Part shown: piece by piece, positions 1 through 64,000 of the stretch
Numbering within the stretch: position 1 is the stretch's first letter
Layout: the number at the start of each line of letters is the position of its first letter
Assembly: GCF_000503055.1 (NCBI RefSeq)
Contig: NZ_AYVY01000010.1
Location: 154,352-218,351, forward strand
DNA length: 64,000 nt
Direction: 5' to 3'
From: Mesorhizobium sp. LSHC420B00
GTDB lineage: Bacteria; Pseudomonadota; Alphaproteobacteria; Rhizobiales; Rhizobiaceae
The notes under the pieces: model-generated
Databases searched by the model: none
What the model was told of the DNA's origin: nothing
The model's input: only the letters and a program-made list of their open reading frames with translations
Made by a program: the position numbers and the translations under genes

Positions 1-15
1 CGAGGGTAGAAATTG

Positions 16-171
16 GTGAGGCTGTTCAAATCCGTGTTTACGCACTGGACCCGCAGCCTGCGGTGGCGGCTCGTCGGTGAACGCTATCGGCCGGAACAGC
101 ATTACATGCGCGGCCCAGGCCCGAAGACGAGAGCCAAGGCCGCGGAACGCAACAACATCGCCGGATCATGA
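16..171 (+). CDS. Small basic ORF coupled to soeA (unnamed)
   Basis: A 51-codon frame starts at a GTG and ends in a TGA that overlaps the ATG of the molybdoenzyme gene (ATGA at 168-171). A purine-rich GAGGG lies about nine bases before the GTG. The peptide is rich in Arg, Lys, Trp and Tyr, begins MRLFKSVFTHWTRSLRW and has no membrane segment or known domain that I recognise. Stop-start overlap is the usual sign of translational coupling in an operon, which argues for a real gene. Against it, the frame is short, the start is not ATG, and a second frame is open from base 3 to 80, which could instead be the tail of an upstream gene. I cannot assign a function. Confidence 0.45.
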   Translation: MRLFKSVFTHWTRSLRWRLVGERYRPEQHYMRGPGPKTRAKAAERNNIAGS

Positions 172-3098
172 CCAACAAACCGCTGCGCGGCGCCAACTCA
201 GCACCATCCCAACGGCCGCTTGCCGATACGCGCGCGCCCGCCGAAGGCGACGGCGTCGATACTTCGCCTGATGTCTCCGACAGCATCGCCAAGACCACCT
301 GCTATATGTGCGCCTGCCGCTGCGGCATCGACGTCCACATCAAGGACGGCAAAGTCCGCTACATCAACGGCAACAAGGACCATCCGGTCAACCGTGGCGT
401 GCTGTGCGGCAAGGGCAGCGCCGGCATCATGCAGCACTACAGCCCGGCTCGGCTGAAAAAGCCGCTGCTGCGCACCGGCCCGCGCGGCTCGGGTGAGTTC
501 CGCGAGATCGAGTGGGAGGAAGCTTTGTCGATCGCGACGAAGCGGCTTTCGAATATCCGCCGAACCGATCCGAAGAAACTCGCCTTGTTCACCGGGCGCG
601 ACCAGTCGCAATCGCTGACCGGCTGGTGGGCGAGCCAGTTCGGCACACCGAACTTTGCCGCCCATGGCGGCTTCTGCTCGGTCAATATGGCGGCCGGCGG
701 CCTCTACACGATCGGCGGCTCGTTCTGGGAGTTCGGCGAGCCCGACTGGGACAACACCAAATACTTCATGCTGTTCGGGGTTGCCGAGGATCATGATTCC
801 AATCCGATCAAGATCGGTCTCGGCAAGCTCAAGGCACGCGGCGCCAAGGTGGTCTCGATCAATCCCTGCCGCACCGGCTACAACGCGATTGCCGACGACT
901 GGATCGGCATCCGGCCCGGTACCGACGGCCTGTTCGTGTTTGCGCTCGTCCACGAATTGCTTAAGGCCGGCCGTGTCGATCTCGACTACCTCTTGCGCTA
1001 CACCAACGCCCATCTTCTCGTCATTCAAGAGCCTGGTGCTGCCGATGATGGGCTGTTCATGCGCGACGGCGACGGCAATCCGCTGGCTTGGGACAGGGTG
1101 GCGAAGATGCCAGTCAATGCCAGTGACGCCGACGCGAAGCCCGCACTGACCGGCAGCTTTCTCGTCGACGGCCGCCGTTGCGTGCCGGTCTTCCAACTCG
1201 TCGCCGACCGCTATCTGGATGAGAGCTATTCACCCGAGGCGGTCACTGACCGGTGCGGCATCTCCGCCGATACCATCCGCAGGATCGCCGCCGAACTCGC
1301 TCATGTCGCCTTCGAACAGCAAATCGAATTGCCGGTGGCGTGGACGGACTGGGCCGGCCGCCGGCACGAGACCATCAAGGGCCGACCGGTGTCGATGCAT
1401 GCGATGCGCGGCATCTCGGCCCATTCGAACGGTTTTCACTCTTGCCGCGCCATTCATCTGCTTCAGGTGCTTCTCGGCACGGTGGACGTGCCGGGCGGCT
1501 TTCGCTTCAAACCGCCTTATCCACGGTCTGCACCGCCGGGTCCGAAGCCAGCCGGCAAGAATGTGAAGCCGATGACGCCGCTCGAGGGCATGCCGCTCGG
1601 TTTTGTCTGCGGACCGGGGGACCTGCTGATCGACGAAGGCGGCAAACCGATCCGTATCGACAAGGCCTACTCCTGGGATGCGCCGCTGGCCGCACACGGG
1701 CTCATGCACACGGTTATCCGTAACGCCTGGGCCGGCGATCCCTACACGATCGACACTCTGTTCATGTACATGTCCAACATGGCTTGGAACTCGTCGATGA
1801 ATACCGTCGAGACGATGGCCATGCTGACCGATATTGATGCGTCGGGTGAGTACACGATCCCGTTCATCATCTATTCCGACGCTTATTATTCCGAGACCGT
1901 ACCTTTTGCCGATCTGGTGCTGCCGGACACGACCTATCTCGAGCGTCATGACTGTATCAGTTTGCTCGATCGGCCGATCAGCCACGCCGACGGGCCGGGC
2001 GACGCCATCCGCCATCCCGTCGTCGAGCCGGATCGCGACGTCAGGCCGTTCCAGACGGTGCTGATCGAACTCGGCGCGCGGCTCAGCCTGCCCGGCTTCG
2101 TCGACGACGATGGTTCCGCCAAATACCGCGACTATCCCGACTACATCGTCAATCACGAGCGCACGCCAGGTGTCGGTCCGCTCGCCGGCTGGCGCGGCAA
2201 GGACGGGGCCTCGGTCGGCAAGGGCGACGTCAATCCCGACCAGTTGCAGCGCTACATCGATAATGGCGGCTTCTGGCACCAGGATTTCGCCGCCGATCAG
2301 CGCTACTACAAGATGGCCAACCGCTCCTATCTCGAATTCGCCGAGAGCATGGGCTTCATCCCGAAGGCCGAGCCGATCGTCTTCCAACTCTATTCCGAGC
2401 CGATGCAGCGCTTTCGCCTTGCGGCGCGCGGCCATGGCGGGGTGCTGCCGCCGGAGGCGGAGCGCAGCCGTATCGAGACCTATATGGATCCGCTGCCGTT
2501 CTGGTACGCGCCCTTCGAAGAGGCTGCAGTCGATAGCCAAGCCTATCCGCTCCACGCGCTGACGCAGCGGCCGATGCACATGTACCATTCCTGGGGCGCG
2601 CAGAATGCGTGGCTAAGGCAGATCACCAGCCAGAACCGGCTGTTCGTGCACAATCGGACCGCCGCCAGCCTCGGGCTTGTCGATGACGACTGGGTGTGGA
2701 TCGAGAGCATCAACGGCAAGGTCAAGGGGCAGATCAGCCTGATCGACGGCGTCAACGCCGATACGGTGTGGACCTGGAACGCGATCGGCAAACGGCGCGG
2801 CAGCTGGGGGCTCAAGGATGACGCGGCCGAATCCAATCGCGGCTTCCTGCTCAACCACATCATCGGCGACCAGACCTCTGCCGATGCGAATGGCAAACGC
2901 TATTCGAATTCCGATCCTGTCACCGGCCAGGCGGCATGGTTCGACCTGCGCGTGCGCATCGTCAAATGCGCGGCCGAGGAAGCTGGCTTCACCGAGCCGC
3001 AATTCGAGCGGTTCCGGCAGCCGCCACACTTCGAGCCCTCGCCCGACAAGCTCAGTTTCGGCGCCGAATTCCGTCGGGAGAGAGAAGCTGCCGAATGA
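168..3098 (+). CDS. soeA: Molybdopterin oxidoreductase, SoeA-type sulfite dehydrogenase catalytic subunit
   Basis: This 976-residue protein belongs to the DMSO reductase family. Cys45, Cys48, Cys52 and Cys80 form the N-terminal 4Fe-4S motif (C-x2-C-x3-C-x27-C). Cys170, in a GGFCSVN context, is the probable molybdenum ligand, and a molybdopterin dinucleotide-binding domain occupies the C-terminal 150 residues. No twin-arginine signal is visible at the N-terminus, so the subunit should face the cytoplasm, as SoeA does and unlike DmsA or PsrA. The following genes encode a four-cluster ferredoxin-like subunit and a membrane anchor, completing a SoeABC arrangement that oxidises sulfite and feeds electrons to quinone. 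A thiosulfate/polysulfide or DMSO reductase is the alternative. The family is certain; the substrate is inferred. Confidence 0.8.
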   Translation: MTNKPLRGANSAPSQRPLADTRAPAEGDGVDTSPDVSDSIAKTTCYMCACRCGIDVHIKDGKVRYINGNKDHPVNRGVLCGKGSAGIMQHYSPARLKKPLLRTGPRGSGEFREIEWEEALSIATKRLSNIRRTDPKKLALFTGRDQSQSLTGWWASQFGTPNFAAHGGFCSVNMAAGGLYTIGGSFWEFGEPDWDNTKYFMLFGVAEDHDSNPIKIGLGKLKARGAKVVSINPCRTGYNAIADDWIGIRPGTDGLFVFALVHELLKAGRVDLDYLLRYTNAHLLVIQEPGAADDGLFMRDGDGNPLAWDRVAKMPVNASDADAKPALTGSFLVDGRRCVPVFQLVADRYLDESYSPEAVTDRCGISADTIRRIAAELAHVAFEQQIELPVAWTDWAGRRHETIKGRPVSMHAMRGISAHSNGFHSCRAIHLLQVLLGTVDVPGGFRFKPPYPRSAPPGPKPAGKNVKPMTPLEGMPLGFVCGPGDLLIDEGGKPIRIDKAYSWDAPLAAHGLMHTVIRNAWAGDPYTIDTLFMYMSNMAWNSSMNTVETMAMLTDIDASGEYTIPFIIYSDAYYSETVPFADLVLPDTTYLERHDCISLLDRPISHADGPGDAIRHPVVEPDRDVRPFQTVLIELGARLSLPGFVDDDGSAKYRDYPDYIVNHERTPGVGPLAGWRGKDGASVGKGDVNPDQLQRYIDNGGFWHQDFAADQRYYKMANRSYLEFAESMGFIPKAEPIVFQLYSEPMQRFRLAARGHGGVLPPEAERSRIETYMDPLPFWYAPFEEAAVDSQAYPLHALTQRPMHMYHSWGAQNAWLRQITSQNRLFVHNRTAASLGLVDDDWVWIESINGKVKGQISLIDGVNADTVWTWNAIGKRRGSWGLKDDAAESNRGFLLNHIIGDQTSADANGKRYSNSDPVTGQAAWFDLRVRIVKCAAEEAGFTEPQFERFRQPPHFEPSPDKLSFGAEFRREREAAE

Positions 3099-3829
3099 CT
3101 TGCCTTCCCGCCCACACCGACAAAAAGCTCGGCCTGGTCATCGACCTCGACACCTGCGTTGGTTGCCAGGCCTGCGTCACCGCCTGCAAGGAATGGAACA
3201 CCGGCGGCCATATGGCGCCGCTAACCGACATCGACCCCTATGGCGGCAATGTCGACGGCGTCTGGTTCAACCGCGTGCACAGTTATGAGCACATGACCGA
3301 GATGGGTGGGCGCACGGTCAATTTCCCGCGCTCCTGCCTGCACTGCGAGACACCGGCGTGCGTCACGGTCTGCCCGACCGGCGCCTCCTACAAACGGGCG
3401 TCGGATGGCATCGTGCTGGTCGACGAGGACAAATGCATCGGCTGTAAATTGTGCAGCTGGGCCTGCCCCTACGGCGCGCGCGAATTCGACACGGATGTCG
3501 GCGTGATGAAGAAATGTACGCTGTGCGTCGACCGCATCTATAACGACAATCTGGCGGAGGAAGACCGCGTGCCGGCCTGCGTTGCCGCCTGCCCGACCAG
3601 CGCGCGGCATTTCGGCGATCTGGGCGATCCGGCATCGGCTATCTCGCAACTGGTGGCGGAGCGCGGCGGTGTCGACCTGATGCCGGAGATGGGCTACAGG
3701 CCGACCAACAAATATCTGCCGCCACGCGCCCACACCAATCGCGCCGCATCGGTGCCGGCACAGGCGCTCCAGCCGATGCGAGCCGAAGGCGGTTTCCTTG
3801 GCTGGGTCGACCGCATGCTTTCGAACTGA
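3095..3829 (+). CDS. soeB: 4Fe-4S electron-transfer subunit (SoeB/DmsB family)
   Basis: The 244-residue protein carries four cysteine groups typical of DmsB/PsrB/SoeB iron-sulfur subunits: CVGCQACVTAC near residue 20, CLHCETPACVTVC near 80, CIGCKLCSWAC near 110 and a CTLC...CVAAC pair near 140-170, enough for four 4Fe-4S clusters. It should pass electrons between the molybdenum subunit and the membrane anchor. I chose the ATG at 3095 because it overlaps the soeA stop (ATGA); an open frame continues upstream inside soeA but would duplicate coding sequence. The SoeB name follows from the operon. Confidence 0.85.
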   Translation: MTCLPAHTDKKLGLVIDLDTCVGCQACVTACKEWNTGGHMAPLTDIDPYGGNVDGVWFNRVHSYEHMTEMGGRTVNFPRSCLHCETPACVTVCPTGASYKRASDGIVLVDEDKCIGCKLCSWACPYGAREFDTDVGVMKKCTLCVDRIYNDNLAEEDRVPACVAACPTSARHFGDLGDPASAISQLVAERGGVDLMPEMGYRPTNKYLPPRAHTNRAASVPAQALQPMRAEGGFLGWVDRMLSN

Positions 3830-3840
3830 CCCGCGCCTTC

Positions 3841-4776
3841 ATGCATCCAGCCTTCTCCGTCGTCTTTTTCACCACCGCCACGGGCGCCGGTTACGGCCTG
3901 CTCGCGCTGCTTGGCGTGTTGGCCGGACAGGGCTTTATCCCGCCCGATTTCTGGCTTGGCCTCACCGGCATGGGGCTGTCGCTCGGCCTGATCTCGGCAG
4001 GCCTGCTGTCCTCGGCCGGCCATCTCGGCCGGCCCGAACGCGCCTGGCGTGCCTTCTCGCAATGGCGTAGCTCATGGCTGTCGCGCGAAGGCGTTGCCTC
4101 GGTCGCCACCTTCGTGCCGGCGGGACTGTTCGGTATTGGCTGGGTGGTCCTCGGCCGTACGAGCGGCTGGGTGGCTGTCGCCGGGCTGCTCGCTGCCATC
4201 GGCGCGGTCGCAACCGTCTGCACCACCGGCATGATCTACGCGTCGTTGAAGCCGATCGCCCAATGGCACAGCCGCTTCACCCTGCCCGGCTATCTGATCT
4301 TTTCGGCGATGACCGGCAGCGTACTGCTCAACGCCCTGCTGCAGGGATTTGCGGCAGGCTCGAATATGCTTCTGGCGGCTGCCCTGTTGCTGACCGCGCT
4401 TGGCTGGGGTTTGAAGCTGGCGACCTGGCGATACAATGATAGGCTGGAGATCCCGACCAATGCCAACACCGCAACCGGGCTTTCCGGCGGCACGGTGCGG
4501 TCGATGGAATGGCCGCATACCGAGGAAAACTATCTGCTCAAGGAAATGGGCTTTCGCATCGCACGCAAGCACAGCGCAAAGCTGCGGCTGATCACCCAGG
4601 CTCTGGCCTTTGCCTTGCCCGCTTTGCTGCTGATTGCGGCGTTTGCCTTGCCGTGGCCCTTTGCGGCGGCTTCGTCGATACTCTCCGCAATCGCCCAACT
4701 CGCCGGCATGCTGGTGGAGCGCTGGCTGTTCTTCGCCGAGGCCAAGCACACTGTTACCCTCTATTACGGACGATAG
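3841..4776 (+). CDS. soeC: Membrane anchor subunit (SoeC/DmsC family)
   Basis: The 311-residue protein is largely hydrophobic, with about eight predicted membrane segments separated by short loops, which matches DmsC-type quinol/quinone-reactive anchors. It starts 11 bases after soeB and is the last gene of the operon. It should hold the SoeAB dimer at the inner membrane and exchange electrons with the quinone pool. Family assignment rests on hydrophobicity pattern and operon position, with features such as MEWPHTEENYLLKEMGF in the long loop near residue 225. No sulfur-oxidation (sox) genes are nearby. Confidence 0.8.
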   Translation: MHPAFSVVFFTTATGAGYGLLALLGVLAGQGFIPPDFWLGLTGMGLSLGLISAGLLSSAGHLGRPERAWRAFSQWRSSWLSREGVASVATFVPAGLFGIGWVVLGRTSGWVAVAGLLAAIGAVATVCTTGMIYASLKPIAQWHSRFTLPGYLIFSAMTGSVLLNALLQGFAAGSNMLLAAALLLTALGWGLKLATWRYNDRLEIPTNANTATGLSGGTVRSMEWPHTEENYLLKEMGFRIARKHSAKLRLITQALAFALPALLLIAAFALPWPFAAASSILSAIAQLAGMLVERWLFFAEAKHTVTLYYGR

Positions 4777-4782
4777 GGCAGC

Positions 4783-5499
4783 TCAGCCCGGCCTGAGCAT
4801 CGAGTGGGAAATCGCGAAGATGCGCTCAGTGCCAAGCATATAGGCCATCAGCGTTTCGCGGCGGAACAGCCCGGCATAGGCGCGGTCAAGGAGATTGAGC
4901 GAACCGGTGTAGGCGCCGAAGGCCGGCATGATCATGCGGCCGCCATCGCCGGCAAAGCAGCGCCGCCGCACCGAACGGCCTTGCTGGACGATGCGGGCGC
5001 AAGGATGCAGATGGCCTGATATCTCGCCCTCCACCCTTACCGCCGAAGGCTCGTGCCGGAAGAGCAGAGAGCCGATGGCCAGCTCGCGCACGGTGTCGCC
5101 CGGCAGGTCAGCCGGTGCTTCCGGGTCATGATTGCCGGCGACCCAGAACCAGTCGCGCCCAACCATCAGCCCTTCCAGCCTTTCGCGAAAGCTTGCGTGC
5201 ATGCGCGCGGCGCCGCCGCCATCGTGAAAACTGTCGCCCAGGCTGATGACTATCGCAGGCTGATAATCGGCAATCACCGTCTGCAGCCGGAGCAGCGTGG
5301 CGCCGGTATCGTAAGGCGGAACCAGCGTGCCGCGCCTGGCCAGTGAGGAGCCTTTTTCCAGATGCAGGTCGGATACGGCCAGAAGCCGGAATTCGGGAAA
5401 ATAGAGCACGCCGCGGCGGTCGCAGATCGCGCGTTCGCCAGCGATACGGACGGCGCCCGTATCCGCCAGAGTCGCAGCCATTGCCAGCGCCACAGTCAT
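4783..5499 (-). CDS. pdeM: Ligase-associated metallophosphoesterase PdeM
   Basis: The 238-residue protein has the calcineurin-like phosphoesterase motifs SDLHLEKGS, SLGDSFHDGG, VAGNHDPEAP and SGHLHPCAR in the expected order. These bind a di-metal centre. Family members are annotated as ligase-associated DNA damage response endonucleases. The gene starts at an ATG that overlaps the stop of the upstream helicase gene by four bases, so the two are translationally coupled. The ATP-dependent ligase and exonuclease genes that often accompany this pair are not in the window. It converges with soeC, six bases apart. Confidence 0.85.
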   Translation of the reverse strand: MTVALAMAATLADTGAVRIAGERAICDRRGVLYFPEFRLLAVSDLHLEKGSSLARRGTLVPPYDTGATLLRLQTVIADYQPAIVISLGDSFHDGGGAARMHASFRERLEGLMVGRDWFWVAGNHDPEAPADLPGDTVRELAIGSLLFRHEPSAVRVEGEISGHLHPCARIVQQGRSVRRRCFAGDGGRMIMPAFGAYTGSLNLLDRAYAGLFRRETLMAYMLGTERIFAISHSMLRPG

Positions 5500-8018
5500 T
5501 TCGTCCCCATGGCCTCCTCGACCAGCGTGGCTGCATCCATCAGCAGCGTCTCATCGGCCTCGCCGTGCACCGGCATCTTGCCGATCTCAAGCATGATCGG
5601 CACGGCGAGCGGCGATATCTGCTCGAGATTCTTATGCATGATTCGACCCTGGACGCGCGAGAGCATCTCGGCAAGTCTGCTGACATCCAGCAGACCGGTC
5701 GCGGCATCGGCCCGCGTCGCCTGCAAAAGGATGTGGTCGGGCTCATGGCTGCGCAGCACGTCGTAGATGAGGTCGGTCGACACGGTCACCTGGCGGCCGC
5801 TCTTCTCCTGGCCCGGGTGGCGTTTCTCGATCAATCCCGAGATCAGCGCGCAATTGCGAAAGGTGCGCTTCAACAGCCAGCTGCCGGCGAGCCAGGCTTC
5901 GAGGTCGTCGCCCAGCATATCTTGATCGAAGAGCGCAGCCAGCGACGGTTTCTTCGCCCTGAACATGTGACCCATATCGGCCAGCGACCATATGGCAAGC
6001 GCATAATCGGTGGCGACGAAGCCGAGCGGCCTGGCTCCCGCCCTGTCGAGGCGGCGGGTCAGCAGCATGCCCAGCGTCTGGTGCGCCAGCCTGCCCTCGA
6101 ACGGATAGGCCACCAGGTAGTAGCGGTTGCCGCGCGGAAAGGTCTCGATCAGCAGATCGTCGCGTTTCGGCAGCACCGACTTGTCGGCCTGGAAACGTAG
6201 CCAGTCGGCGACCTGCTCCGGCAGCTTCTTCCAGCGCTGCGGATCGTCCAGCATGGCGCGCACCTGTTCGGCTAGGTACGTCGAAAGTGGGAATTTGCCG
6301 CCGCCATAGTACGGCACCTTGGCGTCGCTGCCCGGCGCGTTCGAGACGAAGCACTCACTCTCACGGATGCCCTCGAAGCGCAGCACCTTGCCGGCGAACA
6401 TGAAGGTGTCGCCGTGCGTCAGCGTTTCGAGGAACGCCTCCTCGATCTTGCCAAGAACCCGACCGCCACGCGAAGCCGCGCCTCTGCTGCCGGCCTGGAC
6501 GTAGCGCACGTTGAGCGCCGGCACTTCAATGATGGTGCCGACATTCAGCCGGTATTGCTGAGCGACGCGAGGATTGGACACCCGCCACAGCCCGTCCTTG
6601 TTGAGACGAATACGGGCGTAGCGTTCGTAGTTCTTCAGCGCATAGCCGCCGGTGGCGACGAAATCGATGACGCGATCGAATGTCGGCCGGTCGAGATCGG
6701 CATAGGGTGCTGCCGTTCGCACTTCCTCGAACAGCGCATCGGCCTGGAACGGCGCACCGCAGGCGCAGCCCAGCACGTGCTGCGCCAGCACGTCGAGCCC
6801 GCCATTGACCAGCGGCGGCGTATCCTGGGCGCCCAGATAATTGGCGTCGAGCGCCGCCCTGCATTCCAGCACCTCGAAGCGATTGGCCGGGATCAGGATC
6901 GCCTTCGACGGCTCGTCCATACGGTGGTTGGCCCGACCGATGCGCTGTGCCAGCCGGCTGGCACCTTTCGGCGCGCCGACATGGACGACCAGGTCGACGT
7001 CGCCCCAGTCGATGCCGAGGTCGAGCGTCGAGGTGGCGACGATGGCACGCAAGGCGTTCTCGCCCATCGCTTTCTCGACGCGCCGGCGCTGGGCGACGTC
7101 GAGCGAGCCATGGTGTAGCGCGATCGGCAAGGTGTCCTCGTTGACCCGCCACAACTCTTGGAACAGCAGCTCCGCCTGGCTGCGCGTGTTGACGAACAGC
7201 AGGGTTGTCTTGTGGCGCTTGATCTCGTTGTAGATCTCCGGCGTTGCGTAGCGGGCCGAATGTCCCGCCCACGGCACGCGCTCCTCCGAATCGAGAATGG
7301 AGATCTCGGGCTTGGCGCCGCCAATGACGACGATCAGTTCGGCCATCGGCCCCGGTGGATTCTGGCTGACCAGCCAGCGCCGCAATTCGTCGGGCTCGGC
7401 GACCGTCGCCGACAGGCCGATCATCTGCAGGGCGGGCACAAACGAGCGCAGCCGGGCCAGGCCAAGCGACAGGAGGTGCCCACGCTTCGAGGTCACCAGC
7501 GAATGCAGTTCGTCGAGTACGACATAGCGCAGGTCCTCGAAGAAGCGCCTGGCGTCGGCCGCGGCAATCAGCAGCGCCAATTGCTCGGGCGTGGTCAGCA
7601 GAATGTCGGGCGGCGCCAGCTTCTGCCGCTGGCGCTTGTGTGCGGGCGTATCGCCGGTGCGCGTCTCGACAGTAACCGGCAGCCCGATCTCTTCGACGGG
7701 TTTGCCGAGATTGCGCTCGATGTCGACGGCCAGCGCCTTCAACGGCGAGATGTACAGCGTGTGGATGCCGCGATGCGCCTGCCCTGGCCTTCTCCTTGGC
7801 CGGCCGGCCAGTTCGGTCAGCGATGGCAAGAACCCGGCCAGCGTCTTGCCGGCGCCGGTCGGGGCGATCAGCAATACCGACTGCCCGCCCTGAGCCTTGG
7901 CCAGCAATTCGATCTGATGGGCGCGCGGCGACCAGCCTTTTTCCGCAAACCATTTGACGAATGGCTCGGGCAGGACGACGGCGGCTTTCTGTTCGGCAAG
8001 GCGCAGCTGCTCTGTCAC
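5496..8018 (-). CDS. Ligase-associated DEXH-box helicase (Lhr-like)
   Basis: The 840-residue protein is an SF2 helicase: Walker A APTGAGKT near residue 55, DELH (motif II) near 170, GLSATV (motif III), and a helicase C domain with HVGAPKGASRLAQRIGRA (motif VI), followed by a winged-helix and the Lhr-like C-terminal DUF4145-type region. This shorter Lhr form is the one associated with bacterial DNA-ligase repair clusters. It likely unwinds or remodels damaged DNA or RNA-DNA hybrids together with PdeM. Translation starts at GTG; no in-frame ATG lies close by. It is the first gene of a two-gene operon. Confidence 0.87.
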   Translation of the reverse strand: MTEQLRLAEQKAAVVLPEPFVKWFAEKGWSPRAHQIELLAKAQGGQSVLLIAPTGAGKTLAGFLPSLTELAGRPRRRPGQAHRGIHTLYISPLKALAVDIERNLGKPVEEIGLPVTVETRTGDTPAHKRQRQKLAPPDILLTTPEQLALLIAAADARRFFEDLRYVVLDELHSLVTSKRGHLLSLGLARLRSFVPALQMIGLSATVAEPDELRRWLVSQNPPGPMAELIVVIGGAKPEISILDSEERVPWAGHSARYATPEIYNEIKRHKTTLLFVNTRSQAELLFQELWRVNEDTLPIALHHGSLDVAQRRRVEKAMGENALRAIVATSTLDLGIDWGDVDLVVHVGAPKGASRLAQRIGRANHRMDEPSKAILIPANRFEVLECRAALDANYLGAQDTPPLVNGGLDVLAQHVLGCACGAPFQADALFEEVRTAAPYADLDRPTFDRVIDFVATGGYALKNYERYARIRLNKDGLWRVSNPRVAQQYRLNVGTIIEVPALNVRYVQAGSRGAASRGGRVLGKIEEAFLETLTHGDTFMFAGKVLRFEGIRESECFVSNAPGSDAKVPYYGGGKFPLSTYLAEQVRAMLDDPQRWKKLPEQVADWLRFQADKSVLPKRDDLLIETFPRGNRYYLVAYPFEGRLAHQTLGMLLTRRLDRAGARPLGFVATDYALAIWSLADMGHMFRAKKPSLAALFDQDMLGDDLEAWLAGSWLLKRTFRNCALISGLIEKRHPGQEKSGRQVTVSTDLIYDVLRSHEPDHILLQATRADAATGLLDVSRLAEMLSRVQGRIMHKNLEQISPLAVPIMLEIGKMPVHGEADETLLMDAATLVEEAMGTK

Positions 8019-8085
8019 GCGTCAGAGGTAGCGCGGCGGCGCGCGATCGCCAAGCAGAATCAGAACAAAAGGTGATCGATTCGCG

Positions 8086-8946
8086 TTACGGCCGGCGAAA
8101 CCCCGTCGGACCGCCATAGAGATAGCCGATACGGGCGATCGCTTCGCTCAGTCCTTCACGCGATACCAGCATGGTGTGGCCATTGGCGTGGATTATCGTC
8201 TCGGCGTCGGTCATGATAGCGACGTGGCCTTTCCAGAACACCAGGTCGCCGCGCTGAAGCCCGGAAAAGTCCGGCCCCGGAACGAGCGGCTCGCCGATGG
8301 TTGCCGCCTGCATGTCGGAATCGCGCAGCACCTGCCTGCCGGCCATGCCCATCGCCAATTGCACGAGACCGGAACAGTCGATGCCGAAGCCCGAGGCGCC
8401 GCCCCACAAATAAGGCGTGCCGAGAAAGCTCTCGGCAACAGCAACGTAGTCGGCGGCCGCCTCGGCGACAGGCCTGAGATGACCCGAGATGACCGCTTGA
8501 CCGGACGGCAACAGCGCATAATGCGTGCCGCGTGTTTCGGCTGAGCCCGTCACCGTCACCAATGATCCCATCGACAATTGCCCGCTCACCGGAAAGCGCA
8601 AGTCGGGTCCTGGATAGAGAAAGGTGCGCGGCACCGAAACGATATGGGTCGGCGCATGGTCCCGAGCGCCCAACGCCGTGTCGGCGACATAGCCGACATA
8701 GCCGTCGCATTCGCCCTGGATCCAGGCCCAGCCTTCTGCGTCCTCGAAGACGAGAATGTCATCGCCGAACAGAAGCTGTGTGTTGACACCGGCATTCGGC
8801 CGTGGCGCCTTGCGGATGTCGGCCACGGAAGCGGTGATGCGAGCCGGCCGGCCGGCGACGAACCGGTCGGCGGCGACCTCGCCTCTCAGCCTGGCATCGG
8901 CGAGATCGGAGCGGAAGGCATGGAGGCGGGCATCCCTGGCGGTCAA
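8086..8946 (-). CDS. NlpC/P60 family cell-wall hydrolase with SH3 domains
   Basis: The 286-residue protein has an SH3-like N-terminal half and a C-terminal C40 peptidase domain. The catalytic Cys sits in GIDCSGLVQ, the His in GHVAIM, and a third polar residue in HANGHTML. Such enzymes cut peptide bonds in peptidoglycan or cell-wall fragments. No clear signal peptide is visible. The frame has no usable ATG near its start, so a TTG at 8946 is the most likely initiation codon, 30 bases after the marR stop. The reading frame is the same as that of marR, with only the marR TGA between them. See the repeats at this junction. Confidence 0.82.
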   Translation of the reverse strand: MTARDARLHAFRSDLADARLRGEVAADRFVAGRPARITASVADIRKAPRPNAGVNTQLLFGDDILVFEDAEGWAWIQGECDGYVGYVADTALGARDHAPTHIVSVPRTFLYPGPDLRFPVSGQLSMGSLVTVTGSAETRGTHYALLPSGQAVISGHLRPVAEAAADYVAVAESFLGTPYLWGGASGFGIDCSGLVQLAMGMAGRQVLRDSDMQAATIGEPLVPGPDFSGLQRGDLVFWKGHVAIMTDAETIIHANGHTMLVSREGLSEAIARIGYLYGGPTGFRRP

Positions 8947-8991
8947 ATCGGCAACTCGTTCAAATGGACAATTTGGTCAAATCGGCAGCTC
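8941..8991. repeat. 17-bp direct repeats flanking a short palindrome at the marR/nlpC junction
   Basis: Two copies of GGTCAAATCGGCARCTC lie at 8941-8957 and 8975-8991, differing at one base and 34 bases apart. Between them, CAAAT-GGACA-ATTTG (8961-8975) forms a five-base-arm inverted repeat. One copy covers the end of marR and the other the start of nlpC. The layout resembles an operator or a small tandem duplication. Confidence 0.6.
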
Positions 8992-9327
8992 TTGGGCTCT
9001 GGCAATGATAACATCGCCGAAGCGTTCGACAAAGAGCGCACCTTCGACTGTGCGCCTGACCAGCACGTTGCGCTTGTCGAGCTCGTCGCGGTGGCGCGAC
9101 ACCAACTTCAGCGCCCCCATCGTGTCGAGCGCACGGGTGATCACCGGCTTGGTGACATTGAGGCGGGCAGCCAGACCGCGCACCGTGTGCGGCGGCGGAT
9201 CGAGATAGATGGTGAACAGGATCGCCGTCTGGCGCATGGTGAGATCGGGTGCGTCGTCGCGCACCTGCGACAGCACCACCTGCTGCCACAGTCGCAAGGC
9301 CTGACTTGGACGCATGATAATCGACAT
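8977..9327 (-). CDS. MarR-family winged-helix transcriptional regulator
   Basis: The 116-residue protein is a short MarR-type regulator. Its centre, TVRGLAARLNVTKPVITRAL, is the helix-turn-helix recognition region, followed by a wing with KRNVLVRRT. It lacks the long dimerisation helices of full-length MarR proteins, so it is at the small end of the family. It starts at an ATG and runs into nlpC, 30 bases downstream, with repeated and palindromic sequence at the junction. The ligand is unknown. It may regulate itself and nlpC, which is inference from position. Confidence 0.8.
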   Translation of the reverse strand: MSIIMRPSQALRLWQQVVLSQVRDDAPDLTMRQTAILFTIYLDPPPHTVRGLAARLNVTKPVITRALDTMGALKLVSRHRDELDKRNVLVRRTVEGALFVERFGDVIIARAQELPI

Positions 9328-9396
9328 CCGTCCAGCATGACGGAAAATTGTTTCGGTTCCGTTTCAGTCAACACCTTCGTCGGCTATGCCGAGACA

Positions 9397-10764
9397 TCAT
9401 CCGCCGAAGCGGTTCGAAATGACACGCTCCAGCGCCCGGATGCCTTGCGCCTCGCCGCCGGCAAGGCCGTGCGGGCGGTCCGACGGGTTCCAGGCGAAGA
9501 TGTCGAAATGCGCCCAGCTGGCGGTCTTTTGGACGAAGCGCTTCAGGAATAGCGCCGCGGTGATCGAGCCGGCGAGACCATCCGACGTGACGTTGTTGAT
9601 ATCGGCAATTTTCGACGCCAGCTTGGCGTCATAGGGCTTCCACAACGGCATGCGCCATAGCGGATCCTCGACCGCAACGGAGGCGTCCGCCAGCTCGGAT
9701 GCAAGCGCCTCGTCACCGGTGTAGAAGGGCGGCAGGTCGGGGCCGAGCGCAACACGGGCAGCGCCTGTCAGTGTTGCCATATCGACCAGCATCTGCGGCT
9801 CCTCGTCGTCGGCCAAGGCTAAGGCGTCGGCGAGGACCAGCCGCCCTTCAGCGTCGGTGTTGCCGATTTCGACGGTGATGCCTTTGCGGCTCACCAGCAC
9901 ATCGCCTGGACGGAAGGCGTTGCCGGCTATCGAATTCTCGACAGCGGGGATGAGCACGCGCAGCCGGACCTTCAGCCTGGCGGCCATGATCATGGAAGCG
10001 AGGCCCAGCACGTTGGCAGCGCCGCCCATGTCCTTCTTCATCAAAAGCATGCCCGAGGACGGCTTGATGTCGAGGCCGCCTGTGTCGAAGCAGACGCCCT
10101 TGCCGACCAGCGTTATCTTGGGGGCATTCTTCGGCCCCCAAATCATGTCGATCAGGCGCGGCGCGTCGGCCGAAGCGCGACCGACGGCATGAATCATCGG
10201 AAAGTTGGCGGCGAGAAGATCGTCGCCCTTGGTCACCGATATTTCAGCCTTGTGCGTCGCGGCCAAGGTCCGGGCGGCATTCTCCAGCTGGCCGGGACCC
10301 ATATCGCTGGTCGGCGTGTTGACCAGGTCGCGTGCCAGGAAAACGCCATCGGCGATGCGTCTGACGCGAGCGGCGTCGGCGCCGGACGGCAGCGCGAAGC
10401 GAAGCGTCCTGCCGGGCTTCTTGCCATAGCGGGTGAAGACATAGCCGCCGAGTGCCAGCGCGAGTGCCGTAAGCTCCGGCTTGGCCGGTGCGGACGCAAG
10501 ACGCCACTCGCCTTCGGGCAAGGCTCTCGCCAGTGCCCCGACGGCCATTGCACCCTCGTCGTCGCCGGTGCCGAACAGGGCTCCGGCAATCGCACCGTTG
10601 TCGCCAGGCACAACCAGCGTCCTGCCGGCCTCGCCGGAAAAGCCGTTGGCCTTGGCCCAGGCGACTGAGGATGGCTCAAGGCCCGCCGCCGCCTGCGCAT
10701 CCTTCGCCACCAAATGGACCGGCAGCGCATTGCTCAATTTTTTCTCGACGAGTTCAACAGGCAT
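9397..10764 (-). CDS. Leucyl aminopeptidase family protein (M17)
   Basis: The 455-residue protein has the M17 aminopeptidase signature NTDAEGRLVLADALAL and the metal-binding KGVCFDTGGLDIK motif, with further acidic ligands in the C-terminal catalytic domain. The N-terminal 150 residues are the more variable macro-like domain. M17 enzymes are cytosolic hexameric two-metal peptidases that remove N-terminal residues from peptides. The gene is a single unit between marR and the divergent tadD. It is a PepA-like paralogue, so I do not assign the symbol pepA. Confidence 0.88.
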   Translation of the reverse strand: MPVELVEKKLSNALPVHLVAKDAQAAAGLEPSSVAWAKANGFSGEAGRTLVVPGDNGAIAGALFGTGDDEGAMAVGALARALPEGEWRLASAPAKPELTALALALGGYVFTRYGKKPGRTLRFALPSGADAARVRRIADGVFLARDLVNTPTSDMGPGQLENAARTLAATHKAEISVTKGDDLLAANFPMIHAVGRASADAPRLIDMIWGPKNAPKITLVGKGVCFDTGGLDIKPSSGMLLMKKDMGGAANVLGLASMIMAARLKVRLRVLIPAVENSIAGNAFRPGDVLVSRKGITVEIGNTDAEGRLVLADALALADDEEPQMLVDMATLTGAARVALGPDLPPFYTGDEALASELADASVAVEDPLWRMPLWKPYDAKLASKIADINNVTSDGLAGSITAALFLKRFVQKTASWAHFDIFAWNPSDRPHGLAGGEAQGIRALERVISNRFGG

Positions 10765-10841
10765 TCGCTGGTCTCCGGCTTCTGAGTCGGCATTTCTTAA
10801 CTCTCCGTTAGGGTTAACAGAATATTTCTGCGGGAGGGAAG

Positions 10842-11708
10842 ATGACCACGCAAATGGTCACGCGCATGAACGGAGCCCTGGTGCCGATGCCGACCGACCG
10901 CAGGATGAACGCCAGCGCAAATAGGCTGATCACCACGGCGTTGATGATGGTGCTTGCCGCAAGCGTCGCTGGCTGCGGAACCAGCAAATTGACGACTGGC
11001 TCGATTTCTCGCCCAAGCGGCAAGCCGCTGGAAACAATGTCGGCGGGCGAACTGCACAACGCCACGATGGCGCTCGGGCAGTCCTACTCGAAAAGCCCCA
11101 ACGACAAGCGGATCGCGACAAACTATGCCGCGGCGCTGCAGATGGACGGTGACGCCGACCAGTCGCTTGCGGTGATGCGCAAGCTGGCGATTGCCTTGCC
11201 GAAGGACCGCGACGTGCTCGCCGCCTATGGCAAGGCGCTTGCCGCCAACGGACAGTTCGAGCCAGCTCTCGATGCCGTGCGCCGCGCGCAGACGCCCGAA
11301 TATCCTGACTGGAAACTTGTATCGGCGGAAGCTGCCATTCTCGACCAGCTCGGCCAAAAGGACGAGGCGCGTCAAGACTATCGCAAGGCGCTGGACCTCA
11401 AGCCGAACGAACCGTCGATCCTTTCCAATCTCGGCATGTCGTACGTGCTGGAAGGCGATTTGCGCACGGCCGAAACCTATATGCGCTCGGCCGCCCAGCA
11501 GCCGAATGCCGACAGTCGCGTCCGCCAGAACCTAGCGCTGGTCGTCGGTCTGCAAGGACGTTTCGACGAGGCCGAGAAGATCGCCTCACAAGAGCTGTCG
11601 CCGGAACAGGCGCAGGCCAACGTCGCTTACCTTCGCCAGATGCTGGCGCAGCAGAATGCCTGGAGCCAGCTCAAGGAGCAGGACAAGGCAAAGCCTGCCA
11701 CCAACTGA
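10842..11708 (+). CDS. tadD: TadD-like tetratricopeptide lipoprotein of the pilus locus
   Basis: The 288-residue protein has an N-terminal signal ending in a lipobox (ASVAGC, Cys45), so it should be an outer-membrane lipoprotein, followed by about five tetratricopeptide repeats between residues 75 and 260 (for example ALDLKPNEPSILSNLGMSYV). TadD-type proteins help assemble the secretin of Tad pili. A strong GGGAGGGAAG precedes the ATG. It is transcribed convergently with tadC, 116 bases away, at the far end of the pilus operon. Confidence 0.83.
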   Translation: MTTQMVTRMNGALVPMPTDRRMNASANRLITTALMMVLAASVAGCGTSKLTTGSISRPSGKPLETMSAGELHNATMALGQSYSKSPNDKRIATNYAAALQMDGDADQSLAVMRKLAIALPKDRDVLAAYGKALAANGQFEPALDAVRRAQTPEYPDWKLVSAEAAILDQLGQKDEARQDYRKALDLKPNEPSILSNLGMSYVLEGDLRTAETYMRSAAQQPNADSRVRQNLALVVGLQGRFDEAEKIASQELSPEQAQANVAYLRQMLAQQNAWSQLKEQDKAKPATN

Positions 11709-11824
11709 CCGCTTCGAGCGCCGAACCGGCGCGAGAATTCCGCAACATGTCAAACGCAAGGAACCGCGCGACACCGGCAGCGCGGCTTTGAATCGTAGCA
11801 GCGTTTGTGGCGACGCCGCTTGGG

Positions 11825-12841
11825 CTACTGGCTGCTCGATTTCGGCTGGTCGCCAAAGATGCCGCGCTGACTCACCTGGATGCCGGCGGGACCCAGAATG
11901 ATGGCGAACAGCACCGGCAGGAAGAACAGGATCATCGGCACGGTAAGCTTCGGCGGCAGCGCGGCCGCCTTCTTCTCGGCGGCATTCATGCGCATGTCGC
12001 GGCTCTCAGCGGCAAGCACGCGCAGCGCATGCGCCACGGGCGTACCGTAGCGCTCGGCCTGAACCAACGCCTGGGACACCGACCTGACGGATTCGAGGCC
12101 AGTGCGGCTTGCAAGGTTCTCGTACGCCTGCTTGCGCTCCTGCAGATAGGAAAGTTCGGCATTGGTCAGGATGAATTCTTCCGCCAATGCCACCGATTGC
12201 GCGCCGATCTCATCGGCGACCTTGCGAAGCGCTGCTTCCACCGACATGCCGGACTCGACGCATATCAGCAACAGGTCGAGCGCGTCCGGCCACGCCATCT
12301 GAATCGACTGCTTGCGCTTGGTCGCACGGTTGTTGACGTAGAGCACCGGCGCGTAGAACCCGGCATAGGCAACCACGATGCAGACGAACAGCTTCACGAA
12401 AAGCGGCTGCTCGGGCAGTCCTCCAAGCACGAACAGATATATGGCCGCCAATGCAAAGCCGATGAAGGGCAGGACGAGGCGGAAAAAAAGGAAGCGCGTC
12501 AGCGGATTTTGGCCGCGAAAACCCGCCACTTTCAATTTCTGCAAGGTACCTTCGTCCGCCAGCGCACGCCTGAGATCCAGGCGATCGACAATATTGCGCA
12601 TGCCGACCGACTGCTCTTCGCGCAGGCCCTTGCGGCGGCGGTCGGCTTCGACTGCCAGCCGCGCGCGCTGTTTGGCGCGCAGCTCATCGCGCTCCAGCGC
12701 CACGGATTTCATGCGCGCCTTGAGCTGGTTCCCGCCAAAGGCGGGCAGCAGCGTGAAGACCGTCGCAAACACCGCGATGCCGACCAGCAGTGCGATCAGC
12801 AGGGACGGGTCGGTGACAGTTCTGATGACGTGATCGGTCAT
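11825..12841 (-). CDS. tadC: Tad pilus inner-membrane protein TadC (GspF family)
   Basis: The 338-residue protein is a type II secretion F-domain protein. A membrane segment near residue 15 precedes a cytoplasmic region, a two-segment region, the GspF domain (for example LLLICVESGMSVEAALRKVA near 190) and a C-terminal membrane helix. TadB and TadC form the inner-membrane platform on which the ATPase acts. I chose the ATG at 12841 (MTDHVIRTV), 11 bases after the tadB stop; a longer frame would overlap tadB. It is the last gene of the cpa operon. Confidence 0.9.
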   Translation of the reverse strand: MTDHVIRTVTDPSLLIALLVGIAVFATVFTLLPAFGGNQLKARMKSVALERDELRAKQRARLAVEADRRRKGLREEQSVGMRNIVDRLDLRRALADEGTLQKLKVAGFRGQNPLTRFLFFRLVLPFIGFALAAIYLFVLGGLPEQPLFVKLFVCIVVAYAGFYAPVLYVNNRATKRKQSIQMAWPDALDLLLICVESGMSVEAALRKVADEIGAQSVALAEEFILTNAELSYLQERKQAYENLASRTGLESVRSVSQALVQAERYGTPVAHALRVLAAESRDMRMNAAEKKAAALPPKLTVPMILFFLPVLFAIILGPAGIQVSQRGIFGDQPKSSSQ

Positions 12842-12852
12842 ACGCGCGAATC

Positions 12853-13866
12853 CTAGACTTCGAAGTTCATCATCTTGCGCATTACCAGGATACCCATCGA
12901 CATCCAGACGCCGGAACAACCGAGGATCAGATGGCCGGTGCTGGTGGTAAAGAGGGGCATGATGTAGTTCGGGCTCGTCAGATAGACGAGAAAGGCGACG
13001 ACGAAAGGCAGCGCGCCGATGATCACGGCGGATGCCTTGGCTTCCATAGACAACGCCTGGACCTTGGCCTTCATTTTCTTGCGGTCGCGAAGCACGCGCG
13101 AAAGATTGCCCAGCGCTTCGGAAAGATTGCCGCCAGCCTGAGACTGGATCTGGATGACGATGCCGAAGAAGCTCGCCTCGGTGCACGGCATCGTTTCGGG
13201 CATGCGCATGGCCGCGTCGGGGATCGACAAACCCATTTGCTGCGAATCGACGATGCGGCGGAACTCGGTCTTGACCGGCTCGGGGGATTCATTGGCGATC
13301 AGGCGCACGGCGTCGTTCAGCGGCAGGCCAGATTTTACTGCACGCACGATGATGTCGAGCGCGTTCGGAAATTCGTTGAGAAACGCCTTGACGCGGCGTG
13401 CGCGGCGAAACGAGACGAACCAGCGCGGCAGACCCAAGACACCGACCAGCAGCGCAGCCGGCAAGACCAGCAGCGGTGCGCCGATGAAATAGACCAAAGC
13501 CGTCAAGACGACGCCGCAGACCGCCGAATAGACATAGAAGCGCTCAATCGAGACCTTCATGCCGGCCTGGCGGATTTGGATCTTCAGCGGTGGTTTCTTG
13601 ACCAGGCTCTGGTTGGACTTTTGCTTTTGGTCGAGATCCTTCAGCGAATCCTGGACGGATTTGCGACGCTTGGCCGCTTCCGCCACGCGATCGCGCGAAG
13701 CCTTGACGACGGAACGATCCGTCTCGGCGGTCTTGATCGATTCAAGCCGCTTGCCGACCTGCTTCTCGGTGCTGATCCGATTGAACAGGAAAGCATAGGC
13801 CACTGCGCCGGCGCTGAAGCCGGCGAGCACGACGAATGCCAATACGGTGCTGTCAATCCCGAACAT
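12853..13866 (-). CDS. tadB: Tad pilus inner-membrane protein TadB (GspF family)
   Basis: The 337-residue protein has an N-terminal membrane segment, a charged cytoplasmic linker, two central membrane segments (near 115-155), a GspF domain including VKSGLPLNDAVRLIA, and paired C-terminal membrane segments. It pairs with TadC to form the platform for pilus assembly. It follows cpaF by 29 bases and precedes tadC by 11, in one operon. Confidence 0.9.
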   Translation of the reverse strand: MFGIDSTVLAFVVLAGFSAGAVAYAFLFNRISTEKQVGKRLESIKTAETDRSVVKASRDRVAEAAKRRKSVQDSLKDLDQKQKSNQSLVKKPPLKIQIRQAGMKVSIERFYVYSAVCGVVLTALVYFIGAPLLVLPAALLVGVLGLPRWFVSFRRARRVKAFLNEFPNALDIIVRAVKSGLPLNDAVRLIANESPEPVKTEFRRIVDSQQMGLSIPDAAMRMPETMPCTEASFFGIVIQIQSQAGGNLSEALGNLSRVLRDRKKMKAKVQALSMEAKASAVIIGALPFVVAFLVYLTSPNYIMPLFTTSTGHLILGCSGVWMSMGILVMRKMMNFEV

Positions 13867-13895
13867 CGACCCTGGCCCCCACGCTTCCAGACGGA

Positions 13896-15404
13896 TCAGT
13901 CAGCGCGTTTCTCCATCGCCTCGAGTGCAACGGCTAGGCGCTGCTCCTCGCCATAGTAGCGGGCGCGCTCCCAGAAATGCGGACGGCCGATGCCGGTCGA
14001 CACGTGCTCGCCCAGCAACCTGCCGTTCGCATCCTCGCCCTTGATGTTATAGAGAACGATGTCCTGGGTGATGATGACGTCGCCTTCCATGCCGATCACC
14101 TCGGTGATGTGGGTGATGCGCCGCGATCCGTCGCGCAGGCGTGCAGCCTGTATGATCACGTCGACGGAGCCGACGACAATTTCGCGTACGGTTTTTTGCG
14201 GCAGCGTGTAGCCGCCCATGGCGATCATTGACTCTATACGGTTGAGGCATTCGCGCGGGCTATTCGAGTGGATCGTTCCCATCGAGCCGTCATGGCCGGT
14301 GTTCATCGCCTGCAACAGGTCGAACACTTCGGGTCCACGCACCTCGCCGACGATGATGCGCTCGGGCCGCATGCGCAGACAGTTCTTGACCAGGTCGCGC
14401 ATGGTCACTTCGCCCTCACCTTCAAGGTTGGGCGGACGTGTTTCGAGACGCACCACATGTGGCTGCTGCAATTGCAGCTCAGCCGAGTCCTCGCACGTAA
14501 TAACGCGTTCCTCGCGGTCGATATAGTTGGTCAGGCAATTGAGCAGCGTCGTCTTGCCGGAGCCGGTACCGCCCGAAATGACAATGTTGCAACGGACGCG
14601 GCCGATGATCTTGAGAATCTCGGCGCCTTGCGGCGAAATCGAGCCGAACTTGACCAGTTGGTCGAGCGTCAGCTTGTCCTTCTTGAACTTGCGGATGGTA
14701 AGGGCGGTGCCGTCGATGGCCAGGGGCGGTGCGATGACGTTGACACGGGAGCCATCAGGAAGACGCGCATCGCAGATTGGGCTTGATTCATCGACGCGGC
14801 GGCCAACCTGGCTGACGATACGCTGGCAGATGTTGAGGAGCTGCTGGTTGTCGCGGAAACGGATGCCGGTCTGCTCGACCTTGCCGTTGACCTCGATGTA
14901 GACGTTCTTGGAGCCATTGACCATGATGTCGGCAATATCGTCGCGGGCAAGCAGTGGCTCCAGCGGCCCGTAGCCCAAGACGTCGTTGCAGATATCCTCG
15001 AGAAGCTCTTCCTGCTCGGCGATGGACATCGCGAAGTTCTTGATCGCGATGATGTCGTTGACGATGTCGCGGATTTCCTCGCGCGCGCTTTCGGGATCGA
15101 GCTTGGCGAGCTGCGACAGATCGATCGTGTCGATGAGTGCGGAGAAGACCTGGCTTTTGGTGTCGTAATAGCTCTCGCTGCGCTCACGCTGAATCCTTTT
15201 CGGCTCCGGCGCCAATGGCGGCGGCTCGACCGCACGGCGAACCGCCGGCCCTGCAGGCGCGCCGGATGGCGGCAGCGCCCCGGGCCTGGCAGCTACCGCC
15301 GCTTCCACAGGGTTCGCGGCCGCCGGCGCGGCAGGTGCGGGTGCTGGCTGACGGAATTCCGGGATGGTCCGGTTGCCGTCGTCGCTGCCTCTTTTACCAA
15401 ACAT
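13896..15404 (-). CDS. cpaF: Tad pilus assembly ATPase CpaF/TadA
   Basis: The 502-residue protein is a secretion ATPase of the GspE/VirB11 superfamily. Walker A is [12 protein letters not shown] near residue 280, the Asp and His boxes follow, and Walker B lies in [12 protein letters not shown]. The N-terminal 75 residues are Pro- and Ala-rich and poorly ordered. It powers both extension and retraction in Tad systems. The gene follows cpaE by 29 bases and is followed by tadB. Confidence 0.93.
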
Positions 15405-15433
15405 GATCGCTTACCAATTCCACCGCTGCGGCA

Positions 15434-16717
15434 TCACTTCTTGTTGCGCGAAAGCTTGCCGAGCAGGTTGCCGAGGCCAGCCTTTTTCTTCACCTTGATT
15501 TCGCTGCGCCCCGTCAGCACATGGGCAATCTCGTTGATCGTGGCGACGACGGGGCTCTTGGCATCCATCTCACCGAGCATACGTCCGTTGTTGGCGGCAT
15601 TTCCGAACAAAAGCGGCTCGAACGGGATGACCGACATCGGCGAAAGGCCGAGCGATTCGGAGAAATCGGACGGCGTAATCTCGGGACGTTTCGGCACACC
15701 GGCCTGGTTGATCACAAGCTTTGGCGCAGGATCGTTTGGACGAAGCCGCTTCAGCATGTCGACCAGGTTCTTTGTGTTTCGCAGATTGGCCAGTTCGGGC
15801 GTCGCCGTGATAACGATCTCGTCGGCCTTGACCAGCGTGTTCTTGGTCCAGCCGGCCCACACATGGGGGACATCGAGCACGAGGAGCGGCGCGCTACGCT
15901 GGGCTATGTCGATAAGCTGGGTGAAGGCGTCGGGCTCGAAATCGTAGACCCGCTCCAGGGTCGAAGGTGCCGCAAGCAGCGACAGGTGCTCGGCGCATTG
16001 GGCGAGCAGCCGGTCGAGATAGACCTCGTCGACGCGTTCCGGCGAGAAGACCGCCTCGGCAATGCCCTGCGCCGGGTCCTGGTCGAAATTGATGTTGGCC
16101 GTTCCGAAGGCGAGGTCGAGATCGGCGACAACCACTTCGGACTTGAAAAGGGACGACATGGCCCAAGCCACATTATGGGCTATTGTCGAGGAGCCGACGC
16201 CGCCCTTGGCGCCGATGAAGGCAATCGAGCGGCCGATCGGCTCAGCTTCCGGATCAACGAAGATCGAGGACACCACGCTGACGATGTCGGCCATCGATAC
16301 CGGGGCGATGACATATTCGGAAATGCCCGAACGGATGAGTTCGCGATACAGGCCGACATCGTTGTAATGGCCGACAACCACCACCTTGGAGGTCGGATCG
16401 CAGTGCTCGGAGAGCTGGGCGAGTTGTTCCAGCAACAGCTTCGGCTCGCTGCGCGATTCAAGCAGGATCAGGTTCGGTGTCGGCGCAGACTGGTAGAATT
16501 CGATAGCGGTGGGGATGCCCCCCATATGCACCTTCAGATGGGCCTTGGCCATACGGCGATCCTCGCCAGCGCGCTCGACCGGATTGGCTACGCCTTCGGT
16601 CTCGCAGAACGCCTGGATCGAAATGCGCGGGATCGGCCGCAACGCCTGCATCGCGGCAATATCCTGCTCCGAGGTTTCGCCGCCTGCTACCTCTGTGTCA
16701 TAGGCAAGATTGCTCAT
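15434..16717 (-). CDS. cpaE: Pilus localisation protein CpaE/TadZ (MinD/ParA-like)
   Basis: The 427-residue protein has an N-terminal receiver-like domain (residues 60-150) and a C-terminal MinD/ParA-type ATPase domain with a deviant Walker A in FIGAKGGVGSSTIAHN and DLDLAFGTANINFD downstream. CpaE proteins place the pilus machinery at a cell pole. Two ATGs occur six bases apart; I prefer 16717 because the GAAAGAG upstream is then at proper spacing, whereas it abuts the first ATG. It sits between cpaD and cpaF. Confidence 0.9.
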   Translation of the reverse strand: MSNLAYDTEVAGGETSEQDIAAMQALRPIPRISIQAFCETEGVANPVERAGEDRRMAKAHLKVHMGGIPTAIEFYQSAPTPNLILLESRSEPKLLLEQLAQLSEHCDPTSKVVVVGHYNDVGLYRELIRSGISEYVIAPVSMADIVSVVSSIFVDPEAEPIGRSIAFIGAKGGVGSSTIAHNVAWAMSSLFKSEVVVADLDLAFGTANINFDQDPAQGIAEAVFSPERVDEVYLDRLLAQCAEHLSLLAAPSTLERVYDFEPDAFTQLIDIAQRSAPLLVLDVPHVWAGWTKNTLVKADEIVITATPELANLRNTKNLVDMLKRLRPNDPAPKLVINQAGVPKRPEITPSDFSESLGLSPMSVIPFEPLLFGNAANNGRMLGEMDAKSPVVATINEIAHVLTGRSEIKVKKKAGLGNLLGKLSRNKK

Positions 16718-16771
16718 TGTCATCTCTTTCAGTGACTTGCGCGGCTTAGGTCTGTTGAGCCTCAACACTCG

Positions 16772-17506
16772 TTAATATTCGACTTCCGAATTGCCGAGGA
16801 GTTCGTCCGAAATTCCTCTGTCGCGATAGACGTCGATCACCGCGCTCCGATTTGCCGCGTCGATGGGAGTCTGTTTGCGCGGCCCGATCAGATCGGCCGG
16901 ATTGGCCATCTGGGCGGCAAGGTTGTTTTGGTACGAACAGCCGAAATCGGCATAATGCTTGTTTTCCGAAGTCTCCAGAAGGTCTTCCGGCCAGCGCCCG
17001 CATTTGTCCGTCTGAGCCTTCACCGAGACGTAGGCGACACGGACCGGGGCGGACGCTTCGGCCGAAACGGATTGATAGGACCGCACGGCGATCCGCTTCC
17101 GGCTGATGCCGCTGGCTATGGCAAGCCTGGCGAAATCGCGGCCGGCCGCGGCCGCTGCGATTTCGTTAGCCGAGCCGCTCGGGACCTCAATCGTCAGCAC
17201 CGGAGCCGCGCTCCTGTCGTATCCGTCCAGAAAGCCCAGGAGCGTGTCGCGCTGGAATCTGGTCATGCCACGGTCGCCGGCGCCGACCGGAAGGTCGATC
17301 TTCTGGATCTTCTCGGCGATGACGATCGGATGGGTGGTGCGATAGTCGTCCGGTATGGCACCGACCGTGACGCTGTCGCGATTGGCGCAGCCGGCCAGTG
17401 ATGCCGCCATCACGACCGCCATGATGGGAACGGCGGGCCGCCAGATTCGCAAATGGACCGACCGCATCGCGGTGATCGCCTTTGTCTTCGATGCTGACTG
17501 AGACAT
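16772..17506 (-). CDS. cpaD: Pilus assembly lipoprotein CpaD
   Basis: The 244-residue protein has an N-terminal signal ending in ASLAGC (Cys40), a lipoprotein cleavage site, followed by the CpaD domain with repeated short beta segments. CpaD is an outer-membrane-associated pilotin-like partner of the CpaC secretin. It follows cpaC by 14 bases and precedes cpaE, as in other alphaproteobacterial cpa operons. Sequence conservation is low in this family, so the name depends partly on position. Confidence 0.85.
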   Translation of the reverse strand: MSQSASKTKAITAMRSVHLRIWRPAVPIMAVVMAASLAGCANRDSVTVGAIPDDYRTTHPIVIAEKIQKIDLPVGAGDRGMTRFQRDTLLGFLDGYDRSAAPVLTIEVPSGSANEIAAAAAGRDFARLAIASGISRKRIAVRSYQSVSAEASAPVRVAYVSVKAQTDKCGRWPEDLLETSENKHYADFGCSYQNNLAAQMANPADLIGPRKQTPIDAANRSAVIDVYRDRGISDELLGNSEVEY

Positions 17507-17520
17507 GTCCGCTTCCCCGC

Positions 17521-19047
17521 TTACTTGTAGATGAAGCCGACAACGCCGTGATAACGGCCGTTGGGCTTGTCGGTCTGCATGGTGCCGTAGACGCGGTTGA
17601 CGCGTCCAAGGAACATGGCGGCCCCGTCGCTGGCGGCGTTGAAATTGTCGTCAGGCTTGGCAAGGTCGTTGCGCGCCACCGGCTTCACCAGATAGGGCGT
17701 GATGATGATGACGAGCTCGGTCTCGTTGCGAACGAAATCCCTGCTGCGGAAGAGCGCGCCGAGCACTGGAATCTTTGTCAGGCCAGGCAAGCCGTTGACG
17801 GCTTGCCTGACATCGTCGCGGACGAGCCCGGCAATCATCATCGAGCCGCCCGAAGGCAGTTCCACCGTCGTGTCGGCCAAGCGTTTGCGAAGCGACAAGG
17901 CGTTCATGCCAAGGCTTTTTACGCCTTCGGAATAAGATACTGACCCTTCCGTTGTCGGCTCGGAGACCGACGTCCTGACTTTCAGGCTGATGCGGCCGGG
18001 AGACAGCACCACCGGCTGAAATTCCAGGCCAATACCATATTCGATCTTCTCGACTGAATAGGTTTTCAGACCTGTCTGGTTATCGTTGGAGACGGCTTCG
18101 GAAACGCCGGTCACCATGTTATATTCACCGCCGACCTTGAAGGTCGCCTTCTCGCCGGATACGGCCGTCAATGTTGGCTCGGCGAGAGTCTTCATGACGC
18201 CGGACTGTTCCATGGCGTTGATATAGGCCTGCAGCGTCGAGCTGCTGATAGAGAGGCCCGAGTTCGACAGCGACTTGCCTAAACCGGTGAAATTGTCGCT
18301 TAACGCGCTCCAGCTGATGCCGTTGCTGCTGCCGCTGCCGATCATGTTGACGCCGAGCTGCTTCATCACCGAGCGGCTGACTTCGGCAACCGTCACCTTG
18401 AGCGTCACCTGGTCGTCGCCGATAATCTGCAGCAGGTTGACGATCTTGCTGACGCGGCGCTCGGTGTCCGGATTGTTGATGTCGACGCCGGCATCGGCGG
18501 AGCCGCCGGCAGCGGTCTGCGAATATTGACCCGTGGTCGCTTCGCCGCCTGAGACGAAGATCTCCGCCAGGTCTTGCGCACGCTTGGCGTCCAGCGGAGT
18601 GTCAACGGTTCCGGTCAGAACGACATTGTCGTTCAGCAACTCGACCTTGATCTCCGATGACGGGATGAAGCGCTTGATATAGTCCTCCAGCCCGGCAACA
18701 TCGCGTTCGACCGCCAGATCAAGGCTGACGATCTGTTCGCCATTCGGGCCAAAGACGAAGATGTTGGTCTCGCCGACCGCCTTTCCGAATAGATAGATGC
18801 GCCTGGCGGTGCGGGTCACCGCATCGGCTACCGCGGGGTTGGCAACGAGAATATCGTAGGCATCGCTCGGCAGGTCGATGACCACCGATTTGTTAAGCCC
18901 GAGCTTCACTCGCTGGGTGGCCGTCGAGGCTGTGACCCTGGCATTGTTCGCCGCATGGGCATCGAGAGTGCCATACGCATTCGTTCCAAGGAGAAACAGG
19001 CCGATCGCCGCAGCCAAGGTGACCGGCAGTTTGGTTTTTAGCTTCAT
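17521..19047 (-). CDS. cpaC: Pilus secretin CpaC
   Basis: The 508-residue protein has a signal peptide, the pilus secretin N-domain (near residues 45-115, with KSVVIDLPSDAYDILVANPA), a BON-like segment (VELLNDNVVLTGTVDTP) and a C-terminal secretin domain ending with PSGGSMMIAGLVRDDVRQ and FVRNETELVIIITPYLV. It forms the outer-membrane channel for the pilus. Its ATG overlaps the stop of cpaB by four bases (ATGA). Confidence 0.93.
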   Translation of the reverse strand: MKLKTKLPVTLAAAIGLFLLGTNAYGTLDAHAANNARVTASTATQRVKLGLNKSVVIDLPSDAYDILVANPAVADAVTRTARRIYLFGKAVGETNIFVFGPNGEQIVSLDLAVERDVAGLEDYIKRFIPSSEIKVELLNDNVVLTGTVDTPLDAKRAQDLAEIFVSGGEATTGQYSQTAAGGSADAGVDINNPDTERRVSKIVNLLQIIGDDQVTLKVTVAEVSRSVMKQLGVNMIGSGSSNGISWSALSDNFTGLGKSLSNSGLSISSSTLQAYINAMEQSGVMKTLAEPTLTAVSGEKATFKVGGEYNMVTGVSEAVSNDNQTGLKTYSVEKIEYGIGLEFQPVVLSPGRISLKVRTSVSEPTTEGSVSYSEGVKSLGMNALSLRKRLADTTVELPSGGSMMIAGLVRDDVRQAVNGLPGLTKIPVLGALFRSRDFVRNETELVIIITPYLVKPVARNDLAKPDDNFNAASDGAAMFLGRVNRVYGTMQTDKPNGRYHGVVGFIYK

Positions 19048-19859
19048 TTCCTCGCCCCCACTTCGGAAACTTCGCCCGACTTGATCAACCGCACCGTTCC
19101 GCGCCGACCATTGCCGGAAACCAGGTAGTCGGCCTCCCCCACATTCTTGTCCTGGCTGTCCTTGATTGAGCGCAGTGCCAATGTCAGGCGATCCGCCATC
19201 TGCTGAGCGACGGTGATGATCTCGGACTGCTGCGGCGTCAGTTCCAGGGTGGCGGTCTGGCCGACCCTGGTCTTCTTGCCTTCCTCATCCTCCTGAATGG
19301 TCTGGTCGATCGCCAGGACGCGAATGTTCTTGAGGATAGTCTCGGTCGTGAAGCCCGGACTACCGCCATTGGCGGTATCGGCTCTGCGGGTCATGATGAC
19401 GTCGACGAAATCGTTGGGAAGAATAAAGCCACCGGCCGAAGTGTCGGCCGAGATGCTTGTGGCGACAGCCCGCATGCCGGAGGGCAGGATCGACGACATG
19501 AAGCTTTGCCCCTCACCGATCAACTTCGAGCGCCGCAACGGCTCGCCGGCATACAGCGCCACGCGCGCGACGCCGCCCTTCAGCTTATCCAGCGCTTCAG
19601 GCTCGGCGGCGCGGGTGATGAAATTTGCGTTGATGCCGGCGGACGGCCATGACTCCCAGGAAATGTTGTTCTCTAGCGGACTGCCCATCGGAACATCGCC
19701 GGAAAGGACAAGCACGTCCTGCAGCGCGATCGCCGGCGCTTGGGGGCCGGAATCGACAACCGGAGGCGGCGGAGGCGCGACCATGTTCTTCGCGACATAG
19801 CCTGCACCTCCGGCCGCGGCTATCGCCACGCCTAGAATAATCAATCGGGATGCTGGCAT
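19044..19859 (-). CDS. cpaB: Flp pilus assembly protein CpaB/RcpC
   Basis: The 271-residue protein has an N-terminal membrane or signal segment (residues 5-22), a proline-rich linker, and a SAF-like domain (residues 45-115) followed by the RcpC domain containing VLAIDQTI. CpaB proteins are periplasmic and may bind peptidoglycan and modify secretin gating. I chose the ATG at 19859, preceded by AAGGGCGAGG; an upstream in-frame ATG would add 19 residues without signal-like character. It is followed by cpaC with overlap. Confidence 0.9.
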   Translation of the reverse strand: MPASRLIILGVAIAAAGGAGYVAKNMVAPPPPPVVDSGPQAPAIALQDVLVLSGDVPMGSPLENNISWESWPSAGINANFITRAAEPEALDKLKGGVARVALYAGEPLRRSKLIGEGQSFMSSILPSGMRAVATSISADTSAGGFILPNDFVDVIMTRRADTANGGSPGFTTETILKNIRVLAIDQTIQEDEEGKKTRVGQTATLELTPQQSEIITVAQQMADRLTLALRSIKDSQDKNVGEADYLVSGNGRRGTVRLIKSGEVSEVGARK

Positions 19860-19921
19860 CTGTCCGAACCTCGCCCTTGGCAAACCACCTGGCCAAGCCG
19901 GACTTTGCAGCGGCAATCGTC

Positions 19922-19980
19922 AAAACAAGGTTAATGTTATACTTACGATCGTGATTAATTTAACGTTTACATAAATTAGA
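19922..19980 (-). promoter_or_regulatory. AT-rich stretch upstream of cpaB with TTAA motifs
   Basis: This 60-base segment is far more AT-rich than its surroundings and contains several TTAA words, including TTAA-N7-CTTA at 19931-19945, one base off the CtrA half-site pattern TTAA-N7-TTAA. It lies in the 190-base gap between cpaA and cpaB and may hold an internal promoter for cpaB-tadC. No clear -35/-10 pair was identified. Confidence 0.4.
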
Positions 19981-20050
19981 GCGACCAAGCGCGGCCCGAA
20001 GGAAAGACGTCGCCAACTCGCCAGGCCCGGCGCAAATGGAGTAACGCAAA

Positions 20051-20569
20051 TCAGCCCGCCAGCCTGGCGAGAGCCCAGGCCATTAACGGCGAGTCCGGAT
20101 AGGTAAGCAGACCGCCAATGCCAAGCGCAATGCCGTACGGAACACCGGTCGCGTCATCGGCGAAATGGCGCAGGAACGGATTGTGGCTTGTGACGGCGGC
20201 AAGCAGCGATTTTCGATAGGCGAGAATGGCAAGCGTCAGCAAGCCGCCTATGAATGTCGAGGCGACGAGATATTCGATGAGATGGACATTCAGTCCCATC
20301 CACATGGCAGTGGCGGCCAGGAGCTTCGCGTCGCCGCCGCCCATGCCGCCAAGCGCGAACAGGCCGAACGTCACCGCGAGAACCAAGCCGGCGGCGGCGA
20401 AATGCCAGCCATAGGTGGCCCAATCCATGCCGGTCAAAGGCGCTACCAAGGCGAAGACAACCACAAGCAGCACAGGCACGCGATTGGCGATCGTCATCGA
20501 CAGCATGTCGGAGATCGCGGCAAAAAGCATGCAGAACGGAAAGACGACGAAGATCACGGCTTCAAGCAT
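20051..20569 (-). CDS. cpaA: Prepilin peptidase CpaA/TadV
   Basis: The 172-residue protein is a small A24 aspartic peptidase with about five membrane segments. One catalytic Asp is in AAISDMLSMTIANR near residue 25 and the other in GGMGGGDAKLLAA near residue 75. It cleaves the leader of the Flp pilin encoded just upstream. The N-terminal methylase domain of PilD is absent, as is normal for CpaA. I chose the ATG at 20569, directly before the first membrane segment. Confidence 0.9.
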   Translation of the reverse strand: MLEAVIFVVFPFCMLFAAISDMLSMTIANRVPVLLVVVFALVAPLTGMDWATYGWHFAAAGLVLAVTFGLFALGGMGGGDAKLLAATAMWMGLNVHLIEYLVASTFIGGLLTLAILAYRKSLLAAVTSHNPFLRHFADDATGVPYGIALGIGGLLTYPDSPLMAWALARLAG

Positions 20570-20663
20570 GGACGAACGCCTGTGGTCAAATTGTACCTGG
20601 CCTAACCTAGGCACATTCTATTAACGACTGATGAGACTTCAAAGTGTTTTGTTACTATAATGC

Positions 20664-20693
20664 AACAGGGGCCGCAACGGAGCGGCCCCTGTT
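20664..20693 (-). terminator. Intercistronic hairpin between pilA and cpaA
   Basis: AACAGGGGCCGC and GCGGCCCCTGTT form a perfect 12-base stem with a six-base loop, 26 bases after the pilA stop and upstream of cpaA. There is no long uridine run after it on the minus strand. It may terminate some transcripts or protect pilA mRNA from decay, which would give pilin excess over the assembly proteins. Confidence 0.65.
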
Positions 20694-20718
20694 CTTGAAA
20701 AGTGACTGGCCGCGTAGC

Positions 20719-20892
20719 TTAATTGACGCCGTTGACCTTGCTGGCGATCTTGTCGAACTTGGCGTTCAGCGCGTTGCCGAGCGAGCCGGCGCCAACCATG
20801 ATGGCGAGCGCGATGAGGGCGGCGATCAGACCGTATTCGATAGCGGTCGCGCCGGATTCGTCCTTCACAAAACGTGCGATGAGGTTAGACAT
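20719..20892 (-). CDS. pilA: Flp/Fap pilin (major pilin)
   Basis: The 57-residue protein begins MSNLIARFVKDESGATAIEY and has the prepilin site G/ATAIEYGLI followed by one hydrophobic segment, as in Flp-type type IVb pilins. CpaA should cut after Gly14, leaving a mature pilin of about 43 residues. The C-terminus (SKVNGVN) is short, with no cysteine pair. It is the first gene of the minus-strand operon and is separated from cpaA by a strong hairpin. A 345-base regulatory gap lies upstream. Confidence 0.9.
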   Translation of the reverse strand: MSNLIARFVKDESGATAIEYGLIAALIALAIMVGAGSLGNALNAKFDKIASKVNGVN

Positions 20893-21237
20893 TCGAGCTC
20901 CTACTCCAATTGTTACAGCACTTCCGTCAACTTCTCTTGATGGCTGATCGGATGCTGCGAATGTAAGCGGAAGCTGTTTCGATCGGCTTAATAAACAGGC
21001 TTACCGATTCCTTTCCCGCTTCGATGACATTGCGTAGTTAACCCAGGACTAAAATACCGGCCACTGGGTCCACAGGCTAACAAAGGGCGCAAAAGGCGCA
21101 ATTCGGCAAAGAGGTTTGAGCCGTGCCTGCTAGCCCAATGCCGGTTCCGGCTTAATCCTGAACTCCAGCCGCTTAACGGTTGGTTCACCAATCTCGTTCA
21201 TGTTCTGTTGAACAGTTTGTTGCCGGGGAGCGCCTCA
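20893..21237. promoter_or_regulatory. Divergent regulatory region between pilA and the plus-strand pilus genes
   Basis: No gene is visible in this 345-base gap. On the minus strand 21037-21052 reads TTAG-TCCTGGG-TTAAC, one base off the CtrA pattern TTAA-N7-TTAAC, about 145 bases upstream of the pilA start. On plus, TTAA-CGGTTGG-TTCA at 21173-21187 is a second near-match about 50 bases upstream of the divergent gene. CtrA control of pilA is established in Caulobacter; here it is inferred from motif only. Confidence 0.45.
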
Positions 21238-21660
21238 ATGGCCGGGCCGAGATCGTCATTTCCAATTGCCGTGGTTCTTGCCGCAGCGGCTTTCGCCGTT
21301 CCAGCCAAGGCAGGCGCCGGCATCGAGGTCACGATGAACCAGGCAAAGATCGTCAAATTGTCGCGCGCCGCCGATACGATTGTCGTCGGCAATCCGGCGA
21401 TCGCTGACGCCTCCGTGCAGGACGCATCGACGATCGTACTGACCGGCAAGGGATTTGGCGTCACCAATCTTGTCGTCCTCGATCAGGAGGGCAACCCGAT
21501 CGTCGATGAGCAAATAACGGTCGTGCGCCAGGCAGCGTCGTCGGTGCGCATCTATCGGCGTGCCGAAGTACAGACCATGTCCTGCGCGCCATATTGCGAA
21601 AGCTCGTACAAGAGCGATGCCGAGAAGGCCTCTGAGGCCGAGATGAGCGCCGGGCATTAG
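21238..21660 (+). CDS. Secretin N-domain protein (pilus assembly, stand-alone)
   Basis: The 140-residue protein has a signal peptide (residues 1-27, ending AVPAKAGA) and one pilus-secretin N-terminal domain: KIVKLSRAADTIVVGNPAIA and GKGFGVTNLVVLDQEG match the N-domain found in CpaC. No secretin domain follows. The C-terminal tail carries two cysteines (MSCAPYCES) and charged residues. I chose the ATG at 21238, with GGGGAG seven bases upstream, over a TTG 30 bases earlier. It probably works in the periplasm with the CpaC channel; its exact role is not known. Confidence 0.8.
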   Translation: MAGPRSSFPIAVVLAAAAFAVPAKAGAGIEVTMNQAKIVKLSRAADTIVVGNPAIADASVQDASTIVLTGKGFGVTNLVVLDQEGNPIVDEQITVVRQAASSVRIYRRAEVQTMSCAPYCESSYKSDAEKASEAEMSAGH

Positions 21661-21780
21661 CTAGCCGACTTCTCCACCTTTGCGGGAACGCTTCGGTTAT
21701 TGCCTGGTTAAGGCCTTTCCGCCGAATTTAACGGTCATTCCAACCGGACTTCAATCGGTTCCGACTAATGGTGGGATCCG

Positions 21781-22371
21781 ATGCAGAACTGGAATCGGCG
21801 GGTAGAGGACATGAGCAAGGCAGGACGAGCAGGTTTTCCCGGAAGGTTTTTGGGCGACCGACGCGGAAGCACGGCGATCGAATTCGCCATGCTTGCAATT
21901 CCATTCGCGCTTCTTGTCTTCGCCATCCTGGAGAGCTGTATTTCATTTGCCGCACAAGAAGTGATGGCAAACGCCACAGACGACATCGCGCGCCAACTGC
22001 GTACCGGCCAATTAAGACCGGCCGATGTGTCCGGGACCAAGCTGCGGGATATGATCTGCACCAAGTTGGAGATCATGGTCGCCAAGACCTGTCCCGGATT
22101 GCTGGTGGATTTGCGCGAATATCCGACCTTCGCCGATGCGGCGCTGGCCGGTTTCAAGATCCAGGATGGCGACGTCGTGTTGACCAAGGGCACGAGCACA
22201 CAGACCTTCACCGTCGCACCAGGCCTGGCAGAGTCGAGAAACATGCTGCGGGTTTTTTACAAATGGCCGGTGATGACCGACTTCATGGCCAAGTCGATGG
22301 CCAATCTGAAGGACGGCAAAACGCTGCATTTCGCTTCGATCACTTGGCAGAACGAGCCGTTCGACAACTGA
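21781..22371 (+). CDS. tadE: TadE-like minor pilin / pilus assembly protein
   Basis: The 196-residue protein has a TadE-like N-terminus: a basic stretch, then DRRGSTAIEFAMLAIPFALL, a pilin-like cleavage site and hydrophobic helix, then a periplasmic domain. TadE and TadF pseudopilins are processed by the prepilin peptidase and needed for pilus assembly. An alternative ATG at 21811 has a closer AGAGGA; the difference is ten residues. It is followed 30 bases later by a second TadE-like gene. Confidence 0.82.
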   Translation: MQNWNRRVEDMSKAGRAGFPGRFLGDRRGSTAIEFAMLAIPFALLVFAILESCISFAAQEVMANATDDIARQLRTGQLRPADVSGTKLRDMICTKLEIMVAKTCPGLLVDLREYPTFADAALAGFKIQDGDVVLTKGTSTQTFTVAPGLAESRNMLRVFYKWPVMTDFMAKSMANLKDGKTLHFASITWQNEPFDN

Positions 22372-22401
22372 ACCACCTAGTCGCTTGAAAAGGGCAAAGC
22401 C

Positions 22402-23022
22402 ATGATTCGTGCGGGGGCACAGCTGGGCATCGCAGAGATTTGTACAAGAGCAGTCCGGCTTTGCTCGGACCGCCGCGGTATTGCGGCTGTCGAGTTTGCC
22501 CTCATCGTGCCTGTCCTGTTGATCATGTACTTTATGACCATGGAAGCCTCGCAAGCCATCGAGACCAGCAAGAAGGTCAGCCGCATCGGCAGCATGGTAG
22601 CGGACCTTGTCACGCAGCAGCAGACCATCAAGGCGGCCGATCTCGATGCCATCATCGCGATCGGCAGTTCCACGCTTCAGCCCTATAATCGTTCGAAACC
22701 GAAGATCATCATTACGGCGATACAGGTCACGGACGAGACGACGCCGAAAGTCTTGGTCGTGTGGTCGCGCAAAGTAGTCGATGGTGTCTCTAGCGTCGAC
22801 GCCATCAAGGATTCCGCCACAACGGTCCCGAGCGCGCTCAAGATCAAAGGCACTTTCCTCATTCGGGTCGAAAGCGATCTCGCCTACAAGCCAATCATCA
22901 CCTGGTCGGCGGATGGCCAAAGCCGGTTCGGGTTGAGCTCGGCCTTCAATTCGATATCGATGGCGGAAACTTATTATCTACGGCCGCGAAGGAGCCCGAC
23001 CATTCCGTGCAGCGATTGCTGA
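22402..23022 (+). CDS. TadE/TadG-like pilus assembly protein
   Basis: The 206-residue protein has the same layout as its neighbour: a basic N-terminus, then SDRRGIAAVEFALIVPVLLI as pilin-like cleavage site plus membrane helix, then a periplasmic domain rich in short beta segments. It is the second TadE-family gene and may occupy the TadF or short TadG slot. No long von Willebrand-domain TadG is in the window. It converges with the PhnD-like gene. Confidence 0.78.
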   Translation: MIRAGAQLGIAEICTRAVRLCSDRRGIAAVEFALIVPVLLIMYFMTMEASQAIETSKKVSRIGSMVADLVTQQQTIKAADLDAIIAIGSSTLQPYNRSKPKIIITAIQVTDETTPKVLVVWSRKVVDGVSSVDAIKDSATTVPSALKIKGTFLIRVESDLAYKPIITWSADGQSRFGLSSAFNSISMAETYYLRPRRSPTIPCSDC

Positions 23023-23050
23023 CGCCTGAAGCCCGCTAACCGGGCTGTAG

Positions 23051-23977
23051 CTATTGCGTGCGGCCGCGGGCCGAGACCAGGTGCACGATGGCCGCAGCCA
23101 GCACATAATCCCTCGGACCGGCAACGGCGAACCCGCCGGAGTGTCTCGGCTCCAGAAGATCGTAAATGTCCGGCGCGGCTGATCTGAGATTGGTGAGAAA
23201 GACGGTGAGCCGGCGCTTGGCTTCGGGGTCCAGATCGCTGCGGACGGCGTGCGGACCATACCTCAGCAGGCCTGAGGTCCATACGACCTGAAGCGACGAT
23301 TTCGAGAGCCCTGCGGCCTCGAGCCTCGCCACCGTGCCGCCAGGAGGATTTGGCCGTCCCTCTGCCACAGCCGGGATCCAGCCGAATATGGCATCGGCCT
23401 CGCCCTCGACCAGCATTGCTTCAGCTGCGGCAGCCGAATTGGCGTGGGTCAAAAACGGCGCATCTTCCGCCACGTTGACCCCGTCTGCAGCCAGCCCGGC
23501 AAGCGGCAACAAAGCACCACCGACGCTGTCGAAAGGCGCCATGACGACCCGATGGACTGCCATGGCCATCAGATCGGGAACCCTCCCGTCGCGCGTCAGC
23601 AGTACGGAGCGGATGCCGATGGCGCCGCCGGAATCGAGCGGCGCCGCGAGAGGTTCGACACATCCGCACCGTTCGGAGGCGGCGGCGTAGGCGGTTGCCG
23701 AATAGATTGCATATTCGATCCGCGCATTGGCCTGCGCCTCGATCAACGACGTATAGTCGCGGGCAACGACAAACTCCACCTTCATGCCGAGCGCTTTGGT
23801 ATAGGCGTCGGTCAGCAGCGCCAGACCTGGAACGGTGTTGCCGGCGCCAGGCTCGGCGACGATACCGATACGGAACGTTCCGATATCATCGCGCCAATCG
23901 GCACGCGCCAGGTTCGCGCAAGATGCATCCAGCAGCAAGGCCAGTACGGCAGCGAATGCTTTCAGGGCAGGCCTCAT
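23051..23977 (-). CDS. PhnD-like periplasmic binding protein, orphan
   Basis: The 308-residue protein has a signal sequence ([20 protein letters not shown], with a possible lipobox) and the phosphate/phosphonate-type binding fold, including the stretch [20 protein letters not shown] and the later segment [19 protein letters not shown] chose the ATG at 23977; the frame is open further upstream but without a signal-like start. No permease or ATPase gene is nearby, so it is either an orphan binding protein or a sensor-type domain protein. It sits between the pilus genes and deoB. Confidence 0.7.
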
Positions 23978-24136
23978 GCGAGTTCCATGCCGCGCATTTC
24001 GATCGGCAGATCGACCATGCCGCGATTCGTTCCTCCCGGACCAGCACGCCAAGCCGTGCCGTTCGGGTTTCCGAATTGCCAACGGCAGCGCGGAACCCTA
24101 TGTCTGAGTCAACACCCAGGCAATGATGAACCTTTG

Positions 24137-25378
24137 ATGGCACGCGCCTCCCTTTTTGTCCTTGACTCCTTCGGCATCGGCGGCGCGGCCGACGCCGAAC
24201 GCTATGGCGACACTGGCTCCAACACGTTCGCACACATCGCGCAGGCCTGCGCGGAAGGCCGCGCCAATCGCGAAGGCCTGCGTGGCGGACCGCTTCTTGT
24301 ACCAAACATGCTATCGCTCGGCCTCGGCCATGCCGCGGCAACGGCGACGGGTTTCAGGTTCGAGAATGGCGGCAGCGTCGAGTTTGCCGCCGCCTTTCAC
24401 GGCGCGGCACAGGAGGTTTCGAGCGGCAAGGACACGCCATCGGGCCATTGGGAAATAGCCGGCCTGCCGGTCCGTTTCGACTGGGGTTACTTCCCCGACA
24501 CGATTCCCGCCTTTCCAGCCGAGTTGACCGAAGCAATGGTGCGTGAAGGGAAGGTGCCCGGCATTCTCGGCAATTGTCATGCCCCCGGCACCGAGATCAT
24601 CGAACGGTTCGGCGAAGACCATATCCGCACCGGCAAGCCGATTTGCTACACCTCGGTCGACTCCGTCCTGCAGATCGCCGCGCATGAGGTTCATTTCGGC
24701 CTGGAACGGCTTTACGACTTCTGCAAGATAGTGCGCGGGCTGGTCGATCCGCTGAATATCGGGCGCGTCATCGCACGACCGTTTATCGGTGAAACCGCCG
24801 CCACGTTCGCGCGAACGCATAATCGTCGCGACTATGCCGTACCGCCGCCGGAACCGACGCTGCTCGACCGGCTGACGGCGCGCGGCAGCCGGGTTATCGC
24901 AATCGGCAAGATCGGCGACATCTTCGCCCATCGGGGGATCTCGGAAGTCCGCAAGGCTGCCGGCAACATGGCGATGTTCGACAAAGCGCTTGGCGCCATG
25001 GAAGATGCCCGCGACGGCGACTTCGTCTTCGCGAACTTTGTCGACTTTGATACCGAGTTCGGACATCGGCGCGACGTCGCGGGGTATGCCGCCGCACTCG
25101 AAGCTTTCGACCGGCGCCTGCCGGAGGCATTCGCGCGGCTGAGGCCAGGCGATCTGCTCATTTTGACCGCCGATCACGGCAACGATCCGACGTGGCGCGG
25201 CACCGACCACACACGCGAGCGTATTCCGGTTATCGGCACACGGCCGGGTTTCAAAGGCGCGGACATTGGACTGAGGACGACATTTGCCGACATCGGCGAA
25301 ACCGTGGCCGAACATCTCGGGCTGGCGCCCGGCCCATACGGCACCTCCTTCCATGCCACGATAAGCGGCCATGCCTGA
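24137..25378 (+). CDS. deoB: Phosphopentomutase
   Basis: The 413-residue protein matches the family length. It has the alkaline phosphatase-like metal motif [15 protein letters not shown] at the N-terminus, [11 protein letters not shown] near residue 97, and [18 protein letters not shown] near residue 345. It interconverts ribose-1-phosphate or deoxyribose-1-phosphate with the 5-phosphates during nucleoside breakdown, using two Mn ions. I chose the ATG at 24137; the long upstream open frame is antisense to the previous gene. The 3' end overlaps mutM by eight bases. Confidence 0.92.
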
Positions 25379-26261
25379 GCTGCCGGAGGTCGAGACAGTC
25401 AGGCGCGGTCTGCAGCCGGTCCTTGAAGGTGCCCGCATCGTCGGTGTCGAGGCACGCCGGCCCGATTTGCGGTTTCCATTCCCCGAGAGATTTTCGGAGC
25501 GGCTGACCGGCAAGACGATTGCAGCGCTCGGCCGCCGCGCCAAATATCTGACGATGCACCTGGACAACGGCCCGGTGCTGATCTGCCATCTCGGCATGTC
25601 GGGTTCGTTTCGCGTCGAAACGGCCGACGAGAGTGCAACACCCGGCGCGTTCCACTATGAACGTTCGAAAAACACCGCTCACGATCACGTCGTCTTCGAC
25701 ATCACATCACCTGCCGGCGTCCGCTCTCGCGTGATCTTCAACGACCCGCGCCGCTTCGGGTTCATGCTGTTTTCGGAAGACGAGCCAGACATGCATCCGA
25801 TGCTGGCGGGATTAGGTGTCGAGCCTACAGGCAATGCACTGGACGGCGCTCTGCTCGCTTCGCTGCTGAAAGGTCGCAAGTCACCGCTGAAGGCGGCACT
25901 TCTCGACCAACGGCTGATCGCCGGGCTAGGCAATATCTACGTCTCGGAAGCGCTTTGGCGGGCCGGCCTGTCACCGCTGCGCAAAGCGGGCACGCTCGCG
26001 AGAGCCGGCAAGAAAGCCAGAGAACAGAGCGAACGCCTGGCCGAAGCAATCCGCTCGGTCGTCGCCGACGCGATCGCCGCCGGCGGCTCGTCGTTGCGCG
26101 ATTATATGCAGACCGATGGATCGCTGGGCTACTTCCAGCATTCCTTCGCGGTTTATGATCGCGAGGGCGAGGCCTGCTCCAAGCCTGGTTGTGGCGGGCA
26201 CATCGAGCGTATCGTGCAAAGCGGTCGCTCAACCTTCCACTGCCGGACCTGTCAGGCTTGA
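25371..26261 (+). CDS. mutM: Formamidopyrimidine-DNA glycosylase
   Basis: The 296-residue protein begins [14 protein letters not shown], with Pro2 as the catalytic Schiff-base residue and Glu3 next to it, and ends with a zinc finger (CSKPGCGG...CRTC). It removes 8-oxoguanine and formamidopyrimidines and nicks the abasic site. The ATG overlaps the deoB stop by eight bases, so expression is probably coupled. In related rhizobia mutM also precedes an enoyl-CoA hydratase, rpsT and dnaA. Confidence 0.94.
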
Positions 26262-26284
26262 AACACAAGCGAGGAGGAGCAAGC

Positions 26285-27058
26285 ATGGGCTATGAAACCA
26301 TCATCGTCGAGACCCGCGGCAAGGTCGGGCTGATTACGCTGAACCGGCCGCAAGCGCTCAATGCGCTGAATTCACAAGTGCTGGCGGAACTGGTTGCGTC
26401 GGTGAACAGCATGGGCGCAAATGCCGACATCGGCGCTATGGTCATCACTGGTTCGGAAAAGGCTTTCGCCGCAGGTGCCGATATCAAGGAAATGCAGTCG
26501 ATCTCCTATGTGGATGCCTATCTGCAGGATTTCTTCGTCGGCTGGGAAGAATTTACGCGGGCACGAAAGCCGATCATCGCGGCGGTGGCGGGCTACGCTC
26601 TGGGCGGCGGCTGCGAACTGGCGATGATGTGCGATTTCATCATCGCCGCCGATACCGCCAAGTTTGGCCAACCCGAGATCACGCTGGGTGTCATGCCCGG
26701 CATGGGCGGATCGCAGCGCCTGACCCGCTTCGTCGGCAAGTCGAAGGCGATGGATATGTGCCTGACGGGGCGAATGATGGACGCAGCCGAGGCCGAGCGT
26801 TCCGGCCTGGTCTCGCGCGTCGTGCCAGCCGGCGAGTTGATCGAGGAAGCGCTTAAGGCAGCGGCCAAGATCGCCGGTTTTTCCCTGCCATCGGTGATGA
26901 TGGCGAAGGAGGCCGTCAACCGCGCCTATGAGACGACGCTCACCGAGGGCCTGCGGTTCGAGCGCCGGCTGTTTCATTCGCTGTTTGCGCTGGACGACCA
27001 GAAGGAAGGCATGGCGGCCTTCACCGGCAAGCGGAAGCCGAATTTCACGAACCGATGA
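26285..27058 (+). CDS. Enoyl-CoA hydratase
   Basis: The 257-residue protein is a crotonase-family enzyme. [11 protein letters not shown] is the N-terminal signature, AAGADIKEM forms part of the oxyanion hole, and [15 protein letters not shown] holds the second oxyanion residue and one catalytic Glu; [13 protein letters not shown] supplies the other. It hydrates enoyl-CoA in beta-oxidation or related pathways. The start at 26285 is set by GAGGAGGAGC just upstream. It follows mutM by 23 bases. Confidence 0.92.
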
Positions 27059-27097
27059 GATGACGAAGGCACCGGCCAAAAAGAACGCGCCGCAGCG

Positions 27098-27126
27098 TTG
27101 ACGCGCCGGAAAAGCTGAACTATAAG
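27098..27126 (+). promoter_or_regulatory. Sigma70-type promoter of rpsT
   Basis: TTGACG at 27098-27103 and TATAAG at 27121-27126 are separated by 17 bases, close to the sigma70 consensus. It lies about 95 bases upstream of the rpsT start, in a gap with no other gene. Confidence 0.75.
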
Positions 27127-27218
27127 CCGCACCTACCGAGGCGGCCCTGTGGCTGCCCGTTTGTTTTTTGCGCCCCGCGGTATCCCGCAAGCGCCCACCA
27201 GATCAGAAGAGAGGCACC

Positions 27219-27485
27219 ATGGCCAATACCTCCTCGGCCAAAAAGGCAACGCGCAAGATCGCCCGTCGCGCAGCGATCAACAAGAACCGTCGCTCCCGCG
27301 TCCGGACCTACATCCGCCAGGTCGAAGAGGCGCTCGCGGCCGGCGACAAGGCGGCCGCACAGGCTGCCTTCAAGGTGGCCGAGCCGGAATTGATGCGGGC
27401 CGCGACCAAGGGTGTCGTGCACAAGAACACGGCATCGCGCAAGGTGTCGCGGCTGGCCCAACGGGTCAAGGTGCTGTCGGCCTAA
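27219..27485 (+). CDS. rpsT: 30S ribosomal protein S20
   Basis: The 88-residue protein begins [20 protein letters not shown] and is rich in Lys and Arg with long helices, matching S20, which binds 16S rRNA in the body of the small subunit. I chose the ATG at 27219, preceded by AGAAGAGAGG; an upstream frame would add unrelated residues. It has its own promoter and is followed by a strong terminator, so it is a single-gene unit. Confidence 0.96.
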
Positions 27486-27514
27486 TATACCTTTTCCTGC
27501 ACTGCGCTTCTTCA

Positions 27515-27545
27515 AACCCGGCCGATCGCGCCGGGTTTTTTCGTT
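27515..27545 (+). terminator. Rho-independent terminator after rpsT
   Basis: AACCCGGC and GCCGGGTT form an eight-base stem with a seven-base loop, followed by TTTTT. It lies 30 bases after the rpsT stop. Confidence 0.85.
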
Positions 27546-28323
27546 TGCCGGCAAGTACTTAAAAGAAAGCCCGCAAAACGGCGCTCCGCGTACATTTCAA
27601 AGTTCGAAATGCTTTGCCGGCATATACATGCCCGCTGATATTCGCAGCCTTCGAAACCGCCAATGCGAAAATTTCCGAGCGTCACAGATTACCGTTTCTT
27701 TTCAGCAGTTTACAGATGGTGATCCACAGCTTGTTCACATCGGCTGCGGTCGATAGGCGACAATTGGCTGTCAAGTGAATTATTTCAGAAAATTTCGCGT
27801 TGTGTGGCCTTTTTCATATTCGCCGGAAAAGGGTTTGAATCACAATGGCTTTGTCAAAATCAACTGTTGCGGCATGGCGTCCGAACCGTCCCTTGCTAGT
27901 CAGATTCCTTAAAAATCCGTTAGGGGTGGCCTTGCCCTATCCACAGCGATTTCGGTAATGTCTGTCCATCGAAGGGACGGGCCCTTGGCCCTTGACCAGC
28001 CTGAAACCGGCCAGCTCAAATTGGCAGAGTTTACAACGCGGATTCAACTCCGCGGACGGGGTTGGTTTGTCTTTTTGATACGGTAGGGGACTGGCGTAAT
28101 TGTACATGGCAGGTCGACGGTGCGCCGGCGTTTTTCGCCGGACGGCATTTTATTGCCCTGACATGACCAAGGCGGATCGGCACTTCGGCGCCGGACCGAT
28201 AACGAGGCGATTCATCAGCCGGCGGTGGCGATGGTGTCGCAGCGAAGACACGGTCGCCGGAAACATGGATGCAGGAGGCGCATCCCCGGCGGAAAACAGG
28301 TACAAGAGACAAGGAACTCGATC
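27546..28323 (+). promoter_or_regulatory. dnaA upstream region, about 780 bases
   Basis: No gene is supported here. It holds three degenerate DnaA-box-like 9-mers: TGATCCACA (27720-27728), TTGTTCACA (27731-27739) and CTATCCACA (27937-27945). Four GANTC sites, the CcrM methylation target, occur at 27837, 27903, 28041 and 28209, near the number composition predicts. A short hairpin (CCGGCG, five T, CGCCGG) lies at 28125-28141. It is probably the dnaA promoter and autoregulatory region. In several rhizobia the replication origin lies near hemE, so I do not call oriC. Confidence 0.6.
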
Positions 28324-29871
28324 ATGCAGAGCGGCGGCATCGAAAGGGAGCTTACGGGCGACCTCCCATTTCCTGGAACGTTAATCGGAAGGAACGACAT
28401 GGCGGCTTCCAATGAAGCTGAACAGAAGTTCGATCGGGTCAAGGCCCAGCTGAAGGCGCGTCTGGGAACCGAGGTCTATTCGAGCTGGTTCGGGCGCATG
28501 AAGGTCGCTGAATCCTCCAAGGGCATTGTCCGCATCTCGGTGCCAACCGCATTCCTGCGTTCATGGATCAACGGCCACTATCTCGATCTCATCGCCGAGT
28601 TGTGGAAGCACGAGGATCCGGAGATCCTCAAGATCGAGATCGTCGTTCGCACCGCCACACGCCAGGGCCGCAACAGCGTCGAGCCGGAAGTGGCCCCGGC
28701 ACGCAAGATGACCAGGCAGACGCAAACCGCTCTCTCTGCGGGCACGGCGAGCCCCAGCAGGGTCGAGCGGGTCCCGGCACCCCGCCCAGGAATGCCGGCA
28801 GAGACAGAGTTCCGGCACAATGTGCTCGGTTCGCCGCTCGATCCACGCTACACTTTCACCTCCTTCATCGAGGGACCATCGAACCGAGTGGCTTTTGCCG
28901 CTGCCAAGGCGGTCGCGGAATCACAGTCGAGCGCGGTGCGCTTCAATCCGCTCTTTCTTCACGCGACGGTTGGGCTGGGCAAGACGCATCTGTTGCAGGC
29001 GATCGCCGCAGAATCGCTGAAGCAGAACCCGAAATCGCGGGTCGTCTATCTGACGGCTGAATATTTCATGTGGCGGTTCGCCACCGCGATTCGCGACAAC
29101 AACGCACTGACGCTGAAAGAACAGCTTCGCGACATCGACCTTCTCATCATCGACGACATGCAGTTCCTGCAGGGCAAGTCGATCCAGCATGAATTCTGCC
29201 ATTTGATCAACATGCTGCTCGACAGCGCCAAGCAAGTGGTGGTCGCTGCCGACCGGCCGCCGTCGGAATTGGAGTCGCTGGAGCCGCGCGTCCGCTCGCG
29301 CCTCAACGGCGGCGTCGCGCTGGAAATGTCGGCCCCGGATTTCGCCATGCGCATCGGTATGCTCAAGCTCAGGCTTGCCACCGCCAAGCTCGACGATGTG
29401 TCGCTCGATATTTCCGAAGAGATCCTCAATCACGTTGCCCGCACGGTGACCGGCAGCGGGCGCGAGCTCGAAGGTGCCTTCAACCAGCTTTTGTTTCGCC
29501 AATCCTTCGAACCGCAGATCACCATCGACCGCATCGACGAGATCCTTGGCCACATCTATCGTTCCGGCGAGCCGAAGCGGGTGCGTATCGAGGACATTCA
29601 GCGCATCGTCGCACGCCATTACAACGTGTCGAAGACTGAACTTCTGTCCAACCGGCGCACACGCACCATCGTCAAGCCACGGCAGGTCGCCATGTACCTG
29701 TCGAAGGTGATGACGCCGCGCTCGCTGCCGGAGATCGGGCGGCGTTTCGGCGGCCGTGACCATACGACGGTGCTGCATGCCGTGCGCAAGATCGAGGATC
29801 TTTCAGGCGTCGACAACACACTGGCGCAGGAACTCGAATTGCTGAGAAGGCTGATCAACGACCAGGCCTGA
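28324..29871 (+). CDS. dnaA: Chromosomal replication initiator DnaA
   Basis: The 515-residue protein has domain I at the N-terminus, a variable linker (residues 115-165), an AAA+ domain with Walker [11 protein letters not shown] near residue 216 and Walker [13 protein letters not shown] near 275, and the C-terminal DNA-binding domain with signature [16 protein letters not shown]. It binds DnaA boxes and opens the origin. I chose the ATG at 28324 with AAGGAAC upstream. A second ATG at 28399, preceded by GGAAGGA, would give a 490-residue protein and cannot be excluded. Confidence 0.95.
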
Positions 29872-30070
29872 CGGCGCGAAAAACGCCGGCTCGCGGACTT
29901 CGGCCTTTTTATCCCCAGAAAGCCCGTGCAGCCGGCCCGAACCGGTGGCGCGGGCTTGCGTTTGCCGGGTTTTTCCTGTCAGTTTACGCAGATTCTGAGC
30001 CTGTTCAGACCTTTCGCGGGGCGCCGCTTGCCGGAGACCCGTTCATTCATTCAAGCGAGCCTGTTTCGTC

Positions 30071-31189
30071 ATGCGTGTTATCCTGGAACGGTCAAATCTC
30101 CTGAAGTCGCTCAACCATGTTCACCGCGTGGTCGAGCGGCGCAACACCATTCCGATCCTGTCGAACGTGCTGCTCAGCGCCGAGGGGGCCAGCCTTGAAA
30201 TGAAGGCGACCGACCTCGACCTGGAGGTGACCGAAGCAACGCCGGCAAAGGTCGAGCGTGGCGGGGCGACGACGGTTCCGGCGCATCTGCTCTACGACAT
30301 CGTGCGCAAGCTTGCCGACGGCGCGGAGGTGGCGCTGAAGACCGACGAAGACGGCAACGCCATGACGGTGACGTCGGGGCGCTCGAGCTTCCGCCTGCAG
30401 TGCCTGCCGCAGTCCGACTTTCCCGAGCTTTCAGCCGGGTCGTTCTCGCATATTTTCCGGCTCGATTCCCTCGGGCTAAAGGGCCTCATCGAGAAGACCC
30501 AGTTCGCCATCTCGACCGAGGAGACGCGCTATTATCTGAACGGCATCTATCTGCACACGCACGAGGCTGGCGGCAAGCTGAAGCTGCGCTCGGTCGCGAC
30601 CGACGGCCATCGGTTGGCGCGCGCCGAGATCGACGCACCAGCGGGCTCCGAGGGCATGCCTGGCGTCATCATCCCGCGAAAGACGGTCAGCGAGTTGCAG
30701 AAGCTGGTCGACGACCCCGACATTGCGGTGACCACCGAGCTGTCGGACACCAAGATCCGTTTCACCATCGGCAGCGTCATCTTGACCTCCAAGCTGATCG
30801 ACGGCACTTTCCCGGACTACCAGCGCGTCATTCCGACCGGCAACGACAAGAAGCTGATCATCGATCGTCAGAGTTTCGCCGCTGCCGTCGATCGCGTTTC
30901 GACCATTTCGTCCGAACGCGGCCGGGCTGTAAAGCTTTCGATCGCCGAAGGCCAGGTCACGCTTGCAGTCAACAATCCGGATTCAGGCAGCGCCACCGAA
31001 GAACTGGCAGCCGACTATTCGTCCGATCCGATCGAAATCGGCTTCAACGCCAAATACCTGCTCGACGTTGCCGCGCAACTGACCGGCACGGAGGCGAAGT
31101 TCATGCTGGCGGATGCCGGATCCCCGACACTGATCCACGACATGGCCGACGAGACCGCGCTCTACGTGTTGATGCCGATGCGGGTGTAG
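30071..31189 (+). CDS. dnaN: DNA polymerase III beta subunit (sliding clamp)
   Basis: The 372-residue protein begins MRVILERSNLLKSLNHVHRV and has the three repeated clamp domains, with the usual hydrophobic partner-binding pocket at its C-terminus (ALYVLMPMRV). It forms a ring on DNA that holds the polymerase. It lies 200 bases after dnaA; that gap holds an imperfect hairpin (29920-29957) but no gene, and it is likely that dnaN has its own promoter. Confidence 0.96.
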   Translation: MRVILERSNLLKSLNHVHRVVERRNTIPILSNVLLSAEGASLEMKATDLDLEVTEATPAKVERGGATTVPAHLLYDIVRKLADGAEVALKTDEDGNAMTVTSGRSSFRLQCLPQSDFPELSAGSFSHIFRLDSLGLKGLIEKTQFAISTEETRYYLNGIYLHTHEAGGKLKLRSVATDGHRLARAEIDAPAGSEGMPGVIIPRKTVSELQKLVDDPDIAVTTELSDTKIRFTIGSVILTSKLIDGTFPDYQRVIPTGNDKKLIIDRQSFAAAVDRVSTISSERGRAVKLSIAEGQVTLAVNNPDSGSATEELAADYSSDPIEIGFNAKYLLDVAAQLTGTEAKFMLADAGSPTLIHDMADETALYVLMPMRV

Positions 31190-31214
31190 GGCCCGAACGA
31201 GGCCATCTGCTGTC

Positions 31215-32363
31215 GTGACCAGATTTGCAAACCCGCGGCAGACTTACATAAGTAAGCTTACACTTACGAATTTCCGCAATTATGCGGCGTTGGCAATCGA
31301 CCTTGATCCCGGCGCTGTGGTTTTCTCCGGCGACAATGGCGCCGGCAAGACCAATCTGCTTGAAGCGATCTCGCTGCTCACGCCAGGCCGCGGCCTGCGC
31401 CGCGCACCCTATGCCGAGGTGGCGCGCGAAGGCGGCGACGGTGGCTTTGCGCTGCATGCCCGGCTTGACGGGCCGGACGGCCAGGTCGAGATCGGTACCG
31501 GGATTGCAGGCAGCGACAGCGAAGGCGGCAGGCGGGTGCGGATCAACGGCGCGGCGGCGCGCTCAGCCGAAGACATGCTGGAATGGCTGCGCGTGGTCTG
31601 GCTGACACCGGCCATGGACGGCCTGTTCCCCGGGCCAGCCGCCGACCGTCGGCGCTTCCTCGACCGACTGGTGCTGGCGATCGACCCCGGCCACGGCCAG
31701 CGCGCGCTTGACTACGAAAAGGCAATGCGCGGCCGCAACAGGCTGCTCGCCGACGGTTCGCGCGACGGTGCCTGGTTCGATGCCATCGAGATGCAAATGG
31801 CGGAGACCGGCGTGGCAATTGCCGCGGCGCGTGCCGAACTGGTGCGCCTGCTCGCCGCCATGATCGACCGTCTGCCCGGCGACGGACCGTTTCCGCAAGC
31901 CGACATCGGCATCTCGGGGGAACTGGAAGGCGAAGTCGGCATTTCGCCGGCCGTCGACGTCGAGGAACGGTTCCGTCGTGCGCTTGCCCAAGGGCGCGAC
32001 CGTGACCGCACCGCCGGACGCACGCTCGACGGCCCGCACCGTTCCGATCTCGTGGTGCGCCACCGGCCCAAGGCAATGCCGGCCGAACTCTGCTCGACCG
32101 GCGAGCAGAAGGCGCTGCTGGTCGGCATTGTCTTGTCGCATGCACGGCTAACCGGCGAGATGTCGGGCATGACGCCGATCCTGCTGCTCGACGAGATCGC
32201 CGCCCATCTCGACGGCGGCCGGCGCGCGGCCTTGTTCTCGATCCTGGAGGAGCTGAACTGCCAGGCTTTCATGACCGGGACCGATGCCGCGTTGTTTGAC
32301 AGCCTCAGGGGACGCGCGGAGTTCCTGACCGTCGATCACGGCAAGGTCAGGCCGACCATCTGA
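31215..32363 (+). CDS. recF: DNA recombination protein RecF
   Basis: The 382-residue protein is an SMC-like ATPase: Walker A GDNGAGKTNLLEAIS near residue 38, the ABC signature region near TGEQKALLVGIVLSHA, and Walker B LLLDEIAAHLD. It loads RecA at gapped DNA during repair. It starts at GTG, 25 bases after dnaN. The dnaA-dnaN-recF order is the classic one, though in many rhizobia recF is placed elsewhere. Confidence 0.93.
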   Translation: MTRFANPRQTYISKLTLTNFRNYAALAIDLDPGAVVFSGDNGAGKTNLLEAISLLTPGRGLRRAPYAEVAREGGDGGFALHARLDGPDGQVEIGTGIAGSDSEGGRRVRINGAAARSAEDMLEWLRVVWLTPAMDGLFPGPAADRRRFLDRLVLAIDPGHGQRALDYEKAMRGRNRLLADGSRDGAWFDAIEMQMAETGVAIAAARAELVRLLAAMIDRLPGDGPFPQADIGISGELEGEVGISPAVDVEERFRRALAQGRDRDRTAGRTLDGPHRSDLVVRHRPKAMPAELCSTGEQKALLVGIVLSHARLTGEMSGMTPILLLDEIAAHLDGGRRAALFSILEELNCQAFMTGTDAALFDSLRGRAEFLTVDHGKVRPTI

Positions 32364-32439
32364 ACTTCGTCCATGACGCATTTCTGAGCCGCATGCATTG
32401 ACGCCTGACAAGTTTTTTCCTCCGTTATATGGTCCGGCG

Positions 32440-33201
32440 ATGATCACAGCCGCCCTCACCGACGAAGAGCTCGAACGCTACGCCCGCCACATCGTGCTGC
32501 CCGAAATCGGCGGCGCCGGCCAGCAGCGGCTAAAGCGAGCGCGGGTGCTGGTCATCGGCGCCGGCGGGTTGGGAGCGCCGGTGCTCGAATATCTCGCCGC
32601 CGCAGGGATTGGCACACTCGGTATCGTCGACGACGACATCGTTTCGCTTTCCAACCTGCAACGACAAGTGATCCACGCCACGGGCGATGTCGGCATGGCG
32701 AAAACCGACAGCGCCAAGGCGGCGATCATCCGCATCAATCCAAACGTCGTCGTGGAAGAGCACAATTTCAGGCTGACCGCGGACAACGCCCCTGCCCTCA
32801 TCGCCGATTATGACATCGTCGTTGACGGCTCCGACAATTTCGAGACGCGCTACGCCGTGGCCGACGCCTGCGCCGCCGAAAGCCGGCCGCTCGTCCATGC
32901 CGCCGTTGGCCGCTTCGACGGCTCGGTCACGGTGCTGAAGCCGTTCGAAACCGGTCCGGACGGCACGTTGAACCCAAGCTACCGCGATCTTTTTCCCGAA
33001 GCGCCGCCGCCGGGACTGGTGCCGTCCTGCGCGGTGGCCGGCATTGTCGGCGCGCTGAGCGGGGTCATCGGCACGCTGCAAGCCATGGAGGCAATCAAGC
33101 TGATCACCGGGATTGGCGAGCCGCTGGTCGGGCGACTGCTGCTCTACGATGCACTGGCGGCACGCTTCGACACGATCCGCTACAAGCGAACTAGCCGGTG
33201 A
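32440..33201 (+). CDS. moeB: MoeB/ThiF-type adenylyltransferase
   Basis: The 253-residue protein has the E1-like ATP motif VLVIGAGGLGAPVLEYLAA and the SNLQRQVIH motif near residue 70, with an active-site Cys in PSCAVAGIVG. It should adenylate the C-terminus of the small subunit of molybdopterin synthase, or a ThiS-like protein. The zinc-binding Cys pairs found in E. coli MoeB are absent: the first is replaced by SYRD and no second pair is seen near the C-terminus. No rhodanese domain is present. I chose the ATG at 32440. Confidence 0.88.
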   Translation: MITAALTDEELERYARHIVLPEIGGAGQQRLKRARVLVIGAGGLGAPVLEYLAAAGIGTLGIVDDDIVSLSNLQRQVIHATGDVGMAKTDSAKAAIIRINPNVVVEEHNFRLTADNAPALIADYDIVVDGSDNFETRYAVADACAAESRPLVHAAVGRFDGSVTVLKPFETGPDGTLNPSYRDLFPEAPPPGLVPSCAVAGIVGALSGVIGTLQAMEAIKLITGIGEPLVGRLLLYDALAARFDTIRYKRTSR

Positions 33202-33686
33202 GCCTGCCTGCCGACGTTTCCATTGTGCAGTTTGCGGCCGACTTCGATCGTTGGGACGAGGTCTTGGCACTGGTCATGCGCGCCTTCGCCTTCATGGAAG
33301 ACGTTATTGATCCGCCGTCCTCGGCGCATCGGCTCACTGTCGAAAATCTTAGGGCTAAAGCGCTGGAGGAGACAGGATTCCTGGCGCTGAAGGAAAGCGA
33401 GATCGTCGGTTGCGTCTTCATCCTGGAGCGGGCAGACGACCTCTATGTCGGAAAGCTCGCGGTTGTGCCGGCTCTTCAGGGACAAGGCATCGGAAAGCGG
33501 CTGATGCAGGCTGTCGAAGATCTTGCCCGTAGCCACAACCGGGCCGCCATCGAGCTCCAGACCCGGGTCGAACTGACCGGAAACCACGCTGCCTTCGCCC
33601 GCCTCGGCTTTCGCGAAACCGAACGGACAGCGCACAAGGGCTACGACCGGCCGACCTCAATCACCATGCGCAAGGCGCTTTCGTAA
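33198..33686 (+). CDS. GNAT-family N-acetyltransferase
   Basis: The 162-residue protein has the acetyl-CoA motif VVPALQGQGIGKRLM near residue 93 and the later segment AAFARLGFRETERTAHKGYDRPTS. It starts at a GTG that overlaps the moeB stop (GTGA), so the two genes are translationally coupled. The substrate is unknown; a small molecule is the usual target of this subgroup. Confidence 0.85.
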   Translation: MSLPADVSIVQFAADFDRWDEVLALVMRAFAFMEDVIDPPSSAHRLTVENLRAKALEETGFLALKESEIVGCVFILERADDLYVGKLAVVPALQGQGIGKRLMQAVEDLARSHNRAAIELQTRVELTGNHAAFARLGFRETERTAHKGYDRPTSITMRKALS

Positions 33687-33750
33687 GCCAACACTATCCA
33701 AAGACGAACGCGTGGTTGCCGCGGCAAGGCCATGCCGGCATGATGGCAGG

Positions 33751-34752
33751 TCACGCCCGCAGCGGCAGCACGCGGTCGGGCGGACGATGGCCATCGAAGA
33801 AGGCGCGGATGTTGATGATCACCTTCTCACCCATGTCGATGCGGCCTTCGAGCGTCGCCGAGCCCATATGCGGCAACAGCACGACCTTGCCTTTGTGGGC
33901 GAGCTTCAGAAGCTTGCTGTTCAGCGCCGGCTCGTGCTCGTAGACGTCGAGGCCGGCGCCGGCGATCTTGCCGTCATGGATGAGCTTGACCAGCGATTCC
34001 TCATCGATGATATCGCCGCGCGCGGTGTTGACTATGTAAGCGGACGGTTGCAGAAGCGCCAGCCGCCGCGCCGAAAGCAGGTGGAAGGTTGCCGGTGTCG
34101 ATGGGCAATTGACCGAGATAATGTCCATACGGGCAAGCATCTGGTCGAGGCTTTCCCAATATGTGGCTTCCAACTCGTCCTCGATTGCCGGCAGCACGCG
34201 GTGGCGGTTGTGGTAGTGGATCGAGAGGCCAAAGGCCTTGGCGCGCCTGGCGACGGCGGTGCCGATGCGACCCATGCCGACAATGCCGAGCCGTTTGCCC
34301 CAGATGCGACGGCCGAGCATCCAGGTCGGCGACCAGCCCGCCCATTTCTTGTCCCCGGTCAGCACGTTGGCGCCTTCGGCCAGCCGTCGCGGCACGGCCA
34401 GCATCAGCGCCATGGTCATGTCGGCCGTATCTTCGGTCAGCACGTTCGGCGTATTGGTGACGGTGATGCCTTTCTTGGCCGCTGCCGCAACGTCGATCTT
34501 GTCGACGCCATTGCCGAAATTGGCGATCAGCTTGAGCTTGTCGCCGGCTTGGGCAATCAGCGCCGCGTCGATATTATCGGTCACGGTCGGCACCAGCACG
34601 TCAGCCTCCTTGACCGCCGCCACCAGTTCCGGCTGCGTCATCGGCCTGTCCTCGACATTCAACCGGGCGTCGAACAACTCGCGCATGCGGGTCTCGACCG
34701 GGTCGGGCAACTTGCGCGTGATGACGACGAGGGGCTTCTTTTTGCCTGCCAT
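33751..34752 (-). CDS. D-2-hydroxyacid dehydrogenase (glyoxylate/D-glycerate type)
   Basis: The 333-residue protein has the NAD(P)-binding motif GIVGMGRIGTAVARRA near residue 155, and the catalytic set Arg in NTARGDII, Glu in the next segment and His in LLPHMGSAT. It resembles the glyoxylate/hydroxypyruvate reductases and D-glycerate dehydrogenases. The ATG at 34752 has weak spacing but no better choice. It converges with the GNAT gene, and two 12-base palindromes lie in the gap (33716-33727 and 33731-33742). Confidence 0.88.
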   Translation of the reverse strand: MAGKKKPLVVITRKLPDPVETRMRELFDARLNVEDRPMTQPELVAAVKEADVLVPTVTDNIDAALIAQAGDKLKLIANFGNGVDKIDVAAAAKKGITVTNTPNVLTEDTADMTMALMLAVPRRLAEGANVLTGDKKWAGWSPTWMLGRRIWGKRLGIVGMGRIGTAVARRAKAFGLSIHYHNRHRVLPAIEDELEATYWESLDQMLARMDIISVNCPSTPATFHLLSARRLALLQPSAYIVNTARGDIIDEESLVKLIHDGKIAGAGLDVYEHEPALNSKLLKLAHKGKVVLLPHMGSATLEGRIDMGEKVIINIRAFFDGHRPPDRVLPLRA

Positions 34753-34909
34753 TGTTTCCTCGAACCCGATCTCGTTGAGACCTCTTTAACCAAGAACGGC
34801 GAAACTGAGAGCCGATCGCGGTACCGGTCATCCATGTAACAAGTGGTTCCGCCGAAGACAAAGAAAAAGGGGCGCGAAGGCCGATGGGCCGGCGCCGAAA
34901 GGAACGAAA

Positions 34910-35467
34910 GTGTCTGGTTTCGCGTCGCTCCGCCTGACCCTCAGTGCAGCATTCCTCGGCGCTCTCATCCATAGCCCACTGGTGATGGCGCAAAGTGCCG
35001 CGGCCCCCGCCCAGAGCGTCACGCTCGGACCAAGCGGCTTGCCGCTGCCGCGCTTCGTCAGCCTGAAATCCGGCCGCGTCAACTCGCGCGTCGGGCCGGG
35101 CGTCAACTATTCCGTCGATTGGATGTACATGAAACCAGGCCTGCCGATGGAGATCATCCAGGAGTTCGATACATGGCGCCGCGTGCGCGATGCCGACGGC
35201 TCGGAAGGCTGGATCAATCAGTCGCTGCTTTCGGGCCGCCGCACGGCGATCGTCGCCCCCTGGCAGCGCGGCAAGGACGCCCGCATCAACCTCCTCGACG
35301 ACCCGGCAAAAGATGCAAGCGTCATCGCGATCCTCGAACCGGGGGTGATGGGCACGATCAAGTCCTGCGATGGCCAATGGTGCGAAATGACCTTCGACGG
35401 CCATACCGGCTGGCTCGCCCAGTCGCTCGTCTGGGGCGCCTATCCCGGCGAAAAGGTCAAGAACTGA
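34910..35467 (+). CDS. Secreted SH3-domain protein
   Basis: The 185-residue protein has a signal peptide (residues 1-29, ending LVMAQ) and two bacterial SH3 domains, around residues 55-105 (SLKSGRVNSRVGPGVNYSVD) and 115-175. Such proteins bind cell-wall components. It starts at a GTG preceded by GAAAGGAACG. It is divergent from the dehydrogenase gene and stands alone. Confidence 0.84.
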   Translation: MSGFASLRLTLSAAFLGALIHSPLVMAQSAAAPAQSVTLGPSGLPLPRFVSLKSGRVNSRVGPGVNYSVDWMYMKPGLPMEIIQEFDTWRRVRDADGSEGWINQSLLSGRRTAIVAPWQRGKDARINLLDDPAKDASVIAILEPGVMGTIKSCDGQWCEMTFDGHTGWLAQSLVWGAYPGEKVKN

Positions 35468-35549
35468 CGCTTCCGAACCGGAGGTCAGGCCAGCGCTGCA
35501 AGCACCGGATCCGGCATTTTGTTTCGCTGTTCTTCAATTCGGGGATGAT

Positions 35550-35909
35550 CTAGCCGCCGATGCGGCCGAGATGGGTATCCTGGAAACTGCTCGACAGCTT
35601 CAAGCCATAGCCCAGGGCGCGGTCGATGGCGATGTGGGCGATCCAGATCAGCGCAACGGATGTCGCCAATGCATTGTCAAAGACGCTGCCGAAAAGCGCC
35701 AGCAGAACGGGCAAGACCAGTATGTGCAAGGTGTTGTAGGCGACGGCCCCGACGCGCGGCCCGGCCATGTAACCCAGGATCGACAGGTCGGGCGCCAGGA
35801 CGAGCACTGCAAATAGCCACCAGGAAGCACCGGCCATTGCATAGAAGACAAGAGCCGCCACCGCGACGGCGACCCATTCGAGCCGGAGCGTCAAATCCAG
35901 GAAATTCAT
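35550..35909 (-). CDS. DUF4260 small membrane protein
   Basis: The 119-residue protein has about three membrane segments and the pattern LRLEWVAVAVAALVFY, LAPDLSILGYMAGPR and WIAHIAIDRALGYGLK, which matches the DUF4260 family. Its function is unknown. It lies ten bases after irr and is probably co-transcribed with it. Confidence 0.82.
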   Translation of the reverse strand: MNFLDLTLRLEWVAVAVAALVFYAMAGASWWLFAVLVLAPDLSILGYMAGPRVGAVAYNTLHILVLPVLLALFGSVFDNALATSVALIWIAHIAIDRALGYGLKLSSSFQDTHLGRIGG

Positions 35910-35919
35910 AAGGCGCCGG

Positions 35920-36351
35920 TCAGTCGCAGCGTTTCGGACGCAGTCTCACCACGATATCGACATTGGCGATCTCCATGCCTTCCGGCGGTTCCGGCAGGTT
36001 GGAAACCGTCACCGGGCCGCTGTCGATATCGAAGATCCTGTTTTCGCCCTCGATATAGAAATGATGGTGATCGGAGGTGTTGGTGTCGAAATAGGTCTTC
36101 GATCCCTCGACGGCAAGGATGCGCAAAAGGCCAGCCTGGGTGAACTGGTGCAGAGCATTGTAGACGGTGGCCAGAGACACCGGCACGCCGGCGGCAAGCG
36201 CTTCCTCGTGCAGTTCCTCGGCCGAAAGGTGGCGGTCGCCCTTGGCGAAAAGCAGATCGGCCAGCGCGATACGCTGGCGTGTCGGCCTCAGACCGGCTTC
36301 GCGAACCCGCTTGTCCACAGCGACATTATCCTTCCGGCAACCCAGATCCAT
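35920..36351 (-). CDS. irr: Iron response regulator Irr (Fur family)
   Basis: The 143-residue protein is a Fur-family regulator with the winged-helix DNA-binding domain at residues 15-85 and the His-rich segment TSDHHHFYIEGENRIFDI near residue 95, the conserved Irr heme-related site. It lacks the N-terminal GCPWHD heme-regulatory motif known in Bradyrhizobium Irr; its N-terminus has a single Cys (LGCRKD). In rhizobia Irr controls iron and heme genes according to heme status. It is divergent from fabA. Confidence 0.9.
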   Translation of the reverse strand: MDLGCRKDNVAVDKRVREAGLRPTRQRIALADLLFAKGDRHLSAEELHEEALAAGVPVSLATVYNALHQFTQAGLLRILAVEGSKTYFDTNTSDHHHFYIEGENRIFDIDSGPVTVSNLPEPPEGMEIANVDIVVRLRPKRCD

Positions 36352-36380
36352 CTATCCGTCGCGCCCACAGTTCCGTCTCA

Positions 36381-36430
36381 GACACGTCCAAAATGGCAGA
36401 AATAGAGCATCTGCCGAAATTGGACGTGTC
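36381..36430. repeat. 50-base inverted repeat between irr and fabA
   Basis: GACACGTCCAA (36381-36391) and TTGGACGTGTC (36420-36430) are perfect inverted arms of 11 bases. A second pair, GGCAG and CTGCC, lies inside them with an 11-base loop. It is 29 bases upstream of irr and about 160 bases upstream of fabA. It does not match the iron control element (ICE) consensus. It may be an operator, an RNA hairpin or a repeat-family member. Confidence 0.7.
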
Positions 36431-36591
36431 CTGACATATATTCTGTCGGCCGAATGCGATCAATAGCGCGCATTGACCCGGGCAGACGGGCAGGTTAAGC
36501 GCAAACGCCGGTTTCCGGCCTGAAACAGATTGTGTTAGGAAACCACCAGCATGGGCGCCTATCGCCCGGGACGATCACGGGGACGAGATTG

Positions 36592-37110
36592 ATGGCGGGT
36601 TCGAAATCCAGCTACGGTTACGAGGAATTGCTTGCCTGCGCCCGCGGCGAGCTGTTCGGACCGGGAAATGCGCAACTGCCCTATCCGCCGATGCTGATGT
36701 TCGACCGCATCACCGAGATCAGCGAAACCGGCGGTGCGTTCGACAAGGGTTTCATCCGCGCAGAATTCGATATCCAGCCGGATTTGTGGTTTTTCGCCTG
36801 CCATTTCATCGGCAATCCGATCATGCCGGGATGCCTGGGCCTGGACGCCATGTGGCAGTTGACGGGTTTCTACCTTGGATGGCTCGGCGAACCAGGCAAG
36901 GGAATGGCGCTGTCGACAGGTGAGGTGAGATTCAAAGGCATGGTCACGCCTTCGGTCAAGAAGGTGGAGTATGGCGTCGACTTCAAGCGAGTGATGCGCG
37001 GTCGGCTTGTGCTTGGCATCGCCGATGGCTGGCTGAAGGCAGATGGCGAGCCCATATATGCGGCAACGGATCTGAAGGTCGGTCTGTCCAAGCAATCGGC
37101 CGCCGGCTGA
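36592..37110 (+). CDS. fabA: 3-hydroxydecanoyl-ACP dehydratase/isomerase
   Basis: The 172-residue protein matches FabA length and has the catalytic His in [20 protein letters not shown], with the Asp 14 residues later. It dehydrates 3-hydroxydecanoyl-ACP and isomerises the double bond, the branch point for unsaturated fatty acids. I chose the ATG at 36592. It is the first gene of fabA-fabB-fabI. Confidence 0.95.
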
Positions 37111-37231
37111 GCGAAGACCAACAGTGCCACGTCTTGGACATCTAAAGGACGCTGTAGCACTTTAATTTGCGCATGGTTCCGTTCCGGAAACTTAATCAGG
37201 TTTCGGAGGTCCGTGCTGGAAGGAGTTGCGA

Positions 37232-38452
37232 ATGAGACGGGTCGTAGTCACAGGTCTCGGCATCGTGTCGTCGATCGGCAACAATGCCAACGAGGTGCAG
37301 GCCTCCTTGCATGATGCCAGGTCCGGCATCAGCTTTTCCGACTCTTTCGCCGAGCATGGCTTCCGTTGCCGGGTGTGGGGAGCGCCGACGCTGGATCCGT
37401 CGGGAATGATCGACCGTCGCGCCATGCGCTTCCTGTCGCAAGGTGCTGCTTGGAACCATGTCGCGATGGACCAGGCGATCGCAGACGCCGGCCTCGACGA
37501 GACCGACATCACCAACGAGCGCACCGGCATCGTAATGGGCTCCGGCGGACCGTCGACCCGTGCAATCGTCGAAGCGGCCGAGACGACGATCAAAAACGGC
37601 AGCCCCAAGCGGATCGGCCCGTTCGCGGTGCCAAAAGCGATGTCGTCGACCGCTTCAGCGACGCTTGCCACTTGGTTCAAGATCCACGGCGTCAACTATT
37701 CGATCTCATCGGCCTGCTCGACGTCAGCGCATTGCATCGGCAATGGCTACGAGCTGATCCAGTGGGGGAAGCAGGACATCGTCTTCGCCGGCGGTCATGA
37801 GGATCTCGACTGGACGATGTCGGATCTGTTCGATGCCATGGGCGCCATGTCGTCCAAGTTCAACGACAGGGCATCAGTCGCCTCGCGCGCCTACGACGTC
37901 GATCGCGACGGTTTCGTCATTGCCGGCGGCGCCGGCGTGCTGATTCTTGAAGAGCTCGAGCATGCCAAGGCACGCGGCGCCAAGATCTATGCCGAGATCG
38001 TCGGCTATGGCGCCACCTCCGACGGCTACGACATGGTGGCGCCGTCGGGCGAAGGCGCGGCTCGCTGCATGAAGCAGGCGCTCGCAACGGTGTCCTCGCC
38101 GGTCGACTATATTAATACGCACGGCACTTCGACGCCGGTCGGCGACTCCAAGGAAATGGGCGCCATCCGCGAGGTGTTCGGCGAGAAGATGCCTTTCATC
38201 ACGTCGACCAAATCGCTGACCGGTCATTCGCTGGGTGCGGCCGGCGTGCAGGAATCGATCTACTCGATCCTGATGATGCAAGGCGGCTTTATCGGCGAGA
38301 GCGCCCACATTGACAACCTCGATCCGGAATTCGAAGGCATGCCGATCGTGCGCAAGCGCATCGACGAAGCCAGGATCGACACCGTTTTGTCCAATTCGTT
38401 CGGTTTCGGTGGCACCAACGCTACGCTGATTTTCCAGCGCTATTCCGCATAA
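37232..38452 (+). CDS. fabB: 3-oxoacyl-ACP synthase I
   Basis: The 406-residue protein has the KAS I active site: Cys in [12 protein letters not shown] near residue 165, His in [11 protein letters not shown] near 298 and His in [12 protein letters not shown] near 333. It elongates the cis-3-decenoyl-ACP made by FabA. AAGGAG precedes the ATG at 37232. It is downstream of fabA by 121 bases and upstream of fabI by 13. Confidence 0.95.
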
Positions 38453-38465
38453 GGATTTGCCGACC

Positions 38466-39278
38466 ATGGACGGATTGATGAAGGGCAAGCGCGGGCTTGT
38501 CATGGGCGTCGCCAACGATCATTCGATCGCCTGGGGCATCGCCCGCAAACTGTCCGAACATGGCGCGGATCTCGCCTTCACCTATCAGGGTGAGGCCTTC
38601 GGGCGCCGCGTCAAGCCGCTCGCCGAGAAACTGGGCGCATCGCTGGTGGTACCTTGCGACGTCGAGGACAGCGCATCGGTCGCCGCGACTTTCGAGACTT
38701 TGGGCAAGGCGTGGGGCGGGCTGGATTTCGTCGTCCATGCCATCGGCTTTTCCGACAAGAACGAGCTGAAAGGCCTCTACGCCGACACCAGCCGCGACAA
38801 CTTCATCCGCACCATGGTGATCTCCTGCTACTCCTTCACCGAGGTCGCCCGTCACGCCGCCACGTTGATGAAGGATAGCGGTTCGATGATCACGCTGACC
38901 TATGCCGGTTCGGTCCGCGTCATGCCGAACTACAACGTCATGGGCGTCGCCAAGGCCGGGCTGGAGGCCAGCGTCCGCTATCTAGCCAACGACTACGGCC
39001 CGCGCGGCATCAGGGTGAACGGCATATCGGCTGGACCGGTGCGGACGCTTGCCGGCGCCGGGATTTCCGACGCACGCCACATGTTCTCCTACCAGCAGCG
39101 CAACTCGCCGCTACGCCGCACGGTGACAATCGACGAAGTCGGCGGCTCAGCGCTCTATCTGCTGTCCGATCTGTCCTCCGGCGTCACCGGCGAAATCCAC
39201 TATGTCGATTCCGGCTATCACATCGTGTCCATGCCGACGCTTGACGAGTTGAAGCAAACCGACGGCGGGCGGGAATAG
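38466..39278 (+). CDS. fabI: Enoyl-ACP reductase
   Basis: The 270-residue short-chain dehydrogenase has MGVANDHSIAWGIA as the NAD-binding loop and the FabI catalytic Tyr-x6-Lys in YNVMGVAK. It performs the last reduction in each elongation cycle. I chose the ATG at 38466 with AAGGA ten bases upstream, over a TTG nine bases earlier. It completes the three-gene unsaturated fatty acid operon. Confidence 0.94.
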   Translation: MDGLMKGKRGLVMGVANDHSIAWGIARKLSEHGADLAFTYQGEAFGRRVKPLAEKLGASLVVPCDVEDSASVAATFETLGKAWGGLDFVVHAIGFSDKNELKGLYADTSRDNFIRTMVISCYSFTEVARHAATLMKDSGSMITLTYAGSVRVMPNYNVMGVAKAGLEASVRYLANDYGPRGIRVNGISAGPVRTLAGAGISDARHMFSYQQRNSPLRRTVTIDEVGGSALYLLSDLSSGVTGEIHYVDSGYHIVSMPTLDELKQTDGGRE

Positions 39279-39314
39279 CGCGAGCGACGTGTCGCCGGCT
39301 TGCCCCGCAGCGTT

Positions 39315-40328
39315 TCAGCGTCGCGCCGAGAAGACCTTGAACATGCCGTCGCGGGCGAGCTCCGCATGGCTGGAGAAGGCGGCCGCCAGCACCGGTTCGT
39401 AGGGAAGCTGACGGTTCGCCACCATGAACAGCCGGCCGCCCGGCTTCAGCGCCTTGCCTGCCGCGCGGATCATGCCGGCACCGATTTCGGGCTCAGTCGC
39501 CCGGCTGCGGTGAAAGGGCGGGTTCATGGCGATCACATCGTAGCGGTGCTCGACCGGCTCGCTCAAAAGATCTATCCAGAAGAAACGTGGCTCCAGGCCT
39601 GTGTTGCCGACATTGACCTTCGCCGCCTCCAGCGCCTCGAAATCCGCTTCGTAAAGGTCAAGCGCCGATATGCCGGGTGAGCGGGCGGCGACTTCGGCGG
39701 CGACATAGCCCCAACCGGCACAGAAATCCGCAACGCTGCCACGCAGATCGTTGGGCAGAGTTTCGACCAGCAGCTTCGATCCGGCATCGATCTTGTCGAA
39801 CGAAAACATGCCTGGGGCCGTGCGGAAGCGGTCCTCGACCACCAAGTCCGGATTGGCGGCGCGAAGCGTTGCCGCGGCGACGGTATCGGCCGGCCGGCGA
39901 AACCAGAAGGCAATGCCGTGATGCTTCGGCAGGTGGCCTTCGGGCGGCACAAGGGCGCCGACATGCTTGCGCAGGCTGGCGATACCATCGTCCTTACCGC
40001 CGGCGACGACGATCAACCCGCCTGATGCCACGTGCTCGATCGCTTCTGCGACGCGCAACTCGTTTTGTCCGCGATGGCGGCCAGCGAGCACTAGCGCCGC
40101 GTCGAAAGCCTTGCCTTCCACTTGCGGCGTGACGGTGAAGCCGGACGCCTGCAAGGCGCGAAAATGCGGCCTGAAGCCTTGGACCAGATGAAGCTTGGCA
40201 TCGAAGCCTTCGAGCAAGCGAAAGCCGGGCTCGGCACCGAGAAAAAGAATACGTTCATCCTTTCGCGGCAGGGAAACGGTCCCGGCCTCGAAAGGATGGA
40301 AAAGCGTCTTCAGCGGCTCGGCGGACAT
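39315..40328 (-). CDS. RsmC-like class I SAM methyltransferase
   Basis: The 337-residue protein has a degenerate N-terminal domain and a C-terminal Rossmann methyltransferase domain with DFCAGWGYVAAEVAAR as motif I near residue 200 and the NPPFH motif near 268, as in RsmC, which methylates G1207 of 16S rRNA. The substrate is inferred from the two-domain layout. It lies downstream of pnp across a terminator and converges with fabI. Confidence 0.82.
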   Translation of the reverse strand: MSAEPLKTLFHPFEAGTVSLPRKDERILFLGAEPGFRLLEGFDAKLHLVQGFRPHFRALQASGFTVTPQVEGKAFDAALVLAGRHRGQNELRVAEAIEHVASGGLIVVAGGKDDGIASLRKHVGALVPPEGHLPKHHGIAFWFRRPADTVAAATLRAANPDLVVEDRFRTAPGMFSFDKIDAGSKLLVETLPNDLRGSVADFCAGWGYVAAEVAARSPGISALDLYEADFEALEAAKVNVGNTGLEPRFFWIDLLSEPVEHRYDVIAMNPPFHRSRATEPEIGAGMIRAAGKALKPGGRLFMVANRQLPYEPVLAAAFSSHAELARDGMFKVFSARR

Positions 40329-40359
40329 TCACCACTCTTGAACTGCAAGGCTGTTGTTG

Positions 40360-40393
40360 AAATGCAAACGGGCGCGACCTTCCGGCGCGCCCG
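40360..40393 (-). terminator. Terminator after pnp
   Basis: On the minus strand CGGGCGCG and CGCGCCCG form an eight-base stem with a nine-base loop, followed by TTTGCATTT. It lies 40 bases after the pnp stop. Confidence 0.75.
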
Positions 40394-40432
40394 CTTCGAT
40401 TGCTTTATGCGTTCGACGGAACGCAACCCCGC

Positions 40433-42580
40433 TTAGGCGGCGTTTTCTTCGCCTTCGCTCTTCTTATCGCGGGCGATTTCCTTGCCGGTGGCCTGGTCGA
40501 CGACCTTCATCGACAGGCGGACCTTGCCGCGCTCGTCGAAGCCCATCAGCTTGACCCAGACCTTGTCGCCTTCCTTGACCACATCGGAGGTCTTGGCGAC
40601 GCGATCATTGGCGAGCTGCGAGATGTGGACGAGGCCGTCACGCGGACCGAAGAAGTTGACGAAAGCGCCGAAGTCGGCGGTCTTGACGACCGTGCCTTCG
40701 TAGATTTCACCGACTTCCGGCTCGGCGACGATGGTGTGGATCCACTTCTTCGCCGCCTCGATTTCCTTGGCGTTGGCCGAAGCGATCTTGACCGTGCCGT
40801 CATCCTCGATGTTGATCTTGGCGCCGGTCTTTTCGACGATCTCGCGGATGACCTTGCCGCCCGAGCCGATCACGTCGCGGATCTTGTCGGTCGGGATGTG
40901 CATGACCTCGATGCGCGGCGCGAACTCGCCGAGCTCGGCACGCGCGCCGGACAGCGCATGGGCCATTTCGCCGAGAATGTGCTGACGGCCATCCTTGGCC
41001 TGGTCGAGGGCGATCTTCATGATCTCCTCGGTGATGCCCTCGATCTTGATGTCCATCTGCAGCGAGGTGATGCCGTAGGCGGTGCCGGCAACCTTGAAAT
41101 CCATGTCGCCGAGGTGGTCCTCGTCGCCGAGGATATCGGAGAGCACGGCGAAGCGCTCGCCTTCCTTGATCAGGCCCATCGCAATGCCGGCGACCGGCTT
41201 GGCCAGCGGCACACCGGCATCCATCAGCGCCAGCGAGGTGCCGCAGACGGTAGCCATCGAGGACGAGCCGTTGGACTCGGTGATCTCCGAAACGACGCGC
41301 AACGTATAGGGGAACTGGTCGGCGGTCGGCAGCATCGGCCGGATGGCGCGCCAGGCGAGCTTGCCGTGGCCGATTTCGCGGCGGCCGGGCGAACCCATAC
41401 GGCCCGTTTCACCGACCGAATAGGGAGGGAAATTGTAGTGCAGGAGGAACTTCTCCTTGTACATGCCGGTCAGCGAATCGACATACTGCTCGTCCTCGCC
41501 GGTGCCGAGCGTGGCGACGACCAGCGCCTGGGTCTCGCCGCGAGTGAACAGCGCCGAGCCGTGTGTGCGCGGCAGGACGCCGACTTCCGAGACGATCTTG
41601 CGGACCGTCTTCAGGTCGCGGCCGTCGATGCGCGAGCCGGTGTCGAGGATGTTCCAGCGCACGACCTTGGCCTGGAGTTCCTTGAACACGGTGCCGATCT
41701 GTTCGGACGTGTATTTGGCCTCTTCGCCTTCTGCCGGCGCAAACGCGGCCTTGACCTTCGCCTTGACGGCGTCGACGGCGGCATAGCGCTTCTGCTTGTC
41801 GGTGATCTTGTAGGCATCGCGAAGCTCGCCTTCGACGATCTTGAGCATCTCGGCTTCAAGCGCGGAATAGTCCGGCGCGGTGAAATCGCGCGGGTCCTTG
41901 GCGGCGACTTCGGCCAGCTTGATGATCGCGTCGATCACCGGCTGGAAGCCCCTGTGGCCGAACATGACGGCGCCGAGCATCAGATCCTCGCCGAGTTCCT
42001 TGGCTTCGGACTCGACCATCAGCACGGCGTCGGCGGTGCCGGCGACGACCAGGTCGAGCTTCGATTCCTGCATCTCGTCGACATGCGGGTTGAGCACGTA
42101 TTCGCCGTTAATGTAGCCAACGCGGGCGCCACCAACCGGGCCCATGAACGGCACGCCGGACAAGGTCAGTGCGGCGGAGGTGGCGACGATCGACAGGATG
42201 TCCGGATCATTTTCGAGATCGTGCTGGACGACGGTGACAACGATCTGGGTGTCGTTCTTGTAGCCTTCGGCGAAGAGCGGGCGGATCGGGCGGTCAATCA
42301 GGCGGGAAACCAGCGTTTCCTTCTCGCTCGGACGGCCTTCACGCTTGAAATAGCCACCCGGGATCTTGCCGGCGGCGTAAGTCTTTTCCTGGTAGTTGAC
42401 CGTCAGGGGAAAGAAATCGAGGCCGGGCTTCGGCTCTTTCATCGAGACGACGGTGGCGAGAACCTTGGTTTCGCCATAGGTGGCCAGCACCGCGCCGTCA
42501 GCCTGACGTGCGATCTTGCCGGTTTCGAGAATGAGCGGACGGCCGCCCCATTCGATTTCCACTTTGTGGTAATTGAACAT
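40433..42580 (-). CDS. pnp: Polyribonucleotide nucleotidyltransferase
   Basis: The 715-residue protein has two RNase PH domains (residues 1-230 and 310-545), a helical linker, a KH domain ([20 protein letters not shown] near 560) and an S1 domain ([18 protein letters not shown] near 625), the full PNPase architecture. It degrades RNA by phosphorolysis and is a degradosome component. The leader before it holds a strong hairpin and a palindromic repeat element. Confidence 0.97.
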
Positions 42581-42810
42581 ATCTTGTCCTTCGTATGCGG
42601 AAAGGGCCGCGCCGTTTCAGCGTGCGCGGATGCCCCTTTCCCTTGGCTTCCTTTCTCGGGCAGCCACGGGCAAGACAACGGGAAGCTCGGCTATTCGGCG
42701 CATTTGCCGCACGAGCGTCCTGCAATCCTGCCCCATGACCGTCCATGGGCGGTTTCGAGTGGCCCTCTGCTGTTTCGAAACCGGGTTGGCCAATCGATCC
42801 GACTGGCCTT

Positions 42811-42908
42811 GCGCGTGAACCCGAAAACCAGGTTTTCGGAAAGTATCCTGCGCAAATCTAAAACTTCAGAGCGTCCTTTGCGCATCCAAACCGGTGCGCG
42901 GCGCTCTG
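42811..42908. repeat. Palindromic intergenic element (RIME-like) in the pnp leader
   Basis: The element has CCGAAAACC-A-GGTTTTCGG (42821-42839), a nine-base perfect palindrome with one spacer base, then an imperfect palindrome from CAGAGCG (42867) to CGCTCTG (42908) with nested GCGCA/TGCGC. Sequences of this kind recur in rhizobial intergenic regions; the family assignment is from memory. Confidence 0.6.
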
Positions 42909-42951
42909 CTTTCTTCATTGGAGCCTTGGATGATCCGATGCTCCAATGCGC

Positions 42952-42983
42952 GACCGGCGGGCTCTCGAAAGAACCCGCCGGTC
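42952..42983 (-). terminator. Strong hairpin between rpsO and pnp
   Basis: GACCGGCGGG and CCCGCCGGTC form a perfect ten-base stem with a 12-base loop, seven bases after the rpsO stop. No uridine run follows on the minus strand, so it may be an RNase III processing site or attenuator as well as a terminator. Confidence 0.65.
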
Positions 42984-42989
42984 AATTCG

Positions 42990-43259
42990 TCAACGGCGCA
43001 GACCGAGCTTCTCGATCAGCGTCTGATAGCGCGCGTCGTCCTTGCGCTTGAGATAATCAAGCAGGCTGCGGCGCTGGGAAACGAGAGCGAGCAGGCCACG
43101 GCGGGAATGGTTATCCTTCTTGTGGTCCTTGAAATGATCGGTCAGGTTCTTGATGCGCTCGGAAAGGATGGCCACCTGGACTTCCGGAGACCCGGTATCG
43201 CCCTTGGCGGTTGCGAATTCGCCCATCAATTCCTTCTTGCGTTCGGCAGTAATCGACAT
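42990..43259 (-). CDS. rpsO: 30S ribosomal protein S15
   Basis: The 89-residue protein begins [20 protein letters not shown] and contains [20 protein letters not shown], matching S15 in length and sequence. S15 binds the 16S rRNA central domain. The gene is separated from corA by a terminator-like hairpin and from pnp by a strong hairpin and a repeat. rpsO-pnp is the standard order. Confidence 0.96.
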
Positions 43260-43377
43260 CGTGTTTTTCCTTGTCTGTTTGAGGAAACGGGACGCCCTCA
43301 GCCGGGATGTCGTCCAGCAGGGGCCGGTGCAAGCAACGCGTCAAAGCGCGAAGCTGCGGCGCATATAGTGCAATTCC

Positions 43378-43414
43378 GACAAAAAGGCCAGCCCAATTCA
43401 CAAGCCGGCTTTTT
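43378..43414 (-). terminator. Terminator after corA
   Basis: On minus, AAAGCCGGC and GCTGGCCTTT form a stem with one bulge and one G-U pair, followed by TTTTTGTC. It lies 28 bases after the corA stop and would separate corA from rpsO. Confidence 0.55.
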
Positions 43415-43441
43415 GCTGCATAAACGGGCACTTCCGCATGG

Positions 43442-44536
43442 TCAGAGCCATTTCTTCCATTTGAAGTATGCGTAGAGCCCGACCGCAACAATCGCCATGA
43501 AGACGAGCGACAGGGGATAGCCGTAATAGGCTTTCAGCTCCGGCATGTTCCAGGGCGAGGTGTCGGGGTCGAAATTCATACCCCATACGCCGACGAGAAA
43601 GGTGAGCGGCATGAAGATCACCGAGACGATGGTCAAATAGCTGATGACGTCGTTGGTGCGCGCCTGGCTGAGCGACAGGTGCATCTCGATCAGGCCGGTC
43701 AGCATATCGCGCTGGGTTTCGACCAGTTCGATCAATCGCAGCGAATGATCCAGCGTGTCGTTCAGGAATAATTTGGTTTCGGCCTTCACATAAGAGACGT
43801 CGTTGCGGATCATGGTCGCCAGCGCGTCGCGCATCGGCCAAAGCACGCCCTTCAGCACATTGGCGTCGCGCCGCAATTCGTGAAGCTGCCGCATCTGGTG
43901 CTTGTGCGCCTGGTTCAGCATCTGGTCCTCGATGCTGTCGACCAATTCGCCGGCAGCCTCGATCGGCGGGAAATAGCTGTCGACGATGGCGTCGATCAAA
44001 GCATAGGCGAGATAGTCGGCGCCGCGCGAGCGCAAGCGGTTGGGCACCGAGCTCGCGATCCGCTTGCGCACGGGATCGAACGGGTCGCCTTCGCGCTCCT
44101 GGAAGGTGACGACGAAGTTCTTGCCGAAGAAGACGGCGATCTGTTCGTAACGATGGGCGGTGACATCGTCGATCATCCTGACGACGACAAAGGCATGGTC
44201 CTCGAAGAAATCCACCTTGGGCCGCTGACCGGTGTTGACGACATCTTCCAGCGCCAGCGGATGCAGGTTGAAGATCCCGCCGATCTCCTCGATCAGCTGG
44301 ATGTTGGCGAGGCCTGTGCAGTCGAGCCAGATGATCGGCCAATTGTGGCAATGGGTGTTGACGTCGTCGATGCTGGCATTGTCGATCGTCTTGAACTTCT
44401 CAGGCGAGATCAATGTCAGCCTGAGCTCGGAGCGGCGCGCCGCGGGGTCGGCGATCAGCGTGCCCGGCGAAGCCCCGACCGGTGGCCGCCGTGTTTTGAG
44501 CGCCGCTCGCTTGTTGACCGTGTCAGCCTTTGCCAT
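43442..44536 (-). CDS. CorA-family magnesium transporter
   Basis: The 364-residue protein has a large cytoplasmic N-terminal domain, two C-terminal membrane segments and the GMN motif (GVWGMNFDP) between them, the CorA ion-selectivity signature, followed by the basic tail YFKWKKWL. It transports Mg2+ or other divalent ions. It lies between truB and rpsO, breaking the usual translation operon, and is flanked by a palindromic repeat on the truB side. Confidence 0.88.
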   Translation of the reverse strand: MAKADTVNKRAALKTRRPPVGASPGTLIADPAARRSELRLTLISPEKFKTIDNASIDDVNTHCHNWPIIWLDCTGLANIQLIEEIGGIFNLHPLALEDVVNTGQRPKVDFFEDHAFVVVRMIDDVTAHRYEQIAVFFGKNFVVTFQEREGDPFDPVRKRIASSVPNRLRSRGADYLAYALIDAIVDSYFPPIEAAGELVDSIEDQMLNQAHKHQMRQLHELRRDANVLKGVLWPMRDALATMIRNDVSYVKAETKLFLNDTLDHSLRLIELVETQRDMLTGLIEMHLSLSQARTNDVISYLTIVSVIFMPLTFLVGVWGMNFDPDTSPWNMPELKAYYGYPLSLVFMAIVAVGLYAYFKWKKWL

Positions 44537-44622
44537 GTGCCCCCTCGAGTGCAGCGTCGAACGGCACTACAGCACAGCGCATCCTTTCGGACGACAAACG
44601 ACGCCGTAGCCCTGTTGATTTA

Positions 44623-44669
44623 GCGCATGATCCTTTCCCAAAATAGAATCCGGTTTGGAGATCATGCGC
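44623..44669. repeat. Palindromic intergenic element (RIME-like) between truB and corA
   Basis: GCGCATGATC (44623-44632) and GATCATGCGC (44660-44669) are perfect ten-base inverted arms around 27 bases containing AATCCGGTTT. This form is familiar as a dispersed rhizobial intergenic palindrome, by recognition only. Confidence 0.65.
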
Positions 44670-44682
44670 CGGGCGACAGCTG

Positions 44683-45642
44683 TTACCCGACAAAGACCCG
44701 CTTTGGCTTGAACATGCCTTGCTCGATGGCGCCGATGGCGACCAGCTTGCCGCGCGCGGTGGCGCAGGCCTCCTCAGCTTCTACCGGCGCGTCACGGCCG
44801 CGAATGATGACCGGATTGCCGAGGCGGATTTTGGTTGCCGCATCGTCGCTGATCGCAACCTGCGGCAAGCATTCGAGCGCCGCGGCGGTGTCGACCAGAA
44901 GTGCATCGATGGCACCGAAGTCGATCGGCGCGTCCGCTGCTTGCGAAGCGTCCTCGCTCTGTTCGCCGAAGCGGGCGGCCTCCAGCTCGGCCAAGGTGAC
45001 GAAATCTCCCTGCGTGAACGGCTCGACCTCGACCCGCCGCAGCTCGGCGATGTGACCAAAACAGCCAAGGTCGCGCCCCATGTCGCGCGCCAGCGAGCGG
45101 ACATAGGTGCCCTTGCCGCATTCGACCTCGAAGATGGTGCGATCGGCCATGTGCTCGACCAGGTCGAGCCGGCCGATCTCGACCTCGCGTGCCGGAATGT
45201 CGACCGTCTCGCCGTCGCGGGCAAGGTCGTAGGCGCGCTCGCCGGCGATCTTGATCGCTGAGAATTGCGGCGGTGTCTGCATGATCACGCCGGTATATTT
45301 CGAAAGCAGCGCCAGCACTTCGGATTCCGCCGGACGGAGGTCTGAGCTTTTGGTCGCCGCGCCTTCGAGGTCGTCGGTCGAACGCTCCTCGCCCCAGGCA
45401 ACGGTGAAGCGGTAGACCTTGGCGCCGTCCTGGACGTAAGGCACGGTCTTGGTCGCCTCGCCAAGCGCGATCGGCAGCATGCCCGACGCCAGCGGGTCGA
45501 GCGTGCCGGCATGGCCGGCCTTTTCCGCCAGGAACAGCCATTTGATCTTGGAGACGGCTTCGGTCGAGCCCATGCCGACCGGCTTGTCCAGTACCAGCCA
45601 GCCCGAGATCGGCCGGCCCTTCTTCTTGCCGCGACGCGCCAC
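44683..45642 (-). CDS. truB: tRNA pseudouridine(55) synthase
   Basis: The 319-residue protein has [19 protein letters not shown], containing the catalytic Asp of the TruB family, near residue 42, followed by the usual insert and C-terminal segments. It makes pseudouridine 55 in tRNA. It starts at a GTG that overlaps the rbfA stop by one base (TAGTG). The protein ends 146 bases upstream of corA. Confidence 0.95.
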
Positions 45643-46073
45643 TATTCGCTGTCCTTCCGGTCGTCTTTGTCTTTGTCTTTGTCGTCGGCGCTGAGATCGC
45701 GCGCCACTTCGGGCGAGTGCAGCAATTCGTTGATCTTCTGGAAATTATCGTAGCTGGTATCGAGCCGGAAGCGGAATTCCGGCATGTACTTCATCTGCCG
45801 CAGCGCGCCGGAGACGCGGCCGCGGACGAACTTGGCATGCTTGTTGAGCGCTTCGACCACCGCACCGGCATCCTTGGCGCCGAGCGGCGAGACGAAGGCG
45901 GTGGCGATCTTCAGATCGGGCGACATGCGCACTTCGGAGACCGAGACCACTGTGTTCTCGATCAGCGGATCGAGGATCTCGCCGCGCTGCAAGGTTTCGG
46001 ATAGCGCATGGCGCACCTGCTCGCCGACGCGCAGCATGCGCTGGGATGGGCCTGACGGGGTCGAACGGGGCAT
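45642..46073 (-). CDS. rbfA: 30S ribosome-binding factor RbfA
   Basis: The 143-residue protein has the KH-like RbfA core, with [17 protein letters not shown] near residue 15 and [13 protein letters not shown] near 55, and an acidic-basic C-terminal tail ([16 protein letters not shown]). It helps mature the 16S rRNA 5' end. I chose the ATG at 46073, preceded by GAGG. It overlaps truB by one base. Confidence 0.93.
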
Positions 46074-46197
46074 TTTCCTCGGTCCTGAAATCGTGAAGCG
46101 CGGGATGGAACCGCGCCGCATGTCTCATATGGTTTGGGCGGCGGCCTTTCGACCACCGCCCGGTCTCAATAGATGCTCGAACTCAAGACGCTCGAAC

Positions 46198-48765
46198 TCA
46201 GAGCGTCCTGGTTACCATCTCGACGCGGAAGCACTCGATGACGTCACCGACGCGCATGTCCTCGTAGTTCTGGAAGGCCATGCCGCATTCCTGACCGCCC
46301 GGAACTTCCGAAACCTCGTCCTTGAAGCGCTTCAGGGTCTTCAGCGTGCCTTCGTGGATGACGACGTTGTCGCGGATCAGGCGCACGCCCGCACCACGCT
46401 CGACCTTGCCTTCGGTGACACGGCAGCCGGCGATCTTGCCGACCTTGGTGATGTCGAAGATCTCGAGGATCTCGGCATTGCCGATGAAGGTCTCGCGACG
46501 CTCCGGTGATAGCAGGCCGGAGAGCGCCGCCTTAACGTCATCGACGAGATTGTAGATGATCGAATAGTAGCGGATCTCGATGCCTGCCGCAGCCGCGGCC
46601 GCACGCGCCTGCACATTGGCACGAACGTTGAAGCCGATGATCGCAGCCCCCGAGGTCTCCGCCAGCGACACGTCGCTTTCGGTGATGCCGCCGGCGCCCG
46701 CATGGACGATGCGGGCGCGCACCTCGTCGGTGCCGAGATTGTCGAGCGCCGCGTTGATCGCCTCGATCGAGCCCTGCACGTCGCCCTTGATGACCAGCGG
46801 GAATTCCTTCAATCCGCTGGTCTGCAATTGCGACATCATCTGTTCAAGCGAGCCGCGCTGGCCGGCATGCCTGGCCACCGCCTTCTCGCGCGCCAGACGT
46901 TGGCGATATTCGGTGATCTCGCGGGCGCGGGCTTCGTTGTTGACAACGGCGAAGCGGTCGCCGGCCAGCGGCGTACCTTGCAGACCGAGGACTTCCACCG
47001 GCATTGCCGGCGGCGCTTCCTTGACCTGATCGCCGCGATCGTTGACCAGCGCGCGCACCCGGCCCCACTCGTTGCCGGCGACGAGAATGTCGCCCGGCAT
47101 CAGCGTGCCGGTCTGCACCAGCACGGTTGCGACTGGGCCGCGGCCCTTGTCGAGCTGGGCTTCGATGACAACGCCTTCGGCGGTGCGGTCCGGATTGGCC
47201 TTCAGGTCGAGGATTTCGGCCTGCAGCAGGATCGCTTCGAGCAACTTGTCGAGATTGATGCCCTTGGTCGCCGACACCTCGACATCCAGCACCTCGCCGC
47301 CCATGGATTCGACGAACACCTCATGGCGCAGCAGTTCCGAGCGCACCTTCTGCGGGTCGGCGTCGTGCTTGTCGATCTTGTTGATCGCCACGATGATCGG
47401 AACGCCGGCCGCCTTGGCGTGGTTGATCGATTCGATCGTCTGCGGCATCACGCTGTCGTCGGCCGCCACCACCAGGATGGCGATATCGGTCGCCTGGGCA
47501 CCGCGGGCACGCATCGCCGTGAAGGCGGCGTGGCCGGGCGTGTCGATGAAGGTAATCTTGTTACCGTTCTTCTCGACCTGATAGGCGCCGATATGCTGCG
47601 TAATGCCACCGGCTTCGCCGGACACCACGTTGGCATTTCGGATGGCATCGAGCAACGAGGTCTTGCCGTGATCGACATGGCCCATGATGGTTACCACCGG
47701 CGGACGCGGCTGCAGGTCCTCGGGACGATCGGCGATGTTGAACAAGCCCTCTTCGATGTCGGACTCGGCGACGCGGCGGACCGTGTGGCCAAATTCGGTC
47801 GCGACGAGTTCGGCCGTGTCGGCGTCGATGACGTCGCCAGGCTTCAGGATCTGGCCCTGCTTCATGAAGAACTTGACCACGTCGACAGCGCGCTCGGACA
47901 TGCGCTGCGCCAGCTCCTGGATGGTGATGGTTTCGGGCAGGATCACTTCACGCATGACTTTCTCGCGTGGCTCATTATGCAACGCGCGCTTGAATTTCTC
48001 CTGACGGCGGCGCATCGACGACAGCGAGCGGGCGCGCGCATCCTCGTCGGAAAGCGCCGAATTCAGCGTCAGCTTGCCGCGGCGGCGGTCTTCCTCGCCC
48101 TTGGTCGGTTTGGCCGGACGCGCCACTTCGGGCGTGACCAGACGGCGCACTGGTGCGCCGGCACCGGTCCGCTTCGGCTTGACCTCTTCCTCGTCATCGA
48201 CTGTCGCCAGTTCGGCGGCCAGCGGCGCACGGCGGCGTGCCTCTTCCTCGGCACGGCGGCGGGATTCAGCCTCGGCTTGCAGCCGTGCCTCTTCCTCGGC
48301 CTGACGGCGAGCCGATTCCTCGCGCTCGCGGCGGCGGCGCTCCTCGTCCTCGCTGCGGCGCTTGGCCTCCTCGATGGCGCGTTGGCGATCCTCGACGTCA
48401 CGGACCTTCGAGCCCTCGAGAGCCCGGCGGCGTGCTTCCATTTCCTGGCGCGACAACTCGTTCAGCACCATGCCGCCGCGTTCGACCGGCGGCGGAGGCG
48501 GCGGCGCCTTGGGGGCTTCCTGCACGGCAGGCGCTGCCGCGACCGGCTTCGGCGTGAAGACGGACACAGGCGCTGCCGCCGGCTCCGGCTTGTCGCCGGG
48601 CAGCGAGAACTTGCGCTTCTTGGTCTCGACAACCACCGATTTGGTGCGGCCGTGCGAGAAGTTCTGGCGCACCGTGCCCTGTTCCATACCGGGGCGCTTC
48701 AGCGTCAAGGTCTTCTTCGGCGTAACACTCAGCGTCTTGTCGTCGCCCGATTTCGTATCGCTCAT
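46198..48765 (-). CDS. infB: Translation initiation factor IF-2
   Basis: The 855-residue protein has a long N-terminal region, with a coiled-coil rich in Arg, Glu and Ala (residues 110-190), the IF2 N2 helix, the GTPase domain with [13 protein letters not shown] and NKIDK, and the C-terminal fMet-tRNA domains. It places initiator tRNA on the 30S subunit. It overlaps ylxR by four bases and is followed 124 bases later by rbfA. An 11-base direct repeat GCTCGAACTCA spans its stop codon (46175-46185, 46190-46200). Confidence 0.97.
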
Positions 48766-49412
48766 TCCATATCCTCTGCGGCATCATCTTCGTCAGCAAC
48801 GGCCGCAAGCATTGCCAGATCGTCCGGGGAACCGCCCCGATATCGGTCGAGCGCAACCATGCGCTTCTGGACCGCCCTGCCCGCGTCTCCCGCGAGAACG
48901 GCAGCATGTATCACATTTGTACCCCCCAATGCCAAGCTCAACTCGGCCTCGGAGAAAAGTTTGTAAGCGCGGATCGCAGGCCCGCCGAGGTGGACGGTTG
49001 CCCGTCGCGCCTGGCTTATCTTGCGGACGCCATCGTCGGAAGCCTCGGTCGCGTGGAGCACGAAAAGTGCAAGTCCGCCGCGCACGGCGCTCTCGACCTT
49101 GGTCGCTCCGAGCGCTATGGCGCCCGCCTTGCGGGCCAGGCCAAGCATGCCCAGAGCGGACCTGGAAAGCAGCGCGTCGACCATGCCGCCAAGATCGGCT
49201 GGCACGGTCACCTGCGCCTTAAAAGCACGGGCAAACAGGTTTTTCGCCGCTGCCTTGTCTATATGTAGGCGGTCGGCGGTCACCCAGCAACCGCGGCCGG
49301 GCAGGTTTCTCTTGATGTCCGGAACGACGGCCGAATCCGGGCCGACGACGAAACGGATCAGCTCATCCGGTTCGGCTTGCCTGCGGGTGACGATGCAGGT
49401 GCGATCGTTCAT
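48762..49412 (-). CDS. YlxR-domain RNA-binding protein with L7Ae-like C-terminal domain
   Basis: The 216-residue protein has the YlxR (DUF448) domain at residues 1-80, with [19 protein letters not shown] and GRGCWVT, and an L7Ae/L30e-like domain at residues 90-180 with [13 protein letters not shown]. In other bacteria these are separate proteins; the fused form is common in alphaproteobacteria. YlxR-type proteins bind RNase P RNA or act as regulators. I chose the ATG at 49412. Its stop overlaps infB. Confidence 0.87.
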
Positions 49413-49450
49413 CTCGTCCAAGGGCGGGTTCGGTGCGATGCGGTTTCACC

Positions 49451-51046
49451 TCACGCACCGACGGTTTCGTCAGCCGGCACGCCCTCGGCGGCAAGCTCGT
49501 CTTCGGTGATCCAGCCAGCCTTCAGGCGAGCGGCCAAGACCATTTGCTCGGCATCGGCGCGCGACACGCCGTGGTTGGCGAGCACACCCGGGAATACCTT
49601 CGTCTCGCCGTCCTTGCGTTCCTTCCAGCCGGTCAGGTCGTCGGCGGCGTAGCCGGCGAAATCCTCGATCGTCTTCACGCCGTCCTCGCCAAGCGTCACC
49701 ATCATGGCGGTGGTGATGCCGGGAATCTCGCGCAGCTCGTCCTTAACGCCGAGCGCCTTGCGCTTCTCGTCATGCTCGGCTTCGATCTTCTCCAGATATT
49801 CGCGGGCGCGGGTCTGGATCTCCGAAGCCGTGTCCTCGTCGAAGCCGTCGATCGACGCGATTTCGCCGGAATCGACATACGCGACCTCCTCGACGCTGGT
49901 GAAGCCTTCGGAAGCGAGCACCTGGCCGACCATCTCGTCGACGTCGAGGGCTTCCATGAACAGCGACGACCGTTCAACGAATTCCTTCTGGCGCCGTTCG
50001 CTCTCTTCCTGCTCGGTCAGGATGTCGATATCCCAGCCGGTGAGCTGCGAGGCAAGACGGACGTTCTGGCCGCGGCGACCGATGGCCAGCGACAGCTGGT
50101 CGTCGGGGACGACGACCTCGATGCGCTCGGCATCCTCGTCGAGCACGACCTTGGCGACTTCCGCCGGCTGCAATGCATTGACGATGAAGGACGCGGCCGA
50201 GGGCGACCACGGAATGATGTCGATCTTCTCGCCCTGCAATTCGCCGACGACCGCCTGGACGCGGCTGCCGCGCATGCCGACGCAGGCACCGACCGGATCG
50301 ATGGAGCTGTCACGGGAGATGACAGCGATCTTGGCGCGCGAACCCGGATCGCGGGCGACCGACTTGATCTCGATGATACCGTCGTAGATTTCCGGCACTT
50401 CCATGGTGAACAGTTTCGCCATGAACTGCGGATGGGTGCGCGACAGGAATATCTGCGGGCCGCGTTGTTCGCGGCGCACGTCATAGACGTAGGCGCGGAC
50501 GCGATCGCCATATTTATAGTTTTCGCGCGGGATCAGCTCGTCCCGGCGGATAATCGCCTCGCCGCGGCCGAGATCGACGATGACGTTGCCGTATTCGACA
50601 CGCTTGACGGTGCCGTTGACGATCTCGCCGATACGGTCCTTGTACTCGTCATATTGCCGGTCGCGCTCGGCCTCGCGCACCTTCTGCACGATGACCTGCT
50701 TGGCCGACTGGGCGGCGATGCGGCCGAAATCCATCGGCGGCAGCTGTTCGGCGATGAAATCGCCGAGCTGGGCGTCCGGATTGCGCTCGCGCGCCGAGGA
50801 AATGGCAATCTGCGTCGCGTAGTCGTCGACCTTCTCGACCACTTCCATCAGCCGCTGCAGCTTCATCTCGCCGGTATTCGGATTGATATCGGCCCGGATA
50901 TTGGTTTCCTGGCCGTAGCGCGAGCGCGCGGCCTTCTGGATCGCATCGGCCATAGCGGCGATGACGATCGACTTGTCGATCGACTTTTCACGCGCGACCG
51001 CATCGGCGATCTGCAGCAGTTCAAGCCTGTTGGCGCTTACAACCAT
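49451..51046 (-). CDS. nusA: Transcription termination/antitermination factor NusA
   Basis: The 531-residue protein has the N-terminal RNA polymerase-binding domain, an S1 domain (near 135-200), two KH domains (near 230-345) and two C-terminal acidic repeats. NusA modulates pausing, termination and antitermination. I chose the ATG at 51046 ([17 protein letters not shown]), 46 bases after the rimP stop; an upstream frame overlaps rimP. The operon leader contains a terminator-like hairpin, consistent with NusA-linked control. Confidence 0.96.
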
Positions 51047-51092
51047 CTTCTTTCTCCCGAGCTTGTTGCCGACCTTACGGCCGGCAGCCCAA

Positions 51093-51725
51093 TCACATTT
51101 CCTGTTCGGTTTCGTCTTCCGCACCCTCTGGTGCGTCTTCGGGTTCGCCGCGGCGTTTTCTGGCTTCCTTGCGCGCCCGGTTATCCTTCGACAGCGCATC
51201 GCGGATAAGATCATCGGTCAGAACCAGCCGCGCTTCGGCAATCGCATCGTAGGGAACACGCACCGTCGGCTCCTCGCCGTAAGCGGCCTTGTCGCGCTCG
51301 ATCAGCACACCGTCCGCGTCGCTTTCGGCGATCTTGCCCTTGAAGCGCTTGCGGTCGGCGACGAGAACCGACGTTTCCATCTTCACCAGATGGCCGGTCC
51401 AGGCTGCAAAGTCCGATTTGCGGACCAGCGGCCTGTCGATGCCCGGCGACGACACTTCGAGATGATAAGCCTTCTCGATCGGATCATCGACATCGAGCGC
51501 CGGCGATACTGCCCGGCTGACCTCTTCACAATCCTCGACAGTCATCGTGCCGTCCTCGCGCTCGGCCATGATCTGCAGCGTCAGCCCGTTCTGGCCCGAC
51601 AGATGCACACGTACCAAGCGGAAACCGATGGCGCGCAGTACCGGCTGAACGATCAGCGCGATGCGCGCATCGATGCCGCTTTCGCGGATGATGCGGTCGT
51701 CGCCTTCGCTTGCCGTCACTGTCAT
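51093..51725 (-). CDS. rimP: Ribosome maturation factor RimP
   Basis: The 210-residue protein has the two-domain RimP fold, with [20 protein letters not shown] near residue 50 and [14 protein letters not shown] near residue 80. Its C-terminus extends in a charged tail ([20 protein letters not shown]). It helps assemble the 30S subunit. I chose the ATG at 51725, with CAGGGA upstream. It is the first gene of the nusA-infB operon. Confidence 0.93.
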
Positions 51726-51763
51726 TCGGTCCCTGTCGTTCGATTCCTGCTTGGCCGCCAGGT

Positions 51764-51796
51764 AATAAAAAAGAGCGGGACCGGGTGGACCCACTC
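51764..51796 (-). terminator. Terminator-like hairpin in the rimP leader
   Basis: On the minus strand GAGTGGGTCC-ACCC-GGTCCCGCTC forms a ten-base stem with one G-U pair and one mismatch, followed by TTTTTTATT. It lies 38 bases upstream of the rimP start and five bases after the stop of a small ORF. It could terminate or attenuate transcription into rimP-nusA-infB. Confidence 0.7.
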
Positions 51797-51800
51797 TTCG

Positions 51801-51917
51801 TCATACCGACCAAGAATTTGAAGCTGATATAGACGATCGTGGCCGTCGTTTCAAGCCCGTCGTGCATGACGGCAAGGCTCCGAGTCCGCAGCGCTGCGCC
51901 AAATGCATGGCGCCCAT
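51801..51917 (-). CDS. Small ORF with strong Shine-Dalgarno in the rimP leader
   Basis: A 38-codon frame starts at an ATG with AGGAGG eight bases upstream, which is one of the strongest ribosome binding sites in the window. It ends four bases before a terminator-like hairpin, a leader-peptide layout. The peptide begins MGAMHLAQRCGLGALP and has no known domain. It may be a real regulatory leader peptide, or the frame may be incidental. Confidence 0.4.
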   Translation of the reverse strand: MGAMHLAQRCGLGALPSCTTGLKRRPRSSISASNSWSV

Positions 51918-52008
51918 GCAATAATCCTCCTTTGAGCACCGGCAACGCACGACTATCTATGTTGCATTGCACAATTGGAGCGCTCACTACGCTCGGAAGG
52001 ATCCGATC

Positions 52009-52173
52009 ATGAACAATCGTGGATTTTTTTCAGCCATAGGCGACTTTTTTAGCGTGTTTGGCAGCGCCGTAGCAGCGTCGCGTGCTGTGGAAAACGGTCG
52101 CAAGCCGCGTGCGAATGATCTGCGCAATCTGGGCATGGAGCCGGCAGCCTTCGATAAAATCCGCCGCTTCTAA
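52009..52173 (+). CDS. Small conserved-looking protein (54 residues)
   Basis: The 54-residue frame begins MNNRGFFSAIGDFFSVFGSA and ends in a basic, LGMEPAAFDKIRRF-like tail reminiscent of DUF1127-type small proteins in rhizobia. GGAAGGA lies eight bases before the ATG, which favours this start over one 42 bases upstream. It stands alone on plus between rimP and trmB, both minus. Function is unknown. Confidence 0.6.
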   Translation: MNNRGFFSAIGDFFSVFGSAVAASRAVENGRKPRANDLRNLGMEPAAFDKIRRF

Positions 52174-52219
52174 GCCAAGTGAACAGGAGAGCCTTCGGCC
52201 GCTCAGCTCGGACTTCCTG

Positions 52220-52921
52220 CTATTTCCGCACAAAGGTGAGATAGGCGGGCCGTCGGCCCTCGCGAATGGCCTTGGCCTCATAGCGCGTCCCCGGCCAGCC
52301 ATCATAGGGCCGACGCCAGTCGGCTGCTTCGTTTGCCTGCCACGTGAAGGCGCCATGCGCCCGGCAATGCAGCAGCGTCCAGTTCACATAGCTGTCGATG
52401 TCTGACGCAAAGTGGAACTTTCCGCCGTGCTTCAGGACGCGCGCGAAGCGGTCGAGATTGACCGGGCTGACGAAGCGCCGCTTCCAGTGCTTCTTCTTCG
52501 GCCACGGATCCGGGTAGAGAAGGTCGATGCCGTCAAGCGAAGCCTGCGGCAGCCAGTCAAGCAGGCGTGTGGCGTCGTCGTCATAGACGCGCAGATTAGC
52601 AAGCGGCCGCTCCCGGACCGCCATCATCATCTTGGCCATGCCGTTGACGAAAGGCTCGACGCCGATAAAGCCGGTCGCCTGGCCGGCCGTGGCACGGTGC
52701 AGAAGATGTTCGCCGCCGCCAAAACCGATTTCGAGCTGGACAGCGGAAACTTCGGCTTCGAAAAGGCTGGGCAGATCGGCTGGCGGTTCAACCGTCAGAT
52801 CGAGCCTGTAGGCGGCGAAGCCGCTCTCCAGCGCCGCCGCCTGCTGCGGTCGAATGGTTTTGCCGCGCCGGCGACCGAAAAACGCCTCGGTCGCACGGCT
52901 TGGCCGGCCCTTCGGGTCCAT
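52220..52921 (-). CDS. trmB: tRNA (guanine-46-N7)-methyltransferase
   Basis: The 233-residue protein has motif [15 protein letters not shown] near residue 70 and [18 protein letters not shown] near 140, the TrmB signature. It methylates G46 in the tRNA variable loop using SAM. The ATG at 52921 lies 11 bases after the metK stop, so the two genes are likely one operon. Confidence 0.93.
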
Positions 52922-52932
52922 AGGCGCCGCGG

Positions 52933-54222
<1,290 letters not shown>

Positions 54223-54237
54223 GGGTGTCCCCTCTTG

Positions 54238-54261
54238 AAAAAATATCGGCAGGCCGCCGAT
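54238..54261 (-). terminator. Terminator-like hairpin abutting the metK ribosome binding site
   Basis: On minus, ATCGGC-GGCCT-GCCGAT forms a six-base perfect stem with a five-base loop, followed by ATTTTTTC. Only about 16 bases separate it from the metK GTG, too few for a promoter, so metK transcripts must read through or start just before it. Confidence 0.75.
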
Positions 54262-54522
54262 TTTGGCGCGCCAGTTGTTAACGGTGCCGGGCGCCGCTCG
54301 TCAAGTCGTGCAGCCGTTCTAGCATGAATTTTGACGTTATTATCTTTGCGTCCAGAAGACGGCGGCAGGGCGCACTACCCTCATCTCTTGCACTCACAGG
54401 CTGAAGAGAACGGTTTCGTGGAAGCATGTCGAGCAAAATCGATCCGCGCGTCGGCGCATCTGCGGAATGCACATCCCACGGTGCACTCAGCCACGAGAAA
54501 TTGCATGCCCGGCTACGGCCAG
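54262..54522 (-). promoter_or_regulatory. metK leader region
   Basis: This 260-base gap between the XRE gene and the hairpin has no supported gene. TTGACG (54299-54304) and TTAACA (54276-54281), 17 bases apart, form a weak promoter candidate; GATAAT near 54339-54344 is another possible -10. A 15-codon frame (54278-54325) has no clear Shine-Dalgarno. I do not see a SAM-II riboswitch consensus. Confidence 0.45.
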
Positions 54523-54942
54523 TCAATCGACCTCGTCGACGGAGAGCGACTTCACAAGCTCGATGATCTTGCGACGCACTTTCACGTCGGCGATCTTGAC
54601 GAAGGCGCGGTTCAGCTGGAGGCCTTCCGGGCTGCCGCAGAATTCGACGGCGGAGGTCATCGACGCATCCTCGGCAAATCCACGGTTGCCCACGGCCTCC
54701 TGACCGGGCGCATCCTCGAAAAAGAAGGCGACGGGAACGCCGAGTATCGAGGCGATTGCCTGCAAACGACTGGCGCCGACGCGATTGGTGCCTTTTTCGT
54801 ACTTTTGGATCTGCTGGAACGTTATGCCGAGGTTTTCGCCCAGTTTTTCCTGACTCATTCCCAGCATATTGCGGCGAAGCCGGATGCGGCTTCCGACGTG
54901 GATGTCGATCGGATTCGGCTTTTTCTTGTTTTCTTCTGTCAT
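54523..54942 (-). CDS. XRE-family helix-turn-helix regulator
   Basis: The 139-residue protein has the Cro/C1 helix-turn-helix at residues 17-72 (MSQEKLGENLGITFQQIQKY), then a C-terminal region with RAFVKIADVKVRRKIIELVK. It is a conserved neighbour of metK and lnt in rhizobia. The target is unknown; proximity suggests possible control of metK, which is inference. Confidence 0.88.
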   Translation of the reverse strand: MTEENKKKPNPIDIHVGSRIRLRRNMLGMSQEKLGENLGITFQQIQKYEKGTNRVGASRLQAIASILGVPVAFFFEDAPGQEAVGNRGFAEDASMTSAVEFCGSPEGLQLNRAFVKIADVKVRRKIIELVKSLSVDEVD

Positions 54943-55079
54943 TTTTTCCTCGCCGAATTTTTCCGGCTTTTTCTATTTTGCTGCCCAAACGACGCCGCGG
55001 CCCGTGCCCCAACAGAACGACCTTATCGACTTCGAGAATTTTCAGGCGCTTACAGTATGAGTTTCTAATGTGTCGGCTG

Positions 55080-56666
55080 TCAATTCGCCCGTAGCCTTTG
55101 CCTTACGTTCAAAATGCATGCCGCAACGGCAAGCAAAAACATGATCAGCATTCCGTTAATGCGTCGTTGGCCGGAGGAAACGATGGCTTGGTTGGAGATC
55201 GGCACACGCACATCGATGGCGCCGCGTGCGTCGATAGCCAGCGCGTCGACGATGCGTCCTCGCGGGTCGACAACGGCCGAAATGCCGTTATTGGCCGCGC
55301 GCAACAGGGGCACCCCATTCTCCACCGCCCGGATCTGCGCCTGCCTGAAGTGCTGGTACGGCCCTGGCGTGTCGCCGAACCAGGCGTCATTGGTGACGTT
55401 CACAATAAGCTCGGCTGACGTGGCGTCAACCGCGACCAGATCGGGAAAGATGACCTCATAGCAAATAAACGGCAGCGCCCGGATGCCGCCGGGCAGCGTG
55501 ATCGGGTGCCGCTCATTGCCGGCCGCGAAGGTCATTGGGCCGGCGACAAGCTGCTCAAGCCCAAAGCGGCCGAGCAGATCGGCGAAAGGCAGGTATTCAC
55601 CAAACGGTACCAGATGAACCTTGTCGACGGCATCGACGATTTCGCCCCTTTCGTCGATCGCCACGACCGAGTTGTAGTAACGGCTTCCGGTCGCCGAGCC
55701 GCCTTCCTCGCGAACGACGCCGGCGACCAGCATCTGGCCATCGCCGAGCATCTCTCCGATGGCAGGCAAGGCATCCGGACGTTCGGTGAACAGAAACGGC
55801 ACGGAGGTCTCCGGCCACAGGATCAACTGCGGCCTGTCATGGCCGGGTTCCGGCGCTTTGGCCGAAAGCCCCATCATGGTGGCGAAGATGCGGTCACGCA
55901 CCGAGGCATCCCATTTTTCCGTGAGGTCGACGGCAGGCTGCACGATACGGACGTCGAGGCTGCGGGCGGCCGGCTTTTCGGGGGCGGCGAGCCTGAGATA
56001 GCCGAAGCCGACATGGGCAACGACCAGAACGACAAGCAATGCCACGCCGAGGCGAAGATGCCGGCGCGCCGCAAGCAGGGCCGGCAGTGCAAAGACGAAG
56101 ACTGCAAGCGCATTCATGCCGATCATGCCGGTCACCGACACGCTCTGCATCAGCAAAGGCACCGGCATCGCCGCATAGCCGACGGCATTCCAGGGAAAGC
56201 CGGTGAACAGGAAGCCGCGCAACCATTCCGCCAGCGCAAAGCCGAAGGCGAGCGCGGCGATGCGGCCGATGTCATTGCTCCACAACAGCCGGGCAACCAG
56301 GGCGGCGAAGCCATAGAAGAAGGCCAGCGCGAGGGGGATGCCAACCACCGCGAACGGCAAGGCCCAGGCGAAGCTGTCGGCCTCGACCAGAAGCGCCGAG
56401 CCAACCCACCACAGACCGGCAAGAAAGTAGCCGAAACCGAACCACCAGCCGATGGCGAAAGCCGGCAGCAAGCGTCGCAGAAAACCGTCCGAGGCTTCGC
56501 CGGTCGCGCCATCGAGAAGCCACACCAGCAGCGGGAACGAAACGAAACAGACGGCGAAGAAATCGTAAGGCGCCTGAGCGAGAACCGCCAGCGCGCCGGC
56601 AAGAAACGCCACCAGCGCGCGCCGCCAGCCCCAAAGCAGAATTATCCGGCCGGCCTGGCGCTCCAT
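55080..56666 (-). CDS. lnt: Apolipoprotein N-acyltransferase
   Basis: The 528-residue protein has about six N-terminal membrane segments and a C-terminal nitrilase-type domain with the triad Glu in LWPETSVPF, Lys in [14 protein letters not shown] and Cys402 in [11 protein letters not shown]. It adds the third acyl chain to lipoproteins. A final membrane helix follows. It lies upstream of the XRE gene and downstream of the VOC gene. Confidence 0.95.
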
Positions 56667-56759
56667 CTATGCTTCCGAGTCGTGCGAATCAGGAAGCAAG
56701 ATTTATCAGGCCGCGGCCTTGGCTCCAAACCGGATAAGAGCGAACAAGTCCGCTCATAG

Positions 56760-57230
56760 CTATCGATGCCAGCCTTCGATCTTCAGTCCGCCCAGCCGCT
56801 CAGCCTCTTCGCGTGGGACGGAGCGGACAGTCTGGGAAAAGGTCCAGACATGGCCTTCAGGATCGCGCGCCCTGTACTGCCGTTCACCGTAGAACTGGTC
56901 GGCAGGCTCCTCGACGATCTCGGCTCCCGCCGCCCTTGCACGATCACAGTGGGCATCTATCCCGTCCTTGAGGCGCGCATGGACCGACTGCGTGTTCTTG
57001 CCTGCAACTGAAGCCGGGCTGGCTATATGGTCGGCCCATTCGGAATCGATGATGATATAGCCGTCGCCGAACCGCATCTCGGAATGGACGAGCCTGCCAT
57101 CGGTATCGCTGACCACCATGCTCGGCTCGAAGCCGAAAGCCTTTTCAAGCCATGTCAATGCGGCCCGCGGATCCTGGTAGAAGACGCCGGAGCCCAGTGT
57201 CGAGTGCTTGAACGGGTCCTCAATCGGCAT
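56760..57230 (-). CDS. VOC/glyoxalase-like protein
   Basis: The 156-residue protein has the vicinal oxygen chelate fold pattern, with YQDPRAALTWLEKAFGFE at the N-terminus and RDPEGHVWTFSQTV near the C-terminus. Members include glyoxalases and antibiotic-binding proteins; the substrate is unknown. I chose the ATG at 57230, 17 bases after the corC stop. It separates corC and lnt, which are usually adjacent. Confidence 0.82.
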   Translation of the reverse strand: MPIEDPFKHSTLGSGVFYQDPRAALTWLEKAFGFEPSMVVSDTDGRLVHSEMRFGDGYIIIDSEWADHIASPASVAGKNTQSVHARLKDGIDAHCDRARAAGAEIVEEPADQFYGERQYRARDPEGHVWTFSQTVRSVPREEAERLGGLKIEGWHR

Positions 57231-57247
57231 CGGGCGAGCCGCGTCCT

Positions 57248-58321
57248 TCAAGCCTGCTCGGTGCGGGCGGCGCGGCGGCGGCGCTCGCCCTTCAGGGTTT
57301 CGACTATGCGCACGCGCTTGACGCGGCGTGGGTCGGCGTCGAGCACATGGAACTCGAAGCCGGGTATGGCCTGCACCACTTCGCCGCGCGCCGGCACCCG
57401 GCCAAGCGTGTTGAAGATCATGCCGCCGATCGTGTCGACATATTCGCCGTGCTCGCCGGCGGCGAAATCCTCGCCGATCATCTTGGCGACATCGTCGATC
57501 TCGGCCTTGCCGTCGACGATGAAGACGCCTTCGCCGGCCTGGGTGATCATCGGCTCGTCGTCGTCGTGCTCGTCCTCGATGTCGCCGACCACCATCTCGA
57601 CGATATCCTCGAGCGAGACGAGGCCGTCGGTGCCGCCATATTCGTCGATGACCAGCGCCATCTGGGTGCGCGTCGTCTGCATCCGCCCCATCAGGTCGGA
57701 GGCGAGCATCGACGGCGGCACGAACAGCACCGGTCGGATCAGGTTGAGATCGCCGATGGTGCACGCCAGATCGACCTGGGCGAGATCGAGAACCGTTGCG
57801 ACCGCGGTTTTCCTGGTCGTCCTGCCCTTTCGGACGCGGGCGACCTTGGTGATGTGCGCCAGCACGTCGCGGATATGGACCATGCCGCGCGGGTCGTCGA
57901 GCGTCTCCGAATAGACCGGCATGCGGGAATGGCCGGACTGTTCGAAGAGCCCCAGAAGATCACCCAGCTTCGTGGTGATCTCGACCGCCTCGATGTCGGC
58001 GCGCGGCACCATGACGTCCTCGACGCGCACTTCGCGCAGACGCAGGATATTGTTGAGCATGGCGCGTTCGCCGGGCGAGAAGGATTCCGCATCGCTCGCC
58101 GTTTCGGCAAGCGCACCGGCAATCTCCTCGCGCAGGCTGGTGCCGTTGCGGTGCCTGAAAAGCCCGAGCACGCGATCGAACAGGGAAGGACCGGCAGGCG
58201 ATGCCTCGCTGGCGAAGCTGCCGGTCGTGGTACTCGGACTCGAGCCCTCTTCCGTCGTTTCGGAAGGCTTGATCGCACTGCCGGCATCGGGGCGGGCGGC
58301 AGTCTCTGGTTTGTCGTTCAT
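57248..58321 (-). CDS. CorC/HlyC-family CBS-domain protein
   Basis: The 357-residue protein has a low-complexity N-terminus, two CBS domains (VEDVMVPRADIEAVEI near residue 90 and VPPSMLASDLMGRMQTTRTQ near 190) and a C-terminal CorC_HlyC domain. Family members are linked to Mg2+/Co2+ efflux or membrane stress. Two adjacent ATGs occur; I used the second, at 58321. It follows ybeY by 28 bases. Confidence 0.9.
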   Translation of the reverse strand: MNDKPETAARPDAGSAIKPSETTEEGSSPSTTTGSFASEASPAGPSLFDRVLGLFRHRNGTSLREEIAGALAETASDAESFSPGERAMLNNILRLREVRVEDVMVPRADIEAVEITTKLGDLLGLFEQSGHSRMPVYSETLDDPRGMVHIRDVLAHITKVARVRKGRTTRKTAVATVLDLAQVDLACTIGDLNLIRPVLFVPPSMLASDLMGRMQTTRTQMALVIDEYGGTDGLVSLEDIVEMVVGDIEDEHDDDEPMITQAGEGVFIVDGKAEIDDVAKMIGEDFAAGEHGEYVDTIGGMIFNTLGRVPARGEVVQAIPGFEFHVLDADPRRVKRVRIVETLKGERRRRAARTEQA

Positions 58322-58349
58322 CATCGTCCGGTCAATTGATCTTTTGTAA

Positions 58350-58847
58350 TTACGTGTAGGGATCGGGAATGGCAAGCCTCGCAAGTGCTGCGCGCTCTGT
58401 CGCTTCCATCAGTTCCGCTTCGGCGTCGGTTTCGTGATCGTAGCCCAGCAAATGCAGCAGGCCATGGATAAGGAGATGGGAGATATGGTCCTCGACCGGC
58501 TTGTCTTCCAGTGCCGCCTCGCGCGCGACCGTCTCGGCGGCCAGCACGATGTCGCCGAGCATCGGCGGCAGCGGCCCGCCCCGGGCAAACGGAAAAGCCG
58601 GAAAAGACAGGACGTTGGTCGGCTTGTCCTTGCCGCGCCAGCCGGCATTGAGCGTGCGGATATGGGCATCGTCGGAAAAGAGGATGCTGAGCTCGGAACG
58701 CCCGTCCGCACCGGTTTCGGCAAAGGCGGCCGAGACGGCATGGTCGACCAGCCGCGTCAGCGTCGTCTCGGCGGGCCAATCTCCGGCCTCGATCGCGATA
58801 TCGATCTCGACGGGAAGCGGCCCCCCCGCCTTTTGCTCCTCAGCCAT
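58350..58847 (-). CDS. ybeY: Endoribonuclease YbeY
   Basis: The 165-residue protein has the zinc motif H-x3-H-x5-H in [20 protein letters not shown]. It processes rRNA and supports ribosome quality control. It follows phoH by 17 bases and precedes corC, in conserved order. Confidence 0.94.
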
Positions 58848-58864
58848 GCGGCCGCATAATCATA

Positions 58865-59914
58865 TCAGCCTTCGACACCCAAGCCCCTGGCCAGCTTGCC
58901 GTCGCGGTCGTAGGCCTTGACGATCTCGGCGACCAGCGGATGCCTGACGACGTCGCCTTCGTTGAAGCGGACCGTCACCATGCCGGTGACGCCGTCGAGG
59001 ATTCTCAGCGCCTCGACCAGGCCGGACTTGGTGTTTGGCGGCAGATCGATCTGGGTCGGATCGCCGGTGACGATCATGCGCGAGTTCTCGCCGAGCCGGG
59101 TCAGGAACATCTTCATCTGCATGGGCGTGGTGTTCTGCGCCTCGTCGAGGATGACGGCAGCGTGCGCCAGCGTACGGCCGCGCATGAACGCCAGCGGCGC
59201 GATCTCGATGACCTCGGCGGCAATCGCCCGCTCGACCTTGTCGGCCGGCATCATGTCGTAGAGCGCGTCATAGAGCGGCCGCAGATAAGGATCGACCTTC
59301 TCCTTCATGTCACCCGGCAGAAAGCCAAGCCGTTCGCCGGCCTCGACCGCGGGGCGCGACAGCACGATGCGTTCGACCATGCCGCGTTCGAGCAGCATTG
59401 CCGCATGCGCCACCGCCAGATAGGTCTTTCCGGTGCCGGCCGGGCCGATGCCGAAGACGAGTTCCGACCGCTCCAGCGCGCGCATATAGGCGTCCTGGTT
59501 CAGCGAGCGGGCATAGATCGTCTTCTTGCGCGTCGATATCTGGGCGGCAGACACCTTGCCCTTGCGCTCCAGTGTCGGCAGCGTCAGTTGGTCGTCGGCG
59601 GCGATCGCCATGCGCACAGCGCCGTCGACATCGGACTGGCCGATATCGGTGCCTTTCTGCAGAATTCCGTAAAGATTGTCCAAGGCGCGGCGTGCCTGCT
59701 CGGCCGCCGAGGAAGAGCCTTTGATGGTCAATTGATTGCCGCGCGAGCGGATGTCGACGCCGAGCTTCTGCTCGAGTCTGGCCAGATTCTCGTCGAATTG
59801 GCCGTAAAGGGCGCTGGCAAGCTTGTTGTTGTCGAAAGTCAGTACGATGTGCGCCATATCCGAGGCCCCCGAGGGTAGGTTCTGGGGCAGGTTCTTCACT
59901 TCAGCAGCGCTCAA
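58865..59914 (-). CDS. PhoH-like ATPase
   Basis: The 349-residue protein has a KH-like N-terminus and a PhoH ATPase domain with Walker A GPAGTGKTYLAVAHA near residue 160 and Walker B VILDEAQNTTP near 260. It is likely an RNA helicase-type protein acting with YbeY. A TTG at 59914 preceded by GAGGAGAG is the best start; an ATG at 59857 is the alternative. Confidence 0.92.
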   Translation of the reverse strand: MSAAEVKNLPQNLPSGASDMAHIVLTFDNNKLASALYGQFDENLARLEQKLGVDIRSRGNQLTIKGSSSAAEQARRALDNLYGILQKGTDIGQSDVDGAVRMAIAADDQLTLPTLERKGKVSAAQISTRKKTIYARSLNQDAYMRALERSELVFGIGPAGTGKTYLAVAHAAMLLERGMVERIVLSRPAVEAGERLGFLPGDMKEKVDPYLRPLYDALYDMMPADKVERAIAAEVIEIAPLAFMRGRTLAHAAVILDEAQNTTPMQMKMFLTRLGENSRMIVTGDPTQIDLPPNTKSGLVEALRILDGVTGMVTVRFNEGDVVRHPLVAEIVKAYDRDGKLARGLGVEG

Positions 59915-59940
59915 CCGTCTCTCCTCATCTGCCGAGACCT

Positions 59941-61350
59941 TCAGGCCAATTCGGCGAACAGGCTGTTGTAGCCCGTCTTCGTGATTCGTACCTGGATAAT
60001 GTCACCGATTTCGCCGGCCATTTCATCAACAATAACCGGCTGCAGCCAGGGCGAGCGGCCAACCTTCTGACCGGCCTGGCGGCCCGGCTTTTCGATCAGC
60101 GTGTCGATGGTCCTGCCGATCAGGCTTGCGCCGAAATCCTGCTGCTGTTTCAGCAGTAGCGCCTGCAGCCGCTGCAGGCGCTCGTCCTTGACGGCCTCCG
60201 GCACGTGATCACTCATCTCGGCGCCCGGCGTGCCGGGGCGCAGCGAATATTTGAACGAAAAGGCCGAGGCATAGTTGACGTCTTGGACCAACTGCATGGT
60301 CGCCTCGAAATCGGCTTCCGTCTCGCCGGGAAAGCCGACGATAAAATCGCCCGACAGCGCAATGTCGTTCCGTGCGGCACGGATGCGGTCGATCAACGTC
60401 AGATAGTCATTGGCCATATGTCTGCGGTTCATCGCCTTGAGTATGCGGTCGGAGCCGGATTGCACCGGTAAATGTAGATAGGGCATCAGCGTAGGCAAAT
60501 CACGATGGGCGGCGATCAATTCATCGTCCATGTCGCGCGGATGACTGGTTGTGTAACGCAGACGCGCCAGGCCCGGAATCTCGGCCAGCCTGAACAGCAG
60601 CCGGCCAAGGCCCCATTCTGCGCCGTTTTCACCTCTTCCATGCCAGGCATTGACGTTCTGGCCGAGCAGCGTCACCTCGCGCACGCCGGCATCCGCCAGG
60701 CGCTCGGCCTCGGCGACGATCTGTGCCACCGGCCGCGAGACTTCCGAGCCGCGTGTGTAGGGCACGACACAGAAGGTGCAGAACTTGTCGCAGCCTTCCT
60801 GAACGGTCAAGAACGCCGTCACGCCGCGCGTGATCAGTTCGGCGCGCTTCGGCTGCGGCAGATGCTCGAACTTGTCCTCGACGGCATAGTCGGTCTCGAC
60901 GATCTTTTCGCCGCTCCGCGCCCTCGCCAGCACACCGGGCAGCCGGTGGTAGGTCTGCGGGCCGATGACCAGGTCGACGGCCGGCGAGCGGCGGATGATC
61001 TCGGCACCCTCGGCCTGCGCCACGCAGCCGGCGACGCCGACCAGCATTTCGCGCCCGGCCCTTGCACGCTCGGCCTTCAACTCACGGATGCGCCCAAGTT
61101 CGGAATAGACTTTTTCCGCCGCTTTCTCGCGGATGTGGCAGGTGTTGAGCAGCACCAGATCGGCCTCGCCGATAGCGTCTGTCGCGGCATAGCCGTCGGC
61201 CGCCAGCGCATCGGTCATGCGCTGCGAATCGTAGACGTTCATCTGGCAGCCATAGGTCTTGACGAAGACCTTTCTGGTCGCGGCAGGCAGAACGACTAGG
61301 TTTTCGGCGGCAGCGCCGATGTCGTCGCGTTCTATCGTGTTCAATTCCAT
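59941..61350 (-). CDS. miaB: tRNA methylthiotransferase MiaB
   Basis: The 469-residue protein has the UPF0004 domain with [12 protein letters not shown] and [19 protein letters not shown], the radical SAM Cys motif in [15 protein letters not shown], and a C-terminal TRAM domain. It converts i6A37 to ms2i6A37 in tRNA. I chose the ATG at 61350. It precedes phoH. Confidence 0.95.
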
Positions 61351-61413
61351 TTCGCGGCTTCTAGCGCCTTTCCCTGACAAAAAACAGACGAATCTGGCCG
61401 GAACCTGCGCGGC

Positions 61414-62214
61414 TTACCGGCTTGGGCGCGGTTCGGCGAGAGCCGCCTGTACCATCTCGCGCACCTGGCGTTCCATCTGCTTTGCCGTTTCCTTGCGGCT
61501 GGAGCCCTTGGAGAAAGCAATCGCCTCGCCAAAATGCACCTCGACGTCGAGGGCGCCCTCGGCCATCAGCACCTTCAGATGCGGCATCAGCTCTTCATCG
61601 CCGATCCAGGCGGCAACCGGCCGATGCCGGCGGCCGAGCGGCACGCCATGCAGGCGCGTATAGACGATCGCCACCGGCTGGATGAAGACCTGTTCGGCCG
61701 CCCCTTCCGCAATCGCCATTGTAGCGGCGCCGAACAGCGTACTCTTGAACGGCAGGATCATGTTGCCGTCGCCGGTCGAGCCTTCGGCAAACAGCACCAT
61801 GGCGTCGCCCTTAGCCATGCGGCCGGCGATCTCGCTCGCCTGGTCGCCCGACGAACGTTTGCGCTCACGTTCGATGAAGACAGTGCGCTGCAGCTTCGAC
61901 AGCATGCCGATCAACGGCCAGCCGGCCATGTCGGCCCTGGCGATGAACGTCACGTCGACCATCGACCCCAGTACCATGATGTCGGTCCAGGAGATGTGGT
62001 TGGCGGCAATCAGCAATGGGCGCTGGCCGGACAGCGCCCCCTTGACATGGATGCGCAGCCCCAGCGCCCTGACGATCATCCTGTGCCAGATCTTCAGGAT
62101 GAAGGTCTCGCGCCAGAGCCCGGTCCTCATCGACAGGACCTGCAGCGGCACAAGCACCAATGAGCCGACGACAACCAGCCCCAGCGCCAGGAAAATCCTG
62201 ATTTTTCCGATCAT
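61414..62214 (-). CDS. 1-acylglycerol-3-phosphate acyltransferase (PlsC family)
   Basis: The 266-residue protein has an N-terminal membrane segment and the acyltransferase motifs NHISWTD (H-x4-D) near residue 75 and FAEGSTGDG near 145. It acylates lysophosphatidic acid or a related lipid. I chose the ATG at 62214; two GTGs just upstream are alternatives. It lies between rimI and miaB. Confidence 0.9.
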   Translation of the reverse strand: MIGKIRIFLALGLVVVGSLVLVPLQVLSMRTGLWRETFILKIWHRMIVRALGLRIHVKGALSGQRPLLIAANHISWTDIMVLGSMVDVTFIARADMAGWPLIGMLSKLQRTVFIERERKRSSGDQASEIAGRMAKGDAMVLFAEGSTGDGNMILPFKSTLFGAATMAIAEGAAEQVFIQPVAIVYTRLHGVPLGRRHRPVAAWIGDEELMPHLKVLMAEGALDVEVHFGEAIAFSKGSSRKETAKQMERQVREMVQAALAEPRPSR

Positions 62215-62235
62215 CCGCACCACCCCGGCGTTTGG

Positions 62236-62730
62236 CTAGCGAAGATCGCGGCGCATGACAAGCGCGCCGGTCGGGCCGTGTTCCGGCGATTTGTAATAGT
62301 TGGCGCGCTTGCCGACCTCGCGGAAGCCAAGCCGCCGATAGAGCGCGATCGCAGCGACGTTGGTCTCGTCGACCTCGAGGAAAAGTGCCTCGGCGCGCTG
62401 TGCGTGCAATTCGCGCAGCACCGCATCCATCAATTGCCAGCCGAGCCCCCGGCGCCGATGCGAGCGTGCCACCGCGACCGTCAGGACCTCCCCCTCGCCG
62501 GCCGCCAGCCGCGCCAGCACGAAGCCGACCGGCGGCTTGGCGCCCTGTCCGGTCTCGCGCGCGGCATAGCCGAACACGGTGTCCTGCTCGAGCAGTGCGG
62601 CGAATTCGTCGTCGGTCCACGGCCGCGCGAAATCCTCGCGATGCAGCACCGACATGGCCGCGCTGTCGGCAATTGTCAGCGGCTCGAGCGCATAGTCCCT
62701 GCGGCGCGGCTGGAGGAACGGAATGCGCAT
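62236..62730 (-). CDS. rimI: Ribosomal protein S18 alanine N-acetyltransferase
   Basis: The 164-residue GNAT protein has VARSHRRRGLGWQLMDAVL as acetyl-CoA motif and LFLEVDETNVAAIALYRRLG near the end, the RimI pattern. It acetylates the N-terminus of S18. Its ATG overlaps the tsaB stop by one base (TGATG). Confidence 0.9.
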   Translation of the reverse strand: MRIPFLQPRRRDYALEPLTIADSAAMSVLHREDFARPWTDDEFAALLEQDTVFGYAARETGQGAKPPVGFVLARLAAGEGEVLTVAVARSHRRRGLGWQLMDAVLRELHAQRAEALFLEVDETNVAAIALYRRLGFREVGKRANYYKSPEHGPTGALVMRRDLR

Positions 62731-63407
62731 CAGTTTTTTTGCCTCGATAAAACAAAGCCGGCCTGCGGCTTGGCGTCGGCGCCGCGCAGATAGAGCGGTT
62801 TCGGCTTTTCGCCCTCGCCCTTGGCTGCGGCCCGATGGGCATAGACGGCGATGTCGGCGGTGGCCGCCGTCCCGCCGAGATCGAAGCTGCGCCCGGCCGC
62901 CGCGGCAATTTGGGTTGCCGCCGTGCCCGCCAGAACCGGAGAGATGTCGGTCGCCATGGCTGCGGCTTGCGAGAGCGTGGTCACAGCCGGACCATAGATC
63001 AGAACCGACCTCTCATCGTAAAGCGCCGCATGGATCTCCTCGCGGCCTGCATCGAGCGCGGCGAGCACGGCGCGGCGGGGAAATATCGCTGCGGCCTCTG
63101 CGGCCAACGCCTCCAGAGTCGTCACGCCGATCGCGGGGATTTTCAGCGCCAGCGCAAGGCCGCGCGCCGCCGAGACGCCGACGCGCAGACCGGTGAAGGA
63201 GCCCGGACCGGTCGCAACGGCAATGGCGCCGAGGCCGGTAAAGTCCGTTCCGGCCGCCTTCAACGCCCCTTCGATGACACCCATCAGATGCTCGGCATGA
63301 CCCTTGCCGAGATCGAGCACCGAACGGCCGAGTTCTTTCCCGGCCGCCGCGTCGTAGACGCAGGCGGCGCAGAGATTGGCGGCACAGTCGATGGCAAGCA
63401 ACTTCAT
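62730..63407 (-). CDS. tsaB: tRNA t6A biosynthesis protein TsaB
   Basis: The 225-residue protein begins MKLLAIDCAANLCAACVYDA and has VATGPGSFTGLRVGVSAARG near residue 60, the TsaB actin-like signature. It supports TsaD in making N6-threonylcarbamoyladenosine at tRNA position 37. I chose the ATG at 63407; an in-frame upstream extension has no support. It is followed by rimI with overlap. Confidence 0.93.
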   Translation of the reverse strand: MKLLAIDCAANLCAACVYDAAAGKELGRSVLDLGKGHAEHLMGVIEGALKAAGTDFTGLGAIAVATGPGSFTGLRVGVSAARGLALALKIPAIGVTTLEALAAEAAAIFPRRAVLAALDAGREEIHAALYDERSVLIYGPAVTTLSQAAAMATDISPVLAGTAATQIAAAAGRSFDLGGTAATADIAVYAHRAAAKGEGEKPKPLYLRGADAKPQAGFVLSRQKN

Positions 63408-63567
63408 GAAGCGCCCGGTTGAGACAGTTTCGAAAGCAGCCTCCCTCTGCCCGCCAAGGCTGATCCCCGCAAGGGGAATATCCACAAATCTTCAGGCGAC
63501 TTGCTTGGAGTGTGGGTCCAAGAAGGTAAGTTTCGACGAACGCAACTGCCACAAACCGTTGCCAGGA

Positions 63568-64000
63568 TTAGCCGATCTGCTCGATACGCAGCACGTGATT
63601 GTCCCAGACATAGTCCGGCTCGGAACGGATCGTGCCACCGCCCTCGACAATTTCGCCGGCGCCCGTCGTCGCCATGAAGCTTTTCCCATCGGGCGCCACG
63701 CCACAGACCTCGACCAGCGCCTTGGTAGCGACGATGCGGCTGCTGGCGGTGTCGATCACGGCAAGCGAATTCCCCTCAGGCGAAGACACGGCGATGGTGC
63801 CGGCGGCAGGGTTGGCGGCGACCGAGCCGATATAGTTCCTGAAGCCGGAGAGCACGTCTTGCGACATGTCGAGCAATTGCAAGTCCTTGCCGCGCGGCGC
63901 GCGGCCGACCAGCGGGGGACGATCGGTACCCGGCCCCCTGTATTGACAGCCGAACCAGACGGTGCCGGACCGGTCGGCATCCATATGGCGGATCGACAGT
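63568..64000 (-). CDS. DUF1513 domain protein, partial
   Basis: The visible 143 codons are the C-terminal part of a DUF1513 protein, cut off at the right end of the window. The segment GTVWFGCQYRGP and the later PEGNSLAVIDTASSRIVATK fit the beta-propeller-like repeats of that family. Members occur next to iron-uptake or Dyp-peroxidase genes and are often exported. The start lies beyond the window. Confidence 0.8.
   Translation of the reverse strand, partial: LSIRHMDADRSGTVWFGCQYRGPGTDRPPLVGRAPRGKDLQLLDMSQDVLSGFRNYIGSVAANPAAGTIAVSSPEGNSLAVIDTASSRIVATKALVEVCGVAPDGKSFMATTGAGEIVEGGGTIRSEPDYVWDNHVLRIEQIG

Follow-up and report, generated by a model that had tools for sequence, protein, structure and literature searches.

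A probable conserved RNA stem-loop in the metK leader of Mesorhizobium and its relatives

A short stem directly before metK of Mesorhizobium sp. LSHC420B00 raises the question of whether it is a chance hairpin, a terminator, a metabolite-sensing leader or an element of another kind. The product of metK synthesises SAM, and in the related Sinorhizobium meliloti the gene is described as essential (PMC9373788); its leader is a small, bounded and testable control candidate. The first-pass annotation of the window, that is, of the whole 64-kb stretch of DNA analysed, had pointed to a perfect six-base stem and a T6 run shortly before the metK start, and both were seen on the minus strand with their coordinates confirmed (Table 1). 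The minus-strand gene order is lnt, an XRE-like helix-turn-helix (HTH) gene, metK and a gene for a TrmB-like tRNA methyltransferase, with a gap of 300 bp between the HTH gene and metK. All matches of the HTH gene to HTH regulator families stayed below cut-off. The MetK of the window is 94-95% identical to that of the nearest named Mesorhizobium loci (L001, L002 and L035). The same genome holds a second, divergent metK-like gene (C24:18076-19032) with 52% identity to the MetK of the window.

Table 1. Features of the metK locus, in positions of the window
Feature	Position	Strand	Basis or detail
XRE-like helix-turn-helix gene, upstream of and co-directional with metK	54523..54942	-	ORF
Promoter	54277..54304	-	Sequence pattern; TTGAC 54304-54300, 17-nt spacer, GTTAAC 54282-54277
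Stem-loop ATCGGC-GGCCT-GCCGAT	54245..54261	-	6 bp, 7 including a G-U closing pair
Stem 5' arm ATCGGC	54261-54256	-	
Loop GGCCT	54255-54251	-	
Stem 3' arm GCCGAT	54250-54245	-	
A, then T6	54244, then 54243-54238	-	Part of the U-rich tract before the Shine-Dalgarno sequence
Shine-Dalgarno sequence (SD) GAGGGG	54229..54234	-	Direct reading
Mini-hairpin	54223..54232	-	SD GGG 54232-54230 with CCC 54225-54223
metK start codon GTG	54222-54220	-	
metK, methionine adenosyltransferase (SAM synthetase)	52933..54222	-	NCBIfam TIGR01034, 443 bits, cut-off 309

Taken alone, the hairpin of the window is not significant, because a terminator scan of 4.7 kb returned 11 sites of this kind, compared with 5.5 ± 2.7 in shuffled sequence, the local fold at the hairpin gave a z of -0.26 with 80 of 200 shuffles equally good, and a stem of at least 6 bp stood at the same position in 29 of 185 control genes. 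The control genes were taken by a crude ORF rule from the genome of the window (336 ORFs, 186 with an SD), and 76 of 185 match the window in predicted fold stability over 36 nt. Mean z of the leader fold was -1.1 for the genus (n = 58), -1.2 for leaders without an upstream SahR-type site, other families included (n = 102), and -0.75 for leaders with such a site (n = 24). The thermodynamic tests by themselves were weak; what is significant is the conservation of the hairpin across relatives, not the single instance.

The comparison took in 80 metK loci from named records, a genus group of 117 loci from 116 of 119 genomes, and 108 leaders of the family, which include eight from the window's own genus group (L191 and L219-L225), two genomes contributing a second copy each (L196/L226 and L214/L227); L188 and L040 had no MetK start. 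The window was also counted as L082, so that the genus counts of promoter, stem and T residues hold it twice. With that double count, 109 of 110 genus-level leaders had a stem of 6 bp or longer with its end 5-13 nt ahead of the SD. In the family, such stems were found in 42 of the 73 leaders that have no SahR-type site and in none of the 27 that have one, these counts leaving out L191 and covering the leaders in which the SD was placed (at most 73 of 79 and 27 of 29).

The first-pass annotation had proposed a check for conservation and covariation across relatives and would have taken their absence as a refutation; this check was run, and both were found. Alignment A1 was made with MAFFT, blind to structure, from 35 leaders chosen by eye among distinct leaders for likeness to the stem of the window, a choice that favours structure. 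In it 92% of cells were paired, against 11-54% when the partner was slid, and the covariation score was 0.358 against 0.194 in shuffles, a value reached by none of 500 shuffles. One pair occurred as all six standard pair types and was paired in 35 of 35 rows; measured by how many pairs change on both sides, the data did not surpass the shuffles in either of two tests (417 of 500 and 429 of 500). RNAalifold applied to A1 returned the same stem unprompted, together with a pairing of the SD GGG with the pre-start CCC. A covariance model built from A1 matched 66 leaders among 82 sources picked more broadly, leaders with a SahR-type site included, and in the resulting alignment A2 (64 distinct rows), which was fitted to the model and so leans towards it, 96% of cells were paired and seven of nine pairs were changed on both sides. 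When the arms of 55 of the 66 A2 rows were permuted, the mean duplex weakened from -9.6 to -6.8 kcal/mol, with none of 200 permutations as good. The alignment of the Bradyrhizobium group (A3) was too poor for pair counts and was excluded.

In some genera the stem sequence is replaced and the pairing kept; the loop measures 3-8 nt, its letters vary, and few unpaired letters are conserved. A structure-blind alignment of 113 leaders, in which 13 of 121 leaders were omitted and five added, held 43 G-U cells against 16 A-C cells (nine against one within the genus), which argues for an RNA structure rather than a DNA operator. The covariation found is that expected of a conserved structured leader RNA, suggesting that the metK leader hairpin of Mesorhizobium and its relatives is an evolutionarily conserved RNA structure.

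The promoter candidate that the first-pass annotation had placed at 54276-54304 is present and also allows the parse TTGACG-17-TTAACA. The pattern TTGAC-17-(G)CTAAC was kept in 118 of 122 loci searched (window counted twice), all with a spacer of 17; of the others, L188 had no leader, and L037, L027 and L023 lacked the pattern. Its position would put the metK transcript start near 54271 and the hairpin inside a metK leader of about 50 nt, in support of the layout, one of two offered by the first-pass annotation, in which the leader is essentially the hairpin and the SD. Near this presumed start lies a CGCC motif (54265-54268, minus strand), conserved in most leaders of A1. Antiterminator-like pairing of CGCC with the 5' arm was considered and rejected (mean -6.20 against -6.22 for permuted arms, 109 of 200 permutations as low), and neither the arm permutation nor the leader alignment yielded a pairing partner for the motif. 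One study names metK of Sinorhizobium meliloti among the genes with a CtrA motif near the mapped start (PMC3616915).

Searches with the covariance model found the hairpin only at metK. In the genome of the window the model recovered metK at an E value of 1.7e-14, the next match standing at 0.116. Forty-nine of 161 family genomes carried a match and 112 did not; 45 of the 50 family matches adjoin the start of metK, among them all 39 with E < 1e-3, and the other five are weak. Out of 109 genus groups in the family, 31 contain such metK matches, though many of the matched leaders had served as input to the model. At the level of the order, in 297 genomes, all eight matches with E < 1e-9 fell within the genus group and those outside it reached E 7.7e-4 or worse; next to the two best order-level matches outside the family (L299 and L300), no MetK motif was found in 3058 and 2120 bases. 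Two genomes carry two close metK copies each: the hairpin leader is kept in only one copy of the pair L196/L226 and stands at both copies of the pair L117/L175. Fifteen leaders among L051-L072 (most of them Bradyrhizobium, plus an Afipia and a MAG of the Xanthobacteraceae) mostly have a hairpin a few nucleotides before the SD, for example CCGCC..GGCGG or CGTCG..CGACG, with little T after it.

A second metK-associated feature divides the family. According to Leyn and colleagues (PMC4239095), metK is a core SahR target and the SAM-SAH riboswitch is reported only in Rhodobacterales. A SahR-like palindrome was found in 29 of the 108 family leaders, standing upstream of a TTGT-type -35 element in 25 of the 29; SahR sites at metK were also seen in loci of Rhizobium, Agrobacterium, Ensifer and Shinella. 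The hairpin model matched at none of these 29 leaders and at 65 of the 79 leaders without the site, some of these matches being weak (the list takes E up to 0.1, plus L191), leaving 14 of 108 with neither feature. The TTGAC-17 promoter was distributed likewise (67 of 79 and 0 of 29), so that stem-loop and TTGAC promoter go together in lineages without a SahR-type site at metK. Hairpin leaders scored 13 of 16 or less for a SahR-type site. L308 and L323, which have neither the site nor a model match, carry CCTCC..GGAGG just before the metK start codon, where the SD could pair with an anti-SD.

In the genome of the window, a search with the 16-mer core allowing at most three mismatches gave 15 matches (five with the reversed control), none of them at metK or anywhere on the window's contig C10. 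Five of the 15 loci were read, four lying at SAM-cycle genes and one at an unrelated gene; SahR-type palindromes were seen at ahcY (L279), at an ArsR-methyltransferase gene followed by metF (L280), at metE and at metH (L282). At L281 (C24 near 25632) a cobalamin riboswitch (RF00174, 134.7 bits) lies between the palindrome and the metE-like gene. Since such sites stand at other SAM-cycle genes and none at metK, metK lies outside an otherwise present SahR-like set.

Hairpin and upstream SahR-type site are mutually exclusive in this sample, largely by shared ancestry: a tree from 276 nt of metK requires 19 changes among three states and offered only three independent pairs with good support (p about 0.5 in a sign test), and with 23 of 110 inner branches starred it was too weakly resolved to separate the exclusion from ancestry. 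Where the SahR-type site is missing, the hairpin leader may belong to a mode of metK control that has not been described before. A literature search returned no published description of a metK leader hairpin in Rhizobiales, nor any of metK control in family members without a SahR-type site. The 31 genus groups supply natural variants of the hairpin, and the relatives with a SahR-type site supply a natural comparison.

Leaders of both architectures share a feature at the ribosome site itself. The pattern GGG-N2-7-CCC lies near the start in 86 of the 108 family metK leaders, with variable loops and distances, and in 2 of 185 other genes sampled from the window's genome (3 of 186 with metK included), the stretch searched differing between metK leaders and control genes. 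Folded alone, the mini-stem was predicted at -3.5 to -4.9 kcal/mol in five variants, the window giving -4.9, and the mean predicted pairing of the SD was 0.79 over 108 leaders (of 121). In the best fold predicted for the metK transcript of the window, the 3' arm of the hairpin pairs with codons 3-4 in place of the 5' arm, and L098 behaves likewise; L146, L213, L214, L230 and others keep the hairpin. The duplexes between 3' arm and coding region are slightly better than those with permuted partners (-5.69 against -5.28, with 3 of 200 as low).

The reading that we favour, still tentatively, is that the conserved stem-loop is a constitutive structural element of the metK leader, accompanied by a weak SD gate. 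Transcription would start a few bases 5' of the hairpin, so that every transcript from the metK promoter would carry hairpin, U-rich tract, SD and mini-stem. The 5' stem-loop may cap or insulate the short leader, protecting the mRNA and preventing pairing between its GC-rich 5' end and the ribosome site. The U-rich tract would attract the ribosome to metK, and the GGG/CCC mini-stem would damp initiation. We infer folding of the stem in vivo and its stabilising or translational role.

An unlikely alternative is a compact, SAM-responsive, riboswitch-like leader, in which high SAM would refold hairpin and SD region and hide the SD. Gene and position match those of the small SAM/SAH riboswitch at Rhodobacterales metK (PMC4239095, PMC2864571, PMC7367207), and both the predicted pairing of the SD and the slightly better-than-permuted fold of 3' arm on codons 3-4 would suit such a switch. 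The first-pass annotation had seen no SAM-II consensus, and Rfam bore this out: at gathering threshold the whole window gave no match; between 54100 and 55100, with E up to 10, three poor matches appeared far below gathering, none of them SAM/SAH or SAM-II; and the relatives' metK leaders searched, including those among 20 loci, gave none. The replaced stem sequences and the variable sequence and length of the loop also speak against this reading. By eye, the loops inspected (for example GAC, UGA, GGU and AUUGC) held no conserved complement to GGGG of the kind that a loop-SD pseudoknot as in SAM/SAH riboswitches would use, although some contain CCU or CCC, and no clear invariant pocket was visible beyond SD and start.

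The first-pass annotation had also suggested attenuation by a conditional intrinsic terminator, which we now consider quite unlikely. The window does combine stem and T6, and at least five T follow within 8 nt in 85 of 109 genus hairpins, but the same holds for 18 of the 42 leaders sampled elsewhere in the family; G+C-rich stem and T run are largely kept together within the genus and not family-wide. T residues in the 12 nt before the SD averaged 6.46 in the genus (n = 110), 6.26 in hairpin-less leaders with a SahR-type site (n = 27), 5.03 in the other family leaders (n = 73) and 2.48 in control genes (n = 186). Being equally present in leaders that have no hairpin, the T tract is most plausibly a feature of the ribosome site of metK. 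The terminator scores were -26 for the window, -46 for L098 and +6 for L166 with the conserved stem, and with the most stable hairpin they exceeded 0 in none of 59 genus leaders and five of 54 others. In the Bradyrhizobium group the hairpin near the SD has little T after it, and a leader of about 50 nt would leave little room for an antiterminator. Since the T tract accompanies the SD rather than the stem and the scores are mostly negative, we rejected the terminator as a conserved function; judged on these sequence features, the hairpin is probably not a transcription terminator in general, though it may act as one within the genus.

Because the predicted fold of the window's 5' region pairs the 3' arm with codons 3-4, and duplexes of 3' arm and coding region are slightly better than permuted ones, we also weighed an undescribed two-state leader of about 50 nt replacing SahR control, in which either the hairpin would form and leave the SD reachable, or the 3' arm would lie on codons 3-4 and close over the SD mini-stem, with SAM or MetK shifting the balance; as a model this is decidedly improbable.

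We give still less credence to a protein-binding autoregulatory site, for instance one at which MetK would act on its own mRNA. Sinorhizobium MetK has been proposed to bind RNA (PMC9373788, PMC8877191), and restriction of the element to metK would fit such a site. Against it, FLAG-MetK gave no specific co-immunoprecipitation of the metA/metZ riboswitch RNAs (unpublished data mentioned in PMC9373788), two Ensifer metK loci (L012 and L019) have the hairpin-less leader with a SahR-type site, and the loop is not conserved.

Functionless GC-rich drift that happens to pair deserves equally little credence: it would suit a fold energy unremarkable beside shuffles and control genes, and is made unlikely by the covariation that no shuffle of A1 (rows picked for stem likeness) attained, and by a stem that is nearly constant in the genus and absent from leaders with a SahR-type site. 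A DNA operator, with the dyad as repressor binding site and not as RNA structure, would fit the place of the dyad shortly after the transcription start, where repressors classically bind, and a CGGC..GCCG core that hardly varies among the 35 A1 leaders, but it is very improbable in view of the excess of G-U over A-C, a half-site spacing of 3-8 and stem sequences that are replaced in other genera while pairing stays.

Among known systems, the SahR site at metK is likewise a regulatory element of this promoter; it occurs within the same family and together with the same U-rich tract, the SD and mostly the CCC. It differs in being a DNA site upstream of a TTGT-type -35 element, whereas leaders with the hairpin do not have this site and for the most part show TTGAC. 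The ompA leader is a 5' stabilising stem-loop. Elements of the ompA type resemble the metK hairpin in lying near the 5' end and in that their sequence matters little, whereas the metK hairpin stands at one gene, is clade-specific and is coupled to a U-rich SD region with a mini-stem, in a role that we infer. The SAM/SAH riboswitch of Rhodobacterales metK, which we take to be RF01727, is also a short RNA at the metK start with hairpin, linker and SD. PMC7367207 describes it as an H-type pseudoknot whose hairpin loop base-pairs with the SD, conservation of the binding region exceeding 97%, whereas the Mesorhizobium-type hairpin has no Rfam match and varies in loop and stem sequence. The SAM-II riboswitches of Sinorhizobium metA and metZ differ in that they belong to other genes and that the metK leader lacks an Rfam match; they too are SAM-related leader RNAs in Rhizobiales, one predicted to act on the SD and the other by termination (PMC9373788).
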